The translations under genes were made by a program, and so were the position numbers. The notes below the pieces were generated by a model. That model was not told where the DNA came from and did no database searches. It saw only the letters and a list, made by a program, of their open reading frames with translations. From Promethearchaeia archaeon (GTDB lineage Archaea > Asgardarchaeota > Lokiarchaeia > Sigyniarchaeales > SOKP01): a stretch of DNA of 64,000 bases. Positions 1 through 64,000 of the stretch are shown in pieces. The stretch is taken from assembly GCA_029856045.1 (NCBI GenBank), contig JAHQWG010000039.1:56728-120727 (forward strand). Direction: 5' to 3'. Within the stretch, counting starts at the first letter, position 1. The number at the start of each line of letters is the position of its first letter.

Positions 1-1
1 T

Positions 2-439
2 TTGGAAGCACTCGAATATTATGAACATCTTATTGCCACTTTATCACATGGAAATAAACAAAAAATGCAAATTATTGCTGCGATTCTACATGACCCAGAT
101 TTACTTATTATGGATGAACCTCTTGCAGGTCTCGACGCAAAATCTGTTAGAGTAGTCAAGGAAATATTGGAATTACATACTCAACAAGGTGGTTCAGTTC
201 TTTTTTCTACCCACATTATGGAAGTTGCACAAGAATTATGTGATAGGATTGGAATATTAAATAAAGGTAAATTGGTAGGAATCGGTACAATTGAGGAGTT
301 AAGACATCAAGCTAATAAATTAGGTGAAAATTTAGAAGATGTGTTTTTACGCCTTACTGAACAAGATACATCAGTTGAGGAGATTGTAAAAAAATTACAT
401 AAATCATATAAAAAGAGAATAAAGGAAGAAATGATTTAA
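2..439 (+). CDS. ABC transporter ATP-binding protein, C-terminal part (truncated by window edge)
   Basis: C-terminal half of an ABC ATPase; the Walker A half lies before the window, so the TTG at base 2 is not a real start. Visible are a signature-like LSHGNKQK, Walker B LLIMDEP, D-loop AGLDA and the H-loop FSTHIMEV. It is followed after one base by a membrane protein, the usual ATPase-permease pair of an ABC-2 type exporter. The tail ends in a basic stretch (KSYKKRIKEE). The substrate cannot be told. A similar but complete pair lies at 49.7-52.1 kb. Confidence 0.9.
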   Translation: MEALEYYEHLIATLSHGNKQKMQIIAAILHDPDLLIMDEPLAGLDAKSVRVVKEILELHTQQGGSVLFSTHIMEVAQELCDRIGILNKGKLVGIGTIEELRHQANKLGENLEDVFLRLTEQDTSVEEIVKKLHKSYKKRIKEEMI

Positions 440-440
440 T

Positions 441-2192
441 ATGGAAGAGCAAAAATTCAAATCTTACTCACTTTCAAAATACACTAACTACGAGATATTT
501 CTTGAATCTCAGATTCAATCTGCCGGAGCTCATCAAGCTCGATTTTTAGAAAAACTCGAAAAAAATGCAAATTACATTAGAAATGTATCAATGATGATGA
601 AAGTTATTTACTCATTCCTCTTTGTTTTTTTACCCGTCTTACCATTAGTTACTTATTTGCAACTTGTGGATTACCTTTATAGCAGAACATACACGATAGG
701 AACCATATTATTTGTTGCTAGTTTTCTTTTTGGGATCTTTTTTGCGATGGTAATCATGTATCTTATTGTCTTAGGTATGTTGCCAATCAGCTCTTTAATG
801 ACAGGTAATGCTTTCAAATGGTTGCAAACTTTACCTATCCCAAAAAAAAATTTAAAAAAGTTAGGTTTTATGACCATTTTTCGTTCTTTGAACATCCCAC
901 TTATTGTTTTGGGTGCTGCTTTTCCTATTATTATGCTTATTGGAACACAGAATATTTTGCTCTTCTTTATCTGCATTGCCACATCGATTCTCAATTTGAT
1001 TTTTAGCTTTAGCGTGCTTGTTATTATTTCGGAACGCTTAAGTCGTATTTTGAATAATCCTAACCGCCAATCTAAAAAAGCAAGTTTAGCCAGAATTTTA
1101 AGTATGACTGGTTATATGATTATCGCTATGGGATCTGGATTCATTCTGTCATGGGGTATCAGCGCTATTGATGACCTTCTTATCATTTTTGCCACATTTG
1201 AGCATTCTAATATATTAAATTTTATTTTAAGCTTAATCCCTTATCCATTTGCCCCAGGTTACTTAATATCATTGATTACCGCTCCAGATCAAATACCTAT
1301 AGGACTATTATTTACTACTATTATTGGTGTCGTGATATTTATCTTTATAACATGGGGAGCTTATAAGGTTGCCATTCGAAATCTAATAAGCGCAACATCT
1401 GCAGAACCTGAAGGAATTAAAGCTGGAGAACTTTTTATTCTCCCTGAAGAAGAAATCCAAGTTGAGATTAAAACAAAATCTCCTCTTAAGTCATATATCC
1501 AAAAAGATCTGATTTCAGCATCTCGTGATTTTCAGACATTAATTTTTTTAATTATGCCAATTATAATTCCACTTATAATGATTTTTTCGATTGTTGGCCC
1601 ATTTGGGAGTGATTTATCATCACCAACGGGTATAATGATAACTTGGTCGATAGTATTGATTTTCTCTATAATTGTACCTGCGATGTTAATATCGGGTCTT
1701 CTCAATATGGAAGAGTCTGGTGCAACCACACTAGCATCATTACCAGTTATTCCTCGAGATCAAGCGAAAGCTAAATTGATATTAATGTCAGTAATTCAAT
1801 TAATATCATTTACTATACTTACAGTAGTGCTTACAATAATTACAAATTCGATATTATTATTGGTATTGTTTTTAGCTACAATTCCGATTGTTTGGGTTTT
1901 CTTATTTTTGATGTTCGAGATGAAGATACGATTATTTGGTAAAATGAAATACAAATATGTCATTGAAGAATTAAACAAAGAACATAAAGTAGGAAAGTGG
2001 TTTTTAATGCTTCTCATCCAAATCGTTCTGTATTTTGTGTTTTCAATTTTGAGTTTTACTTTATTTAATATATTTGGAATAGAAGGTACGACACTTGGAT
2101 TATTTATTATTGGAATCATGGGATTTATGAGTTTGGTTTTTTTGTTCACCAAAATGTTTCCAAAAATCGGGAAAATAGATTTAAAAAAATAA
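441..2192 (+). CDS. ABC-2 type transporter permease
   Basis: A 583-residue integral membrane protein with about a dozen hydrophobic segments, beginning near residue 55 after a polar N-terminus. A hydrophilic stretch (about residues 320-355, with EPEGIKAGELF) separates two membrane halves. It starts one base after the stop of the upstream ABC ATPase, so the two are almost certainly co-translated and form one exporter. Family assignment rests on topology and neighbour; no substrate-specific motif is visible. The overlapping ORFs in other frames are shadows. Confidence 0.8.
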   Translation: MEEQKFKSYSLSKYTNYEIFLESQIQSAGAHQARFLEKLEKNANYIRNVSMMMKVIYSFLFVFLPVLPLVTYLQLVDYLYSRTYTIGTILFVASFLFGIFFAMVIMYLIVLGMLPISSLMTGNAFKWLQTLPIPKKNLKKLGFMTIFRSLNIPLIVLGAAFPIIMLIGTQNILLFFICIATSILNLIFSFSVLVIISERLSRILNNPNRQSKKASLARILSMTGYMIIAMGSGFILSWGISAIDDLLIIFATFEHSNILNFILSLIPYPFAPGYLISLITAPDQIPIGLLFTTIIGVVIFIFITWGAYKVAIRNLISATSAEPEGIKAGELFILPEEEIQVEIKTKSPLKSYIQKDLISASRDFQTLIFLIMPIIIPLIMIFSIVGPFGSDLSSPTGIMITWSIVLIFSIIVPAMLISGLLNMEESGATTLASLPVIPRDQAKAKLILMSVIQLISFTILTVVLTIITNSILLLVLFLATIPIVWVFLFLMFEMKIRLFGKMKYKYVIEELNKEHKVGKWFLMLLIQIVLYFVFSILSFTLFNIFGIEGTTLGLFIIGIMGFMSLVFLFTKMFPKIGKIDLKK

Positions 2193-2312
2193 TAATATAA
2201 TTAATTCTTGTATTTCTTTTTTTATATATTTAATCTGCTAGATTCTTTTAATAGTGATGGAAACATCCACTATTATTGCAAATTGAATTGGTTTTAAGTA
2301 TATTTTATAAAA

Positions 2313-2488
2313 TTAAGCTTTTAATTGAATAATCTTTTCAATTTTCGAAATTATTCCATTAATTCCAATATCTTTACTAAATACATCCATTAAATCTAAA
2401 TCAATATCATAATTAGAAAGATAGTCAATTTCTAAGCCGGTTATTAATATATCTTGAATTTTTACACTTTTTTTATATAAATATTGCC
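2313..2488 (-). other. open frame without start codon downstream of thiolase
   Basis: The 296-base gap after the permease holds, on the minus strand, a stop-free stretch of about 55 codons ending at 2313. It encodes a protein-like sequence including DILITGLEIDYLSNYDIDL and ending KIEKIIQLKA. It lies in a different frame from the thiolase and has no ATG, GTG or TTG at its beginning; the first ATG is halfway through. It could be a decayed remnant, a frame continued by slippage, or chance. I do not recognise it. The rest of the gap shows nothing. Confidence 0.2.
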
Positions 2489-3712
2489 TTAAATCCTTTC
2501 AATGATTGTAGCAACCCCTTGTCCTCCACCCACACATGCCGTAGCGAGACCAAGGTTCCCTTCTTCAAATTGTAGAATCCTTGCAAGAGTTCCGATTAAT
2601 CGCACACCCGTCATTCCCAATGGGTGTCCAAGAGCAATAGCTCCACCTTTCACGTTTATTTTTTCATGTGGAATACCCAGCATTTTCTTTGCATATAATG
2701 GAACAATTGCAAATGCTTCGTTGATTTCCCAAAAATCGATATCCTCAACCCGTAATCCAGCGCGAGTAAGAGCTTTTTTACTTGCAGGAACAGGACCTTG
2801 TCCCATAACACTGGGATTAACACCTGCCCATGCCATCGCCTTAATTTTTGCTAGGGGTTTGATTTCGAGCTCGTCAGCACGAGACAATGATATAAGGACA
2901 CAACATCCTGCCCCTGTATTCAATGGAGATGAATTTCCTGGGGTAATTTGAGCATTCCTTTCAATTCCTTCTGAAACAAGACGGAGTTTTTTCATAGTTT
3001 CCATATTGGATCCTTCTCGCATTGATTGGTCATATTTGATTATTTTTTTAGTACCATCTGGGAGAGTTATTTCGATAGGAAGGATTTCTCCGTCAAAAAA
3101 TCCATCTTTTCGCGCCTTGACAGCTCTATTATGGGAAGTAAGACTCCAATAATCCATATCCTCCCGAGTTATATCAAGATTCTGTTCCCATAATTTTTGT
3201 GCCGTCTGAACCATTGAGTATCCGGTTTTTAAATCGTATTTTGTATGGTTTGGATAGATTTTTTCATCGGTTAATTCATAATGCCGGGCAGTTAAATCAG
3301 TTCCACGGGGAATTCTTGTCATATGTTCCATGCCACTTGCAATAACTATTTCTGAGTTACCTGTTGCGATCTCCATTGCCCCGATATGAATACTTGTCAT
3401 ACTTGATGCGCATTGTCTATCAATACCCATAGCAGCGACCGTTTCAGGTAATTCTGCTAAAAAAACAGTATGGCGTCCTCCATAAAGAAAGTTTTCTTTT
3501 ACTTGATTAGCACAACCTGTGATAACTTCATCAATTTCGGCTGGATCGAATTTTGCTCTTGCGATTATTTCTTTAATTACTAAGGATAGTAATTTATCAG
3601 CTGGAATTTTATAAAAAACATCTCGCTCTGGTTGGTTGGGACGACTTCTAGACATTGGGGTACGTAAATAATCCACAATAACAACTTCTCTTAATTCTGG
3701 CATTTTTATCAT
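2489..3712 (-). CDS. acetyl-CoA C-acyltransferase (thiolase)
   Basis: A 407-residue thiolase, full length for the family. It cleaves 3-ketoacyl-CoA to acetyl-CoA and a shortened acyl-CoA, or runs in reverse. The catalytic residues are in place: acyl-accepting Cys about 101 in DRQCASSM, His about 363 in GHPLGMTG, and the second Cys about 393 in CVGGGQG. It is the last gene of a minus-strand operon after an acyl-CoA dehydrogenase and an enoyl-CoA hydratase, with a 10-base gap, so it probably performs the last beta-oxidation step. Starts at residue 1 (MIKMP) or 4 are both possible. The motif set is that of FadA/FadI-like degradative thiolases rather than the SCP2-type fragment found at 32.2 kb. 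Confidence 0.93.
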   Translation of the reverse strand: MIKMPELREVVIVDYLRTPMSRSRPNQPERDVFYKIPADKLLSLVIKEIIARAKFDPAEIDEVITGCANQVKENFLYGGRHTVFLAELPETVAAMGIDRQCASSMTSIHIGAMEIATGNSEIVIASGMEHMTRIPRGTDLTARHYELTDEKIYPNHTKYDLKTGYSMVQTAQKLWEQNLDITREDMDYWSLTSHNRAVKARKDGFFDGEILPIEITLPDGTKKIIKYDQSMREGSNMETMKKLRLVSEGIERNAQITPGNSSPLNTGAGCCVLISLSRADELEIKPLAKIKAMAWAGVNPSVMGQGPVPASKKALTRAGLRVEDIDFWEINEAFAIVPLYAKKMLGIPHEKINVKGGAIALGHPLGMTGVRLIGTLARILQFEEGNLGLATACVGGGQGVATIIERI

Positions 3713-3722
3713 TTAAACGATA

Positions 3723-4520
3723 TTATTTTCCAATAAAAAAGGGTTCCTTTTTTTCGTTTAATGCAAATACACCAATTTTATAATCTTCTGATTCAGCTGA
3801 TTTTATTTGCATTTGTCTTTCATTTTCAAGATGTTCTTCAAGTGGTGTGCTAAGTGCTTCAAAAAATAATTTTTTAGTTCTTGCATAGGTTAAGGTTGGT
3901 CCTTTAGCAAATCTTTGAGCCCAATTTAGTGAAGCCTCTTCTAATTTTTCTGCAGGGACAATTTCATTAATAAATCCAAGTTTTTTCATTTGTTCTGCAG
4001 AATAAGTATCTCCAAAAAAAGACACTTGTACAGCTTGTTGCCAAGGGATTTGGCGACTTAATAAGATTGTTCCAGCAAATCCAGGAATTAAAGCAAGTTT
4101 ACAAAAGGATTGTCTAAATTTTGCATATTCTGAAGCAATTATAATATCACATGAAAGCGCAAGGTTCATCCCTGCTCCAACAGCCCATCCATTTACGGCT
4201 GCTATAACTGGTTTTGGATAAAGGCGCAAAATTAATGCAATTTTGTAAAGATCTCTTGTTAAATCATCCATTAATTGACCTGGTGTTCCATTTTCAATAC
4301 TTAACTTAAATTGTTTTATATCTCCGCCTGCTGAAAAAGCCTTTCCTGAGCCAGTAATTATTACACATCTTATATCACTATTGTCTCGAAGAGATTCTAA
4401 AACATCTAATAATTTTTTTCCCGTATCTTTATTTAATGGATTGGAATTCTCTGGATCAATGAATTTTATCGTTGCGATATTATCTTTGATTACTAATTTA
4501 ATTTTTTCTTTCATCATCAA
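3723..4520 (-). CDS. enoyl-CoA hydratase/isomerase family protein
   Basis: A 265-residue crotonase-fold protein of typical length. It carries the first oxyanion-hole region GSGKAFSAGGDIKQF (about residues 57-71) and the second, AVNGWAVGAGMNLALSCD (about 109-126). The usual catalytic Glu of hydratases (GG-x-E-L) is not obvious in the second half, where the sequence reads RQSFCKLALIPGFAGT, so isomerase or another crotonase activity is possible. It lies 15 bases after the dehydrogenase and 10 before the thiolase in one operon, which favours a beta-oxidation role. An AGGAG ribosome site precedes the ATG. Confidence 0.88.
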   Translation of the reverse strand: MMMKEKIKLVIKDNIATIKFIDPENSNPLNKDTGKKLLDVLESLRDNSDIRCVIITGSGKAFSAGGDIKQFKLSIENGTPGQLMDDLTRDLYKIALILRLYPKPVIAAVNGWAVGAGMNLALSCDIIIASEYAKFRQSFCKLALIPGFAGTILLSRQIPWQQAVQVSFFGDTYSAEQMKKLGFINEIVPAEKLEEASLNWAQRFAKGPTLTYARTKKLFFEALSTPLEEHLENERQMQIKSAESEDYKIGVFALNEKKEPFFIGK

Positions 4521-4535
4521 TCTCCTTTTTTTTAT

Positions 4536-5756
4536 TTATTTGCCCCACATTCTAACCATTTCTCTTGAAATAAGGTATCTCATAATTTCTACAGTACCAG
4601 CTGATATTTGTCCAACTTTTGCATCTCGATAATAGCGTTCTAATGGATATTCTTCAGTGTATCCAAGTCCACCAACAACCTGTATGGCTTCTTGAGTAAT
4701 TTTAACTGCATCATCTGCAGTTCGGGCCTTAATTGCAGCTACTGAAGCTCTACAATAATGACCATCATCAAGCATTCTGGCAATTTGAATTACAGCCATT
4801 CTATTTATCTCTATAGACATAAACATTTCACTAAGTTTAAATGAAATCCCCTCAAATGAATAAAGAGGTTTTCTAAATTGCACACGTCTATGTGCGTATT
4901 TGTATGCCACTTCAAATGCACTTCTTGAGATGCCGATATATTGAGACGCAGTAAAAGTTCGTTCCCCATCAAGACCAAAAAGCAATACATCTAATCCCGC
5001 ATTTTCTTTATGAAGCACATTTTCAACTGACACCTTACAATTATTAAATCGCAGATGTGAATTAGGCATTCCTCTGCGTCCCAGATGTTTATAATCTTTG
5101 ATAACTTCAAAACCAGGAGTATCAGTTTCAAATATAAATGCTGTAATACCTTGATGAGGTCTTACTTTATCATTTGTTATTGCATATAAGCAAATATAAT
5201 CAGCCACACTGCCATTTGTTATGAAACACTTCTCTCCATTGAGGATATAATGATCCCCTTCTCTTTTAGCTTTTAATTTCATTCCACCAATTGCATCAGA
5301 TCCCCCTGTAGGTTCTGTTACACCTATCGCACCAATTTTTGTGCCATCAGCAATTCCTGAAAGAAATTTCTTCTTTTGCTCTGGAGTTCCAAATTCTATA
5401 ACAGGACCAGCAAATAAACATGAAGATGCTCCAAATGTACTTGCTAAAGCATAATTGAAAGCAGTTAATTCTTCACCAAAAATAGTACGATATAAAACCC
5501 CTTTACCAAGACCTCCAGCCTCTTCTGGGATAATTATATTTAAATAAGGCTTCATTTTTCGTAAAGTTTCAACTACAAGCTCATAATTTCTCTCCCTATC
5601 AATTTTTTCTACAACAGGTTCAACATTTTCTTTACACCACTTGCGTACTTCCATCCGGAAATTATTTTCTTCATTGGAATAATAGTGCAGAGTTTTAGGC
5701 ATACAAGAATATCCATATTCCAAATTCAAATCTTCAAAATGAACATGTCCTTCCAT
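4536..5756 (-). CDS. acyl-CoA dehydrogenase
   Basis: A 406-residue FAD-dependent acyl-CoA dehydrogenase, first gene of the minus-strand operon. It has the flavin/substrate motifs GVTEPTGGSD and NGEKCFITNGS (about residues 150-185). It also has the C-terminal GGLGYTEEYPLERYYRDAK, in which the Glu of YPLER occupies the place of the catalytic Glu of medium-chain dehydrogenases. It introduces the alpha-beta double bond and passes electrons to ETF, for which candidate genes lie 4 kb away on the other strand. The N-terminus has about 25 extra residues before the first conserved helix; a later start at MPKTLH (residue 19) is possible. Confidence 0.92.
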   Translation of the reverse strand: MEGHVHFEDLNLEYGYSCMPKTLHYYSNEENNFRMEVRKWCKENVEPVVEKIDRERNYELVVETLRKMKPYLNIIIPEEAGGLGKGVLYRTIFGEELTAFNYALASTFGASSCLFAGPVIEFGTPEQKKKFLSGIADGTKIGAIGVTEPTGGSDAIGGMKLKAKREGDHYILNGEKCFITNGSVADYICLYAITNDKVRPHQGITAFIFETDTPGFEVIKDYKHLGRRGMPNSHLRFNNCKVSVENVLHKENAGLDVLLFGLDGERTFTASQYIGISRSAFEVAYKYAHRRVQFRKPLYSFEGISFKLSEMFMSIEINRMAVIQIARMLDDGHYCRASVAAIKARTADDAVKITQEAIQVVGGLGYTEEYPLERYYRDAKVGQISAGTVEIMRYLISREMVRMWGK

Positions 5757-5907
5757 TTACATCACAATTAAAATAGTACGATTTATTGAATTAGTAAATT
5801 ATTAATTCGTTTAAAGGATATTTAAATTGTAATTCTTTAACATTTTTCTTACTTTTAAAAATATCTATAGAAAGGATTTAAAGTGTGAAAAAGTTTTTAT
5901 AAAATTT

Positions 5908-7566
5908 TTAAAAGATAGTTGTCATTTTATAAGTGCCATAAACTTCTTTTAATATATCACAAATTTCCCCAGTAGTAGCATATACTTTTACGGCATTTAT
6001 CAAATAAGGCATTAAATTCTCATCAGTTTTAGCAACTTCTTTGATTTTAATAAGTTTCTCATGCACAAGATTGTTATCTCTTGACTCTTTAATTTTCTTT
6101 AATTTATCAATCTGTTGTTGCTCAATTTCCGGATCTGATTTTAAAATCTCCAACTTTAAATCTTCTTTATCAATTTGAAATTTATTTACTCCAATTACAA
6201 TTTGTTCTCCCTTCTCAATGGATTGTTGTATTTTATATGCATTTTCTTGGATTTCTTTTTGAATATAACCGTTTTCTATCGCATTAATTGCGCCTCCTTG
6301 TTGTTCAATTTTTTTAATTATTTTAAACGCTTCCTCCTCCATTTGATTTGTTAGTGATTCCAAATAGTATGATCCGCCAATTGGATCTATTACATTTCCA
6401 GCACCAGTTTCATATGCGATTATTTGTTGAGTTCGTAATGATAAACGTACAGAATCTTTACTTGGAAGACTTAGAGCTTCATCTCTACTACTCGAATGAA
6501 TTGATTGAGCTCCTCCCAATACAGAAGCAAGAGTTTGAATGGCAACTCTTATTAAATTTACATCGGGTTGCTGAGCGGTTAATGAGGAACCGATAGTTTG
6601 AGCATGAAATCTTAATTGCATTGATTTTAAATTTTTTGCTTTAAATCTGTTTTTTATTATTTTAGCCCATATTCTTCTTGCAGCTCTAAATTTAGCAATT
6701 TCTTCAAAAAAGTCATTATAAGTACAAAAGAAGAAAGCTAATCGACTTGCAAATTGATCAATATCTAAACCCCGTTTTAATACTTCTTCCACATACGCTA
6801 TTGCATTTGTTAAAGTAAAGGCAATCTCCTGAACTGCTGTTGCTCCAGCTTCTCGAATATGATACCCTGAGATGCTTATTGTATTAAAATGAGGGAGTTT
6901 TTTTGAACAATACTCGATTACATCGGCGACTAACTTCATAGATGGGATGGGTGGGAAAATATAGGTATTTCTAGCAATATATTCTTTTAAAATATCATTT
7001 TGCACAGTTCCACGTAATTTATCTATAGATACACCTTGTTTTTCAGCCAATGCGATATACATCGCAAGAATTATAGCAGTAGGAGCATTGATGGTCATAG
7101 AGGTGCTAACTTGGTCTAACGGAATACCTTCAAAAAGATCTTCCATATCCTTTAATGAGGAAATTGGTACTCCCGTCTTTCCAACCTCTCCTTGAGCTAA
7201 AATATGGTCACTATCAAAACCCATCTGGGTACATAAATCAAAAGCGACGCTTAGGCCAGTCTGACCATGTTCAAGTAAATATTTATAACGTTGATTCGTT
7301 AATTTAGCGTTCTGAAAGCCACTATACTGACGCATCGTCCACAATCTCCCTCTGTACATTGTTGAATATGGTCCTCTTGTGAAAGGAAACTCCCCCGGTA
7401 AATTGATATCACCATAAGTAGTATCTTTCAGATCTAAAGGTGTATATATGGGTTTTAATTGAAAATACGAACTATTTTCAATTTTTTCCAAGTCAAATTT
7501 CTTAATTTTTCCTTTCCATCTTTTTAAATCTTCGGAAAGTCTTTTTTCTTCTTCCTTATCAATCAT
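5908..7566 (-). CDS. methylmalonyl-CoA mutase, catalytic (large) subunit
   Basis: A 552-residue mutase catalytic subunit that interconverts methylmalonyl-CoA and succinyl-CoA with adenosylcobalamin. It has the family block RGPYSTMYRGRLWTMRQYSG and AFDLCTQMGFDSD, and ends without a B12-binding domain, as expected for archaeal split mutases where that domain is a separate subunit (none in this window). Tyr in STMYRG and Arg in EYIARNTYIFPP match the residues that select methylmalonyl-CoA over isobutyryl-CoA in studied mutases, so true methylmalonyl-CoA specificity is likely. It lies downstream of a 234-base divergent promoter region shared with the acyl-CoA dehydrogenase at 7801. Confidence 0.94.
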   Translation of the reverse strand: MIDKEEEKRLSEDLKRWKGKIKKFDLEKIENSSYFQLKPIYTPLDLKDTTYGDINLPGEFPFTRGPYSTMYRGRLWTMRQYSGFQNAKLTNQRYKYLLEHGQTGLSVAFDLCTQMGFDSDHILAQGEVGKTGVPISSLKDMEDLFEGIPLDQVSTSMTINAPTAIILAMYIALAEKQGVSIDKLRGTVQNDILKEYIARNTYIFPPIPSMKLVADVIEYCSKKLPHFNTISISGYHIREAGATAVQEIAFTLTNAIAYVEEVLKRGLDIDQFASRLAFFFCTYNDFFEEIAKFRAARRIWAKIIKNRFKAKNLKSMQLRFHAQTIGSSLTAQQPDVNLIRVAIQTLASVLGGAQSIHSSSRDEALSLPSKDSVRLSLRTQQIIAYETGAGNVIDPIGGSYYLESLTNQMEEEAFKIIKKIEQQGGAINAIENGYIQKEIQENAYKIQQSIEKGEQIVIGVNKFQIDKEDLKLEILKSDPEIEQQQIDKLKKIKESRDNNLVHEKLIKIKEVAKTDENLMPYLINAVKVYATTGEICDILKEVYGTYKMTTIF

Positions 7567-7800
7567 TAATTTCAGCTCAAATAAATAACCGAATAAAAAT
7601 AATTATGAAACCAAATTAAAAATTAGCATTTACATTAGGATAATTTTTTTTGATCTTGTTTAAATTATTCATAATTTGTCAGAAAAATTAAAATTAAATA
7701 AAATTAAATAAAAATTTTGTCAATTAAAATTAATTCAAATTAAATTTCAAAATAAAATATACGCAAAAAGTTGAATAAATCACATAGGAGATAAAAAAAA

Positions 7801-8994
7801 ATGGAACTTAAATTTACTGAAGAGCAAGAAATGTTCAGAGAAAGTGTAAGGGAGTATTGTCAAAGGAAAATTGCACCCGTTGCTCTTGAAATGGAAAAAA
7901 CCAGGGAGATATCAATAGAAATCAAGAAAGGAATGGCCGAACTTGGTCTTCTTGGATGTACAGCCTCACCAGAATATGGTGGTTCAGGACTTGATGCCGT
8001 GAGCGCTGGTGTTATAGGAGAAGAGCTGGCAAGAGCAGATCCTACGGGTTCAATACCCGTTTTCTATCTCGTTCAAGCAGCATGGGGTTTTGTTCTCAAT
8101 AAATATGGAACAGAAGAAGCAAAAAAAGAGATATTTCCAAAAGTTATTGCGGGAGAATATTTTCTTGGAATCGCTACAACTGAAAGTGATGCCGGGTCAG
8201 ATGTAGCAGGAACTAGAACTATGATCAAAAAGGAAGGTGATGGTTATATTGTAAATGGAGAGAAAATGTATATAAGTGGGGTACGCGAAGCTGCAGAAGG
8301 TGGTGGAGGACATCTTACGATTGCGAAGCAGAACCCAGAACTTGGCACTAGAGGTATGACAATGTTTTATTTACCTCTTACGGCTGATGGTATTACCCCA
8401 ACATACATTGATGATTTAGGCAGAGAGGGTATATCCTGTGGTGGATTTGCAATAGATAATGTAAAAATTCCGAAGTATTATATATTAGGAGAAGAAAATA
8501 AGGGGTTTTACATTGTTCACGAGGGGTACGAATTTGCAAGGGGATTAATTGCAGTAATATGCGCAGCAGCAGGTCTAAAATCATTAGAAAACGGTATGAA
8601 TTACATTAAAGAAAGAAAATGTTTTGGTACTGCTATTGGAAAATTTGAAGAAATTAACTTCAGACTAGCCGAACATTATACTAGGCTTAATATGTTAAGA
8701 GATTTGGCATATAAGTCATTATGGACTATTGACAAAGAACAACAAGGAAAGGGATCCAGATTTGAAACAAGTAAAGCAATCGCTATGGCAAAAATGTTTG
8801 CATCTGATTGGGCTTGCAATGCTATAAATGATGTAATGCAATGGCAGGGAGCATTTGGCTATTCTAGAGAGTGTCCAGACCAAGCCGCTTGGAGAGCTAT
8901 AAGGTCTTTTGCGCTTGCAGAAGGTTCAAAAGAAATGATGAAGATGATCGTAGCTAGAGAACTACTTGGCAAGGAATTTATTGCCTACAAGTGA
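7801..8994 (+). CDS. acyl-CoA dehydrogenase, atypical active site
   Basis: A 397-residue acyl-CoA dehydrogenase preceded by an AGGAG site. FAD and substrate motifs are intact: TTESDAGSDVAGT and NGEKMYISGV. The C-terminal segment reads FGYSRECPDQAAWRAIRS, where the position that holds the catalytic Glu in medium-chain enzymes is Gln. The alternative base position of isovaleryl-CoA dehydrogenase (LER) reads FAR here. The base must therefore be elsewhere, for instance an Asp as known for some cyclohexane-carboxyl-CoA-type dehydrogenases, or the substrate chemistry differs. It is followed on the same strand by etfB and etfA, so it is probably the direct electron donor to this ETF. Confidence 0.9.
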   Translation: MELKFTEEQEMFRESVREYCQRKIAPVALEMEKTREISIEIKKGMAELGLLGCTASPEYGGSGLDAVSAGVIGEELARADPTGSIPVFYLVQAAWGFVLNKYGTEEAKKEIFPKVIAGEYFLGIATTESDAGSDVAGTRTMIKKEGDGYIVNGEKMYISGVREAAEGGGGHLTIAKQNPELGTRGMTMFYLPLTADGITPTYIDDLGREGISCGGFAIDNVKIPKYYILGEENKGFYIVHEGYEFARGLIAVICAAAGLKSLENGMNYIKERKCFGTAIGKFEEINFRLAEHYTRLNMLRDLAYKSLWTIDKEQQGKGSRFETSKAIAMAKMFASDWACNAINDVMQWQGAFGYSRECPDQAAWRAIRSFALAEGSKEMMKMIVARELLGKEFIAYK

Positions 8995-9081
8995 AAAGAA
9001 TAATTTTTTAAAATTTTTTTTATTATTTTATATTATTATTTTAAGGAAATAAAGATTAAAAAAATTTTAGTGGATATTATT

Positions 9082-9867
9082 GTGAGATTTATAGTTTGTG
9101 TGAAAGAGGTTCCAGAATCAATAGATGTAAAAATTGATCTTAAAACTAATAAACTTCAGGAAGAAGGCATTTCAACCACTTTAAATCCCTTTGATCAATT
9201 CATATTAGAGGAGGCTTTAAAGTTGAAGAAAAATGAGGATGAAATCATTGCAATATCAATAGGAACACCTCAAACAAAAAAGGTTTTAATGAAATGTCTT
9301 GCACTTGGTGCTGATAAAGCTATTTTGCTCAGTGACAATGTCTTTATAGGATCTGATTCTTTTGCCACAGCCTACACTCTTTCTAAAGTAATTAATAAGA
9401 TTGGAGATTTTGATATAATTTTTTGTGGACAACAAACAGTTGATGGTAATACAGCTCAAGTTGGTCCCGAATTAGCCGCTCAACTCAAAATACCGCAAGT
9501 CACTTATGTAGAAAGTGTAGAAAAATTTGAAGGAAAGAAATTATTGGTAAAATCACAAACAGATGATGGATTTAAAATAGTAGAATCACAAATCCCGGTA
9601 CTTTTAGCGGGGATTCCTCCATCATCATTTACACCAAGCCTCCCACCTTTGCGAAATATAATAGCAGCTCAAGATAAACCATGTATCATATGGAATTTTG
9701 AAAATTTAGATGGTCCCAAAGATAAATATGGCTCGGTAGGATCGTTAATACAGATTACTAAAGTTTATTATCCTCCTCCAAGAGAAAAAGGTATTATGAT
9801 TGTTGAAGAACCTATAACTGCAGTTGAAAAGCTTATTGAATTATTAACTAAGGATAAGGTGATTTAA
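9082..9867 (+). CDS. etfB: electron transfer flavoprotein subunit beta
   Basis: EtfB, about 261 residues. I moved the start from GTG 9070 to GTG 9082 (MRFIVCVKEVPES), which matches the usual N-terminus of the family. It has the hinge NPFDQFILEEALKLK and the segment GQQTVDGNTAQVGPELAA. The VDGNTAQVGP form resembles the second-FAD-binding loop of FixA-type and bifurcating ETFs more than the mammalian AMP-binding one. It lies between an acyl-CoA dehydrogenase and etfA and accepts electrons from the dehydrogenase. Whether this ETF bifurcates cannot be decided here; no ferredoxin or NAD-binding partner gene is visible nearby. Confidence 0.92.
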   Translation: MRFIVCVKEVPESIDVKIDLKTNKLQEEGISTTLNPFDQFILEEALKLKKNEDEIIAISIGTPQTKKVLMKCLALGADKAILLSDNVFIGSDSFATAYTLSKVINKIGDFDIIFCGQQTVDGNTAQVGPELAAQLKIPQVTYVESVEKFEGKKLLVKSQTDDGFKIVESQIPVLLAGIPPSSFTPSLPPLRNIIAAQDKPCIIWNFENLDGPKDKYGSVGSLIQITKVYYPPPREKGIMIVEEPITAVEKLIELLTKDKVI

Positions 9868-9871
9868 AATA
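9856..9871 (+). promoter_or_regulatory. ribosome binding site and AUA start of etfA
   Basis: AAGGTGAT, complementary to the archaeal 16S rRNA 3' end, overlaps the last codons of etfB. It is followed after five bases by ATA, then GAG TCC in the etfA frame. It is the only good ribosome site near the conserved EtfA N-terminus and decides the start. Confidence 0.6.
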
Positions 9872-10885
9872 GAGTCCACAAAAGATAATTTTTCTAGTTA
9901 TCAAGATGTATGGGTATTTGCCGAGATTAAGAATAATGAAATAAGAGAAATTACTTTAGAATTGCTTGGTAAAGCAAAAGAACTTGCAAATGAGTTAAGC
10001 CAAGATATTTGTGCTGTAATTATTGGAAGCGAAATAAGAAAATTCTGTAATGTACTCTCTACTTTTGGTGCAAATAAAATATATATTGCTGAAGATGGTG
10101 CCCTTAAAGAATATAACACAGAAATATATACTTCCATTCTTACTAAAATAATTCTAAAGCATAAACCAAATATTTTGCTATTCCCTGCCACAAAAATTGG
10201 AAGGGATTTAGCCCCAAGAGTCGCCTCCACACTAAAATTGGGGCTCGCAGCTGATTGTATAAAATTGACTATACAAAATGGTAAATTATTAATGACTCGC
10301 CCGGTGTATGGCGATAATATCTTAGCCGATATTATTTGTCCAAATACTCGACCACAAATGGCAACAATCAGAGCTAAAATGATGGAAAAGGCAGAACCAA
10401 AACAAAATGAAAGTGCTGAAGTTATTAAAGAACCTGTTAATATTAATGTTGATTCTTTTAAGACAATTGTAAAAGAAAAGAAAAAGACATCAATACCGGG
10501 TGTAAAATCAATTGATGAAGCTGATATTATTATATCTGGAGGCAGAGGTGTTGGAAGTAAAGAGACATTTAAAATTATCGAGGAATTAGCTGATGTATTG
10601 AATGCTGCTGTAGGAGCAAGTAGGACTGCGGTTGAAGCTGGCTGGAAACCAAAATCATGTCAAGTAGGACAGAGTGGTACAACAGTTTCACCAAAAATAT
10701 ACATTGCCTGTGGAATATCAGGGACAACCCAGCATCTAGTAGGAATGAAAGGGAGTGATGTTATAATAGCAATAAATAAAGACCCCGAGGCACCGATATT
10801 TGAGGTTGCAAATTATGGTATTGTCGGAGATTTGAAAGAAGTTGTACCGCTATTAACAAAAGCATTAAAGGAAAAAAAGATTTAA
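9869..10885 (+). CDS. etfA: electron transfer flavoprotein subunit alpha (probable AUA start)
   Basis: EtfA, 338 residues from 9869. The ORF track starts at TTG 9962, but the conserved N-terminus VWVFAEIKNNEI is encoded upstream in the same open frame. That frame contains no ATG, GTG or TTG between its stop at 9860 and 9962. An AAGGTGAT ribosome site (9856-9863) inside the end of etfB sits five bases before ATA 9869, which makes AUA the likely start. The C-terminal FAD domain is complete: GGRGVGSKETF, GASRTAVEAGW, QVGQSGTTVSP and ACGISGTTQHLVGM. There is no N-terminal ferredoxin domain. It is the partner of etfB, one base away. Confidence 0.9.
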   Translation: MESTKDNFSSYQDVWVFAEIKNNEIREITLELLGKAKELANELSQDICAVIIGSEIRKFCNVLSTFGANKIYIAEDGALKEYNTEIYTSILTKIILKHKPNILLFPATKIGRDLAPRVASTLKLGLAADCIKLTIQNGKLLMTRPVYGDNILADIICPNTRPQMATIRAKMMEKAEPKQNESAEVIKEPVNINVDSFKTIVKEKKKTSIPGVKSIDEADIIISGGRGVGSKETFKIIEELADVLNAAVGASRTAVEAGWKPKSCQVGQSGTTVSPKIYIACGISGTTQHLVGMKGSDVIIAINKDPEAPIFEVANYGIVGDLKEVVPLLTKALKEKKI

Positions 10886-10941
10886 AAAAACAGACATTTT
10901 TTTTCCTTGTCATTGGGGAAGATAAGAAGCTGTGAAATTAG

Positions 10942-11610
10942 ATGATGGAATTTAACTATTTATTTATTGAACAAAAATTAGCAAATTTTCCGCCATTGGA
11001 GTTAAATTCTTCTTTTTTAAAAAAATCTGCTGTAATAATTCCAATTAAACCAACGAAATCGAGCTATAATATAATTTTTACTTCTCGTTCTCCAAAATTA
11101 AAACATCATACAGGCGAAATGAGTTTTCCTGGAGGCACTTTTGATTCAAATCTTGATAATCAACTCCAAGATACTGCTTTAAGAGAGATATATGAAGAAA
11201 TTGGTATCCCTCGTGAAAATTTAAAAATTATTGGAAGACTTGATGATTTGCCTACACTTACAGGTTTTATAATTCGCCCTTTTGTAAGTTTAATTAAAAA
11301 TACAAATGAAATAAAATTCAAAATTAATCATAATGAAGTAGCAGAATTAGTTGAAATACCAATTGAATATATTGCTCAAAAAAATCTTTTTTATGAAATT
11401 CCATTTCCAAAAGATCCTAAAAATTGGAAAATGTTATGTTTTAAATATAGAGATCCTAATATAAATAATATATTTAATATTTGGGGCGCTACAGCACATA
11501 TGCTCCAAGAATTTATGAAAAAGTTATATGATATAAAAGTCATTAATCCTGAATATGAAAGACCTACTCTTCCAGAATGCGTAGAATTTTTGCAAAAAAA
11601 GAAATCATAA
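10942..11610 (+). CDS. Nudix hydrolase, CoA diphosphatase-like
   Basis: A 222-residue Nudix protein. The segment FTSRSPKLKHHTGEMSFPGG followed by ALREIYEEIGI is the combination seen in CoA-pyrophosphatase-type Nudix enzymes (NudL/NUDT7): the SRS..L..H.GE.SFPGG block plus the REx2EExG Nudix helix that binds the metal. The likely reaction is cleavage of CoA or acyl-CoA to phosphopantetheine derivatives and 3',5'-ADP, fitting the acyl-CoA neighbours. It lies 56 bases after etfA on the same strand and may share its transcript. Confidence 0.85.
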   Translation: MMEFNYLFIEQKLANFPPLELNSSFLKKSAVIIPIKPTKSSYNIIFTSRSPKLKHHTGEMSFPGGTFDSNLDNQLQDTALREIYEEIGIPRENLKIIGRLDDLPTLTGFIIRPFVSLIKNTNEIKFKINHNEVAELVEIPIEYIAQKNLFYEIPFPKDPKNWKMLCFKYRDPNINNIFNIWGATAHMLQEFMKKLYDIKVINPEYERPTLPECVEFLQKKKS

Positions 11611-11713
11611 AAATTACAAAAAGAAAAATTGAAAAAAAATATAAAATTAGAAATTTCAAACAATTTTTTTTAATTAATTAACGAATTCAATATTGCAGAG
11701 TGAAGTATAGAAA

Positions 11714-12304
11714 ATGTTTGAGAATTCTGAAATTTCAGAAGAATTTAAATTGAAAGATGGTAGAGTTGTTTTGATTAAACGACTGTTAATTGAGGATTAT
11801 GAAAAAAATAACAATTATGAATTTGTCCACGATTGGCTTAATAAAGTAAATAAGTATCTATTAGGAGAATTTGAGAAAGAAGATTTACAGCAAAACAGAG
11901 AATATTTTTACAACAAATTATCTAATAAAGCGGAGGACTTAATGATAGGGGCAATTTATAATCAGAGAATTATTGCTTCAGCAGGTATTAGCGTAAATCT
12001 GAAATTAAAAAAAATAAAGCATATTGGTAATTGGGGTATATCTATACATCCAGATTTTCAAAATCAAGGATTGGCTACGAGAATAATGAAGATCCTTGAA
12101 TATATTGCAACAGATGGAGGGTTAAAGAAACTTGAAGCAGATTTTTTTGAGGGAAATGATATTGCAGAGCACCTCTATGTTAGAAAATTAGGGTATGAGA
12201 TTGAAGGTAGACGAAAATATGCAGCTCTTTTAAAAGATGGAACCTATGTTGATAAATTCATAATGGGTAAAATAATAGATAAATCTATAAAAAAAAATAA
12301 ATAA
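11714..12304 (+). CDS. GNAT family N-acetyltransferase
   Basis: A 196-residue GNAT protein. The acetyl-CoA-binding motif A is visible as SIHPDFQNQGLATRIMKILE (about residues 110-130), with the Q-x-x-G-x-A phosphate-binding loop, followed by motif B around VRKLGYEIEGRRKYA. The N-terminal part (LKDGRVVLIKRLLIEDYEK) is typical of RimI/YhhY-like members. The acceptor substrate cannot be told. It lies 100 bases after the Nudix gene on the same strand; a functional link is not evident. Confidence 0.85.
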   Translation: MFENSEISEEFKLKDGRVVLIKRLLIEDYEKNNNYEFVHDWLNKVNKYLLGEFEKEDLQQNREYFYNKLSNKAEDLMIGAIYNQRIIASAGISVNLKLKKIKHIGNWGISIHPDFQNQGLATRIMKILEYIATDGGLKKLEADFFEGNDIAEHLYVRKLGYEIEGRRKYAALLKDGTYVDKFIMGKIIDKSIKKNK

Positions 12305-12337
12305 AATTTCTATCTTTCGATAGCATAAATTATATGT

Positions 12338-14848
12338 TTATCCTGATTCTTGTTTCAATTTTTTAATTTCTGAAAGATAATTTTCTGCTTTTTCAATCCA
12401 ACATGTTTTTGTTTCAAGTTCACATATCATCCTATTTGAAATCATTTTTCCTTTTTCAATATATTCAGTTGCTAAATCATATTTACCAAGCTCTTTATAA
12501 CAATTACCCATTTTGATACATGTCTCATAAGAAAAGAAACCATATGGCTCAAGTTTTAATGCTTTTTGAAATTCTTTTATGGCTTCTTTATATTCATTAA
12601 ACATCATTAATATTTCACCATAAGAATCATGGTAATTTCCATTATCTGGAACTAGTGTAACTAATTTTTTAGCAGCTTCTATAGCTTCTTCTTTTTTCTC
12701 TAAGTATGCTAACCCATAAACTTTACTATTCAAAAGTACGTAATCTTCAGGGTATAACTCAATTAAACTGTCAAGTATTTTTATTCCTTCATCAAATTCT
12801 TTCATTTTAAAAAATATGTGTGTTTTTTTCCATAAAAGATCCTTCCTTTTCTCTGGAAATTCCTTAATACCTTCTTCTAATAAGGCTAATATATTATCAA
12901 ATTTATTAACTGAAATTAAAATGTGTATTTTGGTGAAATAGAGATGTATATTTTTTGGATTTAGATCAATAGCAATATCGATTGCACTAAATGCTTCTTC
13001 ATATCTTTTCAATTCTCGCAAAATAGAACTTTTTAATTGATAAAATAGGGATTTATTGGATTTATTAGGCTCTAATGAAATAGTTTTATCAATCATATCT
13101 AGGGCAATATCCTCATGTGCTTTTAGTATATCAAATCTATAAATAATATTATAACCAAGCACTATTGCTTTTGTGGCATAGGAAATAGGAATGTTAGAAT
13201 AAAGTTCAAGTAATTCATTAGCAACATTTAAAGCCTTCTCAAATTTTCCAAGAGTCATATAACAAAAGGCTATTATGAAAGAAGAGGAAGCGTAAATCTC
13301 TTTTTGAGCAAGATTAATATCTATTTCTTTATTCAACAATTCAATGGCATCATTATGTCTATTGGATACACATAAAATTATTGCTTTCAGAAGATAAAGT
13401 TCAAAGTTTTTTGGATTCAATTTAATATCAGAATCTACAATCTTTAAATCTTCATTAACTTCTTTCTTCTTTTCAAATTTGTCTTGTTTTATTAAGTAAT
13501 CTAATTTAAATGAAAAATAAGGTTCTAATGTTTTAAATATCTGCAGGTCTAAATAATACTTAAATTCACTTTGTTCAATAAAATCATATTGGGAATCAGT
13601 AGAATCATATGTTTGAAATACATCAGGAATATTTTGCCAAACAATACCTTCTAATTTATCTAGTGGATCAATTAAACTTTTTTCAGTTTCGATTTTATAA
13701 GCCAAATATTTAATATATTCTGGTAAAAATTCTCTTAATGGTTTTTTCAGATTATTATTAAATACACTATTACAGATATCATCTAAGATATTATCTAGTA
13801 AATGTGTTAAATCTAAAGACGGATTATTGTAAAAAGTTTTTTCATAAAGCTTATTCAAATAAGTAAATTTTATGATAAAATCTTTTACCATAGCTCTTAA
13901 TACTTTCTCTATTCTCTCATTTACATGAAAAAAATAAATTTTATCTTGTTTAGTTTCTAATTTGAAAAATTTTATTGGATAAAAATTCTCTTCTATAATT
14001 TTATAAACGTAATAATCAAGAATTGTTTTTTTAATATCATATTTGCCAGAGAATTCCTCAGGTGAAATATATTCAGGATATTGATTCGGATGATTTAGGG
14101 AAAGAAAAAGTAAAATTTTGTCAAAATCTTCCTCATTACTTAAAGTATTTTTAACTTTAGCATAATCTAATTTTAACTTGTTATTTAGAAATCGAAACTT
14201 TAATTCGTCTTCTTCTATTTCATATTTTTCGAAAAATTTTATGGTTTTTTGTGTAATATCTTCAATTCTCTTACTTTCTTCTTCCAAAATTGATTGTCGG
14301 TCTAGATCATATAATTTCAACATTTTAGAGTATTCCGTCTTACCCTCTGGAGTAATCTTATATTGCTTATTTTCGTTTATTACAAATCCTTTGGTCATTA
14401 ATAAATTAAGATTTTTTGATAAAGAAGATTGATTAATTGAAAGAGGTTCTTCACGAAAATCTGACCATTTGCAATAATCATTGTTATTTACCATCCAAAG
14501 TGCAACATGATCATAATTCCTTTTACTTATAATTGCTTTTGGGGGATAATTTAATTTTCTTCTACCAGATTCTTTTAAATAGACCAATTCACTTAGTCTT
14601 TCTTTGCCTGCTGGTGTAATTTGATAGTAATCTCGCTCAGGTTTTTCAACAAGACCTTTACTAATAAGATTATTTAATTTACCTGATAATGTTGACTCAC
14701 TTATTTCAACTTTAAAATCTGACCATCTACAAAACTTATTGTTAGAAAGCATCCATAATATGATTTGTTCATTATCTCGGTTACCATAGGGAGGACTTAA
14801 AATATCTTCAGGTGGATACATTATATTTATTTTTTCTGAGCGACTCAT
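12338..14848 (-). CDS. tandem winged-helix and TPR protein, paralogue of the 34.5-kb gene
   Basis: About 836 residues from ATG 14848; the tracked TTG start at 14860 adds four residues and is less likely. Residues about 10-190 hold two winged-helix-like modules, each with the pattern ILWM..N..C.WSDF, then SLS..L..L...G, then ITP.GK. A middle region of about 250 residues (from EEESKRIEDI on) has no family I recognise. The C-terminal half is a run of TPR-like helical pairs such as LEPNKSNKSLFYQL, AFSAIDIAIDLNPKN and AIKEFQKALKLEPYG. It looks like a transcriptional or signalling scaffold that binds proteins through TPRs. The same architecture with the same middle domain occurs at 32623-34515. Two tandem copies of a TATA-like element lie directly upstream. 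Confidence 0.8.
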   Translation of the reverse strand: MSRSEKINIMYPPEDILSPPYGNRDNEQIILWMLSNNKFCRWSDFKVEISESTLSGKLNNLISKGLVEKPERDYYQITPAGKERLSELVYLKESGRRKLNYPPKAIISKRNYDHVALWMVNNNDYCKWSDFREEPLSINQSSLSKNLNLLMTKGFVINENKQYKITPEGKTEYSKMLKLYDLDRQSILEEESKRIEDITQKTIKFFEKYEIEEDELKFRFLNNKLKLDYAKVKNTLSNEEDFDKILLFLSLNHPNQYPEYISPEEFSGKYDIKKTILDYYVYKIIEENFYPIKFFKLETKQDKIYFFHVNERIEKVLRAMVKDFIIKFTYLNKLYEKTFYNNPSLDLTHLLDNILDDICNSVFNNNLKKPLREFLPEYIKYLAYKIETEKSLIDPLDKLEGIVWQNIPDVFQTYDSTDSQYDFIEQSEFKYYLDLQIFKTLEPYFSFKLDYLIKQDKFEKKKEVNEDLKIVDSDIKLNPKNFELYLLKAIILCVSNRHNDAIELLNKEIDINLAQKEIYASSSFIIAFCYMTLGKFEKALNVANELLELYSNIPISYATKAIVLGYNIIYRFDILKAHEDIALDMIDKTISLEPNKSNKSLFYQLKSSILRELKRYEEAFSAIDIAIDLNPKNIHLYFTKIHILISVNKFDNILALLEEGIKEFPEKRKDLLWKKTHIFFKMKEFDEGIKILDSLIELYPEDYVLLNSKVYGLAYLEKKEEAIEAAKKLVTLVPDNGNYHDSYGEILMMFNEYKEAIKEFQKALKLEPYGFFSYETCIKMGNCYKELGKYDLATEYIEKGKMISNRMICELETKTCWIEKAENYLSEIKKLKQESG

Positions 14849-14872
14849 TAAAAAACACAAAAAAAATATTAT

Positions 14873-14909
14873 TTCAATTACATTTAAAAATAGTTCAATT
14901 ACATTTAAA
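14873..14909 (-). promoter_or_regulatory. duplicated promoter element upstream of the wHTH-TPR gene
   Basis: The 16-mer TTCAATTACATTTAAA occurs twice (14873-14888 and 14894-14909) with a 21-base period. Read on the minus strand each copy contains TTTAAATGTAA, a TATA-like box. The nearer copy is about 35 bases upstream of ATG 14848, right for a short leader. Tandem TATA boxes two helical turns apart could give two start sites or a binding site for a dimeric regulator. Confidence 0.4.
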
Positions 14910-14934
14910 TACTTTGCACTTCACATCGGCTCTT

Positions 14935-14952
14935 GAACTTCGTATGGAGTTC
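14935..14952. promoter_or_regulatory. inverted repeat in divergent intergenic region
   Basis: GAACT-8 bases-AGTTC is a perfect 5-base-arm inverted repeat in a locally GC-richer patch. It lies between the duplicated promoter of the minus-strand gene and a TATA-like ACTTATATATGAA that may drive the plus-strand ORF at 15036. It could be an operator. The arms are short, so chance is not excluded. Confidence 0.25.
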
Positions 14953-15035
14953 GGCTTCAAAACTTATATATGAATTATTTTCTTAATTTAAATTAATAAT
15001 AAAAAATTGAAAAAAATTAGAAGGGATAAAAAAAA

Positions 15036-15278
15036 ATGGCCCAAGTATGTGCAAAAGATGAAGCACTTCTCGATTGTGCTGAAATAGAAATTGCTTTAGA
15101 AAAACTCCCTAAATCAAGAAAGCAAATCGAGATAAAAAAAGTTGAAGATAAACAAGATAAATCACGATTATTGAAATTATATGAGGAAGCAAAGTATAAC
15201 GTAAAATGTTATAAAGAGTTAATTCAAATAAAGAAAGTTAAAAGCAAGATTCATTTTAGAAACTATGGAGTTTTTTAA
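15036..15278 (+). CDS. small hypothetical protein (80 aa)
   Basis: An 80-residue, lysine-rich, mostly helical protein with three cysteines (VCAKDEALLDC near the start and KCYKE near residue 63). Not recognised. Support for being a gene: a good ribosome site GAAGGGAT a few bases before ATG, a TATA-like ACTTATATATG about 70 bases upstream, and no competing ORF. It is followed 65 bases later by an even smaller ORF with a similar ribosome site. Confidence 0.5.
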   Translation: MAQVCAKDEALLDCAEIEIALEKLPKSRKQIEIKKVEDKQDKSRLLKLYEEAKYNVKCYKELIQIKKVKSKIHFRNYGVF

Positions 15279-15343
15279 GAAATCTAATTTTTTGTATTAA
15301 ATATTAAAAAAAAAATAAAAAATCACAAAAGAGGGAAAAAAAA

Positions 15344-15430
15344 ATGAATAAAAAAAGAAATAAAGAAAAACAAGTAAAAAATATAAAAAATTATCCTACA
15401 GGATATAATCCTCAGTATTTTCGATATTAA
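15344..15430 (+). CDS. small ORF (28 aa), basic
   Basis: ATG preceded by GAGGG and an A-tract gives a 28-codon ORF that starts MNKKRNKEKQ and ends in an aromatic, proline-containing tail YPTGYNPQYFRY. The ribosome site and spacing resemble those of the 80-residue ORF just upstream, so both may be on one transcript. The composition (lysine start, aromatic end) is unusual for chance AT-rich sequence, but no function can be given. Confidence 0.3.
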   Translation: MNKKRNKEKQVKNIKNYPTGYNPQYFRY

Positions 15431-15538
15431 ATAATCTGTTTTTTTATTTTTAGTATATTTAATTTTTGGTAAGAATTGCTTCTACTTAAGATTATCATTT
15501 TCGTGTTAATTTTTTGCATTATTTAAAATAATTTAGTA

Positions 15539-15937
15539 TTAATGGTCATGCAAAAAACCATTGGGAAGTATTTCTCCACATAAACATTGGTTTGGATGGC
15601 TATAAGCTTCGCAAATTCTTTCTATCAAATCACAAGAAATAACATTTGCAATTTTTCTGGCTTCTTCATGAGCAAATTCTTCGGGAAGATTTAACACATC
15701 CATTAAGAAATGGGCAACCAGATGTTCATGCAATTTAAAATGCTGAGCTTCTTTCTTTCCGGCAGCAACTAACTCAACACTTCTATAAGGTTCCCATCTT
15801 ACAAATTTTTTTCCAACTAAACGTTTCACTGCACTATTCACAGTGCTATGTTTGAAATTTAAGGCTTTAGCGAGAGCACCTACACTTATTGGTTTGTTAA
15901 TTTTCTCTAAATAATTCAAAATTTTATCTTCAAGCAT
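15539..15937 (-). CDS. DtxR/MntR-like metal-dependent transcriptional regulator
   Basis: A 132-residue regulator with an N-terminal winged helix (about residues 1-58, with PISVGALAKALNFKHSTVNSAVKRL). A helical dimerisation/metal-binding region follows, with the pattern HEHLVAHFLMDVLNLPEEFAHEEA, and then a C-terminal stretch rich in His and Cys (SHPNQCLCGEILP). This is the layout of short DtxR-family proteins that bind Fe, Mn or Zn and repress metal uptake. It is 48 bases downstream of the ZIP transporter on the same strand. Two palindromes in the ZIP promoter are its likely binding sites. Confidence 0.82.
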   Translation of the reverse strand: MLEDKILNYLEKINKPISVGALAKALNFKHSTVNSAVKRLVGKKFVRWEPYRSVELVAAGKKEAQHFKLHEHLVAHFLMDVLNLPEEFAHEEARKIANVISCDLIERICEAYSHPNQCLCGEILPNGFLHDH

Positions 15938-15985
15938 AGTAAATCATATTTTATTTTATTTTATTTTCCTTTAAAATAATTAAAA

Positions 15986-16765
15986 TTACATATGCAGTTG
16001 AAAGACTAATATCATGGTTCCTATCCCTGCCATCATAAAAATAAATTGCCTAAGCGTATGTTTTAATTCTATGTTTCGATGTTGTAATTCAGGATATAAA
16101 TCAGATAAAGCAATGTAAATAAAACTAGCAGCTGAAAATGCCAAGATATAAGGAATCGATGTTTTAACAATATCTAAAATAAAATAACTTATAATCGCTG
16201 CAGGAATGGTCGATGAGCTAGATAAAGTATTGTAAAATAATGCTTTCTTTTTTGAATAACCCTGATCAAGTAAGATCCCGAAGTCCCCTACTTCTTGGGG
16301 CACTTCGTGAGCAATAACAGAAAGGCTTACAGCTATACCCATTGCAAAATTAATTAAGAAACTAGATGCAATAATAACACCATCAATAAGATTGTGGAAA
16401 GAATCTCCAATGAGAATAATTGGACCAGGAGCACCATGCACTTCACAATTTGTTACATGACAATGGCGCCAAATTATTAATTTTTCAAGAACAAAAAAAA
16501 CAATAACTCCCATTAAAATAGTTGCTAATATCAATGATATATTTTGATTAATCTGTTCTATTATGGTAATATTTTCGTTAGCATACCCGATAGCATGCGG
16601 TATCATTCCTAAAAAAGCTGCTGAAAGTAATGTTCCAGTAGCGTATGAAATTAAAACGGGAATAAGTGTATTTTGTACTTTATCATTAAATAGCAATAAT
16701 GCACCTGCTGATAATATTGCTCCAACACTGCCTAAAATACTGAATAGAATAACCCATATTAACAT
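15986..16765 (-). CDS. ZIP family metal transporter
   Basis: A 259-residue membrane protein with about eight hydrophobic segments. The ZIP metal-binding motifs are visible: HNLIDGVIIASSF (segment IV type) and HEVPQEVGDFGILLDQGY (segment V type). A His/Cys-bearing loop, RHCHVTNCEVHG, lies between membrane segments. It imports Zn, Fe or Mn. It is first in an operon with a DtxR-like regulator, and its promoter carries two palindromes, so metal-dependent repression is likely. Which metal cannot be said. Confidence 0.9.
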   Translation of the reverse strand: MLIWVILFSILGSVGAILSAGALLLFNDKVQNTLIPVLISYATGTLLSAAFLGMIPHAIGYANENITIIEQINQNISLILATILMGVIVFFVLEKLIIWRHCHVTNCEVHGAPGPIILIGDSFHNLIDGVIIASSFLINFAMGIAVSLSVIAHEVPQEVGDFGILLDQGYSKKKALFYNTLSSSSTIPAAIISYFILDIVKTSIPYILAFSAASFIYIALSDLYPELQHRNIELKHTLRQFIFMMAGIGTMILVFQLHM

Positions 16766-16811
16766 TTTTTCATTATCTTCTATAATTTATTTTAAATATT
16801 TATAATAAAAA

Positions 16812-16827
16812 TTACGATATATCGTAA
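16812..16827. promoter_or_regulatory. operator palindrome, proximal copy (ZIP promoter)
   Basis: TTACGATATATCGTAA is a perfect 16-base palindrome about 47 bases upstream of the ZIP start codon. With its twin 52 bases away it is the probable binding site of the DtxR-like regulator encoded by the next gene. Confidence 0.7.
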
Positions 16828-16863
16828 ACTAATATAATTAGAAGATAAGAAGATATTTAAACT

Positions 16864-16879
16864 TTACGATATGTCGTAA
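16864..16879. promoter_or_regulatory. operator palindrome, distal copy (ZIP promoter)
   Basis: TTACGATATGTCGTAA differs from the proximal operator at one central base. Between the two, on the minus strand, lies GTTTAAATATC, a TATA-like element abutting this copy, so binding here would block TBP/TFB. Spacing between centres is 52 bases, about five helical turns. Confidence 0.7.
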
Positions 16880-16915
16880 TTATACAATTTCGTTAATTCC
16901 AATCTTAATTTAAGA

Positions 16916-18616
16916 TTAAACAAATGAAGATGCCAAATATATTGATGTACCGATTATAGTTGCAACAACCATTATTACAATAATCAATAATCTTAAAAGA
17001 AATGTTCTTTTAAGCGGTTTTGATAATATTGCTTTAAAATTAAACCTTTTTCGAGATTTTAAAGTCACTGGTAGGAAATAAGTTATTGTAGAAGTCTTAA
17101 ATTTTACTTGATCCAAAGGAACACAGAGATACATAAAAATTAGAACGCAAACAACGACCATAAAAATCGTGCTGATGATTGAATTAAGAATTAAAACAAG
17201 TGATGTTGCAAAAGCCCAACTTTGTGTTAATTGTAAAGAAATAAAAAATAACAATCCCGGGATGGCAGCTACATCAAAAAAATCTAATTTTCTAAACTGT
17301 TTAACAAGTTCTAGTTCAGTAGGTTTATATGTGCAAATTTTGAAGAATTTATAACGAAATTTTCTTTGAAATCTTAAAATTTTATCAGATTGATTATAAT
17401 CAATTGAATCTCCATTAACATCACTGAAATCCTGAGAAATTGCTCTTATGACTAAAATTGAACCGAAAATGATTGCAAACCACCAATAGAGAGTGCCAAA
17501 TAAAACAAAAAAATTCCACATTATAACGGATGTAGCAATAAAGAAAATACCCAAAATGAGATTAGTATAATGACGATGAGTCGCATTAATTTGATTGCTT
17601 TTCATAAATTCTGAGGATTCATTGCTACTTATTGCGCAATTAAGAACATTTGATATTTCATCACATACTATTGGGATTTCTTTCAATTCTATTTTTAATG
17701 GTTCTGGCGTGAACCACATTTCATATAAATCATCCTTTGTTGCAATTTCAAAATAATGTTGAGGAGTTAAAACCAAAAAGAACAAAGCAAAACATTCCAT
17801 AATAGCAGAAAAAATTAATAAAATTCCCTGAACTGGGATTTCTAATCTCGGAATTGCGATCATGTTTATAAGATAAAAACCTTCAATAAATGACAAAATG
17901 ATAAAAGGCATTAATAGAACCACCCAAATAAGTTTAGGTCCTAATTGATTGTTTTGATACCGTAATGCTTCAATATCATTTTTCAGAATTTTTGTAGTCC
18001 ATGGAGAGGTGGGTCTGAATTCGTGGAGATACAAATTATTTTTTGAATTTGAGAAGGCACCTCGGAAAGAACTGATAACTACATATAAAAATAAACCGAT
18101 CCCAAAAAGACTGGGAAAAAGACCAACAGTATAGAAATAAGAAGGACCACCTAAAACTATTGCTTGACCGAATGGAGCTGAGTGGTGAGAAAGACCTCCA
18201 GTTAAAATGAATAGATCTACGAAACCCAAAATAAGGAATAATAATGAAGCAATTAATCTACTGAGGGCAAATGAATAAAATCTTATGGACTTTTCTGGTT
18301 TCTCATTAACTTCGAAAAACTTATCCAAATAATAAGAAACTATATGTGGTTTTGGAATTTTCATTATTGTAATCTTTATACACATAAATAAACCTACTCC
18401 AAATAAAATCCACCCAAGAATGAAAGCAACCTCAAAATCAATACCTACATCTATAAATTCTACAGCATAACTTAGAACAAGAATAAAGAAACCAAGAATT
18501 AAAAAAAATGCTCCTAAGATAAGAATTATTAAAATTAAACGTCTTGGCTTTTCATATAATTCCTTAATTATATCAATTTCAACGGCTTGGTTTCTTTCTT
18601 CCATTTTAACCATCAA
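16916..18616 (-). CDS. multi-pass membrane protein of unknown function
   Basis: A 566-residue protein with about a dozen hydrophobic segments and several charged cytoplasmic loops. I do not recognise the family. The N-terminus (VKMEERNQAVEIDIIKEL) is hydrophilic and the first membrane segment begins near residue 30. A segment around residues 395-440 is soluble and basic. It starts 35 bases after the end of the exported protein gene upstream and is probably co-transcribed with it, so the two may act together at the cell surface. Confidence 0.7.
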   Translation of the reverse strand: MMVKMEERNQAVEIDIIKELYEKPRRLILIILILGAFFLILGFFILVLSYAVEFIDVGIDFEVAFILGWILFGVGLFMCIKITIMKIPKPHIVSYYLDKFFEVNEKPEKSIRFYSFALSRLIASLLFLILGFVDLFILTGGLSHHSAPFGQAIVLGGPSYFYTVGLFPSLFGIGLFLYVVISSFRGAFSNSKNNLYLHEFRPTSPWTTKILKNDIEALRYQNNQLGPKLIWVVLLMPFIILSFIEGFYLINMIAIPRLEIPVQGILLIFSAIMECFALFFLVLTPQHYFEIATKDDLYEMWFTPEPLKIELKEIPIVCDEISNVLNCAISSNESSEFMKSNQINATHRHYTNLILGIFFIATSVIMWNFFVLFGTLYWWFAIIFGSILVIRAISQDFSDVNGDSIDYNQSDKILRFQRKFRYKFFKICTYKPTELELVKQFRKLDFFDVAAIPGLLFFISLQLTQSWAFATSLVLILNSIISTIFMVVVCVLIFMYLCVPLDQVKFKTSTITYFLPVTLKSRKRFNFKAILSKPLKRTFLLRLLIIVIMVVATIIGTSIYLASSFV

Positions 18617-18651
18617 ATATTTTTACTTAACTCTTTTATTTTTATTTTTAT

Positions 18652-20190
18652 TTAACTTGAAGGTGGTGGAATAATTCCATAAGCGCGACCCATCCAATAA
18701 ATGCAATTATATGTTCGACCATCTCCTTCGGTTAAGCCATTTCCCTGACGTCCACCATCTTCTTCAAATGGATTATCACCCCAGAAGTTCCCAGGGTCAT
18801 AATACATCATATCAACTGTGGCAGGTTGCAACCAAAGTTCATCATCAAAATCAATTTCTAGTGAAATAGGTGCATACAGAATCCCTAATGGTCCATTTAG
18901 AATTTCACTCCACTTTTCTGGTGCTGGATTCCTTGTATGCCATGAGGGACGTTCTGTTGCATTAAAGTTTATATATGCTCCCTGTCCCCATTCTATATTA
19001 TTTTGAAACCGCATTAACTGGTCATAGATATCATTTCGAATAGTTAGATTTTCATCTCCCGTCCAAACAAGATAAATCATATTAAAAAAAGCATTACGAT
19101 GATATCTTATGAGCGGATAAGTGCCTTGAATATATTCATTAATAAAATATTGCTTTAAGTTAGGATCTTGTGTAGTCATAATTAAATTGAAGAGGTCCAT
19201 GTGTCCAAAATTCCATCCGTAGTACTCTTCAATTATGTTGAAAGCAGAACCCTCTCCAATACCATTCATATACATGTTTTTAGTTGCATAATAGTGCCAT
19301 AAATCATCATATAATCCAGGATATGCTATTCTACCCAAATTTAATAGAGATAAAATCCATTCTCCTGAGCCTAAGGTTGCTTTCAAGTCAGTTCCGCAAG
19401 GATTCCCATCTCCTCCAATAACCAGCCAGTTGGTTTCTCGAAAACCCTCAATTAATTGAGCGATTAATAGTTTTACACGTTCTTGAACCCATGGGTCATC
19501 ACATAACTGAAGTGCGCGCCCTAAACCAAACAAATAACCGCCCATTTCATCCTTTGAGGTATATAACCTACAGCGCCAGTTTTTATAATCTCCAGAACCA
19601 TTAAAATGCCTTACATGGGGGCTTAGCATCCAGTTGCTGACATGTTCATATCCTGGGATATTTTTATGCTCAGGAGCCCAATAAAATCTTGCCGGTATTC
19701 CCGGATAATCAGGACCAATTCCACCATTGGGAACAGCGAGCATATAAGAGAATCCGGTTAGTAATCCCTTTATTATTTTCAATGCATCTTCCATCATTGT
19801 TTGGTTTCCTTCATCTTTCGTTGCTTTGTATTTAAAGCAATAAGTAGCTAGTGAAGTTCCAGTTGATAACCCAGCATTATCGGTAGAATGGTAATATGCA
19901 GGTATCGTGTAGTTATAATCTGTGAATGTAATTGTTAAGGATAAATTTGAAGCCATATGGTATTGTTCAAATCGATCATCTATTTTTGCAGACCACTGAG
20001 CCATTTTGTTGAAATCGGGCTCAATAAAATCAGTCGTATTTAATCCGATAGTATAAGTAAAGGAGGCTATATCATCCAAAATATAAAATACACCGCCAGC
20101 GTATCCCAAAAATGAACCAAATGGGAGAAAAAATAACAATACTACAAGTAAATTATGTCGTTTTAAATGTTTTCTTGATCGAATTCTCAT
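18652..20190 (-). CDS. exported protein, possible alpha/alpha-toroid enzyme
   Basis: A 512-residue protein with a basic start and one hydrophobic segment (LLVVLLFFLPFGSFLGYAGG), so it is exported or membrane-anchored with the bulk outside. Several N-glycosylation sequons are present. The body is rich in Trp, Tyr, Asn and Gly with repeated helical stretches (for example MGGYLFGLGRALQLCDDPWV, then SGEWILSLLNLGRIAYPGL). This is reminiscent of six-hairpin glycosidase-like toroids, but no catalytic signature can be confirmed. Upstream of, and probably co-transcribed with, the multi-pass membrane protein. Confidence 0.7.
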   Translation of the reverse strand: MRIRSRKHLKRHNLLVVLLFFLPFGSFLGYAGGVFYILDDIASFTYTIGLNTTDFIEPDFNKMAQWSAKIDDRFEQYHMASNLSLTITFTDYNYTIPAYYHSTDNAGLSTGTSLATYCFKYKATKDEGNQTMMEDALKIIKGLLTGFSYMLAVPNGGIGPDYPGIPARFYWAPEHKNIPGYEHVSNWMLSPHVRHFNGSGDYKNWRCRLYTSKDEMGGYLFGLGRALQLCDDPWVQERVKLLIAQLIEGFRETNWLVIGGDGNPCGTDLKATLGSGEWILSLLNLGRIAYPGLYDDLWHYYATKNMYMNGIGEGSAFNIIEEYYGWNFGHMDLFNLIMTTQDPNLKQYFINEYIQGTYPLIRYHRNAFFNMIYLVWTGDENLTIRNDIYDQLMRFQNNIEWGQGAYINFNATERPSWHTRNPAPEKWSEILNGPLGILYAPISLEIDFDDELWLQPATVDMMYYDPGNFWGDNPFEEDGGRQGNGLTEGDGRTYNCIYWMGRAYGIIPPPSS

Positions 20191-20402
20191 TTTTTATACA
20201 CAAGATTACATTAAATAAAAGATTGGATTTATAATTATATAAATTTTAAATTTTAGATTTGTTAATTTAGAATAATTATTAAAGAGATTTTTTACAATAT
20301 TTTTAAAAATGTAAGTTAAAAATTAAAAATAATTCATAAAAAAAGAAATTATTTTAAAAAAGAGGATTTTCAGAATTATAAATCTTATTTAAAACAGCCT
20401 CT

Positions 20403-21017
20403 TTAAGTATTTAGTAAATATTTTATTGAAAAACCAGCTATATTTGAAAGATATTTAATTAATTTATCATCTGTATCAAATAATTTCATTAAAGATAAAT
20501 GATGAAATATAATCGCATTAAGAAGATTAAAAAGAAATATAAATACTTCAATCAATTTTTCTTCAGGTATTACACTAAAGTCTTTATTTATCATTCTTAA
20601 TTTTTGCGCTAGATCTTTAAAAATTTTAAAAATACCTTTTTTATGTGCTTCGAGTAATGTTTTATCAGATTGAATAGCAGATCTAAATGCTATATTATAT
20701 CCCTTATTTTCCTCATGATTTTTAAATAAATCAAAAATGAAATTATTAAGAAATTCTATGGTATTTTTATTACTAAGCTCAATTAAATCTTCTCTATCTA
20801 ACATAGTTTCCATTGATTTTTCGAAATATTTTCTTACAATATCTTCTTTACCTTTTGGAAAATATTTATAAATGGTTCCTATACTAAATTTAGCTGCATT
20901 TGCCACATGATTTGTGCTTGTTTTATGATAACCATTTTTTAATACAAGATCAAAAAAGATTTTATAAATTTGATTTATTTTTTTTTGTTTATTTCGAGAA
21001 AATTTTTTTCTTGTCAT
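20403..21017 (-). CDS. TetR family transcriptional regulator
   Basis: About 204 residues from ATG 21017 (MTRKKFSRNKQKK). The tracked start at 21074 would place a palindromic operator inside the gene and adds a non-homologous hydrophobic leader, so I prefer the later start. The TetR DNA-binding region is clear: KTSTNHVANAAKFSIGTIYK followed by YFPKGKEDIV. The C-terminal ligand domain is helical and divergent. It is divergent from a methyltransferase gene, with the palindrome between them, so it probably represses itself and perhaps that gene. Confidence 0.85.
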   Translation of the reverse strand: MTRKKFSRNKQKKINQIYKIFFDLVLKNGYHKTSTNHVANAAKFSIGTIYKYFPKGKEDIVRKYFEKSMETMLDREDLIELSNKNTIEFLNNFIFDLFKNHEENKGYNIAFRSAIQSDKTLLEAHKKGIFKIFKDLAQKLRMINKDFSVIPEEKLIEVFIFLFNLLNAIIFHHLSLMKLFDTDDKLIKYLSNIAGFSIKYLLNT

Positions 21018-21031
21018 CATAATAATATAAA

Positions 21032-21047
21032 ATGAGCAATGGCTCAT
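21032..21047. promoter_or_regulatory. TetR operator candidate
   Basis: ATGAGC-AATG-GCTCAT is a perfect inverted repeat with six-base arms, 15 bases upstream of the preferred TetR start and about 60 bases before the divergent methyltransferase. A TTATTTAAATA box for the methyltransferase lies about 30 bases to its right. An extra half-site-like ACTCAT lies near 21069. Confidence 0.55.
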
Positions 21048-21107
21048 AAATTTTATAAGTAAGCAAATACTCATTTATTTAAATATTAATTAAAACAGTT
21101 TAAAAAA

Positions 21108-21983
21108 ATGCCCCAAGGAGATTTAATAAAATTTCATAGATCAAATCATCAGAATGATCTTGATGTTCTCGAAGGTCTAATTTATCCTATATTTTCTAAG
21201 AAAAACAAAAAAAATAAGCAACATTGGAAGGAAATCCGCTCATTATTATTATCTTCCATGAAATGTGCTAAGGTTAATAAATTTAAAAGAACTATATTTT
21301 GGTTTTATGTAAATAGAACAATAACTAAAGGCTTGAAAAAAGGAAAACGATTTATTGAGGTTGAACATATACTACGAAAATTTATTAGAAAATACGTGGA
21401 TCATGAAAAAGATCGAAAGATCAATGCAATCAAACGCGCAAAAAGGAGTTTTGAAAAAGTTAAAGACTACATCGTAGGAGATAGGATACTAGATCTTGGT
21501 GCAGGAGATGGATTTTTGTCTTTAGAAATAAAAGAACAACTTGGAAAAGAAGTTGTGCTTATTGATATTGTAGATTACAATTATACAGACCTTCCATTAA
21601 TTTTGTACAATCCAGATGGAGAGATACCGTTAGCAGATGAGGGAGTAGATACTACCATTCTTTATACTGTTTTACATCATGCGGATAATCCAGAATATTT
21701 ATTAAAGGAAGCAGTGAGAGTAACGAAACATCGCTTAGTAATTTTAGAAGCATATGCTGAGGATGACGATATAAGAGTGACCAATAGCTTTTTCGATTGG
21801 TTTTACAATCGAGTAATTGGGGATGAAGATATCAATGTTCCTCTTAATTTTCGCAATCTGGACGGATGGGAAAAAATTTTGAAAAAATATGGATTTGAAG
21901 TGATTGAAAGTAAATATATTGGACTTGATGAACCTATTGTACCAGAATATAAAGTAATTATTATAGCTAAACATGCCAATTAA
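21108..21983 (+). CDS. class I SAM-dependent methyltransferase
   Basis: A 291-residue methyltransferase. A helical basic N-terminal region (about residues 1-115) precedes the Rossmann domain. SAM motif I is DRILDLGAGDGFLSLEI, the acidic end of beta-2 is VVLIDIVD, and the post-II region is TTILYTVLHHADNPEYLLKEA. This is the UbiE/Methyltransf_11 type; the substrate is unknown. A TTATTTAAATA box about 30 bases before ATG suggests a nearly leaderless transcript. It may be controlled by the divergent TetR regulator. Confidence 0.85.
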   Translation: MPQGDLIKFHRSNHQNDLDVLEGLIYPIFSKKNKKNKQHWKEIRSLLLSSMKCAKVNKFKRTIFWFYVNRTITKGLKKGKRFIEVEHILRKFIRKYVDHEKDRKINAIKRAKRSFEKVKDYIVGDRILDLGAGDGFLSLEIKEQLGKEVVLIDIVDYNYTDLPLILYNPDGEIPLADEGVDTTILYTVLHHADNPEYLLKEAVRVTKHRLVILEAYAEDDDIRVTNSFFDWFYNRVIGDEDINVPLNFRNLDGWEKILKKYGFEVIESKYIGLDEPIVPEYKVIIIAKHAN

Positions 21984-22190
21984 TAAATCTAATATTAAAT
22001 TAGACGAGAATTATCGAAAAAAAAAGAGACCTATGAATTTAGATTTATCAGGGTTAATATTATTCTTTCTTCAATAATGCTTGTAGGATTAATTAATACT
22101 CTAGGTTTTGAAGAAATAAATAAATTTTTTTTTCCGTTATCTTCAATATTATTTTTAGCAATAGGGATAATTATTAAAAAGATGAGATAG
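21973..22190 (+). pseudogene. small two-helix membrane protein, apparently frameshifted
   Basis: ATG 21973 overlaps the end of the methyltransferase and reads MPINKSNIKLDENYRKKKRP, then stops at about 22077. A +1 shift near 22050 continues into a good membrane-protein frame (ILSSIMLVGLINTLGF, then PLSSILFLAIGIIIKK) ending with TAG at 22190. Together they would give a soluble basic start and two membrane helices. This looks like one small gene split by a frameshift. Alternatively only the 37-codon ORF from ATG 22077 is expressed. Confidence 0.35.
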
Positions 22191-22275
22191 AAAGTAAATA
22201 TTAAAAATGTGAAAATTCAAATAATAATTGTTCTAAGAATAATATTTAGTTAAAAATATTTAAAAGGTTTTTAGA

Positions 22276-23052
22276 GTGTTTTTTCAAGTTAGTCAGTTGG
22301 CTCACGTTTCCGGGATAACTGCACTTATATCTAACTTTGCGGCTTTACTTTTAGCGGGAATTATATTTATTAAAGCATATAATGAGAAATCTCGAATTTT
22401 GTTTGAATTTGCTTTATGTGTAATGTTCACGTCTTCACCATGGTATCCAAGTGGATTCGGATATCTTAATCTTTTAATTACTGGTTCTCCACTTCCATAT
22501 GATATTTATATTATAATTGGAAATCTTTTACTTCCTCTCGCAATAATCTTCTGGCTTGATATATATCTTACGACAGTTAAACCAAGAAAGAGAAAGTTAA
22601 TATTAAGTATATATGTTATATTTTCGCTAATTTTCTGGATATATTCTTTTTATTTCTTATATTTTTCTCCAAATTCTCCTGTTGAAGAGATGTTAGGAAT
22701 AATAGATGACCCAACAAATCCATTTGATATTGATTATAAAGGATTTGTTTTAGTGTATTTAGCAGTTAGTATATTTACATCATGTGCAACCGGCTTTCAT
22801 TTTGCTGCAAAATCTTTAAAAATAGAAGAAAAAGAAATCCAATGGAAGGGGAGATTTTTATTAATCGCATTTTTATGCTTCGGTATAGGTGCTATCGCAG
22901 ATTCAGTTATTCCAATGAATGAGATCTCATTGGTGATTTTCAGAATAATATTAATTTTAGCAAATTTGTTTTTCTATATCGGTTTTATTCTGCCTAAGTG
23001 GATAAAAAAGATTATCTTTCGTGAAAATAAAACCCTGACAGTCGGAATATAA
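22276..23052 (+). CDS. seven-helix membrane protein of unknown function
   Basis: A 258-residue protein with about seven hydrophobic segments and short loops, starting at GTG. A TATA-like AAATATTTAAAA ends only about a dozen bases upstream, so the transcript is probably leaderless. The topology recalls 7TM sensor modules, but there is no attached signalling domain and no retinal lysine I can identify. No family assigned. Confidence 0.65.
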   Translation: MFFQVSQLAHVSGITALISNFAALLLAGIIFIKAYNEKSRILFEFALCVMFTSSPWYPSGFGYLNLLITGSPLPYDIYIIIGNLLLPLAIIFWLDIYLTTVKPRKRKLILSIYVIFSLIFWIYSFYFLYFSPNSPVEEMLGIIDDPTNPFDIDYKGFVLVYLAVSIFTSCATGFHFAAKSLKIEEKEIQWKGRFLLIAFLCFGIGAIADSVIPMNEISLVIFRIILILANLFFYIGFILPKWIKKIIFRENKTLTVGI

Positions 23053-23151
23053 ATTTTTATTGAATTTGAGATTTTTTTTTATTATATATTAAATTTCATT
23101 AATGAATTTTACATTTTAAAATGAAAGAGAATTTTTTGGGCATAAAATGAA

Positions 23152-23526
23152 ATGCGACTAAATAAAAAATTTTTAAAAGAATTTCAGGATTACGATTTTT
23201 CCCTAATAAAAGAAAAGGATATATTTTTAGTGGGATCAGCAAGGTTTCATGATTATTTCGTTAAAATTGAGTCGATCTTACAAATAAAATATAAAAAATT
23301 AGTTTCTATTGCCTCGGTGGATGGACTCTTGAATAAAGATATGTTTTCAGAAGATGAATGGGAAATTTTACAAGACATTGCATTTTCTAAATTAAAAGAT
23401 CAGAAAGCAATTTTAGTTTTAGATATAAATGGTTATATTGGAGATCATACAAAACAAGAGATAAAATTCTTTCAGAATGAAATACATAGACCTATATATT
23501 ATTTATCACGATTAAGAATTTCTTAA
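23152..23526 (+). CDS. small Rossmann-like protein, nucleoside 2-deoxyribosyltransferase-like
   Basis: A 124-residue alpha/beta protein. The opening IFLVGSARFHDYF, the central SIASVDGLLNKDMF and the ending AILVLDINGYIGDHTKQEI with PIYYLSRL resemble the small nucleoside 2-deoxyribosyltransferase/SLOG-like proteins, whose G-YIG..T..EI motif sits in the same place. Ligand and reaction are unknown. It may be co-transcribed with the 7-helix gene 99 bases upstream. Confidence 0.55.
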   Translation: MRLNKKFLKEFQDYDFSLIKEKDIFLVGSARFHDYFVKIESILQIKYKKLVSIASVDGLLNKDMFSEDEWEILQDIAFSKLKDQKAILVLDINGYIGDHTKQEIKFFQNEIHRPIYYLSRLRIS

Positions 23527-23639
23527 TTTTTAAGAGGAAGTTTTAGTAATATCTGGATATTCCTTTTTTTTTTTTAGTAATTTAAATATTTAGAATTAGA
23601 ACTAGACTAATTCATACATAATAGATTTTTGGATATTTG

Positions 23640-24392
23640 ATGATTAAGGATATTTTTATTATAAAGGATGGAGTTCCCCTATTAACTGAGCAATGTCCAA
23701 AAGTAAATGGGATCCTAAGTAAAAATGATAATGCACTTATGATTTCTGGGTTTTTCTCAGCCTTGGATTCTCTATCGGACCAATTTCAAGATTTTGGAAA
23801 TATTAGTGAATTAAAATTATCTAATGATATGAAATTATCTTTTATGAGGGACCCCAAAATCGATAATTTAATCTATATAGCATCAACAGATACAAAAAGT
23901 GATGAGAAATCAGTTAAAAAAATATTAAAAAAAATATCTTCTTCATTTTCAAATAAATATAATGCTGATATGTTAGAAAAATGGAGTGGTAAGCGAGCTG
24001 ATTTTAAAGAATTTAAAGAAGAATTAGAAAAAATTTATTCTTATGATGATAATTTAGAAGAGTCTAATAATAATCAAGATATGGAAGAAAAACTGGATGT
24101 TCAGAAAAATCACGAAGAAAATGTTAATGAAGATAAAAATGAACAAGTTATTGAAGTAAAAACTCCCCCTAAAAAAAACTCATTTTCAAATGCCAAACCA
24201 ATATTAAGAATTAAATCAAATTTAAATCCAGAAAGGTTTTTAACTGGAGAAAAGGCTATTAATATCATTAAAGAGATAAATGGAAACAGAACTGTTGCTG
24301 ATATCTCCAGTAAATTACAATACGATGAAAAGGAAGTTTTTAATATATGTAAAAATCTCATGAAAATGGGATTAATGTCATTTTGTATGTAA
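23640..24392 (+). CDS. longin/roadblock-like domain protein with C-terminal winged helix
   Basis: About 250 residues; ATG 23640 is preferred over the adjacent TTG. The N-terminal 130 residues (IKDIFIIKDGVPLLT, then LMISGFFSALDSLSDQF, then NLIYIAS) have the strand-helix-strand order of longin/roadblock-fold domains common in Asgard proteomes. An acidic, low-complexity linker (about residues 140-180) follows. The C-terminal 50 residues (INIIKEINGNRTVADISSKL, then EVFNICKNLMKMGL) form a small winged helix. In eukaryotes and bacteria such domains bind small GTPases; here a role as GTPase partner is inference. A TAATTTAAATATTTAG box lies about 50 bases upstream. Confidence 0.65.
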   Translation: MIKDIFIIKDGVPLLTEQCPKVNGILSKNDNALMISGFFSALDSLSDQFQDFGNISELKLSNDMKLSFMRDPKIDNLIYIASTDTKSDEKSVKKILKKISSSFSNKYNADMLEKWSGKRADFKEFKEELEKIYSYDDNLEESNNNQDMEEKLDVQKNHEENVNEDKNEQVIEVKTPPKKNSFSNAKPILRIKSNLNPERFLTGEKAINIIKEINGNRTVADISSKLQYDEKEVFNICKNLMKMGLMSFCM

Positions 24393-24451
24393 TTTATTGA
24401 TTTTTTTAAATTTGAAAGCTTTATAAAATAAAAACTGCCTGAATATGTTCT

Positions 24452-24741
24452 TTATTTGCTGAATTTTTTTTTAAATTGAAATTTCTCTGGCTTTTTAGAT
24501 AAAGTTTCATAAAGATCTTCGAATTTAAGGTTAAAATATTGTTCTTATTGAAATATTTTATCAAATTCCCAATTTAAATCAATATTTGTTGATTTTTGTT
24601 CAAAAATTTCTACTTCATCTTGATAAATTTTGAAAGATCTTTCAGATTTTAAGAGATAATAAGTGATAATTAAATCACTAATTTTATAACCTGCTCCTCA
24701 AAATGAAACGTTATTTACTGAATCTTTATTTGAAAAAAAAA
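24452..24741 (-). pseudogene. decayed ORF with two in-frame stops
   Basis: The gap between the longin-like gene and the repeat protein contains, on the minus strand, one continuous reading frame interrupted by only a TGA and a TAA. It reads GAGYKISDLIITYYLLKSER, then FEQKSTNIDLNWEFDKIFQ, stop, EQYFNLKFEDLYETL, and ends KKKFSK. Composition is protein-like throughout, which suggests a recently inactivated gene fragment. I do not recognise the parent family. Confidence 0.4.
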
Positions 24742-24775
24742 AAAATTATTAAAATTAAAATATTTTAATTGAAAG

Positions 24776-27700
24776 TTAGTTTCTAAATTTTATTCTCTTA
24801 GATTTATTAGAAATCACAATTAATCCTATTCCTGCAAGCAGTGAAATAATTATCCAGCCAGCAGGATATCCAGGAATCTCTGGAACACCATCACCATTGC
24901 CATCTCCATCACCATTGCCATCTCCATCACCATTGCCATCTTCTGTTATTAAAAAAAGAATATCATCACTAACTGGGGAAGTCTCTCCTATTGCATTTCG
25001 AAATTTCACATAAATTGAATATTCCGTATTGTTTATAGAGTCCTCTAAATACAACTGTTTTGTTGTAGCATATGACTCCCAACTAGTCCAAGCACCGGTT
25101 GTCCCGTTTCTGAAGCACATTTCTATTGCTCCATCAGCTGAGAGCGTGAGATTTACCAAAGTAGAATTAGTACTCCCATCTCCATTATTTATGATAATGG
25201 ATGGATTCAATGGTGGTGTTAATACCAAATATAAAATGCTATCACTAACTGGGGTGGTATCTCCTATTGCATTTCGAAATTTCACATAAATTGAATATTC
25301 TGTATTATTTGTAGGTCCTTCTAAATATAATTGTTTTGTTGTAGCATATGACTCCCAACTAGTCCAAGCACCGGTTGTCCCGTTTCTGAAGCACATTTCT
25401 ATTGCTCCATCAGCCGAGAGCGTGAGATTTACCAAAGTAGAATTAGTACTCGCATCTCCATTATTTATGATAATGGATGGATTCAATGGTGGTGTTAATA
25501 CCAAATATAAAATGCTATCACTAACTGGGGAAGTCTCTACTATTGCATTTCGAAATTTCACATAGATTGAATATTCCGTATTGTTTATAGAGTCCTTTAA
25601 ATACAACTGTTTTGTTGTAGCATAAGGTTCCCAACTAGTCCAAGCGCCGATTGTTTCGTTTCTAAAGCACATTTCTATTGCTTCATCAGCCGAGAGTGTG
25701 AGATTCACCAAGGTGGAATTAGTACTTGCATCTCCATTATTTATAATTATGGATGGATTCAATGGAGGTGACACTAATTTTTTATAAAATATATCGTTAT
25801 CCGTTCCCGAACCGCCATAATTCGTAGAATCATGCCACGCAATGTGTACGCTTCCAGAACCACTCGCTGCTATTGTCGGATAATGAGAATTACCAGTACT
25901 TTCCATGGTGACCACTTCAGTTATGGTCCAGGCTGAAGTAGTCGCATTCCAGCGCTTATAGAATATATCATGATCAGTTCCCGAATTGCCATAATTCGTA
26001 TAATCCTCCCATGCAATGTGCACGTTTCCAAAATTATCTGCTGTTATTGTCAAATAACCAGAATAATCAGTACTTTCTGTGGAGACCACCTCGGTTGTGG
26101 TCCAAGCTGCCATAGTCGCATTCCAGCGCTTATAAAATATATCCTCATCCGTTCCTGAATCATCATAATTCGTCCCATCATACCACGCAATGTGCACGTT
26201 TCCGATACCGTCCTCTGCGATTGTTGGACGCGAAGAATCATCGGTACTTTCCGTGGAGACCACCTCGGTTGTAGTCCAAACTGCCGTGGTCGCATTCCAG
26301 CGCTTATAAAATATATCATGATCAGTTCCCGAACCGCCATAATTCGTATAATCTTCCCATGTAATGTGCACATTTCCAGAACCGTCCGCTGCTATTGTTG
26401 GATAAAAAGAATCACCAGTGCTTTGCGTGGAGACCACCTCGGTCGTAGTCCAAGCTGCCGTAGTCACATTCCAGCGCTTATAAAATATATCCCAATCCGC
26501 TCCCGAACCGCCATAATTCGTCTCATCCTGCCACACAATGTGCAGGTTTCCAGAACCATCTGCTGTTATTGTTGGATCCCGACAATCACTAGTACTTTCC
26601 GTCGAAATCAATTCAGCTGTGGTCCAAGCTGCCGTAGTTGCATTCCAACATTTATAAAATATATCTAAATTCTTTCCAGAACCACTATAATCATACCATG
26701 CAATGTGCACGTTTCCAGAACCATCCACTGTCATTGTCGGATCCCGACAATTATAAGTGCTTTCCGTGGAGACCACTTCAGTCGTGGTCCAGGTCGCCGT
26801 TGTCGCATTCCAGTGCTTATAAAAGATATCCCAATCCGTTCCCGAACTACCATAATTCGTTTCATCATACCACGCAATGTGCACGTTTCCAGAACCGTCC
26901 ACTGCGATTGTTGGACGCCAAGAGTCATCGGTGCTTTCTGTGGAGACTACTTCGGTTATGGTCCAGGAGAATATAAAATATAGAATGCTATCACCGATTG
27001 GGGAAGTCTCTCCTATTGTATTTCGAAATTTCACATAAATTGAATATTCTGTATTGTCTGCATAGCCTTCTAAATACAATTTTTTTGTTGTAGCATATGG
27101 TTCCCAACTGGTCCAAGCACCAATCGTTCCGTTTCTAAAGCACATTTCTTCGGTTAAATCCGCCGAGAGCGTTAAATTCACTAAAGTAGAATTAGTACTC
27201 ACATCGCCATTATTTATAATTATTGATGGATTCAATGGGATGAATACCAAATATAAAATGCTATCCCCAACTGGAGAAGTCTCTCCTATTGCATTTCGAA
27301 ATTTGACATATATTGAATATTCCGTATTATTTATAGAACCCTCTAAGGACAATTGTTTTTCTGTAGCATAAGATTCCCAACTAGTCCATGCTCCTATCGT
27401 TCCGTTTCTAAAGCACATTTCTTCGGCTAATTCTGCTGAGAGTGTGAGAGTCACTAAGGTGGAATTAGTACTGGCAACTCCGTTATTGATAATTATGGAT
27501 GGATTCAATGGAGTTGATGCTAATTTTTTATAAAATATATCCCTATCTGTTCCTGAACCGTCATAGTTCGTCAGATCATTCCATGCAACGTGTACGTTCC
27601 CGGAACCATCCGTTGCTATTGTTTGATACCAAGAAGCACCTGTACTTTCAGTAGAGACCACCTCGGTTATGGTCCAAGTCTCCGTACCACTGTCCCATCG

Positions 27701-28894
27701 TTTATAAAATATATCCCCATCCGTTCCCGAACCATCATAGTTCGTCAGATCATTCCATGCAACGTGTGCGTTCCCGGAACCATCCGTTGCTATTGTTGGA
27801 TCAATAGAACCACTAGTACTTTCCGTGGAGACAACTTCGGTCGTGGTCCAAAGCTCAGCACCACTGTCCCATCGTTTATAAAATATATCCCCATCCGTTC
27901 CCGAACCACCATAATTCGTCCCATCATCCCATGCGATGTGTACATATCCAAAATCCGCTGCTATTGTTGGATTTTGAGAATAATCAGTGCTTCCCGCGGA
28001 GACCACTTCGGTTGTGGTCCAGGCAACCATGGAAACATCCCAGCGCTTATAAAATATATCTATATCGGTTCCCGAACCGCCATAATTTGTATAATCCCTC
28101 CATGTAATGTGTATATTTCCAGGATCGTCCACTGCTATTGTTGGATCATAAGAACTGCTAGTGCTTTCCGTGGAGACTACCTCGGTCGTGGTCCAGGCTT
28201 TCGTGGTTGCGTCCCATCGTTTATAAAAGATATCTCCATCCCCTCCAGAACCACCATAATTCGTATAATCCTCCCACACAACGTGCAAATTTCCGGAATT
28301 GTCCGCTGTTATTGTTGGAACTCGAGAATCACCGGTGCTTTCCGTGGAGACCACCTCGGTTGTAGTCCAGGTCGCCGTGGTCGCATTCCATCGTTTATAA
28401 AATATATCCATATCTGTTCCCGAACCACCATAATTCGTCTCATCCTGCCATGCAATGTGCACATTTCCGGAACCGTCCACTGCTATTGTTGGATAATAAG
28501 AATCACCAGTGCTTTCCGTGGAGACTACCTCAGTCGTAGTCCAGGTCGCCGTGGTCGCATTCCAGCGCTTATAAAATATATCATTATCCACCCATGAACC
28601 GCCATAATCTGTCGCATCATACCATGCAATGTGCACATTTCCGGAACCGTCCACAACTATTGTTGGATGACCAGAATAATCAGTGCTTTCCGTGGAGACC
28701 ACTTCGGTCGTGGTCCAAACCAAAGCAGAATTTTTTAATTCCTTTGAAAAGCTCTCTAAATTTTCAACTACACTATCTTTCAATAAATTGTTGTTATTAT
28801 AGAGATAAATCGGAATGAAGCCATTAAAATAAATAATCAAAGAGAGCAATAAAGCTAATTTAAATTTATTTCGTGTCATAGATTTTACCCCCAT
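24776..28894 (-). CDS. giant surface protein: two 7-bladed propellers plus Ig-like repeats, C-terminal anchor
   Basis: A 1372-residue exported protein. It begins with a hydrophobic signal segment (about residues 12-32). Seven 58-residue repeats of the type WTTTEVVSTEST with GNVHIAW and DIFYKRW (about 60-463) are followed by two Ig/Fn3-like modules of about 92 residues (PLNPSIIINNG, EMCFRNGT). A second set of seven propeller repeats (about 645-1045) and three more Ig-like modules come next, then an Asp-Gly-Asn linker (GNGDGDGNGDGDG), VPEIPGYPAG, a membrane helix and a basic tail. Seven repeats per block strongly suggests seven-bladed beta-propellers; the GSGNVHIAW turn resembles an Asp-box. 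Many NxT/S sequons imply glycosylation. It is probably an adhesion or recognition protein displayed on the cell surface. Confidence 0.85.
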   Translation of the reverse strand: MGVKSMTRNKFKLALLLSLIIYFNGFIPIYLYNNNNLLKDSVVENLESFSKELKNSALVWTTTEVVSTESTDYSGHPTIVVDGSGNVHIAWYDATDYGGSWVDNDIFYKRWNATTATWTTTEVVSTESTGDSYYPTIAVDGSGNVHIAWQDETNYGGSGTDMDIFYKRWNATTATWTTTEVVSTESTGDSRVPTITADNSGNLHVVWEDYTNYGGSGGDGDIFYKRWDATTKAWTTTEVVSTESTSSSYDPTIAVDDPGNIHITWRDYTNYGGSGTDIDIFYKRWDVSMVAWTTTEVVSAGSTDYSQNPTIAADFGYVHIAWDDGTNYGGSGTDGDIFYKRWDSGAELWTTTEVVSTESTSGSIDPTIATDGSGNAHVAWNDLTNYDGSGTDGDIFYKRWDSGTETWTITEVVSTESTGASWYQTIATDGSGNVHVAWNDLTNYDGSGTDRDIFYKKLASTPLNPSIIINNGVASTNSTLVTLTLSAELAEEMCFRNGTIGAWTSWESYATEKQLSLEGSINNTEYSIYVKFRNAIGETSPVGDSILYLVFIPLNPSIIINNGDVSTNSTLVNLTLSADLTEEMCFRNGTIGAWTSWEPYATTKKLYLEGYADNTEYSIYVKFRNTIGETSPIGDSILYFIFSWTITEVVSTESTDDSWRPTIAVDGSGNVHIAWYDETNYGSSGTDWDIFYKHWNATTATWTTTEVVSTESTYNCRDPTMTVDGSGNVHIAWYDYSGSGKNLDIFYKCWNATTAAWTTAELISTESTSDCRDPTITADGSGNLHIVWQDETNYGGSGADWDIFYKRWNVTTAAWTTTEVVSTQSTGDSFYPTIAADGSGNVHITWEDYTNYGGSGTDHDIFYKRWNATTAVWTTTEVVSTESTDDSSRPTIAEDGIGNVHIAWYDGTNYDDSGTDEDIFYKRWNATMAAWTTTEVVSTESTDYSGYLTITADNFGNVHIAWEDYTNYGNSGTDHDIFYKRWNATTSAWTITEVVTMESTGNSHYPTIAASGSGSVHIAWHDSTNYGGSGTDNDIFYKKLVSPPLNPSIIINNGDASTNSTLVNLTLSADEAIEMCFRNETIGAWTSWEPYATTKQLYLKDSINNTEYSIYVKFRNAIVETSPVSDSILYLVLTPPLNPSIIINNGDASTNSTLVNLTLSADGAIEMCFRNGTTGAWTSWESYATTKQLYLEGPTNNTEYSIYVKFRNAIGDTTPVSDSILYLVLTPPLNPSIIINNGDGSTNSTLVNLTLSADGAIEMCFRNGTTGAWTSWESYATTKQLYLEDSINNTEYSIYVKFRNAIGETSPVSDDILFLITEDGNGDGDGNGDGDGNGDGVPEIPGYPAGWIIISLLAGIGLIVISNKSKRIKFRN
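25770..26965 (-). repeat. second array of seven 58-aa propeller repeats
   Basis: Seven imperfect tandem repeats of about 174 bases, highly similar at DNA level to the first array. Unit 2 is a few residues short (DYSGSGKNLDIFYK) and carries extra cysteines (NCRDP, YKCW) that unit 3 shares in part (DCRDP). The repeats create long spurious ORFs on the plus strand. Confidence 0.85.
27505..28717 (-). repeat. first array of seven 58-aa propeller repeats
   Basis: Seven tandem repeats from Trp60 to about residue 463. The seventh unit ends DIFYKKLAST, and the corresponding unit of the second array ends DIFYKKLVSP, so both blocks end in the same way. This supports duplication of a whole propeller rather than free growth of single repeats. 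Confidence 0.85.
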
Positions 28895-29491
28895 AAAAAA
28901 TTTTCATTATTAACTTCTAATAATGATATTCCTAGAAGGTTCAAGAGAAGAATAGCCATTTGTAAAATTTTTTTAAAATTTTTTTTAGATATCAAATTTT
29001 TCACTTTTTTAATAGATTCAATAAAAATGTGTATTTATGGTTCCATTTATAGTTGAGATTTCGATAATTCAATGGAAGTTTGAAAACTTTCTGGAAGTCT
29101 CCAAATAAATATAAAAAAAATAAATATGCAATAATTTTTTATAATTAAGATCCAGATTCAAGAAAAATAACTTAAATAAATTATTAAGATGTTCTTAATT
29201 TCTCAGATCCAGATAAGATTATTCATAAAGTTGATACGAGAGGAATGTGCCTTAAGATAATGTTAATATCATACTATTTTTCGATTTAGTTTTTTGAAAA
29301 AAATTAAATAGTCCGAAACAAATTTTAATTCGCTCAGAGTTTTATTTTTTTCCTCATTTATTATTTAACATTTTAGTAAGTCCAGAGGAGAACTATTTCT
29401 ACTGACGATATAAAATTAAACATAACCTATTTATTTAGATAAATATAATTATAAAATAAGCGAATTATAAGAACCCAAGCTAAGTTTCAAT
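28895..29491. other. 600-base intergenic region, possible transposase remnant
   Basis: No intact gene. The decamer AGATCCAGAT occurs at 29149 and 29205. On the plus strand a short frame around 29190-29283 reads FSDPDKIIHKVDTRGMCLKI, and another near 29390 reads TISTDDIKLNIT. Both faintly resemble the N-terminal and Asp-containing regions of IS transposases, but the stretch between is too short and full of stops. The right end carries AT-rich promoter-like sequence for the gene at 29492. Confidence 0.25.
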
Positions 29492-31489
29492 ATGAATAAA
29501 AAAGATATTGTTAAAAACAATAAAAAAAATCTTCCAAAGAGTAACGAAAAAAAGAGACCCAGTGTAAAATCTAAAGAATTAAAGCTGTCAAAACAACTAA
29601 TGACCGAAGGTAAATATCAAGAAGCCCTTTTGCTTTTAAACGATTTTGAAGGAAAGCAAGAACTAACAGATTTTGACTCTCTTTCACTTTATCTCCTTAA
29701 AAGCTCCGCTTTGAACAGAACGGGTAATCATCAAGAAGCTTTTAAGTTTGCTGAAAATGCTTATCAAATTTGTCAGAAGCTTAATAATATCCCCAAGATG
29801 TTTGATATACTGGTAAATTTGGCATGGTCATTAAGTTGGCTAGGCGATTTGGACAAAAGTGCTAACTTTATTGTTCAAGCTGAGGAGTTATTAAAAAAAC
29901 TCTCATATATTTCACCCTCGGAATATGATAAAAAGGAAGCAGAGATTTCTTTTTGTAAAGGATGTGCTTACTTTTTTCAAGGAAATGCAGATCAAGGTTT
30001 AGAATGTGCCCGAAAAAGCTTAGAATTACGAGAAAAGAGAGGTGATAAGTTTGGAATAGCTCTTTCTTTATATCAAATGGGAAACTATTATACTTTTTTA
30101 AAATGGGATTTTGATCAAGCTCTCAAGAACGCTGAACGCTGTCAGTCTCTTGCCGAAGAATTAAATATTGGATATATAATCACACTTAATTTTATTACTC
30201 TTGGGGTTATTTATATTATGAAAGGTGAATTAGAGAAGGCTCTCATGTATCATAAAAGGGCATTAGATAAAGCTAATGAAAAATACATGATCATGACAAT
30301 TCTTAATAATATTGGCAATATATATATTCAAAAAGGAGATTTAGATCAAGCTTCAAAATATCTCGAAGATTGTTTAGAGCTAGCAGAACAAGTTAAACAT
30401 ATGTATATTTTAGCTAATAGCATCGGGAGCATAATAGAAATATTAGCTTTGAAAAATGAGGTCGAGCAAGCTCAGAAATATTTGAAAAAATTGGAACATT
30501 TAAATAATCAAGAGGATAACAAGATTACTAAAATAATCTATCTCTTTAGTAAAGCATTAATACTTAAGACAAGTCCGCGGATTCAAAATCGGGCAAAAGC
30601 CCAAGAAATTTTTAAGAAAATTTCTCAAGGTGAGACTATATCGGGTGAAGTTACGATAAAAGCTTTAATAAACCTTTGTGCCCTATTGCTAGATGAATTA
30701 CAGATGACGCAAGAATTAGAGATATTAAAAGAGTTAGAGCCTATTATTACACAACTATTAAGCATGGCAGAAAATACAAATTCATTTTGGATTTTAGCCG
30801 AAACTTACATATTACAAGCTAAATTGGCGTTACTAACATTAGATCTCAAGGGAGCTAGACGTCTATTAACACAAGCCCAAAAAATAGCCGAAAAGCATGG
30901 GATTCATCAATTAGCAGCTAAAATTTCCATTGAACATGATGAATTACTTCAGAAATCAAGTATATGGGAGAAATTAAAAGACTCAGAATCTTCATTATCT
31001 GAACGTTTTAAGTTAACTAACGTGAATGAACAGATGAAAAATATGATTCAAAAACGTATAAGTGGAGTTCCCGAGATACTAGAGGAAAAACCTGTTATAA
31101 TTTTAGTAATTTCAAAAGGAGGGGTTCCCATATTCTCCAAATTATTTACAAAAATATTGATTAACGAAGAAGATATCATTAGCAGTTTTTTAGCTACTTT
31201 TAACACATTTAGTAGTGAACTCTTTTCTGAGGGGCTCGATCGCGCAATTTTTGGTCAATATACCTTACTTATGAAGTCAATTTCAACATTTTTAGTTTGT
31301 TATTTATTCAAAGGACAATCTTTTTCTGCTCAAAAAAAAATACAAAATTTTGTAGAAAATATAAAAAATAATGAAGATTTATTGGAAAAGTTTAATAAGT
31401 ATTATCAAACCAACCGAATAATCAAACTTGAAGATGTTCCAATACTCAAATCATTGATAACAGAAATATTTATTGAAAAAAATATTTAA
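29492..31489 (+). CDS. TPR protein with C-terminal longin/roadblock-like domain
   Basis: A 665-residue cytosolic protein. After a lysine-rich start (about 1-30), some ten or more TPR units run to about residue 490, for example KYQEALLLLNDF, SLYQMGNYYTFL and TILNNIGNIYIQKGDLDQAS. The last 140 residues (VIILVISKGGVPIFSKLF, then IISSFLATFNTFSSELF) match in pattern the longin-like domain of the protein at 23640. A small GTPase gene follows 93 bases downstream on the same strand. A plausible role is a scaffold whose longin-like end engages that GTPase; this is inference. Confidence 0.75.
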   Translation: MNKKDIVKNNKKNLPKSNEKKRPSVKSKELKLSKQLMTEGKYQEALLLLNDFEGKQELTDFDSLSLYLLKSSALNRTGNHQEAFKFAENAYQICQKLNNIPKMFDILVNLAWSLSWLGDLDKSANFIVQAEELLKKLSYISPSEYDKKEAEISFCKGCAYFFQGNADQGLECARKSLELREKRGDKFGIALSLYQMGNYYTFLKWDFDQALKNAERCQSLAEELNIGYIITLNFITLGVIYIMKGELEKALMYHKRALDKANEKYMIMTILNNIGNIYIQKGDLDQASKYLEDCLELAEQVKHMYILANSIGSIIEILALKNEVEQAQKYLKKLEHLNNQEDNKITKIIYLFSKALILKTSPRIQNRAKAQEIFKKISQGETISGEVTIKALINLCALLLDELQMTQELEILKELEPIITQLLSMAENTNSFWILAETYILQAKLALLTLDLKGARRLLTQAQKIAEKHGIHQLAAKISIEHDELLQKSSIWEKLKDSESSLSERFKLTNVNEQMKNMIQKRISGVPEILEEKPVIILVISKGGVPIFSKLFTKILINEEDIISSFLATFNTFSSELFSEGLDRAIFGQYTLLMKSISTFLVCYLFKGQSFSAQKKIQNFVENIKNNEDLLEKFNKYYQTNRIIKLEDVPILKSLITEIFIEKNI

Positions 31490-31582
31490 TAATGTAAGCA
31501 TTAAATAAATTAAATTTTATATTGAAGAACATTTATCCTTAAATTATAATAGATAAATAATCTGGCGATTATAAAGATTTTA

Positions 31583-32134
31583 ATGAACAATAATCAAATA
31601 TTTATATTTAAAATTGTAGTTATTGGGGATGAAGGAGTAGGAAAAACATCATTAATTAAGAAATATACACAAGGATCTTTTGAGAAGGACTATATTAAAA
31701 CAATTGGTGCACAATTTACCAGATACGAAAAAGAAATTAATGGAGATACAATTAAATTAATATTTTGGGATATTGCTGGTCAAAGCGACTTTAATTTTCT
31801 TAATCCTTTATTTTATAAAGAGAGTAGGGCTTGTATAATTGTTTATAGCCTTGAAAAAAATGATTTAGGCAATGAAAGTTTTAAACATATAGAAAATTGG
31901 CACAATGAATTAAATAAGTATTGTAGGAATATTCCTGTAATTTTATTTGCAAATAAAGTTGATCTAGTGGAGGAAAATGAATTGGATACTACTAAAATTC
32001 AAAAAATTTTAAAAAAACAGAATTTTCTTGGCTATTATATAACTTCCGCAAAAACAGGACAGGATGTTATTGCTGCATTTAATACCATCATTAATGAATT
32101 ATATTATAAATTTAAGGCTTTATCTTCGGTATGA
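31583..32134 (+). CDS. Ras/Rab-like small GTPase
   Basis: A 183-residue small GTPase with all guanine-nucleotide motifs: P-loop GDEGVGKTS (about residues 12-20), switch I Thr in TIGAQF, G3 WDIAGQ with the catalytic Gln, G4 FANKVD, and G5 TSAKTG. There is no C-terminal Cys for prenylation; the protein ends FKALSSV. Asgard genomes carry many such proteins. Directly downstream of the TPR-longin gene, which suggests a functional pair. Confidence 0.93.
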   Translation: MNNNQIFIFKIVVIGDEGVGKTSLIKKYTQGSFEKDYIKTIGAQFTRYEKEINGDTIKLIFWDIAGQSDFNFLNPLFYKESRACIIVYSLEKNDLGNESFKHIENWHNELNKYCRNIPVILFANKVDLVEENELDTTKIQKILKKQNFLGYYITSAKTGQDVIAAFNTIINELYYKFKALSSV

Positions 32135-32180
32135 TAAACTAATCTATTAATAATATTTCTATCTAATCTTATTAGAAGTT

Positions 32181-32545
32181 TTGAAAATTTACTCAGATTA
32201 CACATATAAAAAGGTTAAAAAAACAACAGAATATATTGATGTATGTAAGGTACATAATGTATTTACTGTTCTTGAAGCGATCCAAAGTGAAGACATAGGC
32301 GTTTTCAAGAAAGATGAGGGTGCTAAAGCCGCACACGAGGGCTTAACAGAAATATATAGATAAATATCAATCCTTCAGGTGGATTGAAAGCAAGTGGATA
32401 TCCTTTAGATTTTATTGGCGTTGCACAGGGTGTAGAGTTGGTTTGTCAATTAAGAAATGAAGCGGGAAAAAGACAAGTCGATAGTGCTGAAACGAGAATT
32501 CTTATAATTATGGAGGATTTGAAAATAATATTATATCAATTTTAA
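32181..32545 (+). pseudogene. thiolase C-terminal fragment, frameshifted remnant
   Basis: The first frame (32181-32363) reads TEYIDVCKVHNVFTVLEAIQ and [16 protein letters not shown]. After a frameshift near 32360 a second frame reads [20 protein letters not shown] and [20 protein letters not shown] before a stop at 32545. Together these are the end of an SCP2/archaeal-type thiolase (IDVxEVHDxF, NPSGGLxAxGHP, RQVxGA). His of the GHP motif is changed to Tyr and the N-terminal two thirds are missing, so it cannot be active. It is a different thiolase subfamily from the intact gene at 2.5 kb. Confidence 0.8.
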
Positions 32546-32622
32546 TAGAGGGAAAATAATTTTAAACAAAAGAAAGGCTATGAAAATAATTAAATATTTT
32601 ACTTAATAAACTAAATCTCTAT

Positions 32623-34515
32623 TTACAGTTGCTCAATTTCGGTTAAGAAAAGATCTGCAATAGCACCCCATTTTTGTTTTGTATCGGGATCAATTGAGCT
32701 TTCATTTATAAGATCTTTTCCTTTTTTAAGATTTTTAACTGCTAAATTATAATTTCCAACCGCTTTATAACAAATTCCCAATTTAATATAAGTTTGGTAA
32801 ATATACCAATCATCACTACCCATTACAAGCGCTTTTAAAAATCTTTTTATGGCTTCTTCATATTCTTCAAAATACATTAAAATTTCTCCATAATTATCAT
32901 AATAAATTCCTTTACCCTGTTCACTATCTATAAGTTTTTGAATAATTTCTAAAGATTCATTTTTTCTATCTAAATATTGGAACCAATAAGCCTTATAACT
33001 AAGAAGTGCCTTATTTTTTGGATACTTTTTAAGTAAATCTTCTATAATGTCTAATCCTGCTCTTAAATTCCTCTTTCTTTTAAGAATAGATGCTTTTTTC
33101 ATCATAATATCTATTTCCTCTTCAGGATATGTTTTTAACATATTATCTAATACCCGTAATACATCATTGTATTGATTAAAGTAAATTAAAATTTTAATTT
33201 TTAATTTATATAAATCGATATTATTTGGATTTAATTCAATTTTCCTATCAATTTCTTTAACTTCTTCTTCATATTGACTTTTTAAATCTTCAGAAATTTG
33301 CAAATCAAAAATTTCTGACAAATCCTGCCAAATTAATACATCTAATTTGTCATAAGAATCTTTTAACTCTCTTTTAATTTCAAACTTGTACGCTAAGTAT
33401 TTAATATATTTTGGTAAAAACACTCTTAATGATTCCATTAAACCTTTATTAAATAAGGTGTTACAAATTTCTTCTAAGATATTGTTTATTAAAGATTCCA
33501 ACCTCTCAGATCCTCCAAATTTTTGCATATATTTGTTTTTTTTTATATATTCTTCAGTAATCGCCTGAAGCATCTTCTCTAATTTTTCATCTGATTGAAA
33601 AAAATAATGCTTATCAGGGGGAACATCTAATCTAAAAAACTTTGTTTCATATAAATCTCCTTCTACAATCTCATCTACCCAGAAATCAAGATTTTTTTTT
33701 TTAATTTGATAAAGCACCGAAAATTCTTCAAAAGATATATAGTTAGGGTAATTATTTGGATGATTAATCGAAATAAAAAGTAAGATTTTATCAAAATCTT
33801 CTTTATTTGTTAATACTATACTAACTTTTGAATAATCTAATTTTAGAACTTTATTAAGATATCTAAATTTAATATTCTCATCAATAATATTGTATTTCTT
33901 GAAAAACCGTGTTGTTTCTTTAGTAATTTCATCAATTCGTTTACTTTCTTCTTCTAAAATTGTTTGTCTATCTATATCATAATGTTGCAGTATCTTCGAA
34001 TATTCTACTTTACCTGATTGCGTTATAATGTATTTGCTATCCTTTTTTAGTATAAAACCATTTTCAATAAGAAGAGTAAGATTTTTTGATAACGAAGATT
34101 GATTAATAGATAAAGGTTCTTCAAAAAAATCAGACTTTTTACAAAAATTATTATTGTATACCATCCAGAGTATCCAATGGTTGTAATTCCTTTCACTTTT
34201 TAAGATTATTTCAGGAGGATAACTTAACTTTCGTTCTTTTCCTTTATATCTAGATAATTCGTAATATCTGTTTTTCCCCTCTGGAGTTATTCTATAATGA
34301 CCTCTAGAAATTTTATTTACAAACCCTTTTCTCTTTAATGTAGTTAAATGCCTTGATAGTGTGGCTATAGGAATCTCAATGGGTTTTTCGATAAAATGAG
34401 ACCATTCACAACCATCGTTGTTATATAATATCCAAAGTATAATTTGCTCATAATTCTTCCCAATTAATTTTTGGGAGTTTAGAATCTCTTGAGAGGGATA
34501 ATTTATTTTTTCCAT
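32623..34515 (-). CDS. tandem winged-helix and TPR protein, paralogue of the 14.8-kb gene
   Basis: A 630-residue paralogue of the gene at 12338-14848, with the same order. Two winged-helix modules (ILWILYNNDGCEWSHF, then ILWMVYNNNFCKKSDF) come first. The shared middle domain contains LSINQSSLSKNLTLLIENGF, DYSKVSIVLTNKEDFDKILL and the IKYLAYKFEI region. A shorter C-terminal TPR array (LDNMLKTYPEEEIDIMMKKA, YEEAIKRFLKALVMG) ends the protein. It is about 200 residues shorter because it has fewer TPRs. Start ATG 34515. DNA binding by the N-terminal modules is likely; the target is unknown. Confidence 0.8.
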   Translation of the reverse strand: MEKINYPSQEILNSQKLIGKNYEQIILWILYNNDGCEWSHFIEKPIEIPIATLSRHLTTLKRKGFVNKISRGHYRITPEGKNRYYELSRYKGKERKLSYPPEIILKSERNYNHWILWMVYNNNFCKKSDFFEEPLSINQSSLSKNLTLLIENGFILKKDSKYIITQSGKVEYSKILQHYDIDRQTILEEESKRIDEITKETTRFFKKYNIIDENIKFRYLNKVLKLDYSKVSIVLTNKEDFDKILLFISINHPNNYPNYISFEEFSVLYQIKKKNLDFWVDEIVEGDLYETKFFRLDVPPDKHYFFQSDEKLEKMLQAITEEYIKKNKYMQKFGGSERLESLINNILEEICNTLFNKGLMESLRVFLPKYIKYLAYKFEIKRELKDSYDKLDVLIWQDLSEIFDLQISEDLKSQYEEEVKEIDRKIELNPNNIDLYKLKIKILIYFNQYNDVLRVLDNMLKTYPEEEIDIMMKKASILKRKRNLRAGLDIIEDLLKKYPKNKALLSYKAYWFQYLDRKNESLEIIQKLIDSEQGKGIYYDNYGEILMYFEEYEEAIKRFLKALVMGSDDWYIYQTYIKLGICYKAVGNYNLAVKNLKKGKDLINESSIDPDTKQKWGAIADLFLTEIEQL

Positions 34516-34822
34516 AATTTATAGAAACAAAAACTTATGTTTTATATAGAAGAATAGAAATTTTTTTATATATATATTTTTAGGAAACTTCTATATAAAT
34601 TTGGAACCTCCATAAATTTTTGAAATCATTAATATAAATGGAACGGAAGATAAATATTTTTTTAATCATCCTTGTTGTGATATATTTTAAGAGAGAGAAA
34701 AGAAGAGTTGACTCTACATTTTTTATATATAATTTAATAAAAATAAAATAAAAAGAGATAATTTCTCGTACTTGTCTCGCATTGCTAAATTCTACCACAA
34801 GTTTGAATTGATAGAGAATCCT
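34516..34822. other. intergenic region with long inverted repeat
   Basis: No convincing gene; the 72-codon minus-strand ORF here has no ribosome site and low-complexity composition. TTATATAGAAG (34542-34552) and CTTCTATATAA (34588-34598) form a perfect inverted repeat with 11-base arms and a 35-base spacer, just upstream of the minus-strand gene. Each arm contains a TATA-like core, so this may be a pair of opposed promoters or an operator. Confidence 0.35.
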
Positions 34823-35119
34823 TCATTTTTTTTTCTTTTTCGCTTTTATATCTTTTTCTTTTGCAAGAATAACCTCTTCCATAGACTCATTAAGTTCTTT
34901 TGATTTTCCTTCTAATCTAAATTTTCCAAAAACCTTACTTTCCTCTTTCTGCCCAGCTGTTGATATTTTTTCAAATGTTAAAGTAACATCTCTCTCGTTC
35001 TTAAGAGCATAATTAATAAAGTTTATGAATCCTATATGTTTACTTGGAGCAATATTAAACTTTATTGAAGAATCTTTTCCCTTCTGATTTTTTACTTTTA
35101 AAACTAACTTTAACTTCAA
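34823..35119 (-). CDS. small basic hypothetical protein (98 aa)
   Basis: 98 residues, starting at TTG, with alternating strands (MKLKLVLKVKNQ, VTLTFEKIS, SKVFGKFRLEG) then a lysine-rich helical tail ending KAKKKKK. Not recognised. The strand pattern and basic tail would suit a small nucleic-acid or membrane-surface binder, but this is speculation. It is isolated between opposing intergenic regions, 250 bases from the divergent TBP gene. Confidence 0.5.
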   Translation of the reverse strand: MKLKLVLKVKNQKGKDSSIKFNIAPSKHIGFINFINYALKNERDVTLTFEKISTAGQKEESKVFGKFRLEGKSKELNESMEEVILAKEKDIKAKKKKK

Positions 35120-35372
35120 GATTTATCAACTTATTTAAGAGGAAATTTATATTTAATTATATTTCTACAATTAATAATTATATTAAAAATTAATAGATAT
35201 TAAAAAATACCGATATTAAAAATTTAAGCAAATAAAAATAGAGAAAAGGAGATTTTAAAAAAAAAAGAACCATAAAAGCTTTATTTCTAAATATATTTTA
35301 AGTACTTATAGATAATCTAAAAGTTTATTCTTATTTATAGTTAAAGATCGTTATATTTAGAGTATAAGAACT

Positions 35373-36029
35373 ATGAAAAAAAATTCTGGAAATAAAAAAT
35401 TAAAAGTAGAAGATGAGTGGGAAGCCTATGATTATAATGCTAATTTGACATATAAAGTAGAAAATGTTGTTGGGACAGTAATTACAGATATTATTGAACC
35501 AATTGATTTGAATCTAATTGCACACTACGATGAAAATGTTCAATACAATCCTGAAAAATTTCCGGGGTTAGTTATGAGAATTGAAAAGCCACGTGGCACC
35601 GCATTAATATTTTCTACAGGAAAAATGGTTATTACTGGTCTTAGAGCAGCATCTGAAGCAGATAAAGTTGTTCAAAAAATTATCAAGAATATAAAAAAAG
35701 TGGGAATAGAAATAAAAAATCCGGTAATAACCGTTCAAAATATTGTAGCGAGTGGGGATCTCCATACAAACATAGATTTAAATATGGCTACTGTCGTTAT
35801 GGACGATGCAATGTATGAACCTGAAGTTTTCCCTGGATTAATTTATAGAATGCAAGATCCAAAAACTGTATTTCTTGTTTTTTCAACTGGAAGAATTGTC
35901 TGTACTGGGGCTAAAACCAAATCAGCAGTTCGAGAAGCAGTTCTCAAATTAAACAAGTATGTTCGAGAGATAGGAATTGCCAAGAAGAATTTAGCTCCAT
36001 TTGATAATGATGGATTTGATTTTTTCTAA
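35373..36029 (+). CDS. tbp: TATA-box-binding protein
   Basis: A 218-residue TBP that nucleates transcription initiation with TFB. The two symmetrical repeats are clear: VENVVGTVITD to FPGLVMRIEKP and LIFSTGKMVITG, then VQNIVASGDL to FPGLIYRMQDP and LVFSTGRIVCTGAKT. All four DNA-intercalating Phe positions (FPGL and IFSTG/VFSTG in each half) are kept. An extra N-terminal stretch of about 28 residues (KLKVEDEWEAYDYN) precedes the fold, and the tail ends in an acidic DNDGFDFF. Single gene with its own AT-rich promoter. Confidence 0.95.
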   Translation: MKKNSGNKKLKVEDEWEAYDYNANLTYKVENVVGTVITDIIEPIDLNLIAHYDENVQYNPEKFPGLVMRIEKPRGTALIFSTGKMVITGLRAASEADKVVQKIIKNIKKVGIEIKNPVITVQNIVASGDLHTNIDLNMATVVMDDAMYEPEVFPGLIYRMQDPKTVFLVFSTGRIVCTGAKTKSAVREAVLKLNKYVREIGIAKKNLAPFDNDGFDFF

Positions 36030-36310
36030 CTATGTCTATTTTTTTTTTTAAGACATTTATTATGTTTTCTTTCATCGTGGTAGAGCTCTGATTATAATTT
36101 CTACTTTGTTTGTATCTTTCTAATTTATTCCAATTAGGATTATTTTAATCAGATAGGTCTATTTAGATAAATAAAATTTTAGAGTTTATTTTTGGGAGTT
36201 TAATATTTATTATAAAATAATTTTATTAATATAATTAATAGAGTAAAATATTTAATAGAGATCAACAATAATATAAGTTGAAATTATTATTTTAAAACTG
36301 ATTAGAAACA

Positions 36311-37102
36311 ATGTCTTCAAAACTTTTCCCGTATTTATTAAAAAACAATCAATGGATAAAGTTAGATGAAATTTCCAGTGATGATGTAGCAGTTTTAGTA
36401 GATACTTCGAGAGATATCATTTGGTATCTAGAAGGAGAGAAAGCTACAGCAAGAATAAAATTTGATGCAAGGGGGCTTTTAGGAGAATTGAAAAAAAAGT
36501 ATGTACCATATAAATTTAAAAAAATAGATAGTAGAGCCCCCATTGATGTTTTAGACAAAATAGAGGAATTAAAGAAAAGTAGTTCAACTCTAAGTATGAA
36601 ATTTAGAGGTAAAGAAATTCAAGAATTTTCAAAATACCTGTATTCTTTAAATATTATTGCTGGGATATTACAAGTAATTGGCATGATAATCATTACAGGC
36701 GCCCTTTTTTGGCCTCAGGTTTATGATTCCCAATCATATTTGAATTATATTATAGATTCTAATCACTTTGACTTTTATATAGAATTAGATTCACTATTAC
36801 TCTTTTTATCCTTGATAATTTTTATCTTTACATCATTTTTTGGAATAATTGTGAGAAGAAAAATGTTCGCTACGAGTTCAATTTTTTTAGCGGTAATAAT
36901 ATTTTTTTCATTGTTATATATTAGAATTGGACCTGCATTATTATATTTTCAGGCTACCACACCTTTTCCTAATATTTTAATAAGAGTAGATGCTTTCTTA
37001 TTTTTCATTATTGGATTAGAGATTACATTAATTATATCAATTATGGGCTCAATTATCCCAGGAACATATTGCTTAATAAAGAAAAATATTAAAAAAAATT
37101 AA
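36311..37102 (+). CDS. gelsolin-like domain fused to a four-helix membrane region
   Basis: 263 residues. The first 75 residues read ISSDDVAVLVDTSRDIIWYL, then EGEKATARIKFDARGLLGEL. This follows the gelsolin-repeat pattern (L.S.DVFVLD....IYVW.G..A...EK..A). A short linker (IEELKKSSSTLSM) precedes four hydrophobic segments (about 115-255) with an extracytoplasmic loop of about 25 residues. If the N-terminal domain is a true gelsolin fold, the protein could tie actin filaments to the membrane; Asgard archaea encode actins and gelsolins. The assignment is by pattern only. 33 bases before the phosphatidyltransferase gene, so probably one transcript. Confidence 0.5.
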   Translation: MSSKLFPYLLKNNQWIKLDEISSDDVAVLVDTSRDIIWYLEGEKATARIKFDARGLLGELKKKYVPYKFKKIDSRAPIDVLDKIEELKKSSSTLSMKFRGKEIQEFSKYLYSLNIIAGILQVIGMIIITGALFWPQVYDSQSYLNYIIDSNHFDFYIELDSLLLFLSLIIFIFTSFFGIIVRRKMFATSSIFLAVIIFFSLLYIRIGPALLYFQATTPFPNILIRVDAFLFFIIGLEITLIISIMGSIIPGTYCLIKKNIKKN

Positions 37103-37135
37103 GATTCCATTTAAGTTATTTTTAAATATAAAATA

Positions 37136-37768
37136 ATGCCATCAAAATTTCGTTTACGCTATATTTTTAGACCGTTAATTAATAGATTAGCAAAAATATT
37201 GGCAAAAATTGGTCTTACTCCAAATTATGCTACGGGAATTATGCTCATTTTATCTTTTTTTTGCTTTATATTTCTTACAGTTTTGAAAATTGAATGGTTA
37301 TTTGGTATTTTTGTTTTTTTAGTAGGTATATTCGATGGAGTAGATGGCGCAATTGCAAGATGTTTGGATAGAGAATCAAGATTTGGAGGATTTTTGGATT
37401 CAATTGCTGATAGATTCTCCGAATTTATAATCTTCTTAGCAATTTTACTTCATTTTTGGTACCAAAAATATTGGAATTTGATTGAAATTAATTTTATTAT
37501 TTACATTTCATTGGGAGCTTCTCTTCTTATTAGCTATGCTCGAACACGAGCACAAAATATTTCTCCGGGAGATTATGATATTGGATTAATGGGAAGATCT
37601 GAAAGATTATTTTTTATCTCAATATCTTCTATTTTAGGGTGGCTTTGGGAGTGCCTTCCCATATTTATGATATTAACGGTTAGCACGACCATTTTTAGAT
37701 TAGTTAAAGCCTGTTCAATCATCAAAAAAGAAGAATTTTTAAAATCTAACTCGAATAGTAAATTCTGA
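37136..37768 (+). CDS. CDP-alcohol phosphatidyltransferase family protein
   Basis: A 210-residue membrane enzyme with about six helices. It contains the complete family motif D-G-x2-A-R-x8-G-x3-D-x3-D as DGAIARCLDRESRFGGFLDS followed by IAD (about residues 65-87). It transfers a phosphoalcohol such as inositol phosphate, glycerol phosphate or serine onto CDP-archaeol in polar lipid synthesis. The alcohol cannot be told from the sequence. Probably co-transcribed with the upstream gelsolin-like membrane protein. Confidence 0.9.
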   Translation: MPSKFRLRYIFRPLINRLAKILAKIGLTPNYATGIMLILSFFCFIFLTVLKIEWLFGIFVFLVGIFDGVDGAIARCLDRESRFGGFLDSIADRFSEFIIFLAILLHFWYQKYWNLIEINFIIYISLGASLLISYARTRAQNISPGDYDIGLMGRSERLFFISISSILGWLWECLPIFMILTVSTTIFRLVKACSIIKKEEFLKSNSNSKF

Positions 37769-37963
37769 AATAGAATGATAATTTTGAGATAGAATAAAAT
37801 ATTAAAATATTACCCAAATAATAATAATTTTTAATAACAATTATGTAAATCTATATAATAACCTATAAGACTAGAGAAGTTTATTTAAATATCACGATTA
37901 GTATATAATATATTAAGTCCAATGAAAGGTTTTTTTAAGATAGTCTAATTTAAGGTGAGAAAG

Positions 37964-38494
37964 ATGAGAGATGTCGTTTTTAAGATGTTTATTTGTGGGG
38001 AGGGCGGTGTAGGGAAGACTACATTAACTAATCGATATGTTAAAGGGATTTTTAAAGACCAAACGATGACTATTGGACTTGACTTTTACCTCAAAGATGT
38101 TGAAATTGAAGGTAGAAAGGTTTCTCTACAAATATGGGATTTTGCCGGTGAATCACGTTTCAGAGCCTTAATTGGTGGTTATGTGAGAGGAGCTACGGGA
38201 GGAATTTTCATGTATGACATCACAAGATATTCTACTTTAATAAATGTAGATGAGTGGTTAGACATAATTCGTCGCAATATAAAAGATAGTTATTATAATA
38301 TACCTATTATTTTAGTCGGGGGAAAAGCAGATTTAGAGGAAATAAGATCTGTAACTAAAGAAGATGCAATAGAGGTTGGAAAGTCACGACATTTATACGG
38401 ATTTATTGAATGTTCCGCAAAATCGGGTCAAAATGTAGAAACCGTATTCACTAGCTTAGCACGTGCAATGATGGAAAATGCTAAATTAATCTAG
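37964..38494 (+). CDS. small GTPase with variant G4 motif
   Basis: 176 residues from ATG 37964. The tracked GTG 37955 lies inside the ribosome site AAGGTGAG, so the ATG is the start. P-loop CGEGGVGKTT, G3 WDFAGE (Gln replaced by Glu) and G5 CSAKSG are present. The G4 motif reads VGGKADLE, that is GKAD in place of NKxD, losing the Asn that contacts the guanine. Nucleotide specificity or affinity may be changed. The Gln-to-Glu change in G3 may slow intrinsic hydrolysis. No lipidation Cys. TATA-like TTTATTTAAATATC lies about 75 bases upstream. Confidence 0.9.
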   Translation: MRDVVFKMFICGEGGVGKTTLTNRYVKGIFKDQTMTIGLDFYLKDVEIEGRKVSLQIWDFAGESRFRALIGGYVRGATGGIFMYDITRYSTLINVDEWLDIIRRNIKDSYYNIPIILVGGKADLEEIRSVTKEDAIEVGKSRHLYGFIECSAKSGQNVETVFTSLARAMMENAKLI

Positions 38495-38604
38495 GAAATT
38501 TTATTCTTTTTCAAATTTTATAGAAGCAACTCATAATACCGTAACAATAAAAAGATTAAATTAATTTTAGAAAATATCATAAAACTTCAAGGAATAGATG
38601 AAAA

Positions 38605-39279
38605 ATGCTCCATAAATCTAAGAAAAATTCAAATAAAAAAGAAAAAAAAAATCATAAAGTAAAAATGCAAGATCTTTTCATCGAAGCAGCTGAAAAGATT
38701 GAAATTGCAATTAATTATATGTGTGAAACGATAGTGGCACTCTGCAATGAAAATTTATCAGAAGTAAAAAAGTATTCGAATCTTACTATAAAAACAGAAA
38801 AAGAAGCAGATCGTCTTTATGAACAAATTATAGAAAGAATGTATTCACGAGAAACATTAGTATTTTCTCGACCTGATCGTTTATATCTTTCCAACCAAAT
38901 AGAAAAGGTTATAGATAAAGCCGAATTAGTTGTACGGCGAATTGGGAGCTATAAACCAAGCCATATTCCCGAATTAGCAGATTTACTAATAGAAACAACA
39001 AATATTTCAAAACAGATTGGAACTCTACTTAAAGAAACTATCATTAAAGTGTTTACTGATTTTGACGCGGCAGATAACCTTGCTAATAAAATTGAGGATA
39101 TCCGCCGAGAGATAAGAAAATTAGAATGGGATTTTCTTAAGAAATTATATAAAATAAAACCCGATTTTCCAGATCTGCTATTTTATGATAATTTAATTCA
39201 AATAATTGCGATTACTATTGATAAGGCAGAGGAATTTGCAGATGGAATCAACGGATTGATCTGTAAATATCGTCTCTAA
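38605..39279 (+). CDS. DUF47/PhoU-like protein, PiT accessory
   Basis: A 224-residue all-helical PhoU-like protein of the TIGR00153 (DUF47) type: IEIAINYMCETIVALCNENL, LTIKTEKEADRLYEQIIERM, and a second half with IEDIRREIRKLEW and ITIDKAEEFADGINGLI. These proteins bind metal clusters through acidic E/D-x3-D patterns and regulate phosphate uptake. It sits 46 bases before a PiT transporter, the classic pairing. Confidence 0.9.
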   Translation: MLHKSKKNSNKKEKKNHKVKMQDLFIEAAEKIEIAINYMCETIVALCNENLSEVKKYSNLTIKTEKEADRLYEQIIERMYSRETLVFSRPDRLYLSNQIEKVIDKAELVVRRIGSYKPSHIPELADLLIETTNISKQIGTLLKETIIKVFTDFDAADNLANKIEDIRREIRKLEWDFLKKLYKIKPDFPDLLFYDNLIQIIAITIDKAEEFADGINGLICKYRL

Positions 39280-39325
39280 TATTATAATACTTAATTTTTA
39301 AGAGAGAAGGAGTATAAAACATAAA

Positions 39326-40333
39326 ATGGATTTAGTTGTTTTAATTTTAATTATTTTAGCAGTAGTTCTTGCATTTGGAATAGGTGCCAACGATGAGACA
39401 ATGGCAAATGTTGTTAGTAGTGGGTCTTTAAAGCTTAAATATGCTGTATTGTTTGGAGGGGTATTAGCATTTCTTGGTTGTTTATTCTTATCTGCAAATG
39501 TAGGTAAGACTATTGGAAAAAGCTTATTGGGCTCAGAGGTAAGCTATAATTCATTTATGATGATGGCTATTTTACTGAGTACATCATTTTGGTTAATAAT
39601 ATCCTCGAAAACTAGCGTTCCTATCTCGACTACCCACAGCGTAGTAGGAAGTGTTTTTGGAATTAGCTTCGTTTGGGCAATTGCTACAGGGCAAAATTAT
39701 TTTCTTAGTATTAATTGGATTAAAATGGGTGAAGTAGCAATTGGTTGGGTCCTTTCACCAATTTTAGGTTTTTGTGGAGCAATTATTGCTCAATTAATTA
39801 TTACACGATTTATGAAATATCGAAGTTCAGGATTAATTCAAGTTGAAAAAACAGAAAAGTTCTTTCAATATATCATTCTGGCATTTGTTTGTATAAATCA
39901 GATAAGTCGAGGTGGAAATGATTCAGCTAATGCACTTGGTATCATATATGGATTGATCAAATCGGGTGATATCGCGCAAGATATAGAAGTAATATTAATT
40001 ATCATAGTAGGATTCATGCTCATGGCAGGTTTAATCATTATTGGAAAAAATGTTATCGAAAACATTGGAACAACTGCTGGGAAAATGCGACCAAGTGATT
40101 CTTTAGCCGCTGAAATATCTGCGAGTCTTATAATATTTGGAGCAACTGTATTTGGATTTCCAGTATCAGGTAGTCACATTTTAATATTTGCTTTAATTGG
40201 CAGTGCTCGCATGAAGGGAATAACTCCCGATAAAAAATCATTCCGTAGAATGGTATCATCATGGTTTTTAACTTTTCCTGTTGCGGCGATTCTTTCAGCT
40301 GTCATATACACTTCACTCCTATTTCTTGTCTGA
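39326..40333 (+). CDS. PiT family inorganic phosphate transporter
   Basis: A 335-residue transporter with about ten membrane helices. The duplicated PiT signatures are both present: GANDETMANVVSSGSLKLK near residue 21 and RGGNDSANALGIIYG in the second half, plus STTHSVVGS and VSGSHILIFALIG. It imports phosphate with Na+ or H+. AAGGAG ribosome site before ATG. Forms an operon with the PhoU-like gene. Confidence 0.93.
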   Translation: MDLVVLILIILAVVLAFGIGANDETMANVVSSGSLKLKYAVLFGGVLAFLGCLFLSANVGKTIGKSLLGSEVSYNSFMMMAILLSTSFWLIISSKTSVPISTTHSVVGSVFGISFVWAIATGQNYFLSINWIKMGEVAIGWVLSPILGFCGAIIAQLIITRFMKYRSSGLIQVEKTEKFFQYIILAFVCINQISRGGNDSANALGIIYGLIKSGDIAQDIEVILIIIVGFMLMAGLIIIGKNVIENIGTTAGKMRPSDSLAAEISASLIIFGATVFGFPVSGSHILIFALIGSARMKGITPDKKSFRRMVSSWFLTFPVAAILSAVIYTSLLFLV

Positions 40334-40426
40334 TCTTTAAACCCATTTTAAATTTTATTAATGAAAATATTAAAAAAGTTTAAAAAAAAAATGCATAATA
40401 TAAAAACTTATAGGAGTTGATACTAA

Positions 40427-40681
40427 TTACAAAAAGAATCTATTATAAAATTCATTATTAACTATGGAAGTAAGATATCTTATTGCTTTTTAGGTGCAAC
40501 TTTAATTATACTTATCCTATTAACCATAAACATTCCTCTATAATTTTGGGATGATTCACTTTCAGATTTCATGGATTAAATTGTTAATAGACCTTTAACG
40601 CTAGTAGGAATTTTTATTACATTTTTTTCAGCAATGATTAAAGCAATAGTTGCTAATAAAGAAAAAGCAGAGCAAAAGTGA
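40427..40681 (+). pseudogene. small membrane protein remnant with two in-frame stops
   Basis: The 441-base gap after the PiT gene holds an 85-codon frame with two internal TAA codons. It reads YGSKISYCFLGATLIILILL, stop, FWDDSLSDFMD, stop, VNRPLTLVGIFITFFSAMIK and ends NKEKAEQK. Two membrane helices and a charged tail are evident. It has no start codon and is most likely a decayed gene. The rest of the gap shows nothing. Confidence 0.4.
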
Positions 40682-40774
40682 GAAAATTAATTAAATCCAC
40701 AAATAATTAACCAATTTAATAAGTAAAAAGAAGTAAGTAAGATAAATTATTAAAAGATATAATCCCATTTTCTT

Positions 40775-41485
40775 TTAATTTGTATTATTTAGCAATATAA
40801 CTACTTTATCTCCATCCTTTATATTTAGATAATCTCTTAAGTATGGTTCTGAAATGATTTCAACTACATGCTTTTTGTGGAAAGTTCTTTCAATTTGTAG
40901 AACTGCCCCCATACTTGTAATACTTGGATTATGTAATTTATAAACAATTGCTGGAAAACATAGAACAGCACCAAACCCACGATTTTCTTCTGTAAAACCT
41001 TCAATTACCACAGGTCTAATACGATCCAATTTTTGCGTGAGGATCATAAAATGATGATCTGAGAGTTCCAAATTTAAAGTTCCTTTATAAGGATTATACC
41101 CTAATTTTTTTTTAAATTGCTCATAATATCCCTTAATGGAAACGTAATATCGTCCCTGATCAGCTCCAGAAATTAATTTTCCAATTACATGAAATCGCTC
41201 ATAAATGTCTTTAATTTTTTCATAGATCTGAAAAATTATTTGGTAACCATTATCAGTAATCTCAATTTGTTGAGCATTGAACATTTTTTTCCTAATGATC
41301 CATCCCTTTTTCTCAAGATTTTGAAGTCGTCTTGAAGCGGTTTGCTGACTTGTGCCCAAATTTTTACAAAACTCTGTGCTTTTCACTCGAATTTCCGGTT
41401 TTTCAGTTAAAATATGAGCTAAATTGATAAGTGCAAACCACTCAGCGTAGTCATGATAATTAAATTTTGGCTCTTTTTTCTTCAT
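40775..41485 (-). CDS. ribK: CTP-dependent riboflavin kinase with N-terminal HTH
   Basis: 236 residues. The N-terminal 90 residues form a winged helix (TSQQTASRRLQNLEKKGWII). The C-terminal domain is the archaeal DUF120 riboflavin kinase: SGADQGRYYVSIKGYYEQF, NPYKGTLNLEL, VVIEGFTEENRGFGAVLCFP, and YLRDYLNIKDGDKVVI. It makes FMN from riboflavin using CTP, and the HTH may give it regulatory function as in other archaeal fusions. 15 bases downstream of ribL, so FMN and FAD synthesis are coupled in one operon. Confidence 0.93.
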   Translation of the reverse strand: MKKKEPKFNYHDYAEWFALINLAHILTEKPEIRVKSTEFCKNLGTSQQTASRRLQNLEKKGWIIRKKMFNAQQIEITDNGYQIIFQIYEKIKDIYERFHVIGKLISGADQGRYYVSIKGYYEQFKKKLGYNPYKGTLNLELSDHHFMILTQKLDRIRPVVIEGFTEENRGFGAVLCFPAIVYKLHNPSITSMGAVLQIERTFHKKHVVEIISEPYLRDYLNIKDGDKVVILLNNTN

Positions 41486-41499
41486 TTAAATTATGTCCT

Positions 41500-41955
41500 T
41501 TACTTCTTATATTTTAAAAAATCTTTGATAATTTTCTCTTTAATTAATGTAGATGAATGGAATTTGTGCTTATTATAAAATTTCTCTAATCTAATAATCT
41601 TAATTTTTTCAAGACCCTTTTTCTTTAAACCATCTTTGATCATTTTAATAGTTACTTTCTGATTAGGACCCAGCATAATAATATCGGGATTAATTTCTTC
41701 AATAATCTTCAAATAATCTGAATTTATTTTGCCAAATATTGCTTTTTTAACATTTTTTAAATTCTGCACCATTTCAAGTCGTTGATCTTCAGGGATTATA
41801 GGAGATTCACCCTTAAATTTTTTTACATTAATATCCCTAGCTACAATAACATAGACTTCACCCAATTTTGATGCCTCCTTTATTAAAAAAGTATGTCCCG
41901 GATGAACTAGATCAAAAGTCCCCGTAATTACAATTTTCTTTTTTATTTCTAACAC
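41500..41955 (-). CDS. ribL: FAD synthetase (archaeal nucleotidyltransferase RibL)
   Basis: A 151-residue nucleotidyltransferase with GTFDLVHPGHTFLIKEA (the HxGH motif as HPGH) and the later KLGEVYVIVARD. SPIIPEDQRLEMVQNLK and DIIMLGPNQ complete the RibL/TagD-like pattern. It adenylates FMN to FAD. The C-terminal tail (residues 125-151) lacks the usual cysteines of RibL, which are reported in some archaeal members. Operon with ribK; a distinct cytidylyltransferase role is less likely given that neighbour. Confidence 0.88.
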   Translation of the reverse strand: MLEIKKKIVITGTFDLVHPGHTFLIKEASKLGEVYVIVARDINVKKFKGESPIIPEDQRLEMVQNLKNVKKAIFGKINSDYLKIIEEINPDIIMLGPNQKVTIKMIKDGLKKKGLEKIKIIRLEKFYNKHKFHSSTLIKEKIIKDFLKYKK

Positions 41956-41980
41956 CTAATTATTCAAATTTCATTTATAT

Positions 41981-42601
41981 TTAATCTTTCAATTCCTTTT
42001 CTTTAAGAGATGAATTTAACCGGTCCATTTGAATTGATAAGGATATATTTCTTCTCAAATTTTCTAATGTTTTTCTTACACCATCGATTTTTGACCTAAG
42101 ATTTTTTAGAAGTCCTTTTGGATAATCCAAATTAAATAAATTATCATAAATCAATTCCATTATTTCAAAATAATGATTTAATTTTGAGATTTTCCCTTCT
42201 CTAATCATATTTAAACACATTCTGTTCATTTCACCAATAAGATCCGCCATACCAAGAATATAAGAAAGAGGTTCTAAATTTAAATCCCTTGAAGAGGGAA
42301 AATCTTTATTTAATAAAACTGCTTCAAAAAGCACGGCTTCGGTGTATTCTTGCTCGGGGGTCCAAAGATATTTGGAAAAATAAAGGGGATTCTTATTAAT
42401 AAGTTTTTTAAGTTGAATATGCTGCTCTTTAATAATCTTAATTTTTATTTTAAAATCTTCATAATCTTTACGATGCAGAGATTTAATAATCTCACTACAG
42501 TTCCTTACCATTTCACGCGAGAGTTTTAGTATATCTTCTCTCACTGTATCTAATTCGTCAAGATCTTTAATTATTTCTGTAAAAATATTGTTTAAATTCA
42601 T
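41981..42601 (-). CDS. translin family protein
   Basis: A 206-residue all-helical protein. Family blocks are PEQEYTEAVLFEAVLLNKDF, YILGMADLIGEMNRMCL, and YPKGLLKNLRSKIDGVRKTL. Translin/TRAX proteins form octamers that bind RNA and single-stranded DNA; the TRAX-type members cleave RNA with clustered Glu/Asp residues. Here E-Y-T-E and the FEA Glu are in the right place, so nuclease activity is possible. It sits 25 bases upstream of ribL, probably in the same transcript, and 70 bases downstream of ThrRS. Confidence 0.85.
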   Translation of the reverse strand: MNLNNIFTEIIKDLDELDTVREDILKLSREMVRNCSEIIKSLHRKDYEDFKIKIKIIKEQHIQLKKLINKNPLYFSKYLWTPEQEYTEAVLFEAVLLNKDFPSSRDLNLEPLSYILGMADLIGEMNRMCLNMIREGKISKLNHYFEIMELIYDNLFNLDYPKGLLKNLRSKIDGVRKTLENLRRNISLSIQMDRLNSSLKEKELKD

Positions 42602-42671
42602 CTAAAAATAACCCAATAATAGAGATTTACTACTCAATTAATATTAAAAAAAGAATGAATAAGAATTAAAC

Positions 42672-44741
42672 TTATCTGAAATTAATTTTTGTTGAAAATT
42701 TTCGGAAGGGTACCGGTAATTTATGCTTTGGATATCCTTCAGTATCTTTTTTTAGCATTTCCAATAAAAATTTGAGTTTTACATCGTTATAACTCACAGT
42801 TGTTCTTTTATTTTCACCATATGGCTGATTTATAAGTCTTTGGCGAATAGAGATTGTATTGCTTTCTAATTCTTTCTCACCGACAATTACTGTATATGGA
42901 ATCCATTCAATTTCAGAATTTCTTATCTTCTTACCCAATTTCTCATTTCGATCATCTAAATCTGCCCTGTATCCTAAAGTATTTACCTCATTCATCAATT
43001 TTTCAGCATAATCCAAAGTTTTCTCTGAGATTGGTAAAATTCTAACTTGAATAGGAGAGAGCCAAGTCTTGAAACCAGGAATTAATTTATCTTGATTTCT
43101 TATAGCACTCTCTAATAAACCCCAAACGACTCTTTCAACGGCTCCACTTGGTGAATTATGAAGAATAATTGGACGTTTTACTACTCCATCATCATCAGTA
43201 AATTTGATATCATATTTTTCTCTTTTTATATCTCCTTGCATTATATAATCTAAACTGCTCTCAACATCAATTTGAATAGTCCCTAAAGTTGCGCTTTTGG
43301 GACTTTTTCCAGAAGAGATAACATTGCGTTCAAATTTCAAAACGAAATAATAATATCTATCCTCCCATAACTCAAGCAATGCTGGAATTCCTTCTTGTTC
43401 AACTAAATCCAAAATCCATTCTTTATTTTGTTCATAAAATTCTCGTGTTGACCTGAAAGTGATGTAAGAAGGGAGACCAAAATTATCTGAAATTTCTTTT
43501 ACTTCATCATATTGTTTTTTAAACTCATCAATCGAAGATTTCAAATCTTTACAGAGCGTGTGTAAATCTGGCATAATGAAACCTCTTAAACGTCGGAGTC
43601 CGCTTAATTCACCTTCTTGCTCTCGTCTGAAAGCGTATTGCACGTATTCATAAAGTCGTAGTGGAAAATACGTTGGTTTTAAAAACATATCACTAAACAT
43701 CTGAAATTGAAGAAAATCTCCCGCAAACCGTAATAAATAACGATTAGCCCCAGAAATAACCCAATAACTTTTTGCAGGAAAACGTGCTGTTTGAGCAATT
43801 AGTTTTTTATTGCTCGCCGAATACATAATTGGTGTATCAACAATAATCGCTCCAAAATCAATTACTTTATTCTTCACATACTCTCGAATAATTTCTTTTA
43901 AAATAACCCCTTTGGGATACCACCGAAAATTTCCACTATCTGTATTTTTATCAAAATCAACTAATTCAAATTTTTGCATATACTTAATATGAGCGGGTTC
44001 TTCACTTAAATCCTCTCTAGCCTTTCCCAGTTCAGAATCAAAAAAGAATTTAAGATCTCCATATCCTAGCTTGCTTAATTCCTCTGGAAAGATATAATTT
44101 CCATCTAAATCATACTCAATTTCAATTTCTTTTTTCTCGGGAGTTAAAATCTTAAACACTGCGTTCGCGATATGTTCCTCTGGTTCAATATATAGCTTCA
44201 CATCCCTATACATTTCTGCTAATTCATGCCCCAGACAATTAATTTTAAAAGCCTTGTACCACCCGAACGGAGAATATGATGCGTCTATACTCCTATCCTT
44301 TAAAATTTCGGCAATCTTAGGACACACATCCATAGCTTCCTTATCATTGCTCAAAAACTTGCTTAAATGAGCCCAAGGATACACTAATACTTTATCTACT
44401 TTATATTTTGATTTATCAAGAATTAACTCCTTTTTTTTTCTGAGTTTTCCTTTACTTTCACCCTTCTCAACTTTTAAATTGAATTCTTGAATTTCTTCAT
44501 TTTGTTGGCGGATTTTTTCGGGAAACCCTTCAATCTGATAAATTGCATCTTCAATTACATCTGCACCTTGATTAGCAATGACATTAATATCATATGTGTC
44601 TTGATCTTCTACAGAAACATATGCTACAAGAATTAACCCATCTAATTCTATCTTATCTTTCTCAAATTTCTGTGGTTCCGCTGTAGCTGGCTTTTTTTTA
44701 TATACTTCTAAGCCTTCTGAGTGTATTAATAACATTTTCAT
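42672..44741 (-). CDS. thrS: threonyl-tRNA synthetase
   Basis: About 689 residues from ATG 44741 (MKMLLIHSEG); the tracked TTG start adds eight residues. An N-terminal archaeal editing domain (DTD-like, about residues 1-150, with YPWAHLSKFLS) precedes the class II core. That core has REQEGELSGLRRLRGF, MPDLHTLCKDL and ILHNSPSGAVERVV, and the protein ends in an anticodon-binding domain. In the zinc site, His of PDLH and His of ILHN are present. The segment that usually reads S/A-A-C-F-G-Q-F is RFAGDFLQF, with Asp where the Cys ligand normally lies. TATA-like AAATTATATTTATT lies about 30 bases before ATG. Confidence 0.93.
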   Translation of the reverse strand: MKMLLIHSEGLEVYKKKPATAEPQKFEKDKIELDGLILVAYVSVEDQDTYDINVIANQGADVIEDAIYQIEGFPEKIRQQNEEIQEFNLKVEKGESKGKLRKKKELILDKSKYKVDKVLVYPWAHLSKFLSNDKEAMDVCPKIAEILKDRSIDASYSPFGWYKAFKINCLGHELAEMYRDVKLYIEPEEHIANAVFKILTPEKKEIEIEYDLDGNYIFPEELSKLGYGDLKFFFDSELGKAREDLSEEPAHIKYMQKFELVDFDKNTDSGNFRWYPKGVILKEIIREYVKNKVIDFGAIIVDTPIMYSASNKKLIAQTARFPAKSYWVISGANRYLLRFAGDFLQFQMFSDMFLKPTYFPLRLYEYVQYAFRREQEGELSGLRRLRGFIMPDLHTLCKDLKSSIDEFKKQYDEVKEISDNFGLPSYITFRSTREFYEQNKEWILDLVEQEGIPALLELWEDRYYYFVLKFERNVISSGKSPKSATLGTIQIDVESSLDYIMQGDIKREKYDIKFTDDDGVVKRPIILHNSPSGAVERVVWGLLESAIRNQDKLIPGFKTWLSPIQVRILPISEKTLDYAEKLMNEVNTLGYRADLDDRNEKLGKKIRNSEIEWIPYTVIVGEKELESNTISIRQRLINQPYGENKRTTVSYNDVKLKFLLEMLKKDTEGYPKHKLPVPFRKFSTKINFR

Positions 44742-44957
44742 TTTGCATACACGCTTATCATTCAAATAAATATAATTTACTTTATCGAGGCTTTCAATAA
44801 AAAATTTGTTAAATTTTTCAGATTTTTTCTCTTCTTGATTAGATTGAAACTATATGTTAAATTAAGGATTCAGTTATGAAGAGTGTTCAAAATAAAAATG
44901 TTTTAAAGAACGTAATTAGTTAGAAAATAAGGGTAAATTCTATTTTTATTAAAAAAA

Positions 44958-45500
44958 TTACATTTGAGAATCCTCAAGACACCTTCTCGCGATAAATTGA
45001 AAAGCTTTCTCTACGTTCTCGCCTGTCTTCGCTGAAGTTTCCAAATATTCACACTTCAAACGCGTTGCCAACTCTTCACCTTCTTCATTACTAACTTTAC
45101 GCTCAAGATCAATTTTATTCCCAACCAATATCATTGGGATTTCCTTGTTTACTGACTTATTAATTGAACTAACCCAGCCTGGTATTTTCATAAGAGAGTC
45201 AGAGCTAGTGACGTCATAAACTCCTAAAGCGCCATTTGAACCCTTAAAGTAAATCCGTCTTAGCTTTTGAAATTGAGCTTGACCTCCTATATCCCATAAG
45301 AGGAGTCTTACTTTTTTATTATCGATATTGACATCTTTGATAAGGAAATTACTACCGATGGTCTTTTTGAGATCTTCATTAAAAGTCTTTTTTATATAAC
45401 GCAACAGAAGGCTAGTTTTACCAACTCCTCCCGCTCCAAAAAGAGTGATCTTATATTTAAAAACTTCATCAGATTGTTCTAAAATTTTAAATCCCTCCAA
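44958..45500 (-). CDS. Ras/Rab-like small GTPase
   Basis: About 180 residues. P-loop FGAGGVGKTS, switch I TIGSNF, G3 WDIGGQ (Arf/Galpha-like Gly-Gly-Gln), G4 VGNKIDL and G5 TSAKTG are all canonical. It ends ARRCLEDSQM without a lipid motif. Start: the tracked TTG (45500) overlaps a strong ribosome site GGAGGGAT. The next in-frame candidate at the right distance is ATT at codon 6 (45485), so initiation may be at AUU as in the etfA case. There is no ATG, GTG or TTG between there and the P-loop. Adjacent to ThrRS; no evident link. Confidence 0.9.
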   Translation of the reverse strand: MEGFKILEQSDEVFKYKITLFGAGGVGKTSLLLRYIKKTFNEDLKKTIGSNFLIKDVNIDNKKVRLLLWDIGGQAQFQKLRRIYFKGSNGALGVYDVTSSDSLMKIPGWVSSINKSVNKEIPMILVGNKIDLERKVSNEEGEELATRLKCEYLETSAKTGENVEKAFQFIARRCLEDSQM

Positions 45501-45675
45501 TCATTCAAAACTTGGATTTTTTATTATTTAGAATTGTTTTTTAAATGTTAATTATTTTATAATGATTTTCTTATTTAATAATTTACATTAAAATACTGAT
45601 AAAACCAATTTTAAAAAAAAAGATAGATTATTATAAAGAAAAGATTATTATAAAGAAAAGAGAAAGTGGTTTAAA

Positions 45676-46143
45676 TTGTTAACATCATTTCTTTCAAAGG
45701 CTAAAGAGGTAAATTATTTCTCTTATATAGGTGTAATTGGTGGGATATTTGTCATTTTATCTGAATTTTTACCATGGTTTAGTGATAATAATCTAATTTT
45801 GATATTTATTTTATCCGCATTTGACCCTGATGCATTTGTGTATTTTTTTCCTCTTATGTCAGGTATAATATGCCTTTCCGGAAGCTTTTTATATATCTTT
45901 CGTCAAGATTTAAAGATTAATTCAATAATAATCCAGTTAATTGGCTTGGGGTTTAACACAATATTCATTTTAGATTTTATTGTAAATCAAATAGTGTTTA
46001 TTTTAACAATTCAGCTTGGATTTTATTTTTTTATAGTTGGATTTTCATTAATTTTTATTGAGATTATTACTAAATTAACTTGGAAAGAAGAGATACCGGT
46101 AAACCAAATAGAAGAAAAAGAAAATACCCAAATCGAAGAATAA
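45676..46143 (+). CDS. four-helix membrane protein of unknown function
   Basis: 155 residues starting at TTG, with four hydrophobic segments and an acidic tail (PVNQIEEKENTQIEE). No family recognised. The next gene (a membrane wHTH protein) begins 35 bases later and is probably co-transcribed, so this may be a partner of that regulator. Confidence 0.6.
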   Translation: MLTSFLSKAKEVNYFSYIGVIGGIFVILSEFLPWFSDNNLILIFILSAFDPDAFVYFFPLMSGIICLSGSFLYIFRQDLKINSIIIQLIGLGFNTIFILDFIVNQIVFILTIQLGFYFFIVGFSLIFIEIITKLTWKEEIPVNQIEEKENTQIEE

Positions 46144-46178
46144 TTAAAATTATTCTTAAATTTTATGTGAAATGGATT

Positions 46179-47048
46179 ATGGATTCAGAAAGAAAAGAAC
46201 CCAATCATAAAGAAGAAGATTTCTACTCAGCTTTGAGCCATGAGATTCGACGCAAAATGCTTAAAATTATTGGTGAGCAAGGATATTCATCATTTACAAA
46301 CTTTAAAAAAATATTAGGGGCGAGTACTGGGACAATATATCATCATTTAGAGGCATTAAAAGATTTAATTTTTCAGGAAAAAAATAAAAAGTATTATCTG
46401 ACTACTCTCGGAAGCCATGCTTATAAATTCCTTGATTCAAATATAGATTCAATTGAATCCACGAAAATTTCTGAAAAAGAAATAAAGTCACCTTTTTTAA
46501 GAGGTATTTTGTCATTTACGCCGAAAAAAATGTTACTCGAGAATCCAAGAGAAAATATCTTAACTATAGTTATATCAATAAGTGTAATGATAACAGGAGC
46601 AATTTTAGCGGGTTTATCCGGGTTAAATACATGTATTTTATTTTTTCAAGATTCTGTTGAATTTCCATTACTTTTAGATCCCTATTCTAAATTTATTTTG
46701 GGTCTAATTTTTGTTCTAAATTATTTAATATTCTATTCTTTAATAGAATTATTCAGTTGGCTCTTTTATAAAAAAAGTGAGAATTCTTTTAAAATTTTTC
46801 TTAACTTTGGGTTGGTTTATTTTCCAATTTTAATATATCTAATAATTCATACTATCTTGTTAATTTTAGATCTGAGTTATTTGACAATTTTGGATAATTC
46901 TCTTTTGATATTTTTTCAAGTATGGTCACTTTGGTTAGTAACATATAATCTCAGTGTAAATAAATATATAAAAATTGAGAGAGCCTTAATTATTAGTTTA
47001 GTTATTCACTACGGAGCGTTTATTGCATTATTTCTTATTTCATTATGA
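46179..47048 (+). CDS. membrane-anchored ArsR-like winged-helix protein
   Basis: 289 residues from ATG 46179; the tracked start at 46080 would overlap the previous gene in another frame and adds a non-homologous basic leader. Residues 10-95 form an ArsR-type winged helix (ALSHEIRRKMLKIIGEQGY, GTIYHHLEALKDL). About five membrane helices follow, resembling Yip1-like regions (LDPYSKFILGLIFVLNYLIF). It is likely a membrane-bound transcription regulator. The 3' end overlaps the convergent ATP-grasp gene by six bases. Confidence 0.75.
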   Translation: MDSERKEPNHKEEDFYSALSHEIRRKMLKIIGEQGYSSFTNFKKILGASTGTIYHHLEALKDLIFQEKNKKYYLTTLGSHAYKFLDSNIDSIESTKISEKEIKSPFLRGILSFTPKKMLLENPRENILTIVISISVMITGAILAGLSGLNTCILFFQDSVEFPLLLDPYSKFILGLIFVLNYLIFYSLIELFSWLFYKKSENSFKIFLNFGLVYFPILIYLIIHTILLILDLSYLTILDNSLLIFFQVWSLWLVTYNLSVNKYIKIERALIISLVIHYGAFIALFLISL

Positions 47049-48347
47049 AATTATAAGAAATTGTTTAATTTTATTTTTAATTTTTTGCAGTTTATTTTCC
47101 GAATCCATTAAAGTCTTCTCGTTTGTTGCAACGAATGACGAAAAATCAAACCCGTTTATAGATATTGGAGGTGTGATAATTTCTGGAATATTTTTTAGAA
47201 AGAGAAATTCAACTAAATTCGAATCCGGGTGTTTTTTTGAGTTAGTTTTTTCTTTTAAGGAAAAATCCAACCTGCGATAATGTGAGAAGCCAATTGGATG
47301 AAAGTCTAAATCTTTTATATTTCCAAGTTTGGAGTTATAAATAATATCGAAAAGATTTTCTTTGAACACATTTCGGATACCTAAATAACTTGTTGTCAAT
47401 CTGGGATTAATTTCAATGAAGTATAAGGGATTTGGATTTGAAGTATATTTAATGAAGTCAACGCCAAAATACCCTTCTACTTTGAATTTTGATAATGCTG
47501 AAACTAATTGGTTTAAATAATTCATTGGAACACTTACTATAGGTGAATATCCACCAAAATATTGGCTTGGTTCAGTTGATTTTGAAATATTTAGGATTTG
47601 GGCATTAATACAGATGGGTAAAGGTTTATAAGAATTTTCAGTTAAATTTAATTTCCTCCCAATAAAAGAAACACTAAGATCTTGTCCGGAAACATATTCT
47701 TGAATTATAAAAGGTCTCTCGATAAAACTTTCCTTATTGGAATTCATTTGTTTTATAAATTCATTTAGTTTTTCAACATTATCGATAAAAAAAATGGATT
47801 CTGCACCGACTCCATCTTCTGGTTTTAGAATAATTGGTTTTCTTAATTTTTCAAAAATGTTATTTAAAACTTTAATATTTAAACCATTGTTATTAGATGG
47901 AATTAAATATGTTTTAGGAGTGTTTAGTTTCGATGATTGAAAAAATTCATATGTTCGATATTTTGAAGAGAATTGTTGAATAAAGTCTGAACCGACACTT
48001 AAGAGATTTTTTTCATTGTCTTCGACCAACTTCGTGAGATTATATAAAATATTTTGAAATTCTGGCGCAATTATAAATACATAATCATTATTTATGAGAA
48101 TTTTTTTAAATATTTTAATAAAATCATCATTTTTTTTTACAAATGAAATAGTATTTGCCACAAGAATTCCATTTAATTTTGAGATTCGATCATCTAGAAG
48201 GGTTTCAATTTCAAAATCAATTGACTTAAAATCTTCTATACATGCTCGAAGCATAGCAAATCCTTCACAAAATAAAGAGATTGGTAAAGTTGATTTATTA
48301 AAACCACCTCCCGAGACAAACTCAAAAATAAAAATCTTGTTAGACAT
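47043..48347 (-). CDS. ATP-grasp ligase, MfnD-like
   Basis: 434 residues. It opens IFIFEFVSGGGFNKSTL with CEGFAMLRACIEDFKS, the N-terminal signature of archaeal ATP-grasp ligases of the tyramine-glutamate ligase (MfnD) type. An ATP-grasp core follows: LRKPIILKPEDGVGAES, FIIQEYVSGQDLSVSF, and the metal-binding FIEINPRLTTSYLG. It ligates a carboxylate to an amine using ATP; the substrate is not certain, and whether this organism makes methanofuran is not shown here. The last 75 residues (after GIRNVFKEN) are a divergent tail. Confidence 0.75.
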   Translation of the reverse strand: MSNKIFIFEFVSGGGFNKSTLPISLFCEGFAMLRACIEDFKSIDFEIETLLDDRISKLNGILVANTISFVKKNDDFIKIFKKILINNDYVFIIAPEFQNILYNLTKLVEDNEKNLLSVGSDFIQQFSSKYRTYEFFQSSKLNTPKTYLIPSNNNGLNIKVLNNIFEKLRKPIILKPEDGVGAESIFFIDNVEKLNEFIKQMNSNKESFIERPFIIQEYVSGQDLSVSFIGRKLNLTENSYKPLPICINAQILNISKSTEPSQYFGGYSPIVSVPMNYLNQLVSALSKFKVEGYFGVDFIKYTSNPNPLYFIEINPRLTTSYLGIRNVFKENLFDIIYNSKLGNIKDLDFHPIGFSHYRRLDFSLKEKTNSKKHPDSNLVEFLFLKNIPEIITPPISINGFDFSSFVATNEKTLMDSENKLQKIKNKIKQFLIIS

Positions 48348-48463
48348 TATCTATTATTGAAAAGATCATATATTAAAATGGATAAGGATATATTTTATAA
48401 ATAATAATATAAAAAAAATTTAACAAAAAAAAATCTAACAAAAAACTAAGGATATTGATTGGA

Positions 48464-49681
48464 ATGCCTTTTTTTGAACAAGAAGAAGTGCAGAAAATTA
48501 GATTTCTGCATTTTACTATTAAAAAATTAGAAGATAAGTTTAAAAATGACGAAGTTTTTACCGTTGATGAACTAAACAATATTTTAGATTATACTATGCT
48601 ATTAAACAAGAATTATGGAAATATTAATCACTTGAGAATCTTAAATGAAATGGATATTACGAAAGAGTATATTGATCCATTGGAAAGTAAGCCAATCCAA
48701 ATAAGAGACCTATATTATGAATGTGCTCGTGTATTAGAGGTTTTAGGCCAAGGTTATGAGAGATTATCACAAAAAAGAGAAGAGGAAGATTACCCCGAAG
48801 ATGCGATAATTGCAATGTTAGAGAGTAGTAAAATTTATAAGGCATCTGCATACTTTTCAGCTGCAGCCATGCATCAAAATTACAAGGGAAAATCATTACT
48901 TCCATTAAATTTAGAGATAAAATCTGAAGAAGCACGCTTGTTTGCACAAAGTATTTCTGCTCTTAATGAAGAAATGAAGGGAAATTTAATATTTGCTTCC
49001 AAATTATATGCTGGATTAAGTGCTTTATCAAAAAGAATCTTTTATTTGAAGGAACATGATGAAATTAAGAAACATCAATTAAGAGCACAAATGCATTTTG
49101 ATATGGGAAAAGCATGTACATTAATTGTTGAAGTTGCCTTGGATTACCATATAGATGAAAATCGAGTAGATAACCTCAAACAAAAAGCATGCTTCTATTT
49201 TAATAAAGCAAAGGAGATTTGGGAAGAAATGATAAATACAATCCCAAATTTGAAAGAAGAAGAAATACATAGTATTAAAGATAATATTACTGTATCGGAT
49301 GATATTTTTAAAGAAATAAAAATCGAAGATCTCCCTTATGAGAAAATTAAAAAGATCCAAGATCCAGAACCTGTTATTATTATTCCGGAAAATCTTGCAC
49401 CTTTTGTACCTAAAGCAACTATTTATTTATCTAAAATAGTCCCCAAAGATCTAAATATTACAAGGTTCAAAAAATTTAAAAATAAGAGAATCGAGAAGAA
49501 AACATCATATTCAGAACAGGAAAAACTAGAGAGTCAAAAATTCGGAATTTCCAGAACGATATTGGAACTAAAAAAAATGAAGAAAGAAGGAGAGATTGGT
49601 TTAGAAAATTACACCGAACTATATGAAAAATATAAAAATAAACTTAATGAAATTGAAATAAAGATAAAAAATTTGAAATAA
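48464..49681 (+). CDS. BRO1/ALIX-like helical protein
   Basis: About 405 residues, cytosolic and helical. The order of segments follows BRO1 domains. RDLYYECARVLEVLGQGYER with the following SSKIYKASAYFSAAAM corresponds to the LYEKACVLFNLAALYSQ..A region. LNLEIKSEEARLFAQSISAL corresponds to the DLS.E....LMLAQAQE helix. VSDDIFKEIKIEDLPYEKI then PVIIIPENLAPFVP correspond to the NDFIYHERVPDL ... VKPTP region. A charged coiled-coil (about 350-408) closes the protein. In eukaryotes BRO1 proteins recruit ESCRT-III. The match is by pattern only; a TPR-like helical protein is the alternative. Start ATG 48464 or TTG 48455. Confidence 0.5.
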   Translation: MPFFEQEEVQKIRFLHFTIKKLEDKFKNDEVFTVDELNNILDYTMLLNKNYGNINHLRILNEMDITKEYIDPLESKPIQIRDLYYECARVLEVLGQGYERLSQKREEEDYPEDAIIAMLESSKIYKASAYFSAAAMHQNYKGKSLLPLNLEIKSEEARLFAQSISALNEEMKGNLIFASKLYAGLSALSKRIFYLKEHDEIKKHQLRAQMHFDMGKACTLIVEVALDYHIDENRVDNLKQKACFYFNKAKEIWEEMINTIPNLKEEEIHSIKDNITVSDDIFKEIKIEDLPYEKIKKIQDPEPVIIIPENLAPFVPKATIYLSKIVPKDLNITRFKKFKNKRIEKKTSYSEQEKLESQKFGISRTILELKKMKKEGEIGLENYTELYEKYKNKLNEIEIKIKNLK

Positions 49682-49697
49682 AAAATATTAGAAAATC

Positions 49698-51308
49698 TTA
49701 TTCAATTTTACCTAATTTTTTAATGCCAAAGAATAGTAAGGGAATAGCAGCCCCACCTCCTATAAGGAATAAAGGAAATGGTAAAATGAATTTTATTAAT
49801 TCAAGAGGTGGATCTATTATTACAATTATTGCTATATAGAAAAATATAGTAACGAACATTGCAGCCATATTAATTACAACTATTAGAAGTATATTTAATT
49901 GCATATCAGCACCTTTCTCTTCGAACGCAGGATTAATACATTGTAATCCTATCGCCTGAGAAAGCGTTAACATGCAGTAAATTACAAAGAGGAAAAAGAA
50001 ATATATTGAGGTAAAGAGGTCGTATTGAAAGAAAATAGTTAAAAAGATCGTAAGTCCTAAACTAATAAAGATTACTAAAATTAGCATCATTCGCAAATAG
50101 GAATAAACAAGAGCATACACATTTCTAGGAGATCTTTTATACACCCATAATAAATCCTTGGAACCAACGAAAATATAATTACCAATCATTACGCCAAACA
50201 TCATACCTCCTATCATGATAATCATTATCATATACAAATCTATTTCACCTAAATCCATTTCGCCACCACTTATAAAAGAAAAAATCACCCCTTCTGCTGC
50301 AGCAAGTCCTACTACATAAACAAGTTTCATAATACTTTCTTTCCTTCTAAAGAATTCCTTAAATTGAGTAATAACCAATCCCTCCCATTTAGATCCTGTA
50401 ATTTTTCTTATGAAGCCATATAGTTTATTTTCTTGTTCAATAATTGCCGAAATTCTTTCTATTCCACCCTCTAAGGTAAAAAACGCATCCGCTCTTTTAA
50501 ACGATATATATAAAACTAATAATGGCACAAAAACAGCTACCAATAAACTATACCATATATCTAGAAAATAAGAACTAATTAATACTGGATCTATAATGTA
50601 TAAAATAATATTAGAGAACCATAAAGAAGGATAAAACATTAACCAATTTTTTAATTCAGGATTGTTCATAAGTTGGTTGAATAGAAACATTAATGAATAC
50701 ATGACAATCATCATAGCAATAGAAAGTACAAACATTAAAGCTTTCCCTAAATCCCTTGCCCTCTCACTTTTAGCAATTTTATGCTCGAGCCAAGCGGTAA
50801 TAATTGATCCAAGTAAAGCGGCAAAAAATACAAGCCCAATTACACTCAAATAAATTAAAATATACTGAATAATATTCAAATCAATTATTGGATTGATAAG
50901 ACCCATAAGTATTGGTGTAAAAATTAAGATAAAGGCTAAGAAAATTGGCAGTTTGCCTATGTATTCTCCTAAAAAAATATCACCTGCTGTGGCTGGAGAA
51001 GCTAATAATATCTCTTTATAACCTATCTCTGTCTTACGATAAATATTTTGTAGGGGATACGTTATGAGCATTAAAAAAAACATCATCAACAAGAATTCAA
51101 TAATTAAAGCGATGGCGGGTATAATTATTTCTGCAGGAAAGGCACCTACTATATTTGGTATAAATAGATCGAATAGGAAAGGAGCTAAAAGAAATGCCCA
51201 TATTAAAAGGAGGGAATATATTATTATAAAAAATCTTATTCGATGATTTCGCTGGCCGCTTGTCCTGCGCCTAAGTTCATTTTTCGCAATCACTTTCCAT
51301 AGAGTCAT
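49698..51308 (-). CDS. ABC-2 type transporter permease
   Basis: A 536-residue integral membrane protein with about twelve helices. It begins MTLWKVIAKNELRRRTSGQR, a typical basic N-terminus of ABC-2 permeases. A soluble region near residues 275-310 separates two membrane halves. It overlaps the ATPase gene by four bases (ATGA), so they are co-translated as one exporter. Same architecture as the pair at the left edge of the window; substrate unknown. Confidence 0.85.
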   Translation of the reverse strand: MTLWKVIAKNELRRRTSGQRNHRIRFFIIIYSLLLIWAFLLAPFLFDLFIPNIVGAFPAEIIIPAIALIIEFLLMMFFLMLITYPLQNIYRKTEIGYKEILLASPATAGDIFLGEYIGKLPIFLAFILIFTPILMGLINPIIDLNIIQYILIYLSVIGLVFFAALLGSIITAWLEHKIAKSERARDLGKALMFVLSIAMMIVMYSLMFLFNQLMNNPELKNWLMFYPSLWFSNIILYIIDPVLISSYFLDIWYSLLVAVFVPLLVLYISFKRADAFFTLEGGIERISAIIEQENKLYGFIRKITGSKWEGLVITQFKEFFRRKESIMKLVYVVGLAAAEGVIFSFISGGEMDLGEIDLYMIMIIMIGGMMFGVMIGNYIFVGSKDLLWVYKRSPRNVYALVYSYLRMMLILVIFISLGLTIFLTIFFQYDLFTSIYFFFLFVIYCMLTLSQAIGLQCINPAFEEKGADMQLNILLIVVINMAAMFVTIFFYIAIIVIIDPPLELIKFILPFPLFLIGGGAAIPLLFFGIKKLGKIE

Positions 51309-52141
51309 TTTTTATCTTTCCTTTTCTTCTTCTTTTTTTTACTTATTTCATTATTATTGGGCGTTTCTTCCCTCCAAGCCAATAAATCTTCAATTTTAGT
51401 CGTACCCATAATTTTTAAATATGCATCTTCTAAATCCTCAGCATTTACAGAATTTATTATGTCTCTTGGTGTTCCTTCCACCTTTAGTACTCCTTTATCA
51501 ATAATTCCAATCATATCACATAAATCTTCAGCAGCATCAAGAAGATGTGTGCAAATAAAAATAGTCTTATCCGCTTTTTTTGCAAGATCGGAGATTAGAT
51601 CTTTTACCATTTTTGCTGCAACAGGGTCTAAATTTGATGTAGGCTCATCTAAAAAAATAATCTTCGGATCTTGTATCAATGCGGCACATAAACATACTTT
51701 TTGTTTCATACCTCGAGAATAACCCTCTAAAAGATCATTCTCTCTATCCTCTAAGTCAAATAACTCTAATAATTCATCAATACGTGATGATATTACTTCT
51801 TTAGGCAAGTAATATAACTCACCTATAAATTCTAAAAATTCAACCGCTGTTAATTTCTGATATAACCCAGGAGATTCTGGTAAAAAACCACAATTCATTT
51901 TAACCTCTTTACTTTGGGTAATTATGTCATAACCAGCAACTTGTGCGGTACCCGAAGTAGGAGATATAATTGAATTAAGCATTCTAACAGTTGTGGTCTT
52001 ACCAGCTCCATTAGGTCCTAAAATTCCGTAGGTTTTACCATATAATATTTTTAAATTAAGATTTTTAACAGCGATTACATTTCCAAAATCTTTAGTTAGA
52101 TTTTGAGTAATTATCGCATAATCCATAGTCATCTTTATCAT
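51305..52141 (-). CDS. ABC transporter ATP-binding protein
   Basis: About 278 residues from MIKMTMDYA (52141); the tracked start at 52240 adds 33 lysine-rich residues that overlap a promoter-like region and the upstream gene. Walker A GPNGAGKTT, signature GYSRGMKQKV, Walker B KIIFLDEP, D-loop SNLDP and H-loop CTHLLDA are all present. The tail is very basic (EISKKKKKKRKDKK). Forms an exporter with the overlapping permease. Upstream are two Xre-type regulators on the same strand. Confidence 0.92.
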   Translation of the reverse strand: MIKMTMDYAIITQNLTKDFGNVIAVKNLNLKILYGKTYGILGPNGAGKTTTVRMLNSIISPTSGTAQVAGYDIITQSKEVKMNCGFLPESPGLYQKLTAVEFLEFIGELYYLPKEVISSRIDELLELFDLEDRENDLLEGYSRGMKQKVCLCAALIQDPKIIFLDEPTSNLDPVAAKMVKDLISDLAKKADKTIFICTHLLDAAEDLCDMIGIIDKGVLKVEGTPRDIINSVNAEDLEDAYLKIMGTTKIEDLLAWREETPNNNEISKKKKKKRKDKK

Positions 52142-52226
52142 ATCCAAATTTTTTTTAATCGTATATTTCTTTAAATATTTTAAGTATTTATACAATTTTT
52201 TTATACATATTGATTTATTTTTATAA

Positions 52227-52637
52227 TTATTTTTTATCAAATTCGATAAGGTCTTCTAATTTATACTTTAATTGTTTTGCAATTTTTTCTATAAAATCTG
52301 GTGGCTTATCTTCTTCTTTAAATTCTTCATTTTCTATTTTCTTTATTTGTTCTACTGTTACTCCAATTAAAGTTGCTAACTGTTCTTGGGTAAGATTAAA
52401 CTCTGCTCGTCTTATTTTCATTACTGACTCATATTCAAATATATCATCAATTGATTTTCCAAAATGCTTCGCTATATCATGCGCTATTTTCAGTGATGGA
52501 TTGTAATCTCCCTTTTCTAAATATGAGATGGTTTGTCTCGAAACCCCTATGGCATCCGCTAATTCTTGTTGTGTCATAAAATTATTTGCTTCTCTTAATT
52601 CCTTTATTTTGGATACTAATTTTTTCGCTAATCTCAC
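52227..52637 (-). CDS. double Xre-type HTH regulator
   Basis: 136 residues, GTG start with AAGGTGAT ribosome site. Two helix-turn-helix units occur in tandem: FMTQQELADAIGVSRQTISY (about 20-40) and NLTQEQLATLIGVTVEQIKK (about 80-100). Each is followed by a DLxEF-like end (DDIFEYE, EDLIEFDK). A single chain with two HTHs could bind a palindrome without dimerising. Located between the PH-HTH gene and the ABC ATPase, so it probably regulates that exporter. Confidence 0.85.
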   Translation of the reverse strand: MRLAKKLVSKIKELREANNFMTQQELADAIGVSRQTISYLEKGDYNPSLKIAHDIAKHFGKSIDDIFEYESVMKIRRAEFNLTQEQLATLIGVTVEQIKKIENEEFKEEDKPPDFIEKIAKQLKYKLEDLIEFDKK

Positions 52638-52691
52638 AGAATCACCTTACTATAGGCAAATAATTATAAAAATTTAAAAAAAAATTAATTA

Positions 52692-53540
52692 TTAAAATTT
52701 AAATAAATCTTCGATTCTAACCTTTAACTCTTTCGCAATTTTATAGGCTAATGACAAAGATGGTGTATATTTACCTGACTCTAATTGTTCTATAGTTACT
52801 TTCTTAACACCGACTTTCTCTGCTAAATCTAACATGGATAGATTTTGATTTTCTCTCAATTCTTTAATACTATTCTTTAGTAAATCATCCTTATCTCTCA
52901 ATTTCGTTAAAACATATGATATAAAGTTATCAAACGCCAATTCTTGTGGCTTAAAGATTTTATCTTCCAGTCCAGATGGCAAGACGTTATATTTATCCAA
53001 CATTTGTTTTAACTCTTTCTCAAATGTGAAGGGATCTTTTATACCTGGTATGTATCCCTCCGGTTTTCCATAACCTTTTGCTGCTTGGGTATAAGCGCTT
53101 CCTCCAGCAGTTTCAATTTTCACCGTATAAAGACCAAAAATTCTATCGAAAAGACCATTTACAATATTAATATTTTGAATCCGAGAAAAAGGTATTGTTG
53201 CTCTGTTCTTAGTCCAAATTCCATGTTTAATCTCCAAATGAGAACTCATCATTCTATACGAGAAATTTTTGAGATAATATTGTATATATATATCATTCAC
53301 CACCAAGATAATTACACTCGGAATTATTACAATATACAGTAATAATTGGATAAAGAGAGATTGCAGAAACGCTGGATTCACATATCCAATTTCAGGATCT
53401 AATTGCACCAACGATAATATTAAAACAACTAGTAGCCATGAAAGGGCCAGAATTACAACGCAACCAAATATCGCCTTTACATCTGATTTTTTTCTTAAGG
53501 AATTATCGATTCTTTGCTCATCAGCTTCTTTTGTTTCCAT
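52692..53540 (-). CDS. membrane PH-like domain fused to an Xre-type HTH
   Basis: 282 residues. Two membrane helices (about 27-48 and 65-85) are followed by a bacterial PH-like (bPH2, YdbS/YdbT-type) domain: LEIKHGIWTKNRATIPFSRI, QNINIVNGLFDRIFGLYTVK. The C-terminal 65 residues are an Xre HTH (LSMLDLAEKVGVKKVTIEQL) of the same kind as in the next gene. The fusion of a membrane PH-like domain to a DNA-binding domain is unusual and suggests a membrane-tethered regulator of the downstream exporter. Palindrome CAAATATATTTG lies about 58 bases upstream. Confidence 0.8.
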   Translation of the reverse strand: METKEADEQRIDNSLRKKSDVKAIFGCVVILALSWLLVVLILSLVQLDPEIGYVNPAFLQSLFIQLLLYIVIIPSVIILVVNDIYIQYYLKNFSYRMMSSHLEIKHGIWTKNRATIPFSRIQNINIVNGLFDRIFGLYTVKIETAGGSAYTQAAKGYGKPEGYIPGIKDPFTFEKELKQMLDKYNVLPSGLEDKIFKPQELAFDNFISYVLTKLRDKDDLLKNSIKELRENQNLSMLDLAEKVGVKKVTIEQLESGKYTPSLSLAYKIAKELKVRIEDLFKF

Positions 53541-53884
53541 TTTTTATTTTTCAACTCCTTTTTATTTTTTTTTTTTTATGTAAATATTTTTGGAATGCAA
53601 ATATATTTGACATTTTCTTTACTTAACTATAATAATACTTACATATTTAAAGGTTTTGATCAAAATTTTAATTGAAGAAAAGAAAGTAAGAGAAATTTAG
53701 TTTTGATTTGGAGTTGCAACCTAATGTACAATTCTTTGAGCTTTATAAAACCATCCTGGGCTATATCTTTTGATAATTTGTCCTTTTATTGCAATATGCC
53801 ACACAATTTCTCCTTTCAATTGTTAATTCCATAAAGTTTCAGAAAAAAGTAAAATATTTATTTTAAATCATAGAAATTAATTAT
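53541..53884. other. intergenic region with small minus-strand ORF
   Basis: Between divergent genes. It contains the palindrome CAAATATATTTG (53598-53609). It also contains a minus-strand 27-codon ORF (53721-53804) with an AAGGAG site five bases before GTG, encoding WHIAIKGQIIKRYSPGWFYK. The ribosome site makes it worth noting, but it could be a fragment of a lost gene. Nothing else seen. Confidence 0.25.
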
Positions 53885-54709
53885 ATGAAGTCTGATTTAC
53901 TGAAAGATAAAATTGCAATTGTAACGGGCGCTTCAGGTGGAATTGGTCGAGAAATTGTTAAATTATTGGATCAAAACGGAATTCGCTTGGTTCTTACTGA
54001 TATTAATGAGGAAAGACTTAATGAAATTGGGAAAGAACTTTCTCAGGAACCTTTAACAATTCTATGTGATATAACTAAACTTGATCAAGTAAAAAACTTA
54101 ATATCTCAAACTTTAGCAAAGTATGAAACAATAGATATTCTTGTAAATACAGTAGGGATCATAATACCTGCACTTTTTGAAGATGCTACTTATGATGACA
54201 TAGAAAAACAGATTAATGTTAATTTAGTGGGTATAATTCGCTGTATCAAAGAAGTGATTCCGGTAATGAAAAAAGCTGAAAAGGGAAATATTGTAACGAT
54301 ATCATCTCTCGCTGGTATTGCTCCCGAAACCTATAGTTCTATTTATACTGCAACAAAGTTTGCTCTTAGGGGGTTATGTTTTACTCTAAACCTTGAGCTT
54401 AAAAAATACAATATAGTGGTTTCTACTATTTTTCCAGATTCAGTTGATACTCCTATGCTTGAATTCGAAGCAAAACATGGAGGCTCTCCTCTAACTTTTC
54501 GGGCTGAGCCAATAAAACCTGAAAAGGTTGCGAAATTAGTATTAAAAGCTATCATTAAAAAAAAAGTTGAGCTGTACATTCCCAGATTTGACGCATTTCT
54601 CTCTAAATTTATTATGTGCTTTCCTAAGGTAATTCAAAAACTCTGGCCGAGATTTGAAAAGAAGGGAGAGAAGAAAAAAGAGGAATTTTTAAGAAATTTA
54701 GAAAAATAA
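53885..54709 (+). CDS. short-chain dehydrogenase/reductase
   Basis: A 274-residue classical SDR. The coenzyme motif TGASGGIGREIV, structural VNTVGI in place of the usual NNAG, Ser in TISSLAG and the catalytic YTATK (Tyr-x3-Lys) are present. Asp at the end of beta-2 (VLTDINEERL) suggests NAD(H). The C-terminal part (about 225-274) is long and basic, perhaps for membrane association. Substrate unknown. Confidence 0.9.
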   Translation: MKSDLLKDKIAIVTGASGGIGREIVKLLDQNGIRLVLTDINEERLNEIGKELSQEPLTILCDITKLDQVKNLISQTLAKYETIDILVNTVGIIIPALFEDATYDDIEKQINVNLVGIIRCIKEVIPVMKKAEKGNIVTISSLAGIAPETYSSIYTATKFALRGLCFTLNLELKKYNIVVSTIFPDSVDTPMLEFEAKHGGSPLTFRAEPIKPEKVAKLVLKAIIKKKVELYIPRFDAFLSKFIMCFPKVIQKLWPRFEKKGEKKKEEFLRNLEK

Positions 54710-54727
54710 TTCCATAAAAGTTTAAAT

Positions 54728-55480
54728 TTATGGCATTTTTTTGCTTTGATCTTTTACAGCCTGAATGGCTTTCTCAATTTCTTTTGGATCGCCAAGATAA
54801 TAATGTTTGAGAGGTTTTAAATCTTTATCTAATTCATAAATTAATGGAATACCTGTTGGAATATCCAACTTTGGGATTTCTTCATCTGAAATATTATCTA
54901 AATCCTTAACTAAACCTCGTAAGCTGTTACCATGGGCAGAGATCAAAACTTTTTTCCCTGATTTGATTGTTGGTGAAATGACATTTCGCCAGTACGGAAG
55001 AACACGTGCTATAGTATCTTTGAGACACTCGGTTAAGGGAATATCCTCCTCTTTTAGATGTTTATATTTTGGATCATGCCCAGGATAACGGGAATCTGAT
55101 TTATCCAACGCTGGAGGAGGAATATCAAAACTTCGACGCCAAATATAAACTTGTTCTTCACCCTTTTCTATGGCGGTTTCAGCTTTATCCAACCCTTGTA
55201 GACTTCCGTAATGGCGTTCATTTAGCCTCCAGGAGCGAAACACCGGAATCCACATCAAATCCATCTCTTCAAGAACGATCCATAACGTTCGAATGCCTCT
55301 TTTCAAAACTGAAGTATATGCAATATCAAAAGTATAACCTCCATTTTTTAGGAGAAGTGCTGCTTTCCTAGATTCTTCAATACCTTTTTGAGATAAATCA
55401 ACATCTGTCCAACCAGTAAATTTGGATGGAATTTTATTCCATACACTCTCACCATGTCGCAATAAAACGAGTTTAAACAT
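54728..55480 (-). CDS. gpmA: 2,3-bisphosphoglycerate-dependent phosphoglycerate mutase
   Basis: A 250-residue dPGM that interconverts 2- and 3-phosphoglycerate in glycolysis. The phosphohistidine motif [10 protein letters not shown], the [11 protein letters not shown] loop, [18 protein letters not shown] (with the active Glu) and the second His in [12 protein letters not shown] all match the bacterial/eukaryotic GpmA family. Most archaea rely on the unrelated cofactor-independent enzyme, so this gene may come from bacteria by transfer. Convergent with the SDR gene, with 18 bases between. Confidence 0.93.
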
Positions 55481-55608
55481 AATTTGAAATTGACACCCTC
55501 GAAATTTTAATAATTTGATAGATTAATAATCTTCAATTAATGTGAAATACTTTATGATTCTTTAAAAAAATTTTTTAAAAAAATTATCCTATAATTAGTG
55601 ATTCAAAT

Positions 55609-56658
55609 ATGAATACTATAGAAAAGTTAGAAGAAATAAGGAAAAAGTTGGAATTTAGACCAAAAATTGATGAAGCAAGTTTTTCTAAGATTAAATTGAA
55701 AGATTATACAATTCCTGAGGTGGATTATGACTCAATTGATTTATCAACAGAATTTCTCGGAAAAAAACTTAAAATACCTCTTGTAATCCTCGGATGGACA
55801 GGTGGCTCTGAATATATAAAACAAATTAATGAAATTCTAGCTGAAGCAGCAGAGAGAATGGGAATTGGGTTTGGGTGTGGCTCTCAATATGCAGCAATAG
55901 AAAACCCGGGAATTCAGAGTAGTTTTACAGTAATTAAAGATTTGGCTCCAAATGTATTAAAAATCGCTAATATATCCGCTACACATCTGAAAAAAGAGAA
56001 TTTCGGTGTAGAAGAATTAAATAAATGTATTGATATGATTGATGCAGATGCAATAGCTCTGTATTTTAATACATTACAAGAGGTTCTTAAACCAGAAGGA
56101 GAAAAAAATTTTAAAGGCTTACTCGGGAAAATAAAAGAATCAATTCCGCACGTTAAAAAGCCAATTATTGTGAAAGGATATGGAGATGGAATAACCAGAA
56201 TGGATGCAATAGCTTTACATGATATTGGTATTAAATATATTGATATTAGTGGATATGCGGGACCAAATAAATATGTAATTGAAGAATATAATTTATATAA
56301 GGATTCATATGATTTTTCCAGAAATTTAGCAAAGGTTTTTGAGAAATGGGGGACTTCTACTGTTCGTTCAATCTTAAATGTTAGTGGAATATATGACAAT
56401 TCTCAGGTGAAAATTATTGCATCTGGGGGTATCAGAACAGGGATAAATATTGCAAAGTGTATCTGCTTAGGTGCAAATATAGCAGGTGTTGCATCACCAT
56501 TTTTAAAAACTGCTGAACAGGATATAGAAAATGGAAAAGGTCCCCTTATATCAATAAGATTGATTAAAACATTTTTAGAAGAATTAAAAATTGCTATGTT
56601 TGTATCTGGCTCTGAGAAAATTTCAGATCTGACCGTAGATAAAATTGAATCTTTTTAG
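55609..56658 (+). CDS. type-2 isopentenyl-diphosphate isomerase-like flavoprotein
   Basis: A 349-residue TIM-barrel FMN protein of the IDI-2 (Fni) type. Matching blocks are KIPLVILGWTGGSEYIKQIN, GFGCGSQYAAIENP, LYFNTLQEVLKPEGEKNF (the conserved Gln in LQE and the PEG Glu) and YIDISGYAG. The usual KE-x-G-x-G-I block reads VKGYGDGI, losing the Glu, and the N-terminal RK-x-EH motif is only partly kept. It may isomerise IPP and DMAPP for archaeal lipids, or be a divergent relative with another reaction. Confidence 0.7.
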   Translation: MNTIEKLEEIRKKLEFRPKIDEASFSKIKLKDYTIPEVDYDSIDLSTEFLGKKLKIPLVILGWTGGSEYIKQINEILAEAAERMGIGFGCGSQYAAIENPGIQSSFTVIKDLAPNVLKIANISATHLKKENFGVEELNKCIDMIDADAIALYFNTLQEVLKPEGEKNFKGLLGKIKESIPHVKKPIIVKGYGDGITRMDAIALHDIGIKYIDISGYAGPNKYVIEEYNLYKDSYDFSRNLAKVFEKWGTSTVRSILNVSGIYDNSQVKIIASGGIRTGINIAKCICLGANIAGVASPFLKTAEQDIENGKGPLISIRLIKTFLEELKIAMFVSGSEKISDLTVDKIESF

Positions 56659-56721
56659 TTAGTATCTAATTTCCAAATTTTTTATTATTATACTATTTTT
56701 TGGGAAAAAAGAAAAAACCCG

Positions 56722-58758
56722 ATGAATCTTAAATCAAATAGTTTCCAGAAAAAGGCAGGAATATTCTATACTCCAGAGTACATTAGTGAATTCATTGTAA
56801 AAAACGCAATTTTTGAATATATATTAACATTCTTTGAAAAAAGATATCAGAATATTGATGAATTAATTTTATCAGACAATCTTGATGACTTAAAAAAATT
56901 AAATAACATTATTATACATTTGAAAATCTTAGACCCAGCATGCGGAGCTGGCATATTTTTATTAAAATCGGGACAAATATTATTTGAATTAACGAGTAAA
57001 ATTGCAAAAAGATTAAATCTTAGAGAACCGACCTCCAAGAATAAGGTTGAGATATTAGAAAATAATCTTTACGGTGTTGATATATTTGAAGAAATTGTTC
57101 AAGAATGCAAATCCCAAATGAAAAAATGGTTGATTTCAAACGATCAACTTAATTTTAATAATTATGGAAATAAAAATATAAATTTTAATATAAAGGTTGG
57201 AAATAGTTTAATTAGCAGTTTAAATGAAGAAATAAATGGGGAAGATGCATTTAGTAAAGATTTTTCAATAGATTGGAAGTTATTCCACTGGAGTAAAGAA
57301 TTTCCTGAAGTAATTAAGAGCGGAGGATTTGATATCATTTTGGAAAATCCGCCCTATATTTTTACAAGAGGAGAGAATTTTTCTCCTTTACAGAAAAAGT
57401 ACTTCAAAAATTATATTTCTAAGTTAGGGTTAATTCAATCAAAAAAAGGAAGGCAAATTCAATCCAATAAATTAAATACGTATTCTCTATTTATCTTAAG
57501 GTCTTTAGAATTATTAAAAGAGGGTGGAAAATTAGCGGCAATAATTCCAAATAATTTTTTACGCAATACTAATCTCGATATTTACAGAGATTACATACTT
57601 AGTAATTATTCAATCAATCGAATTGTTGATTTATCTAATAGTGTTTTTCGAAATGTAGTTGCATCTATTGCCTGCTTATTTATTGAAAACAAAAAGCCAG
57701 ATGAGGAATTCAAGACGCAAATTATATCAAATATTGAAAATCTTAATGAAAACATTTATACAGAAAATAAGAGAACACAATCCAGTTTTCTGAAAAATAA
57801 GAGCTATGTAATTAATATTTATCTTGATGACACAGCACATAAAATTTGTGAAGAAATTATAAATAATTCAATAAGGTTAGGAGAAATTACTGAGTATATT
57901 ATTGAAGGAATTATCTGCTCTAAAAAGAGAAATGTCTTTGAAACTCGACTGATGTCCATAGATATGCCTTTTTTAGAGGGAAAAAATATTGATCGGTATA
58001 TTACTAAATGGTCTGGAAAGTTTATTAGATATAAAAGAGAAAATTTGCATAGGGCAAGACCTAATGAAGTATTTACTAGCAATAAATTGATATTACAAAG
58101 AATTAGTGGAGGACCTAAACCATTAAAAGTGAATTATGACCCTGGGATTTTTTATACATTTTCATCGATAAATAATATAATCATTAGTGACGAATACCGA
58201 AAGAAATTTCCTTTAAAACTTGTTTTAGTAATTTTAAACTCCAATCTAATGAACTGGTATTATGCAATAAATTTCTCAAATAGGTCAGAACTTACAGTAA
58301 ATATATCAAAAACTTTTTTGGAAGAAATACCTATTGTTAGACCTAAAAATAAATCCCTTTTTGAAAATATCGCAGATTATTTGATGTTTCTATTTCAGTA
58401 TTATAATATTGAAAATGAAAATTTAATTTTCAACGATGCGATGATCCAATTTTTTTATGAATTAAGTAATGGAATAGTTTATGAACTATATATGAATGAA
58501 AAAACTCATTCAAATTTATTAATTAATTTAGAAAATAAGTTAATGCCAATAGAATTTGATGATTGGATTTATGGAAAATTTAGTAATCTCATTTTTAAAG
58601 AAGAGCTATTTCATTTTAAAAAAATTGAAAAGATTAATCTTGAAAAAATAGAGAAGGTTTATGAGATTTTAATTAAAGATAACACGATTCGGACTAATTT
58701 AACTGAAATATTTGAAAATAAGTGGATAAAGTTTATTGAGAGAGGGGTTAAAAGGTGA
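56722..58758 (+). CDS. N6-adenine DNA methyltransferase, Eco57I/type IIG-like
   Basis: 678 residues. Motif X region FYTPEYISEFIVKNAI, motif I DPACGAGIFLLKSG and catalytic motif IV ENPPYIFTRG define an N6-adenine methyltransferase. The C-terminal half (ISGGPKPLKVNYDPGIF, VILNSNLMNWYY, FLEEIPIVRP) is a TaqI/Eco57I-type target-recognition domain. No nuclease domain is attached at the N-terminus, where type IIG enzymes carry one, and no restriction gene is visible next to it. It may be an orphan methylase or act with the AAA/SMC genes that follow after 256 bases. Confidence 0.88.
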   Translation: MNLKSNSFQKKAGIFYTPEYISEFIVKNAIFEYILTFFEKRYQNIDELILSDNLDDLKKLNNIIIHLKILDPACGAGIFLLKSGQILFELTSKIAKRLNLREPTSKNKVEILENNLYGVDIFEEIVQECKSQMKKWLISNDQLNFNNYGNKNINFNIKVGNSLISSLNEEINGEDAFSKDFSIDWKLFHWSKEFPEVIKSGGFDIILENPPYIFTRGENFSPLQKKYFKNYISKLGLIQSKKGRQIQSNKLNTYSLFILRSLELLKEGGKLAAIIPNNFLRNTNLDIYRDYILSNYSINRIVDLSNSVFRNVVASIACLFIENKKPDEEFKTQIISNIENLNENIYTENKRTQSSFLKNKSYVINIYLDDTAHKICEEIINNSIRLGEITEYIIEGIICSKKRNVFETRLMSIDMPFLEGKNIDRYITKWSGKFIRYKRENLHRARPNEVFTSNKLILQRISGGPKPLKVNYDPGIFYTFSSINNIIISDEYRKKFPLKLVLVILNSNLMNWYYAINFSNRSELTVNISKTFLEEIPIVRPKNKSLFENIADYLMFLFQYYNIENENLIFNDAMIQFFYELSNGIVYELYMNEKTHSNLLINLENKLMPIEFDDWIYGKFSNLIFKEELFHFKKIEKINLEKIEKVYEILIKDNTIRTNLTEIFENKWIKFIERGVKR

Positions 58759-59014
58759 AAAATCTTATTCCATTTACTTATTTAAAATTCTAAAAATAAT
58801 TAAAATTACAAAATCTTAGAGCACTAATCTTTGATATGAGATTTTAAAAATAATTTTTGTAGTTAAAAATTTTTAATATTTAATTTGATAATTTAAATAT
58901 TATTGTCGGAAATATATCTATCGAATAATACCTTAAAGGTAAGATTGTTAATACGCAAAATTTTAAATATTAGAATTTGTTCTTAATAAAAATAAATATC
59001 AAATATCACAATAA
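58759..59014. other. intergenic region with short palindrome
   Basis: AT-rich spacer between the methyltransferase and the AAA/SMC operon, so the operon has its own promoter. TACCT-TAA-AGGTA (58929-58941) is a perfect short palindrome about 75 bases before the first operon gene and could be an operator. Confidence 0.3.
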
Positions 59015-60331
59015 TTGCGGGGAAATATCATAAAAAATTTAAACATAAATCAGAATAATCAACTGAAATATTTAATAATAAAAAACCCATTAGATTTACA
59101 AATTGAAAGAAAAGATATATTTTATCGCGAATCTTATTCCGAAATTATTGATTATATAAAATTTTTATTGAGTTCTGAGGTTGTATCATCAGAAATTAAA
59201 ATAAAGAAGATTAAAGGTTCAATTTTGATTGATGCTCCTTATGGTTCAGATATACTACGTTATATTAAATTGATTGCAAAGACATTCACTTTAAAATTTG
59301 TAAAATTAAATTTTTCCGAGATTAGAAAATCTCCTGATGATTTTATATTAAATTTTCCAAATATTTTTGATAATTTGGCTAAAAATTATAGGGATGCTAA
59401 AAAATTAGAGCAAGAACTTAAAGAAAAAGATAAAACCATTGAAAGAGCTTTAAAATTTATATTTGTTGTTGAAAATCAACAAGAATTTTTTCAGAGAAAC
59501 TATAAAGATATTCATTTTGATATATTCGAACATTTATATTATGAATTAAAAAATAAGATGGAAAATTTCAATTTTAACGAGAATGGGATTATTTTCCTAG
59601 GAATTAATCATCTGGAGAATTCTTTATGCCGAGCAAGTTTTAAATTATTTGATTTTTATTTAAAAATTCCAACTATCGCTGAAAATGAAAGAAGGATTAT
59701 CTTAGAAAAAATTAGTGAAGAGATATCTACAAATCATACTTTTGATGTGGGCAGAATTACTTCCTTAACTGATGGTTGGGAAGTAAAAGATATAAGGGAA
59801 TTGATAAGCACTGCATATTTACGGAATGTGGCAAAATTAAATGATTCTATTAATGATATTACAGAAACAATAGAAAAAATTATTGACAAAGGGGAATTTA
59901 TTCCTTCATATTTAATTTCATTAAATTCTATTCAAAATAAATTAGGGGAATTTCAAACTCCTATAAATTCCTCAATAGTTCAATCAATAAATCAAAATAA
60001 GAAATTTAAAATAGAACTTTCAAAAGTAGATCACAAAAAAATTCCAGAACTTGAATCCAAATTAAGAGCTGAAATAGAAAAGATTAAATCACAAAGAATT
60101 TCAAATTTTATGGTACAACAATTATATGAGGATGCAGCCTCAGAAAATTATACAGAGCTCTTAGTCATATTAGATAAGATGAAAAAGAAAGAACCCCTTG
60201 AAGATTACGATCGAAAATTATTAGCAGAATATTCTTTTATTTTGAATGACCCTCCAAATATCGCTTTAATACTGTTAGAAAAGGCAAAAAAAAGAATTGA
60301 TAATATTAAAAAAGCATTTAGGAAGGAATAG
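59015..60331 (+). CDS. degenerate AAA ATPase-like protein
   Basis: 438 residues. Residues about 65-270 align without gaps to AAA ATPase motifs, but the catalytic residues are lost. The Walker A position reads IDAPYGSDILRYIKLIAKTF (GK-T replaced by D-I-L) and the Walker B position reads FIFVVENQQEF (DE replaced by EN). The sensor-1 region GIIFLGINHLENSL keeps Asn, while the arginine-finger region reads ASFKLFDFYLKI. A helical lid (IRELISTAYLRNV) and a helical C-terminal region follow. It probably does not hydrolyse ATP and may act as a structural partner of the SMC protein encoded 33 bases downstream. The start is uncertain: TTG 59015, or ATA 59030 after GCGGGGAAAT. Confidence 0.65.
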   Translation: MRGNIIKNLNINQNNQLKYLIIKNPLDLQIERKDIFYRESYSEIIDYIKFLLSSEVVSSEIKIKKIKGSILIDAPYGSDILRYIKLIAKTFTLKFVKLNFSEIRKSPDDFILNFPNIFDNLAKNYRDAKKLEQELKEKDKTIERALKFIFVVENQQEFFQRNYKDIHFDIFEHLYYELKNKMENFNFNENGIIFLGINHLENSLCRASFKLFDFYLKIPTIAENERRIILEKISEEISTNHTFDVGRITSLTDGWEVKDIRELISTAYLRNVAKLNDSINDITETIEKIIDKGEFIPSYLISLNSIQNKLGEFQTPINSSIVQSINQNKKFKIELSKVDHKKIPELESKLRAEIEKIKSQRISNFMVQQLYEDAASENYTELLVILDKMKKKEPLEDYDRKLLAEYSFILNDPPNIALILLEKAKKRIDNIKKAFRKE

Positions 60332-60364
60332 AAAATTTCGACAAAATCAAAAAAAATCAAGCCT

Positions 60365-63300
60365 ATGAAATCATCGGATAACCTAGACCAAGATGTCTAT
60401 ATTAAGGAAATCATATTAGAGAACTTTTTAGCCTTTCAGAGAGATAAAGCAGAATTTTCTAAAGGATTGGTACTGATTGTTGGTCCTAATTGGTCCGGTA
60501 AATCTACAATTTACCAAGGGATAAAGTTTGCCTTGGGTAGCAATGAACGGGATGAGAGATATTCAAAATGGTCTGATTTTATAAGATCCGGACAAAATCA
60601 TGCTCTAATCGAACTATATATTCAGACACCTGAGAATTTAATTGGAATACGAAGGACAGTTCTTAGAGGAAAAGCTCCGTTTTTTGAAATAAAGCAAAAA
60701 AATGATAAAGAATTCAAAAAAATTAATTCCCTTGAAATAAGAGATCTCGTGAAATCATTAAATTATAATCCGGATAATCAATTTTCTTTTGTCAGTCAAG
60801 GCAAAATCGATGCGTTTAAAGATATGAAACCTGAGGAATTATGTATTTTCTTAGAGGAAGGAGTGGGTTTAAAAGGATTAAGGCAGGAAATTTTAAATCA
60901 AAAAACTCAAGTAGCCAAATTACAAGAAAAATTAAAAGCATTAAAAACAGAGCAAAATAGTTGGAATTTTGAATTAAAATTATTGGAGCCTAAGTTAAAA
61001 AGATTAGAAGATAAGCGAAATTTGCTTAAAGACAGAGAAAACCTTACAGATGAGTTATTATGGGCTAATCGAGATAAAATAGAGAAAGAGATTTATATTC
61101 TCGAAGAAAATATTAAGAAAATTACTATTATAATTAATGATTTACAAAAGCAATTAGAAGATTTTATATCACAAACAAATGAAATCATTAAAAAAATTGA
61201 TAAAATTAATAAAAATTCAGAAAAACTGTCTGAGAATATTGGTAAAATAAGGGGTAGAATTTCAGAACTAGAGAAGATAATTCAACAGTGGAAGATTGAG
61301 CAACAAAAAATAAAGGTACGTTTAGAAGAATTAGAACAAAAAAAAAATAAATTAAAAAGTAAATTAAACAACAATAAAGCTAAAGGAAATAAAATCTCAG
61401 AAGAATTAAAAATCATTCGCAATAATATTAAAATACTAGATTCTGCAATCTCTGATATTTTAAAAGAACAAAATGAATTAGTAGAAAAGGTATCTATTCA
61501 CAAAGATTTTCTTGAGAAATTTAAGGGGACAAAAGGGGAATTAAGTAAAAAACAAGATGAACTTATTCAGAATACCCAAAAAATAACAGAAATTAATGAT
61601 GAAATCGATAGTATTTTCGCCGAATTAAGAGATGTGAAACATCAACTTGAGCAAAATAAATGGTTTCTTAAAGATAAGGATGAGAATTTACAAGAAAAGC
61701 TGATTAATCAACGTAATAATTTGGATAATAAAATTCATGATTTGAGAGAACAACTAAGTGAAATAAGAAAGGATCATGATAAAAAAGTTAATGCTTATAA
61801 AAGATTAAATTATTCCATTAGAGAAAAAAGATTATTCTTACCTTCAAATATCATATCTTTAAAAGAAGAAATTTATAATAGAAATCTAAACGCAAAAGGC
61901 CCAATAATTGAATTATTACAATATAATGATAAATTGGGGTTTGCAATTGAATCAGTTTTAGGAAAGAAAGTATTATTTAGTTTTATTGCAGGCGATTGGA
62001 ATACTTTTATTCTACTAAAAAAATTAAAAGATAGCCATAATGTTTATTGCAATATATATATACCAAAGGAAGTAAGTATTCGTCAATTTTCAAAATATGA
62101 AAAAATTGATGGAGTATTGGGCTATCTCGCAGAATTAATTAAAATTAAAGGCAATGATGAAGATGTAAGGAAATTAATTTTTTCTAAAGTGAAAAATTGT
62201 CTTGTAGTAGAAGATTTTACTACAGGAACACTTATGCATAAAAACTACAAATTTAGAGGTAAATGCGTTACATTAAAAGGCGAACAAATCATATCATATG
62301 ATTATGTTGTTGAAACCCCATATTTAAAGAAATTAGAAGGATTATTAAGTCCAACTAAACAAATGGATCAATTGTATCTATTAGAAATGGAAATAAGTAA
62401 ATCGAATGATGAAAGAAAGGATTTAGAATCCTTAAAAACTAAAATAGATCAAAAATATCGAGAAATTTCTAAGAAAATTGATGCCTTACCTACTCTTGAA
62501 TTATTATTTCGGCAAGAACAAAAACTTTTAAGCAAAAAAGATAATCTCCTTGAAATAAGAAAAAAAATGAACGAATTGAATGATAATATTGAAATACAAA
62601 TCGATAATTTGTTAAAAGAAGTAGAAATTTTAAAGAGAGAACAAAAACCAGAGTTTTTTGAATGGCAGAAGCGTTTAGAAAAGATTCCAGAAGAATTTGA
62701 TTTAAAAAACAGTGAAAAGAAGCATTGGTCAGAAATTAATGATGAAAAACAGAAATCATTATCTGAAATTCAAGAAATTATAAATAAAGAAACCGCTGAA
62801 TTTACAAAAATAAACGTTAATTATAAAACAACTAAAAAAGAGTTTCAAGGTAGAGATCAGAAGGCATTTGAAGTATTTCAAGAACTAACTGGACTTGAAA
62901 ATCAAATTAAGGATTTAAAAATTCAGAAAGAAAAATATGAGTTAGATAAAAAGACTCTAAAGGAAGAAGAAAATAAAATTAGACAAGAAAATCTTGAATT
63001 TAATTTAAATTATGAAAGAAAACAAGACCAATTGAGTTCACTACAAAATGATCTCCAATCTAAAATCTTAGATCTAGAAAAAGTTAATAAAGAGATTGGT
63101 CCAAAAATATTGAGTAAAGAAATAGAAATACGTCCAATTGAAGAAATTGAAAATGATCTTCTCGAATTGAATAAAAGATTAATGAAATACGCAGATATTG
63201 ACGATACTCTAGATTTAGAAAAAGAGAGAATTATTCAAACACTCAAAAAAATTGCTCAAAATCAAGCACAAATTCAGAGAGACCTTATTGAAGCAGAAGA

Positions 63301-63796
63301 AACCGAAAAAAATTTAGAAAATACATATTATAAAAAGTTTAATAAAATTATCAAAAAACTAGAAGATTTAATTAATAAAAAATTTGAAATCTCTGAAATT
63401 AAAGCTCAGTGTTCGATAGATTTATCGGGAAAATTTGAAAATTTAGGTATTAAAATTAAAGCAGCTTTATTAAAAGAACAGCTACGAGATATAACCGCAT
63501 TAAGTGGAGGGCAACGCTCTATTATTGCAATTTGTTTAATACTATCTTTACAAGAATTTAAATCAAGTAGGATAATTGTATTAGACGAAGCAGAATTATA
63601 CTTGGATGAAAATAACGCTGAAATCGCTTATAAATTAATAAAGAGCGCAATTCAGATGAATAAAATACAAATAATAATATTTGTGCCAAAAGCATCTAAA
63701 TATATTTTTTCAATGGCAGACAAACTTATTGGAGTTGCACGAAATGGAGCAATAGGTCCATCAACGATACTCCAACCTAAGATAAAAAGAACTTAA
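60365..63796 (+). CDS. SMC family chromosome-maintenance ATPase, SMC5/6-like features
   Basis: A 1143-residue complete SMC protein. The N-terminal head has Walker A GPNWSGKST (Trp where SMCs have Gly) and the Q-loop FVSQGKIDAFKDMKPEEL. A coiled-coil arm (about 165-510) leads to the hinge (AKGPIIELLQYNDKLGFAIE to GVLGYLAELI), and a second arm follows. The C-terminal head has the signature LSGGQRSIIAICL, Walker B RIIVLDEAELYLDENNAEI. The D-loop and the GQNHALIELYI strand are closer to SMC5/6 than to condensin/cohesin SMCs. It entraps DNA and uses ATP. It lies between the degenerate AAA gene and a further ORF, with gaps of 33 and 17 bases. Confidence 0.9.
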   Translation: MKSSDNLDQDVYIKEIILENFLAFQRDKAEFSKGLVLIVGPNWSGKSTIYQGIKFALGSNERDERYSKWSDFIRSGQNHALIELYIQTPENLIGIRRTVLRGKAPFFEIKQKNDKEFKKINSLEIRDLVKSLNYNPDNQFSFVSQGKIDAFKDMKPEELCIFLEEGVGLKGLRQEILNQKTQVAKLQEKLKALKTEQNSWNFELKLLEPKLKRLEDKRNLLKDRENLTDELLWANRDKIEKEIYILEENIKKITIIINDLQKQLEDFISQTNEIIKKIDKINKNSEKLSENIGKIRGRISELEKIIQQWKIEQQKIKVRLEELEQKKNKLKSKLNNNKAKGNKISEELKIIRNNIKILDSAISDILKEQNELVEKVSIHKDFLEKFKGTKGELSKKQDELIQNTQKITEINDEIDSIFAELRDVKHQLEQNKWFLKDKDENLQEKLINQRNNLDNKIHDLREQLSEIRKDHDKKVNAYKRLNYSIREKRLFLPSNIISLKEEIYNRNLNAKGPIIELLQYNDKLGFAIESVLGKKVLFSFIAGDWNTFILLKKLKDSHNVYCNIYIPKEVSIRQFSKYEKIDGVLGYLAELIKIKGNDEDVRKLIFSKVKNCLVVEDFTTGTLMHKNYKFRGKCVTLKGEQIISYDYVVETPYLKKLEGLLSPTKQMDQLYLLEMEISKSNDERKDLESLKTKIDQKYREISKKIDALPTLELLFRQEQKLLSKKDNLLEIRKKMNELNDNIEIQIDNLLKEVEILKREQKPEFFEWQKRLEKIPEEFDLKNSEKKHWSEINDEKQKSLSEIQEIINKETAEFTKINVNYKTTKKEFQGRDQKAFEVFQELTGLENQIKDLKIQKEKYELDKKTLKEEENKIRQENLEFNLNYERKQDQLSSLQNDLQSKILDLEKVNKEIGPKILSKEIEIRPIEEIENDLLELNKRLMKYADIDDTLDLEKERIIQTLKKIAQNQAQIQRDLIEAEETEKNLENTYYKKFNKIIKKLEDLINKKFEISEIKAQCSIDLSGKFENLGIKIKAALLKEQLRDITALSGGQRSIIAICLILSLQEFKSSRIIVLDEAELYLDENNAEIAYKLIKSAIQMNKIQIIIFVPKASKYIFSMADKLIGVARNGAIGPSTILQPKIKRT

Positions 63797-63813
63797 AAAA
63801 AATAGGGATAATT

Positions 63814-64000
63814 ATGGAAAAAAATAACTCCTCTACCCCGTCTATTATTGAAGAAATTCAAGAAATTTTTGAGATAATTCATAGAGGATCCAAACATGCT
63901 CTAAGTGTAGATTTAAATCCAATTTTTCAAAAATTTAAGCGATCCATAAATACACAAAATCTGAACGAATCTTCCTCTGCATTTAGTAAGTTATGTAATA
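63814..64000 (+). CDS. hypothetical protein, cut by window end
   Basis: First 62 codons of an ORF with an AGGGAT ribosome site, 17 bases after the SMC gene. It reads MEKNNSSTPSIIEEIQEIFE with a helical continuation (IHRGSKHALSVDLNPIFQKF). Position directly after an SMC gene is where a kleisin or other SMC partner is often found, but the fragment is too short to tell. Confidence 0.7.
   Translation, partial: MEKNNSSTPSIIEEIQEIFEIIHRGSKHALSVDLNPIFQKFKRSINTQNLNESSSAFSKLCN

Follow-up and report, generated by a model that had tools for sequence, protein, structure and literature searches.

The window analysed here, a stretch of 64,000 nucleotides of Lokiarchaeal DNA, contains a gene (48464..49681, + strand) whose product is predicted to combine a Bro1 fold with a C-terminal helical hairpin, as delineated by the open reading frame, the family alignment, an AlphaFold2 (AF2) model and the fold matches of the latter. 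As shown by structure prediction, about the first 335 residues are expected to adopt the Bro1 fold, with a two-helix hairpin after them. The product is probably an archaeal BRO1-domain protein serving as a scaffold or adaptor of the ubiquitin/ESCRT branch tied to ubiquitin removal.

The open frame extends from an ATG at 48464 to a stop codon ending at 49681 and encodes 405 residues; the reading-frame listing puts the start at a TTG at 48455, but the alignment with relatives begins at the ATG instead. The gene is matched in 26 other genomes of the source's family (E about 1e-122 or better, 51-92% identity, homologues in this identity range coming from genomes of the source's own genus and family) and, judging from this conservation, is a real gene that is under selection. 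The first homologue search gave a match in 32 of 58 genomes, all except one belonging to family f1, and the 69 homologous loci found across named genomes are, every one, from Lokiarchaeota or Lokiarchaeia. Distant homologues were reached in f27 through the family profile (E 2e-15) and then in f5, f6, f7 and f20 through a search with one of those. The Asgard-wide profile A4 (an alignment of 23 rows, which itself includes sequences from the six main families f1, f20, f27, f7, f5 and f6) matched, at E<=1e-3, 74 of 222 Asgard genomes: 56 from f1, nine from f20, three from f27, two from f7 and one each from f5 and f6, with weak partial matches in f21 and f25. Families f2-f4, from the source's order, were represented by 13 listed genomes, none of which was matched at that threshold. 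Divergent to the BRO1-like gene lies an ATP-grasp-like gene, a name read from its sequence, whose family is found at 36 of the 38 compared loci, and a small-GTPase family, named in the same way, occurs near the gene at 33 of them; in the window the small GTPase gene stands at 44958-45500 (-).

The AF2 model, obtained from 54 Lokiarchaeal sequences and no templates, has a pLDDT of 85.4 and a pTM of 0.75, residues 327-349 being unreliable. In the published description of the Bro1 domain, as given in the available text (PMC3230590), helices alpha1-3 are followed by strands beta1-beta2, by three TPR-like hairpins (alpha4-9) and by an extended loop on the concave face, and the elements of the model come in this same order. 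Three N-terminal helices (residues 6-62, comprising H6-27, H34-47 and H56-62; 48479..48649, +) and a two-stranded beta-hairpin (residues 68-79, E68-70 and E77-79; 48665..48700, +) are, from the predicted secondary structure and that description, the equivalents of the alpha1-3 bundle and of beta1-beta2, respectively. They precede a core of six long helices (residues 83-259; 48710..49240, +), which contain E86, A161-Q162 and F177/L181 and which structural and profile alignments equate with the three TPR-like hairpins alpha4-9. A tenth helix of the model (residues 265-285; 49256..49318, +) leads into a mostly extended, proline-rich stretch (residues 286-334; 49319..49465, +), which is predicted to be mostly coil, with pLDDT dropping to 72-55, and which, going by the structural alignments, probably corresponds to the concave-face loop of Bro1, VIA-align pairing model residue 334 with HD-PTP 350. 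Within it QDPEPVIIIPENLAPFVP (residues 299-316; 49358..49411, +) is the family's most conserved stretch by the invariant columns of the 54 sequences, Q299-P303, P308-N310, A312 and P316 of this extended loop being conserved without exception. The chain ends, in the model and by profile matches, with the C-terminal helical hairpin (residues 351-404, H351-374 and H380-404; 49514..49675, +).

In the comparison of the model with the PDB by Foldseek, ranks 1-21 were all Bro1 domains or ALIX (E 1.3e-5 to 1e-3), Nro1 following at rank 22 (2.6e-3); the TM-scores were moderate (0.41-0.52 by query) and the rmsd high, as is expected if the curvature of the model differs from that of Bro1. With VIA-align, the guidance for which states that models that are mostly helical and have no clear match typically peak at Z 14, the best 16 entries were all Bro1-containing (Z 19.8-22.1, 275-296 residues aligned, rmsd 3.8-4.9, 10-12% identity), and the best non-Bro1 protein, SRP68, came 17th at Z 11.9; families missing from the VIA-align lists were not counted as evidence. 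Both aligners ranked Bro1 domains first, namely those of HD-PTP, ALIX, yeast Bro1 and BROX. The same outcome was obtained for a paralogue of 660 residues (L132), folded separately from its own alignment, which overlaps that of the window protein (pLDDT 72.8, pTM 0.50): its top 21 Foldseek entries were all Bro1, and 16 Bro1-containing entries reached Z 20.2-21.8 in VIA-align versus 11.9 for SRP68. The N-terminal 66 residues of this paralogue resemble the N-terminal lobe of RAD51/Dmc1 (VIA-align Z about 10-11.5), in line with the Pfam HHH_5 assignment. On these predicted models the first-pass annotation, which had read the gene as BRO1-like, holds for the fold, and the structural comparison with ALIX and Bro1 that it had proposed as a check places Bro1 domains far above TPR proteins. 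Among Bro1p, ALIX and BROX, identities of 20-24% and rmsd values of 2.6-3.1 are reported in the available text of PMC3230590, whereas the figures for the archaeal model are those given above.

The core of the Bro1 domain is itself TPR-like, and this lends some substance to an improbable reading, namely that the protein is a TPR-like helical repeat protein that has come to look like Bro1 by convergence. TPR proteins such as SRP68, sNASP and LGN do have the helical core in common with the model, but their Z values are at most 11.9, and the Bro1 entries lead all other folds by about 8-10 Z in two separate predictions and over the whole domain. Furthermore, the model has a beta-hairpin and an end loop, which TPR proteins are not known to have. 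A confident structural match to TPR proteins or to another helical family, one half of what the first-pass annotation had named as telling against its proposal, did not occur; the other half, the absence of a BRO1 profile match, did.

Indeed, the Pfam BRO1 model gave no match to the window protein at E<=10, and BRO1 was absent from the 25 families listed when the 54 family members were scanned at E<=1, so that the profile search suggested in the first-pass annotation came back empty and convergence gains a point in its favour. A search of the source genome with PF03097 returned nothing, and across 227 Asgard genomes it gave five weak matches, none above the cut-off. Since neither the window protein nor its family reaches the PF03097 threshold of 35.1 bits, the protein is classed as having the BRO1 fold only, and not as a member of PF03097. 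PDB profile searches with the family and Asgard-wide profiles found no Bro1 match, and a single ALIX sequence gave no match to A4, A2 or A3 in hhalign. When A4 was instead aligned with four Bro1 domains (A5), 259 co-linear columns were matched with a score of 39.2 (E 3e-4, probability 39%), in excess of the maximum of 60 column shuffles (20.9). The control comparisons of A4 with TPR-type proteins, however, scored 39.2 (106 columns, a single TPR protein), 34.0 and 20.1; the profile score is equalled by a TPR protein, as convergence would have it, and was dropped as a proof of homology, the evidence at this level being compatible with a Bro1 relationship and not decisive. The family alone scored 24.2 against Bro1 (E 0.03), and its cluster came first among 27 neighbour families (26.2 vs 22.5), none of those compared being TPR proteins. 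Against the convergent reading, no Pfam TPR model exceeded its cut-off, TPR_2 being seen in two of the 54 members with a best E of 0.17. BRO1 was the best or second Pfam family in all three f27 homologues, under the cut-off (E 5e-4, 2e-3 and 0.089), which is weak evidence; the Pfam BRO1 matches of L066-L068, judged by coordinates, may be about one hairpin out of register. One further protein (L069) with a Pfam BRO1 match (E 6e-8) has TPR matches alongside and was excluded as a homologue.

At single positions the profile alignment pairs E86 with HD-PTP E113 (posterior 0.99) and A161-Q162 with A185-Q186 (0.98). E86, A161 and Q162 are found in 54, 53 and 54 of the 54 members, and the Bro1 residues with which they are matched are invariant in the four domains; Bro1 N120, K141 and E187, on the other hand, have V93, E112 and S163 as partners. 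The window protein resembles the Bro1 domains of HD-PTP, ALIX, yeast Bro1 and BROX in its predicted fold, in the order of the elements and at these conserved positions, but differs from them in the missing Pfam match and NDFIYHE motif. The letters of NDFIYHE..P (N316, F318, I319, Y320 and P325 are invariant in the four Bro1 domains) are absent from the family, and the profile alignment stops before this region. The first-pass annotation had lined up four successive segments with BRO1 landmarks: their outline and order are borne out, but the residue-by-residue matches are not. In particular, VSDDIFKEIKIEDLP, taken for the equivalent of FIYHERVPDL, reads 'IVKNNLKAID', 'IVKDLLKNND' and similar in relatives, and the model places it across the end of helix 265-285 and the residues that follow. 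The proline-rich stretch, the length and the helical tail behind the domain, to which the same annotation had also pointed, are all present.

The only other Pfam/NCBIfam hint was to a phosphopantothenate synthetase (PPS_PS at residues 302-356, E 0.02; PRK13761.1, E 0.023). That the protein is a fragment of such an enzyme is scarcely credible: the hint lies far below the cut-off, occurs in one of the 54 members and covers the extended loop only, and the fold disagrees, and it was rejected.

Past the Bro1-like domain the similarity to ALIX claimed in the first-pass annotation gives out. In ALIX and Bro1 the Bro1 domain is followed by a V domain and a proline-rich tail; here the approximately 70 residues after the domain form a hairpin, in place of a V domain or CaaX tail, and no V domain or proline-rich tail is present, so that the window protein is not an ALIX orthologue. 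The last 60 positions of the family profile match the ends of Asgard UEV (Vps23-like) proteins from other families (three of them, with E 2.9e-4, 4.0e-4 and 1.1e-3), and in the two of these that were scanned Pfam weakly detects Vps23_core. The hairpin is like the ESCRT-I steadiness box (Vps23_core, PF09454) in being a C-terminal helical hairpin that matches Asgard UEV ends, but three other proteins, one RING-like, one a bactofilin and one a membrane protein, are matched by its profile about as well, in a comparison set most of which had been chosen for matching A1, and it is, therefore, not specific to ESCRT-I. Searched against the source genome, the hairpin profile found the gene itself and one match at E 0.12, and no ESCRT protein; PF09454 did not match the window protein, and its search of the source genome points elsewhere. 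As non-ESCRT proteins match about as well as UEV proteins and no ESCRT protein of its own genome does, a steadiness-box identity was rejected for the hairpin. A link of the protein to ESCRT-I through the hairpin is possible on these profile matches. An interaction with ESCRT-I has been proposed, in the available text of PMC10936438, for Asgard proteins containing a steadiness box, and a Lokiarchaeal steadiness-box protein is described in that of PMC9192718 as binding ESCRT proteins in yeast two-hybrid assays.

The case for ubiquitin removal comes from relatives. In four Asgard genomes of the source's class (G051-G054, families f5-f7) a JAB domain (PF01398), which belongs to the deubiquitinase-type JAMM metalloproteases, precedes a BRO1-like domain in one chain (E 1.9e-15 in G051, 7.3e-15 in G052, 1e-14 in G053 and 7.1e-15 in G054; these JAMM/JAB-BRO1-like fusions are L156:577-2337, L157:579-2312, L158:586-2385 and L221:5954-7744). 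The JAMM motif, H-x-H-x7-S-x2-D, is intact by eye in all four. A PRS2_N-AAA gene lies downstream of the fusion in three of the four (two by Pfam, that of G053 by similarity) and is absent in G051. Two f20 genomes (G116, G113) encode a stand-alone homologue that has a zinc-ribbon-like C-terminal end; its gene adjoins one for an Arf/Ras-like GTPase and has JAMM, Ras-like, actin-like and RING genes within about 7 kb (Pfam having been run on the G116 neighbours only). Paralogues with a RAD51-type HhH domain N-terminal to the BRO1-like domain (L077:760-2946 and 3428-5431, L079, L132:9296-11275) form tandem pairs in some genomes, and in an f27 homologue (L066:1274-2836) the BRO1-like domain is followed by an acidic linker and a further C-terminal part. 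The HhH, JAMM and zinc-ribbon versions indicate that the BRO1-like domain has been shuffled within Asgard archaea. The cluster of the two f20 genomes (L223:507-14152 and L224) holds, with the BRO1-like gene, those for Arf/Ras-like and Ras GTPases, an actin-like protein, JAMM and RING proteins, a V-type ATPase subunit E and a DEAD-box protein of 1400 residues.

These same neighbourhoods are what makes plausible, if less likely, a reading in which the Bro1 fold is genuine and inherited, but the protein works as a general Asgard adaptor (for JAMM proteases, small GTPases, AAA ATPases or membranes) and does not bind ESCRT-III, a role in ESCRT having been acquired later, in eukaryotes. The genes that accompany the relatives are of the JAMM, Arf/Ras-like GTPase, actin-like and PRS2-type AAA kinds and not of ESCRT-III, the small-GTPase family recurs at most of the compared loci, as stated above, and the HhH-bearing paralogues point the same way. 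Furthermore, the two ESCRT-III genes of the source genome are on contigs C15 and C36, away from the BRO1-like gene on C41, and the C-terminal helices of the two ESCRT-III proteins are without tryptophan, unlike CHMP4, the tails of which engage the Bro1 domain via Leu and Trp (available text of PMC5501724); both observations also tell against a plain ALIX-type role in the preferred reading. What speaks against a late ESCRT role is that eukaryotic Bro1 domains have the ESCRT-III site in common, according to the available text of PMC3230590 and PMC5501724, and that its hydrophobic pair is possibly retained: L202 and I206 of HD-PTP, the pair in contact with CHMP4 (available text of PMC5501724), map, at low posteriors, to F177 (0.28) and L181 (0.43), while L189 maps to S165 (0.64) and falls on Ala/Ser. 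The BRO1-like protein may bind ESCRT-III; for eukaryotic Bro1 domains and ESCRT-III C-terminal peptides, Kd values of about 50-130 uM are given in the available text of PMC3230590 and PMC5501724. The gene adjoining one of the ESCRT-III genes reads as Vps4-like from its sequence. Also adjoining an ESCRT-III gene is one for a protein of 571 residues with a zinc-ribbon-like N-terminal part and a C-terminal hairpin (L149:1-1713, G000:C15), which is possibly the Lokiarchaeal steadiness-box protein.

In the preferred reading, that of an adaptor within the ubiquitin/ESCRT branch, the Bro1 body would grip a partner helix in its groove, either an ESCRT-III tail or another protein of the ubiquitin system, the C-terminal hairpin would dock the protein onto a helical headpiece, e.g. 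that of ESCRT-I, and membrane remodelling would thereby be coupled to ubiquitin removal. The coupling to deubiquitination is suggested by the JAMM fusions of four genomes of the same class and by the JAMM, RING and GTPase genes found nearby in a pair of genomes from a different group. Yeast Bro1 both recruits Doa4, a deubiquitinase, and stimulates it (available text of PMC7653365), and, by analogy, the JAMM fusion would fit a shared role, with one chain doing what takes two in the eukaryote: in both cases a Bro1 domain is paired with a deubiquitinase, but Doa4 is a separate enzyme, whereas the Asgard relatives carry JAMM in the same chain. A more far-reaching and rather doubtful proposal is that an old Asgard BRO1 superfamily joins deubiquitination to ESCRT, the JAMM-BRO1 fusions being the ancestral one-chain form, later split by eukaryotes into Bro1/ALIX and a recruited deubiquitinase, while the stand-alone Lokiarchaeal protein would bridge BRO1 directly to ESCRT-I via a steadiness-box-like hairpin.

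The published record is divided on whether BRO1 domains predate eukaryotes. Eme et al. 2023 name Bro1 among Asgard homologues, as a new homologue of an ESCRT-III regulator (PMC10307638); like the family described here these are from Asgard archaea, but the available text names neither the proteins nor the lineages. Makarova et al. 2024, according to the available text of PMC10936438, could not identify Bro1 orthologues in Asgard archaea. The disagreement could come from a Bro1 fold that escapes sequence models, and the present protein family, carried by 56 genomes of a single Lokiarchaeal family and having homologues in five others, provides a concrete protein for testing, from a lineage, the Lokiarchaea, related to the ancestors of complex cells. 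The JAMM fusions, of which there is none in the titles and abstract openings of the literature searched (bioRxiv and most subscription papers being outside its scope), suggest that BRO1 may already have been coupled to ubiquitin removal before eukaryotes arose.

The source genome itself has five JAB-domain matches (G000:C25, G000:C41:52645-52998): four share a contig, and the fifth is approximately 52 kb from the BRO1-like gene.
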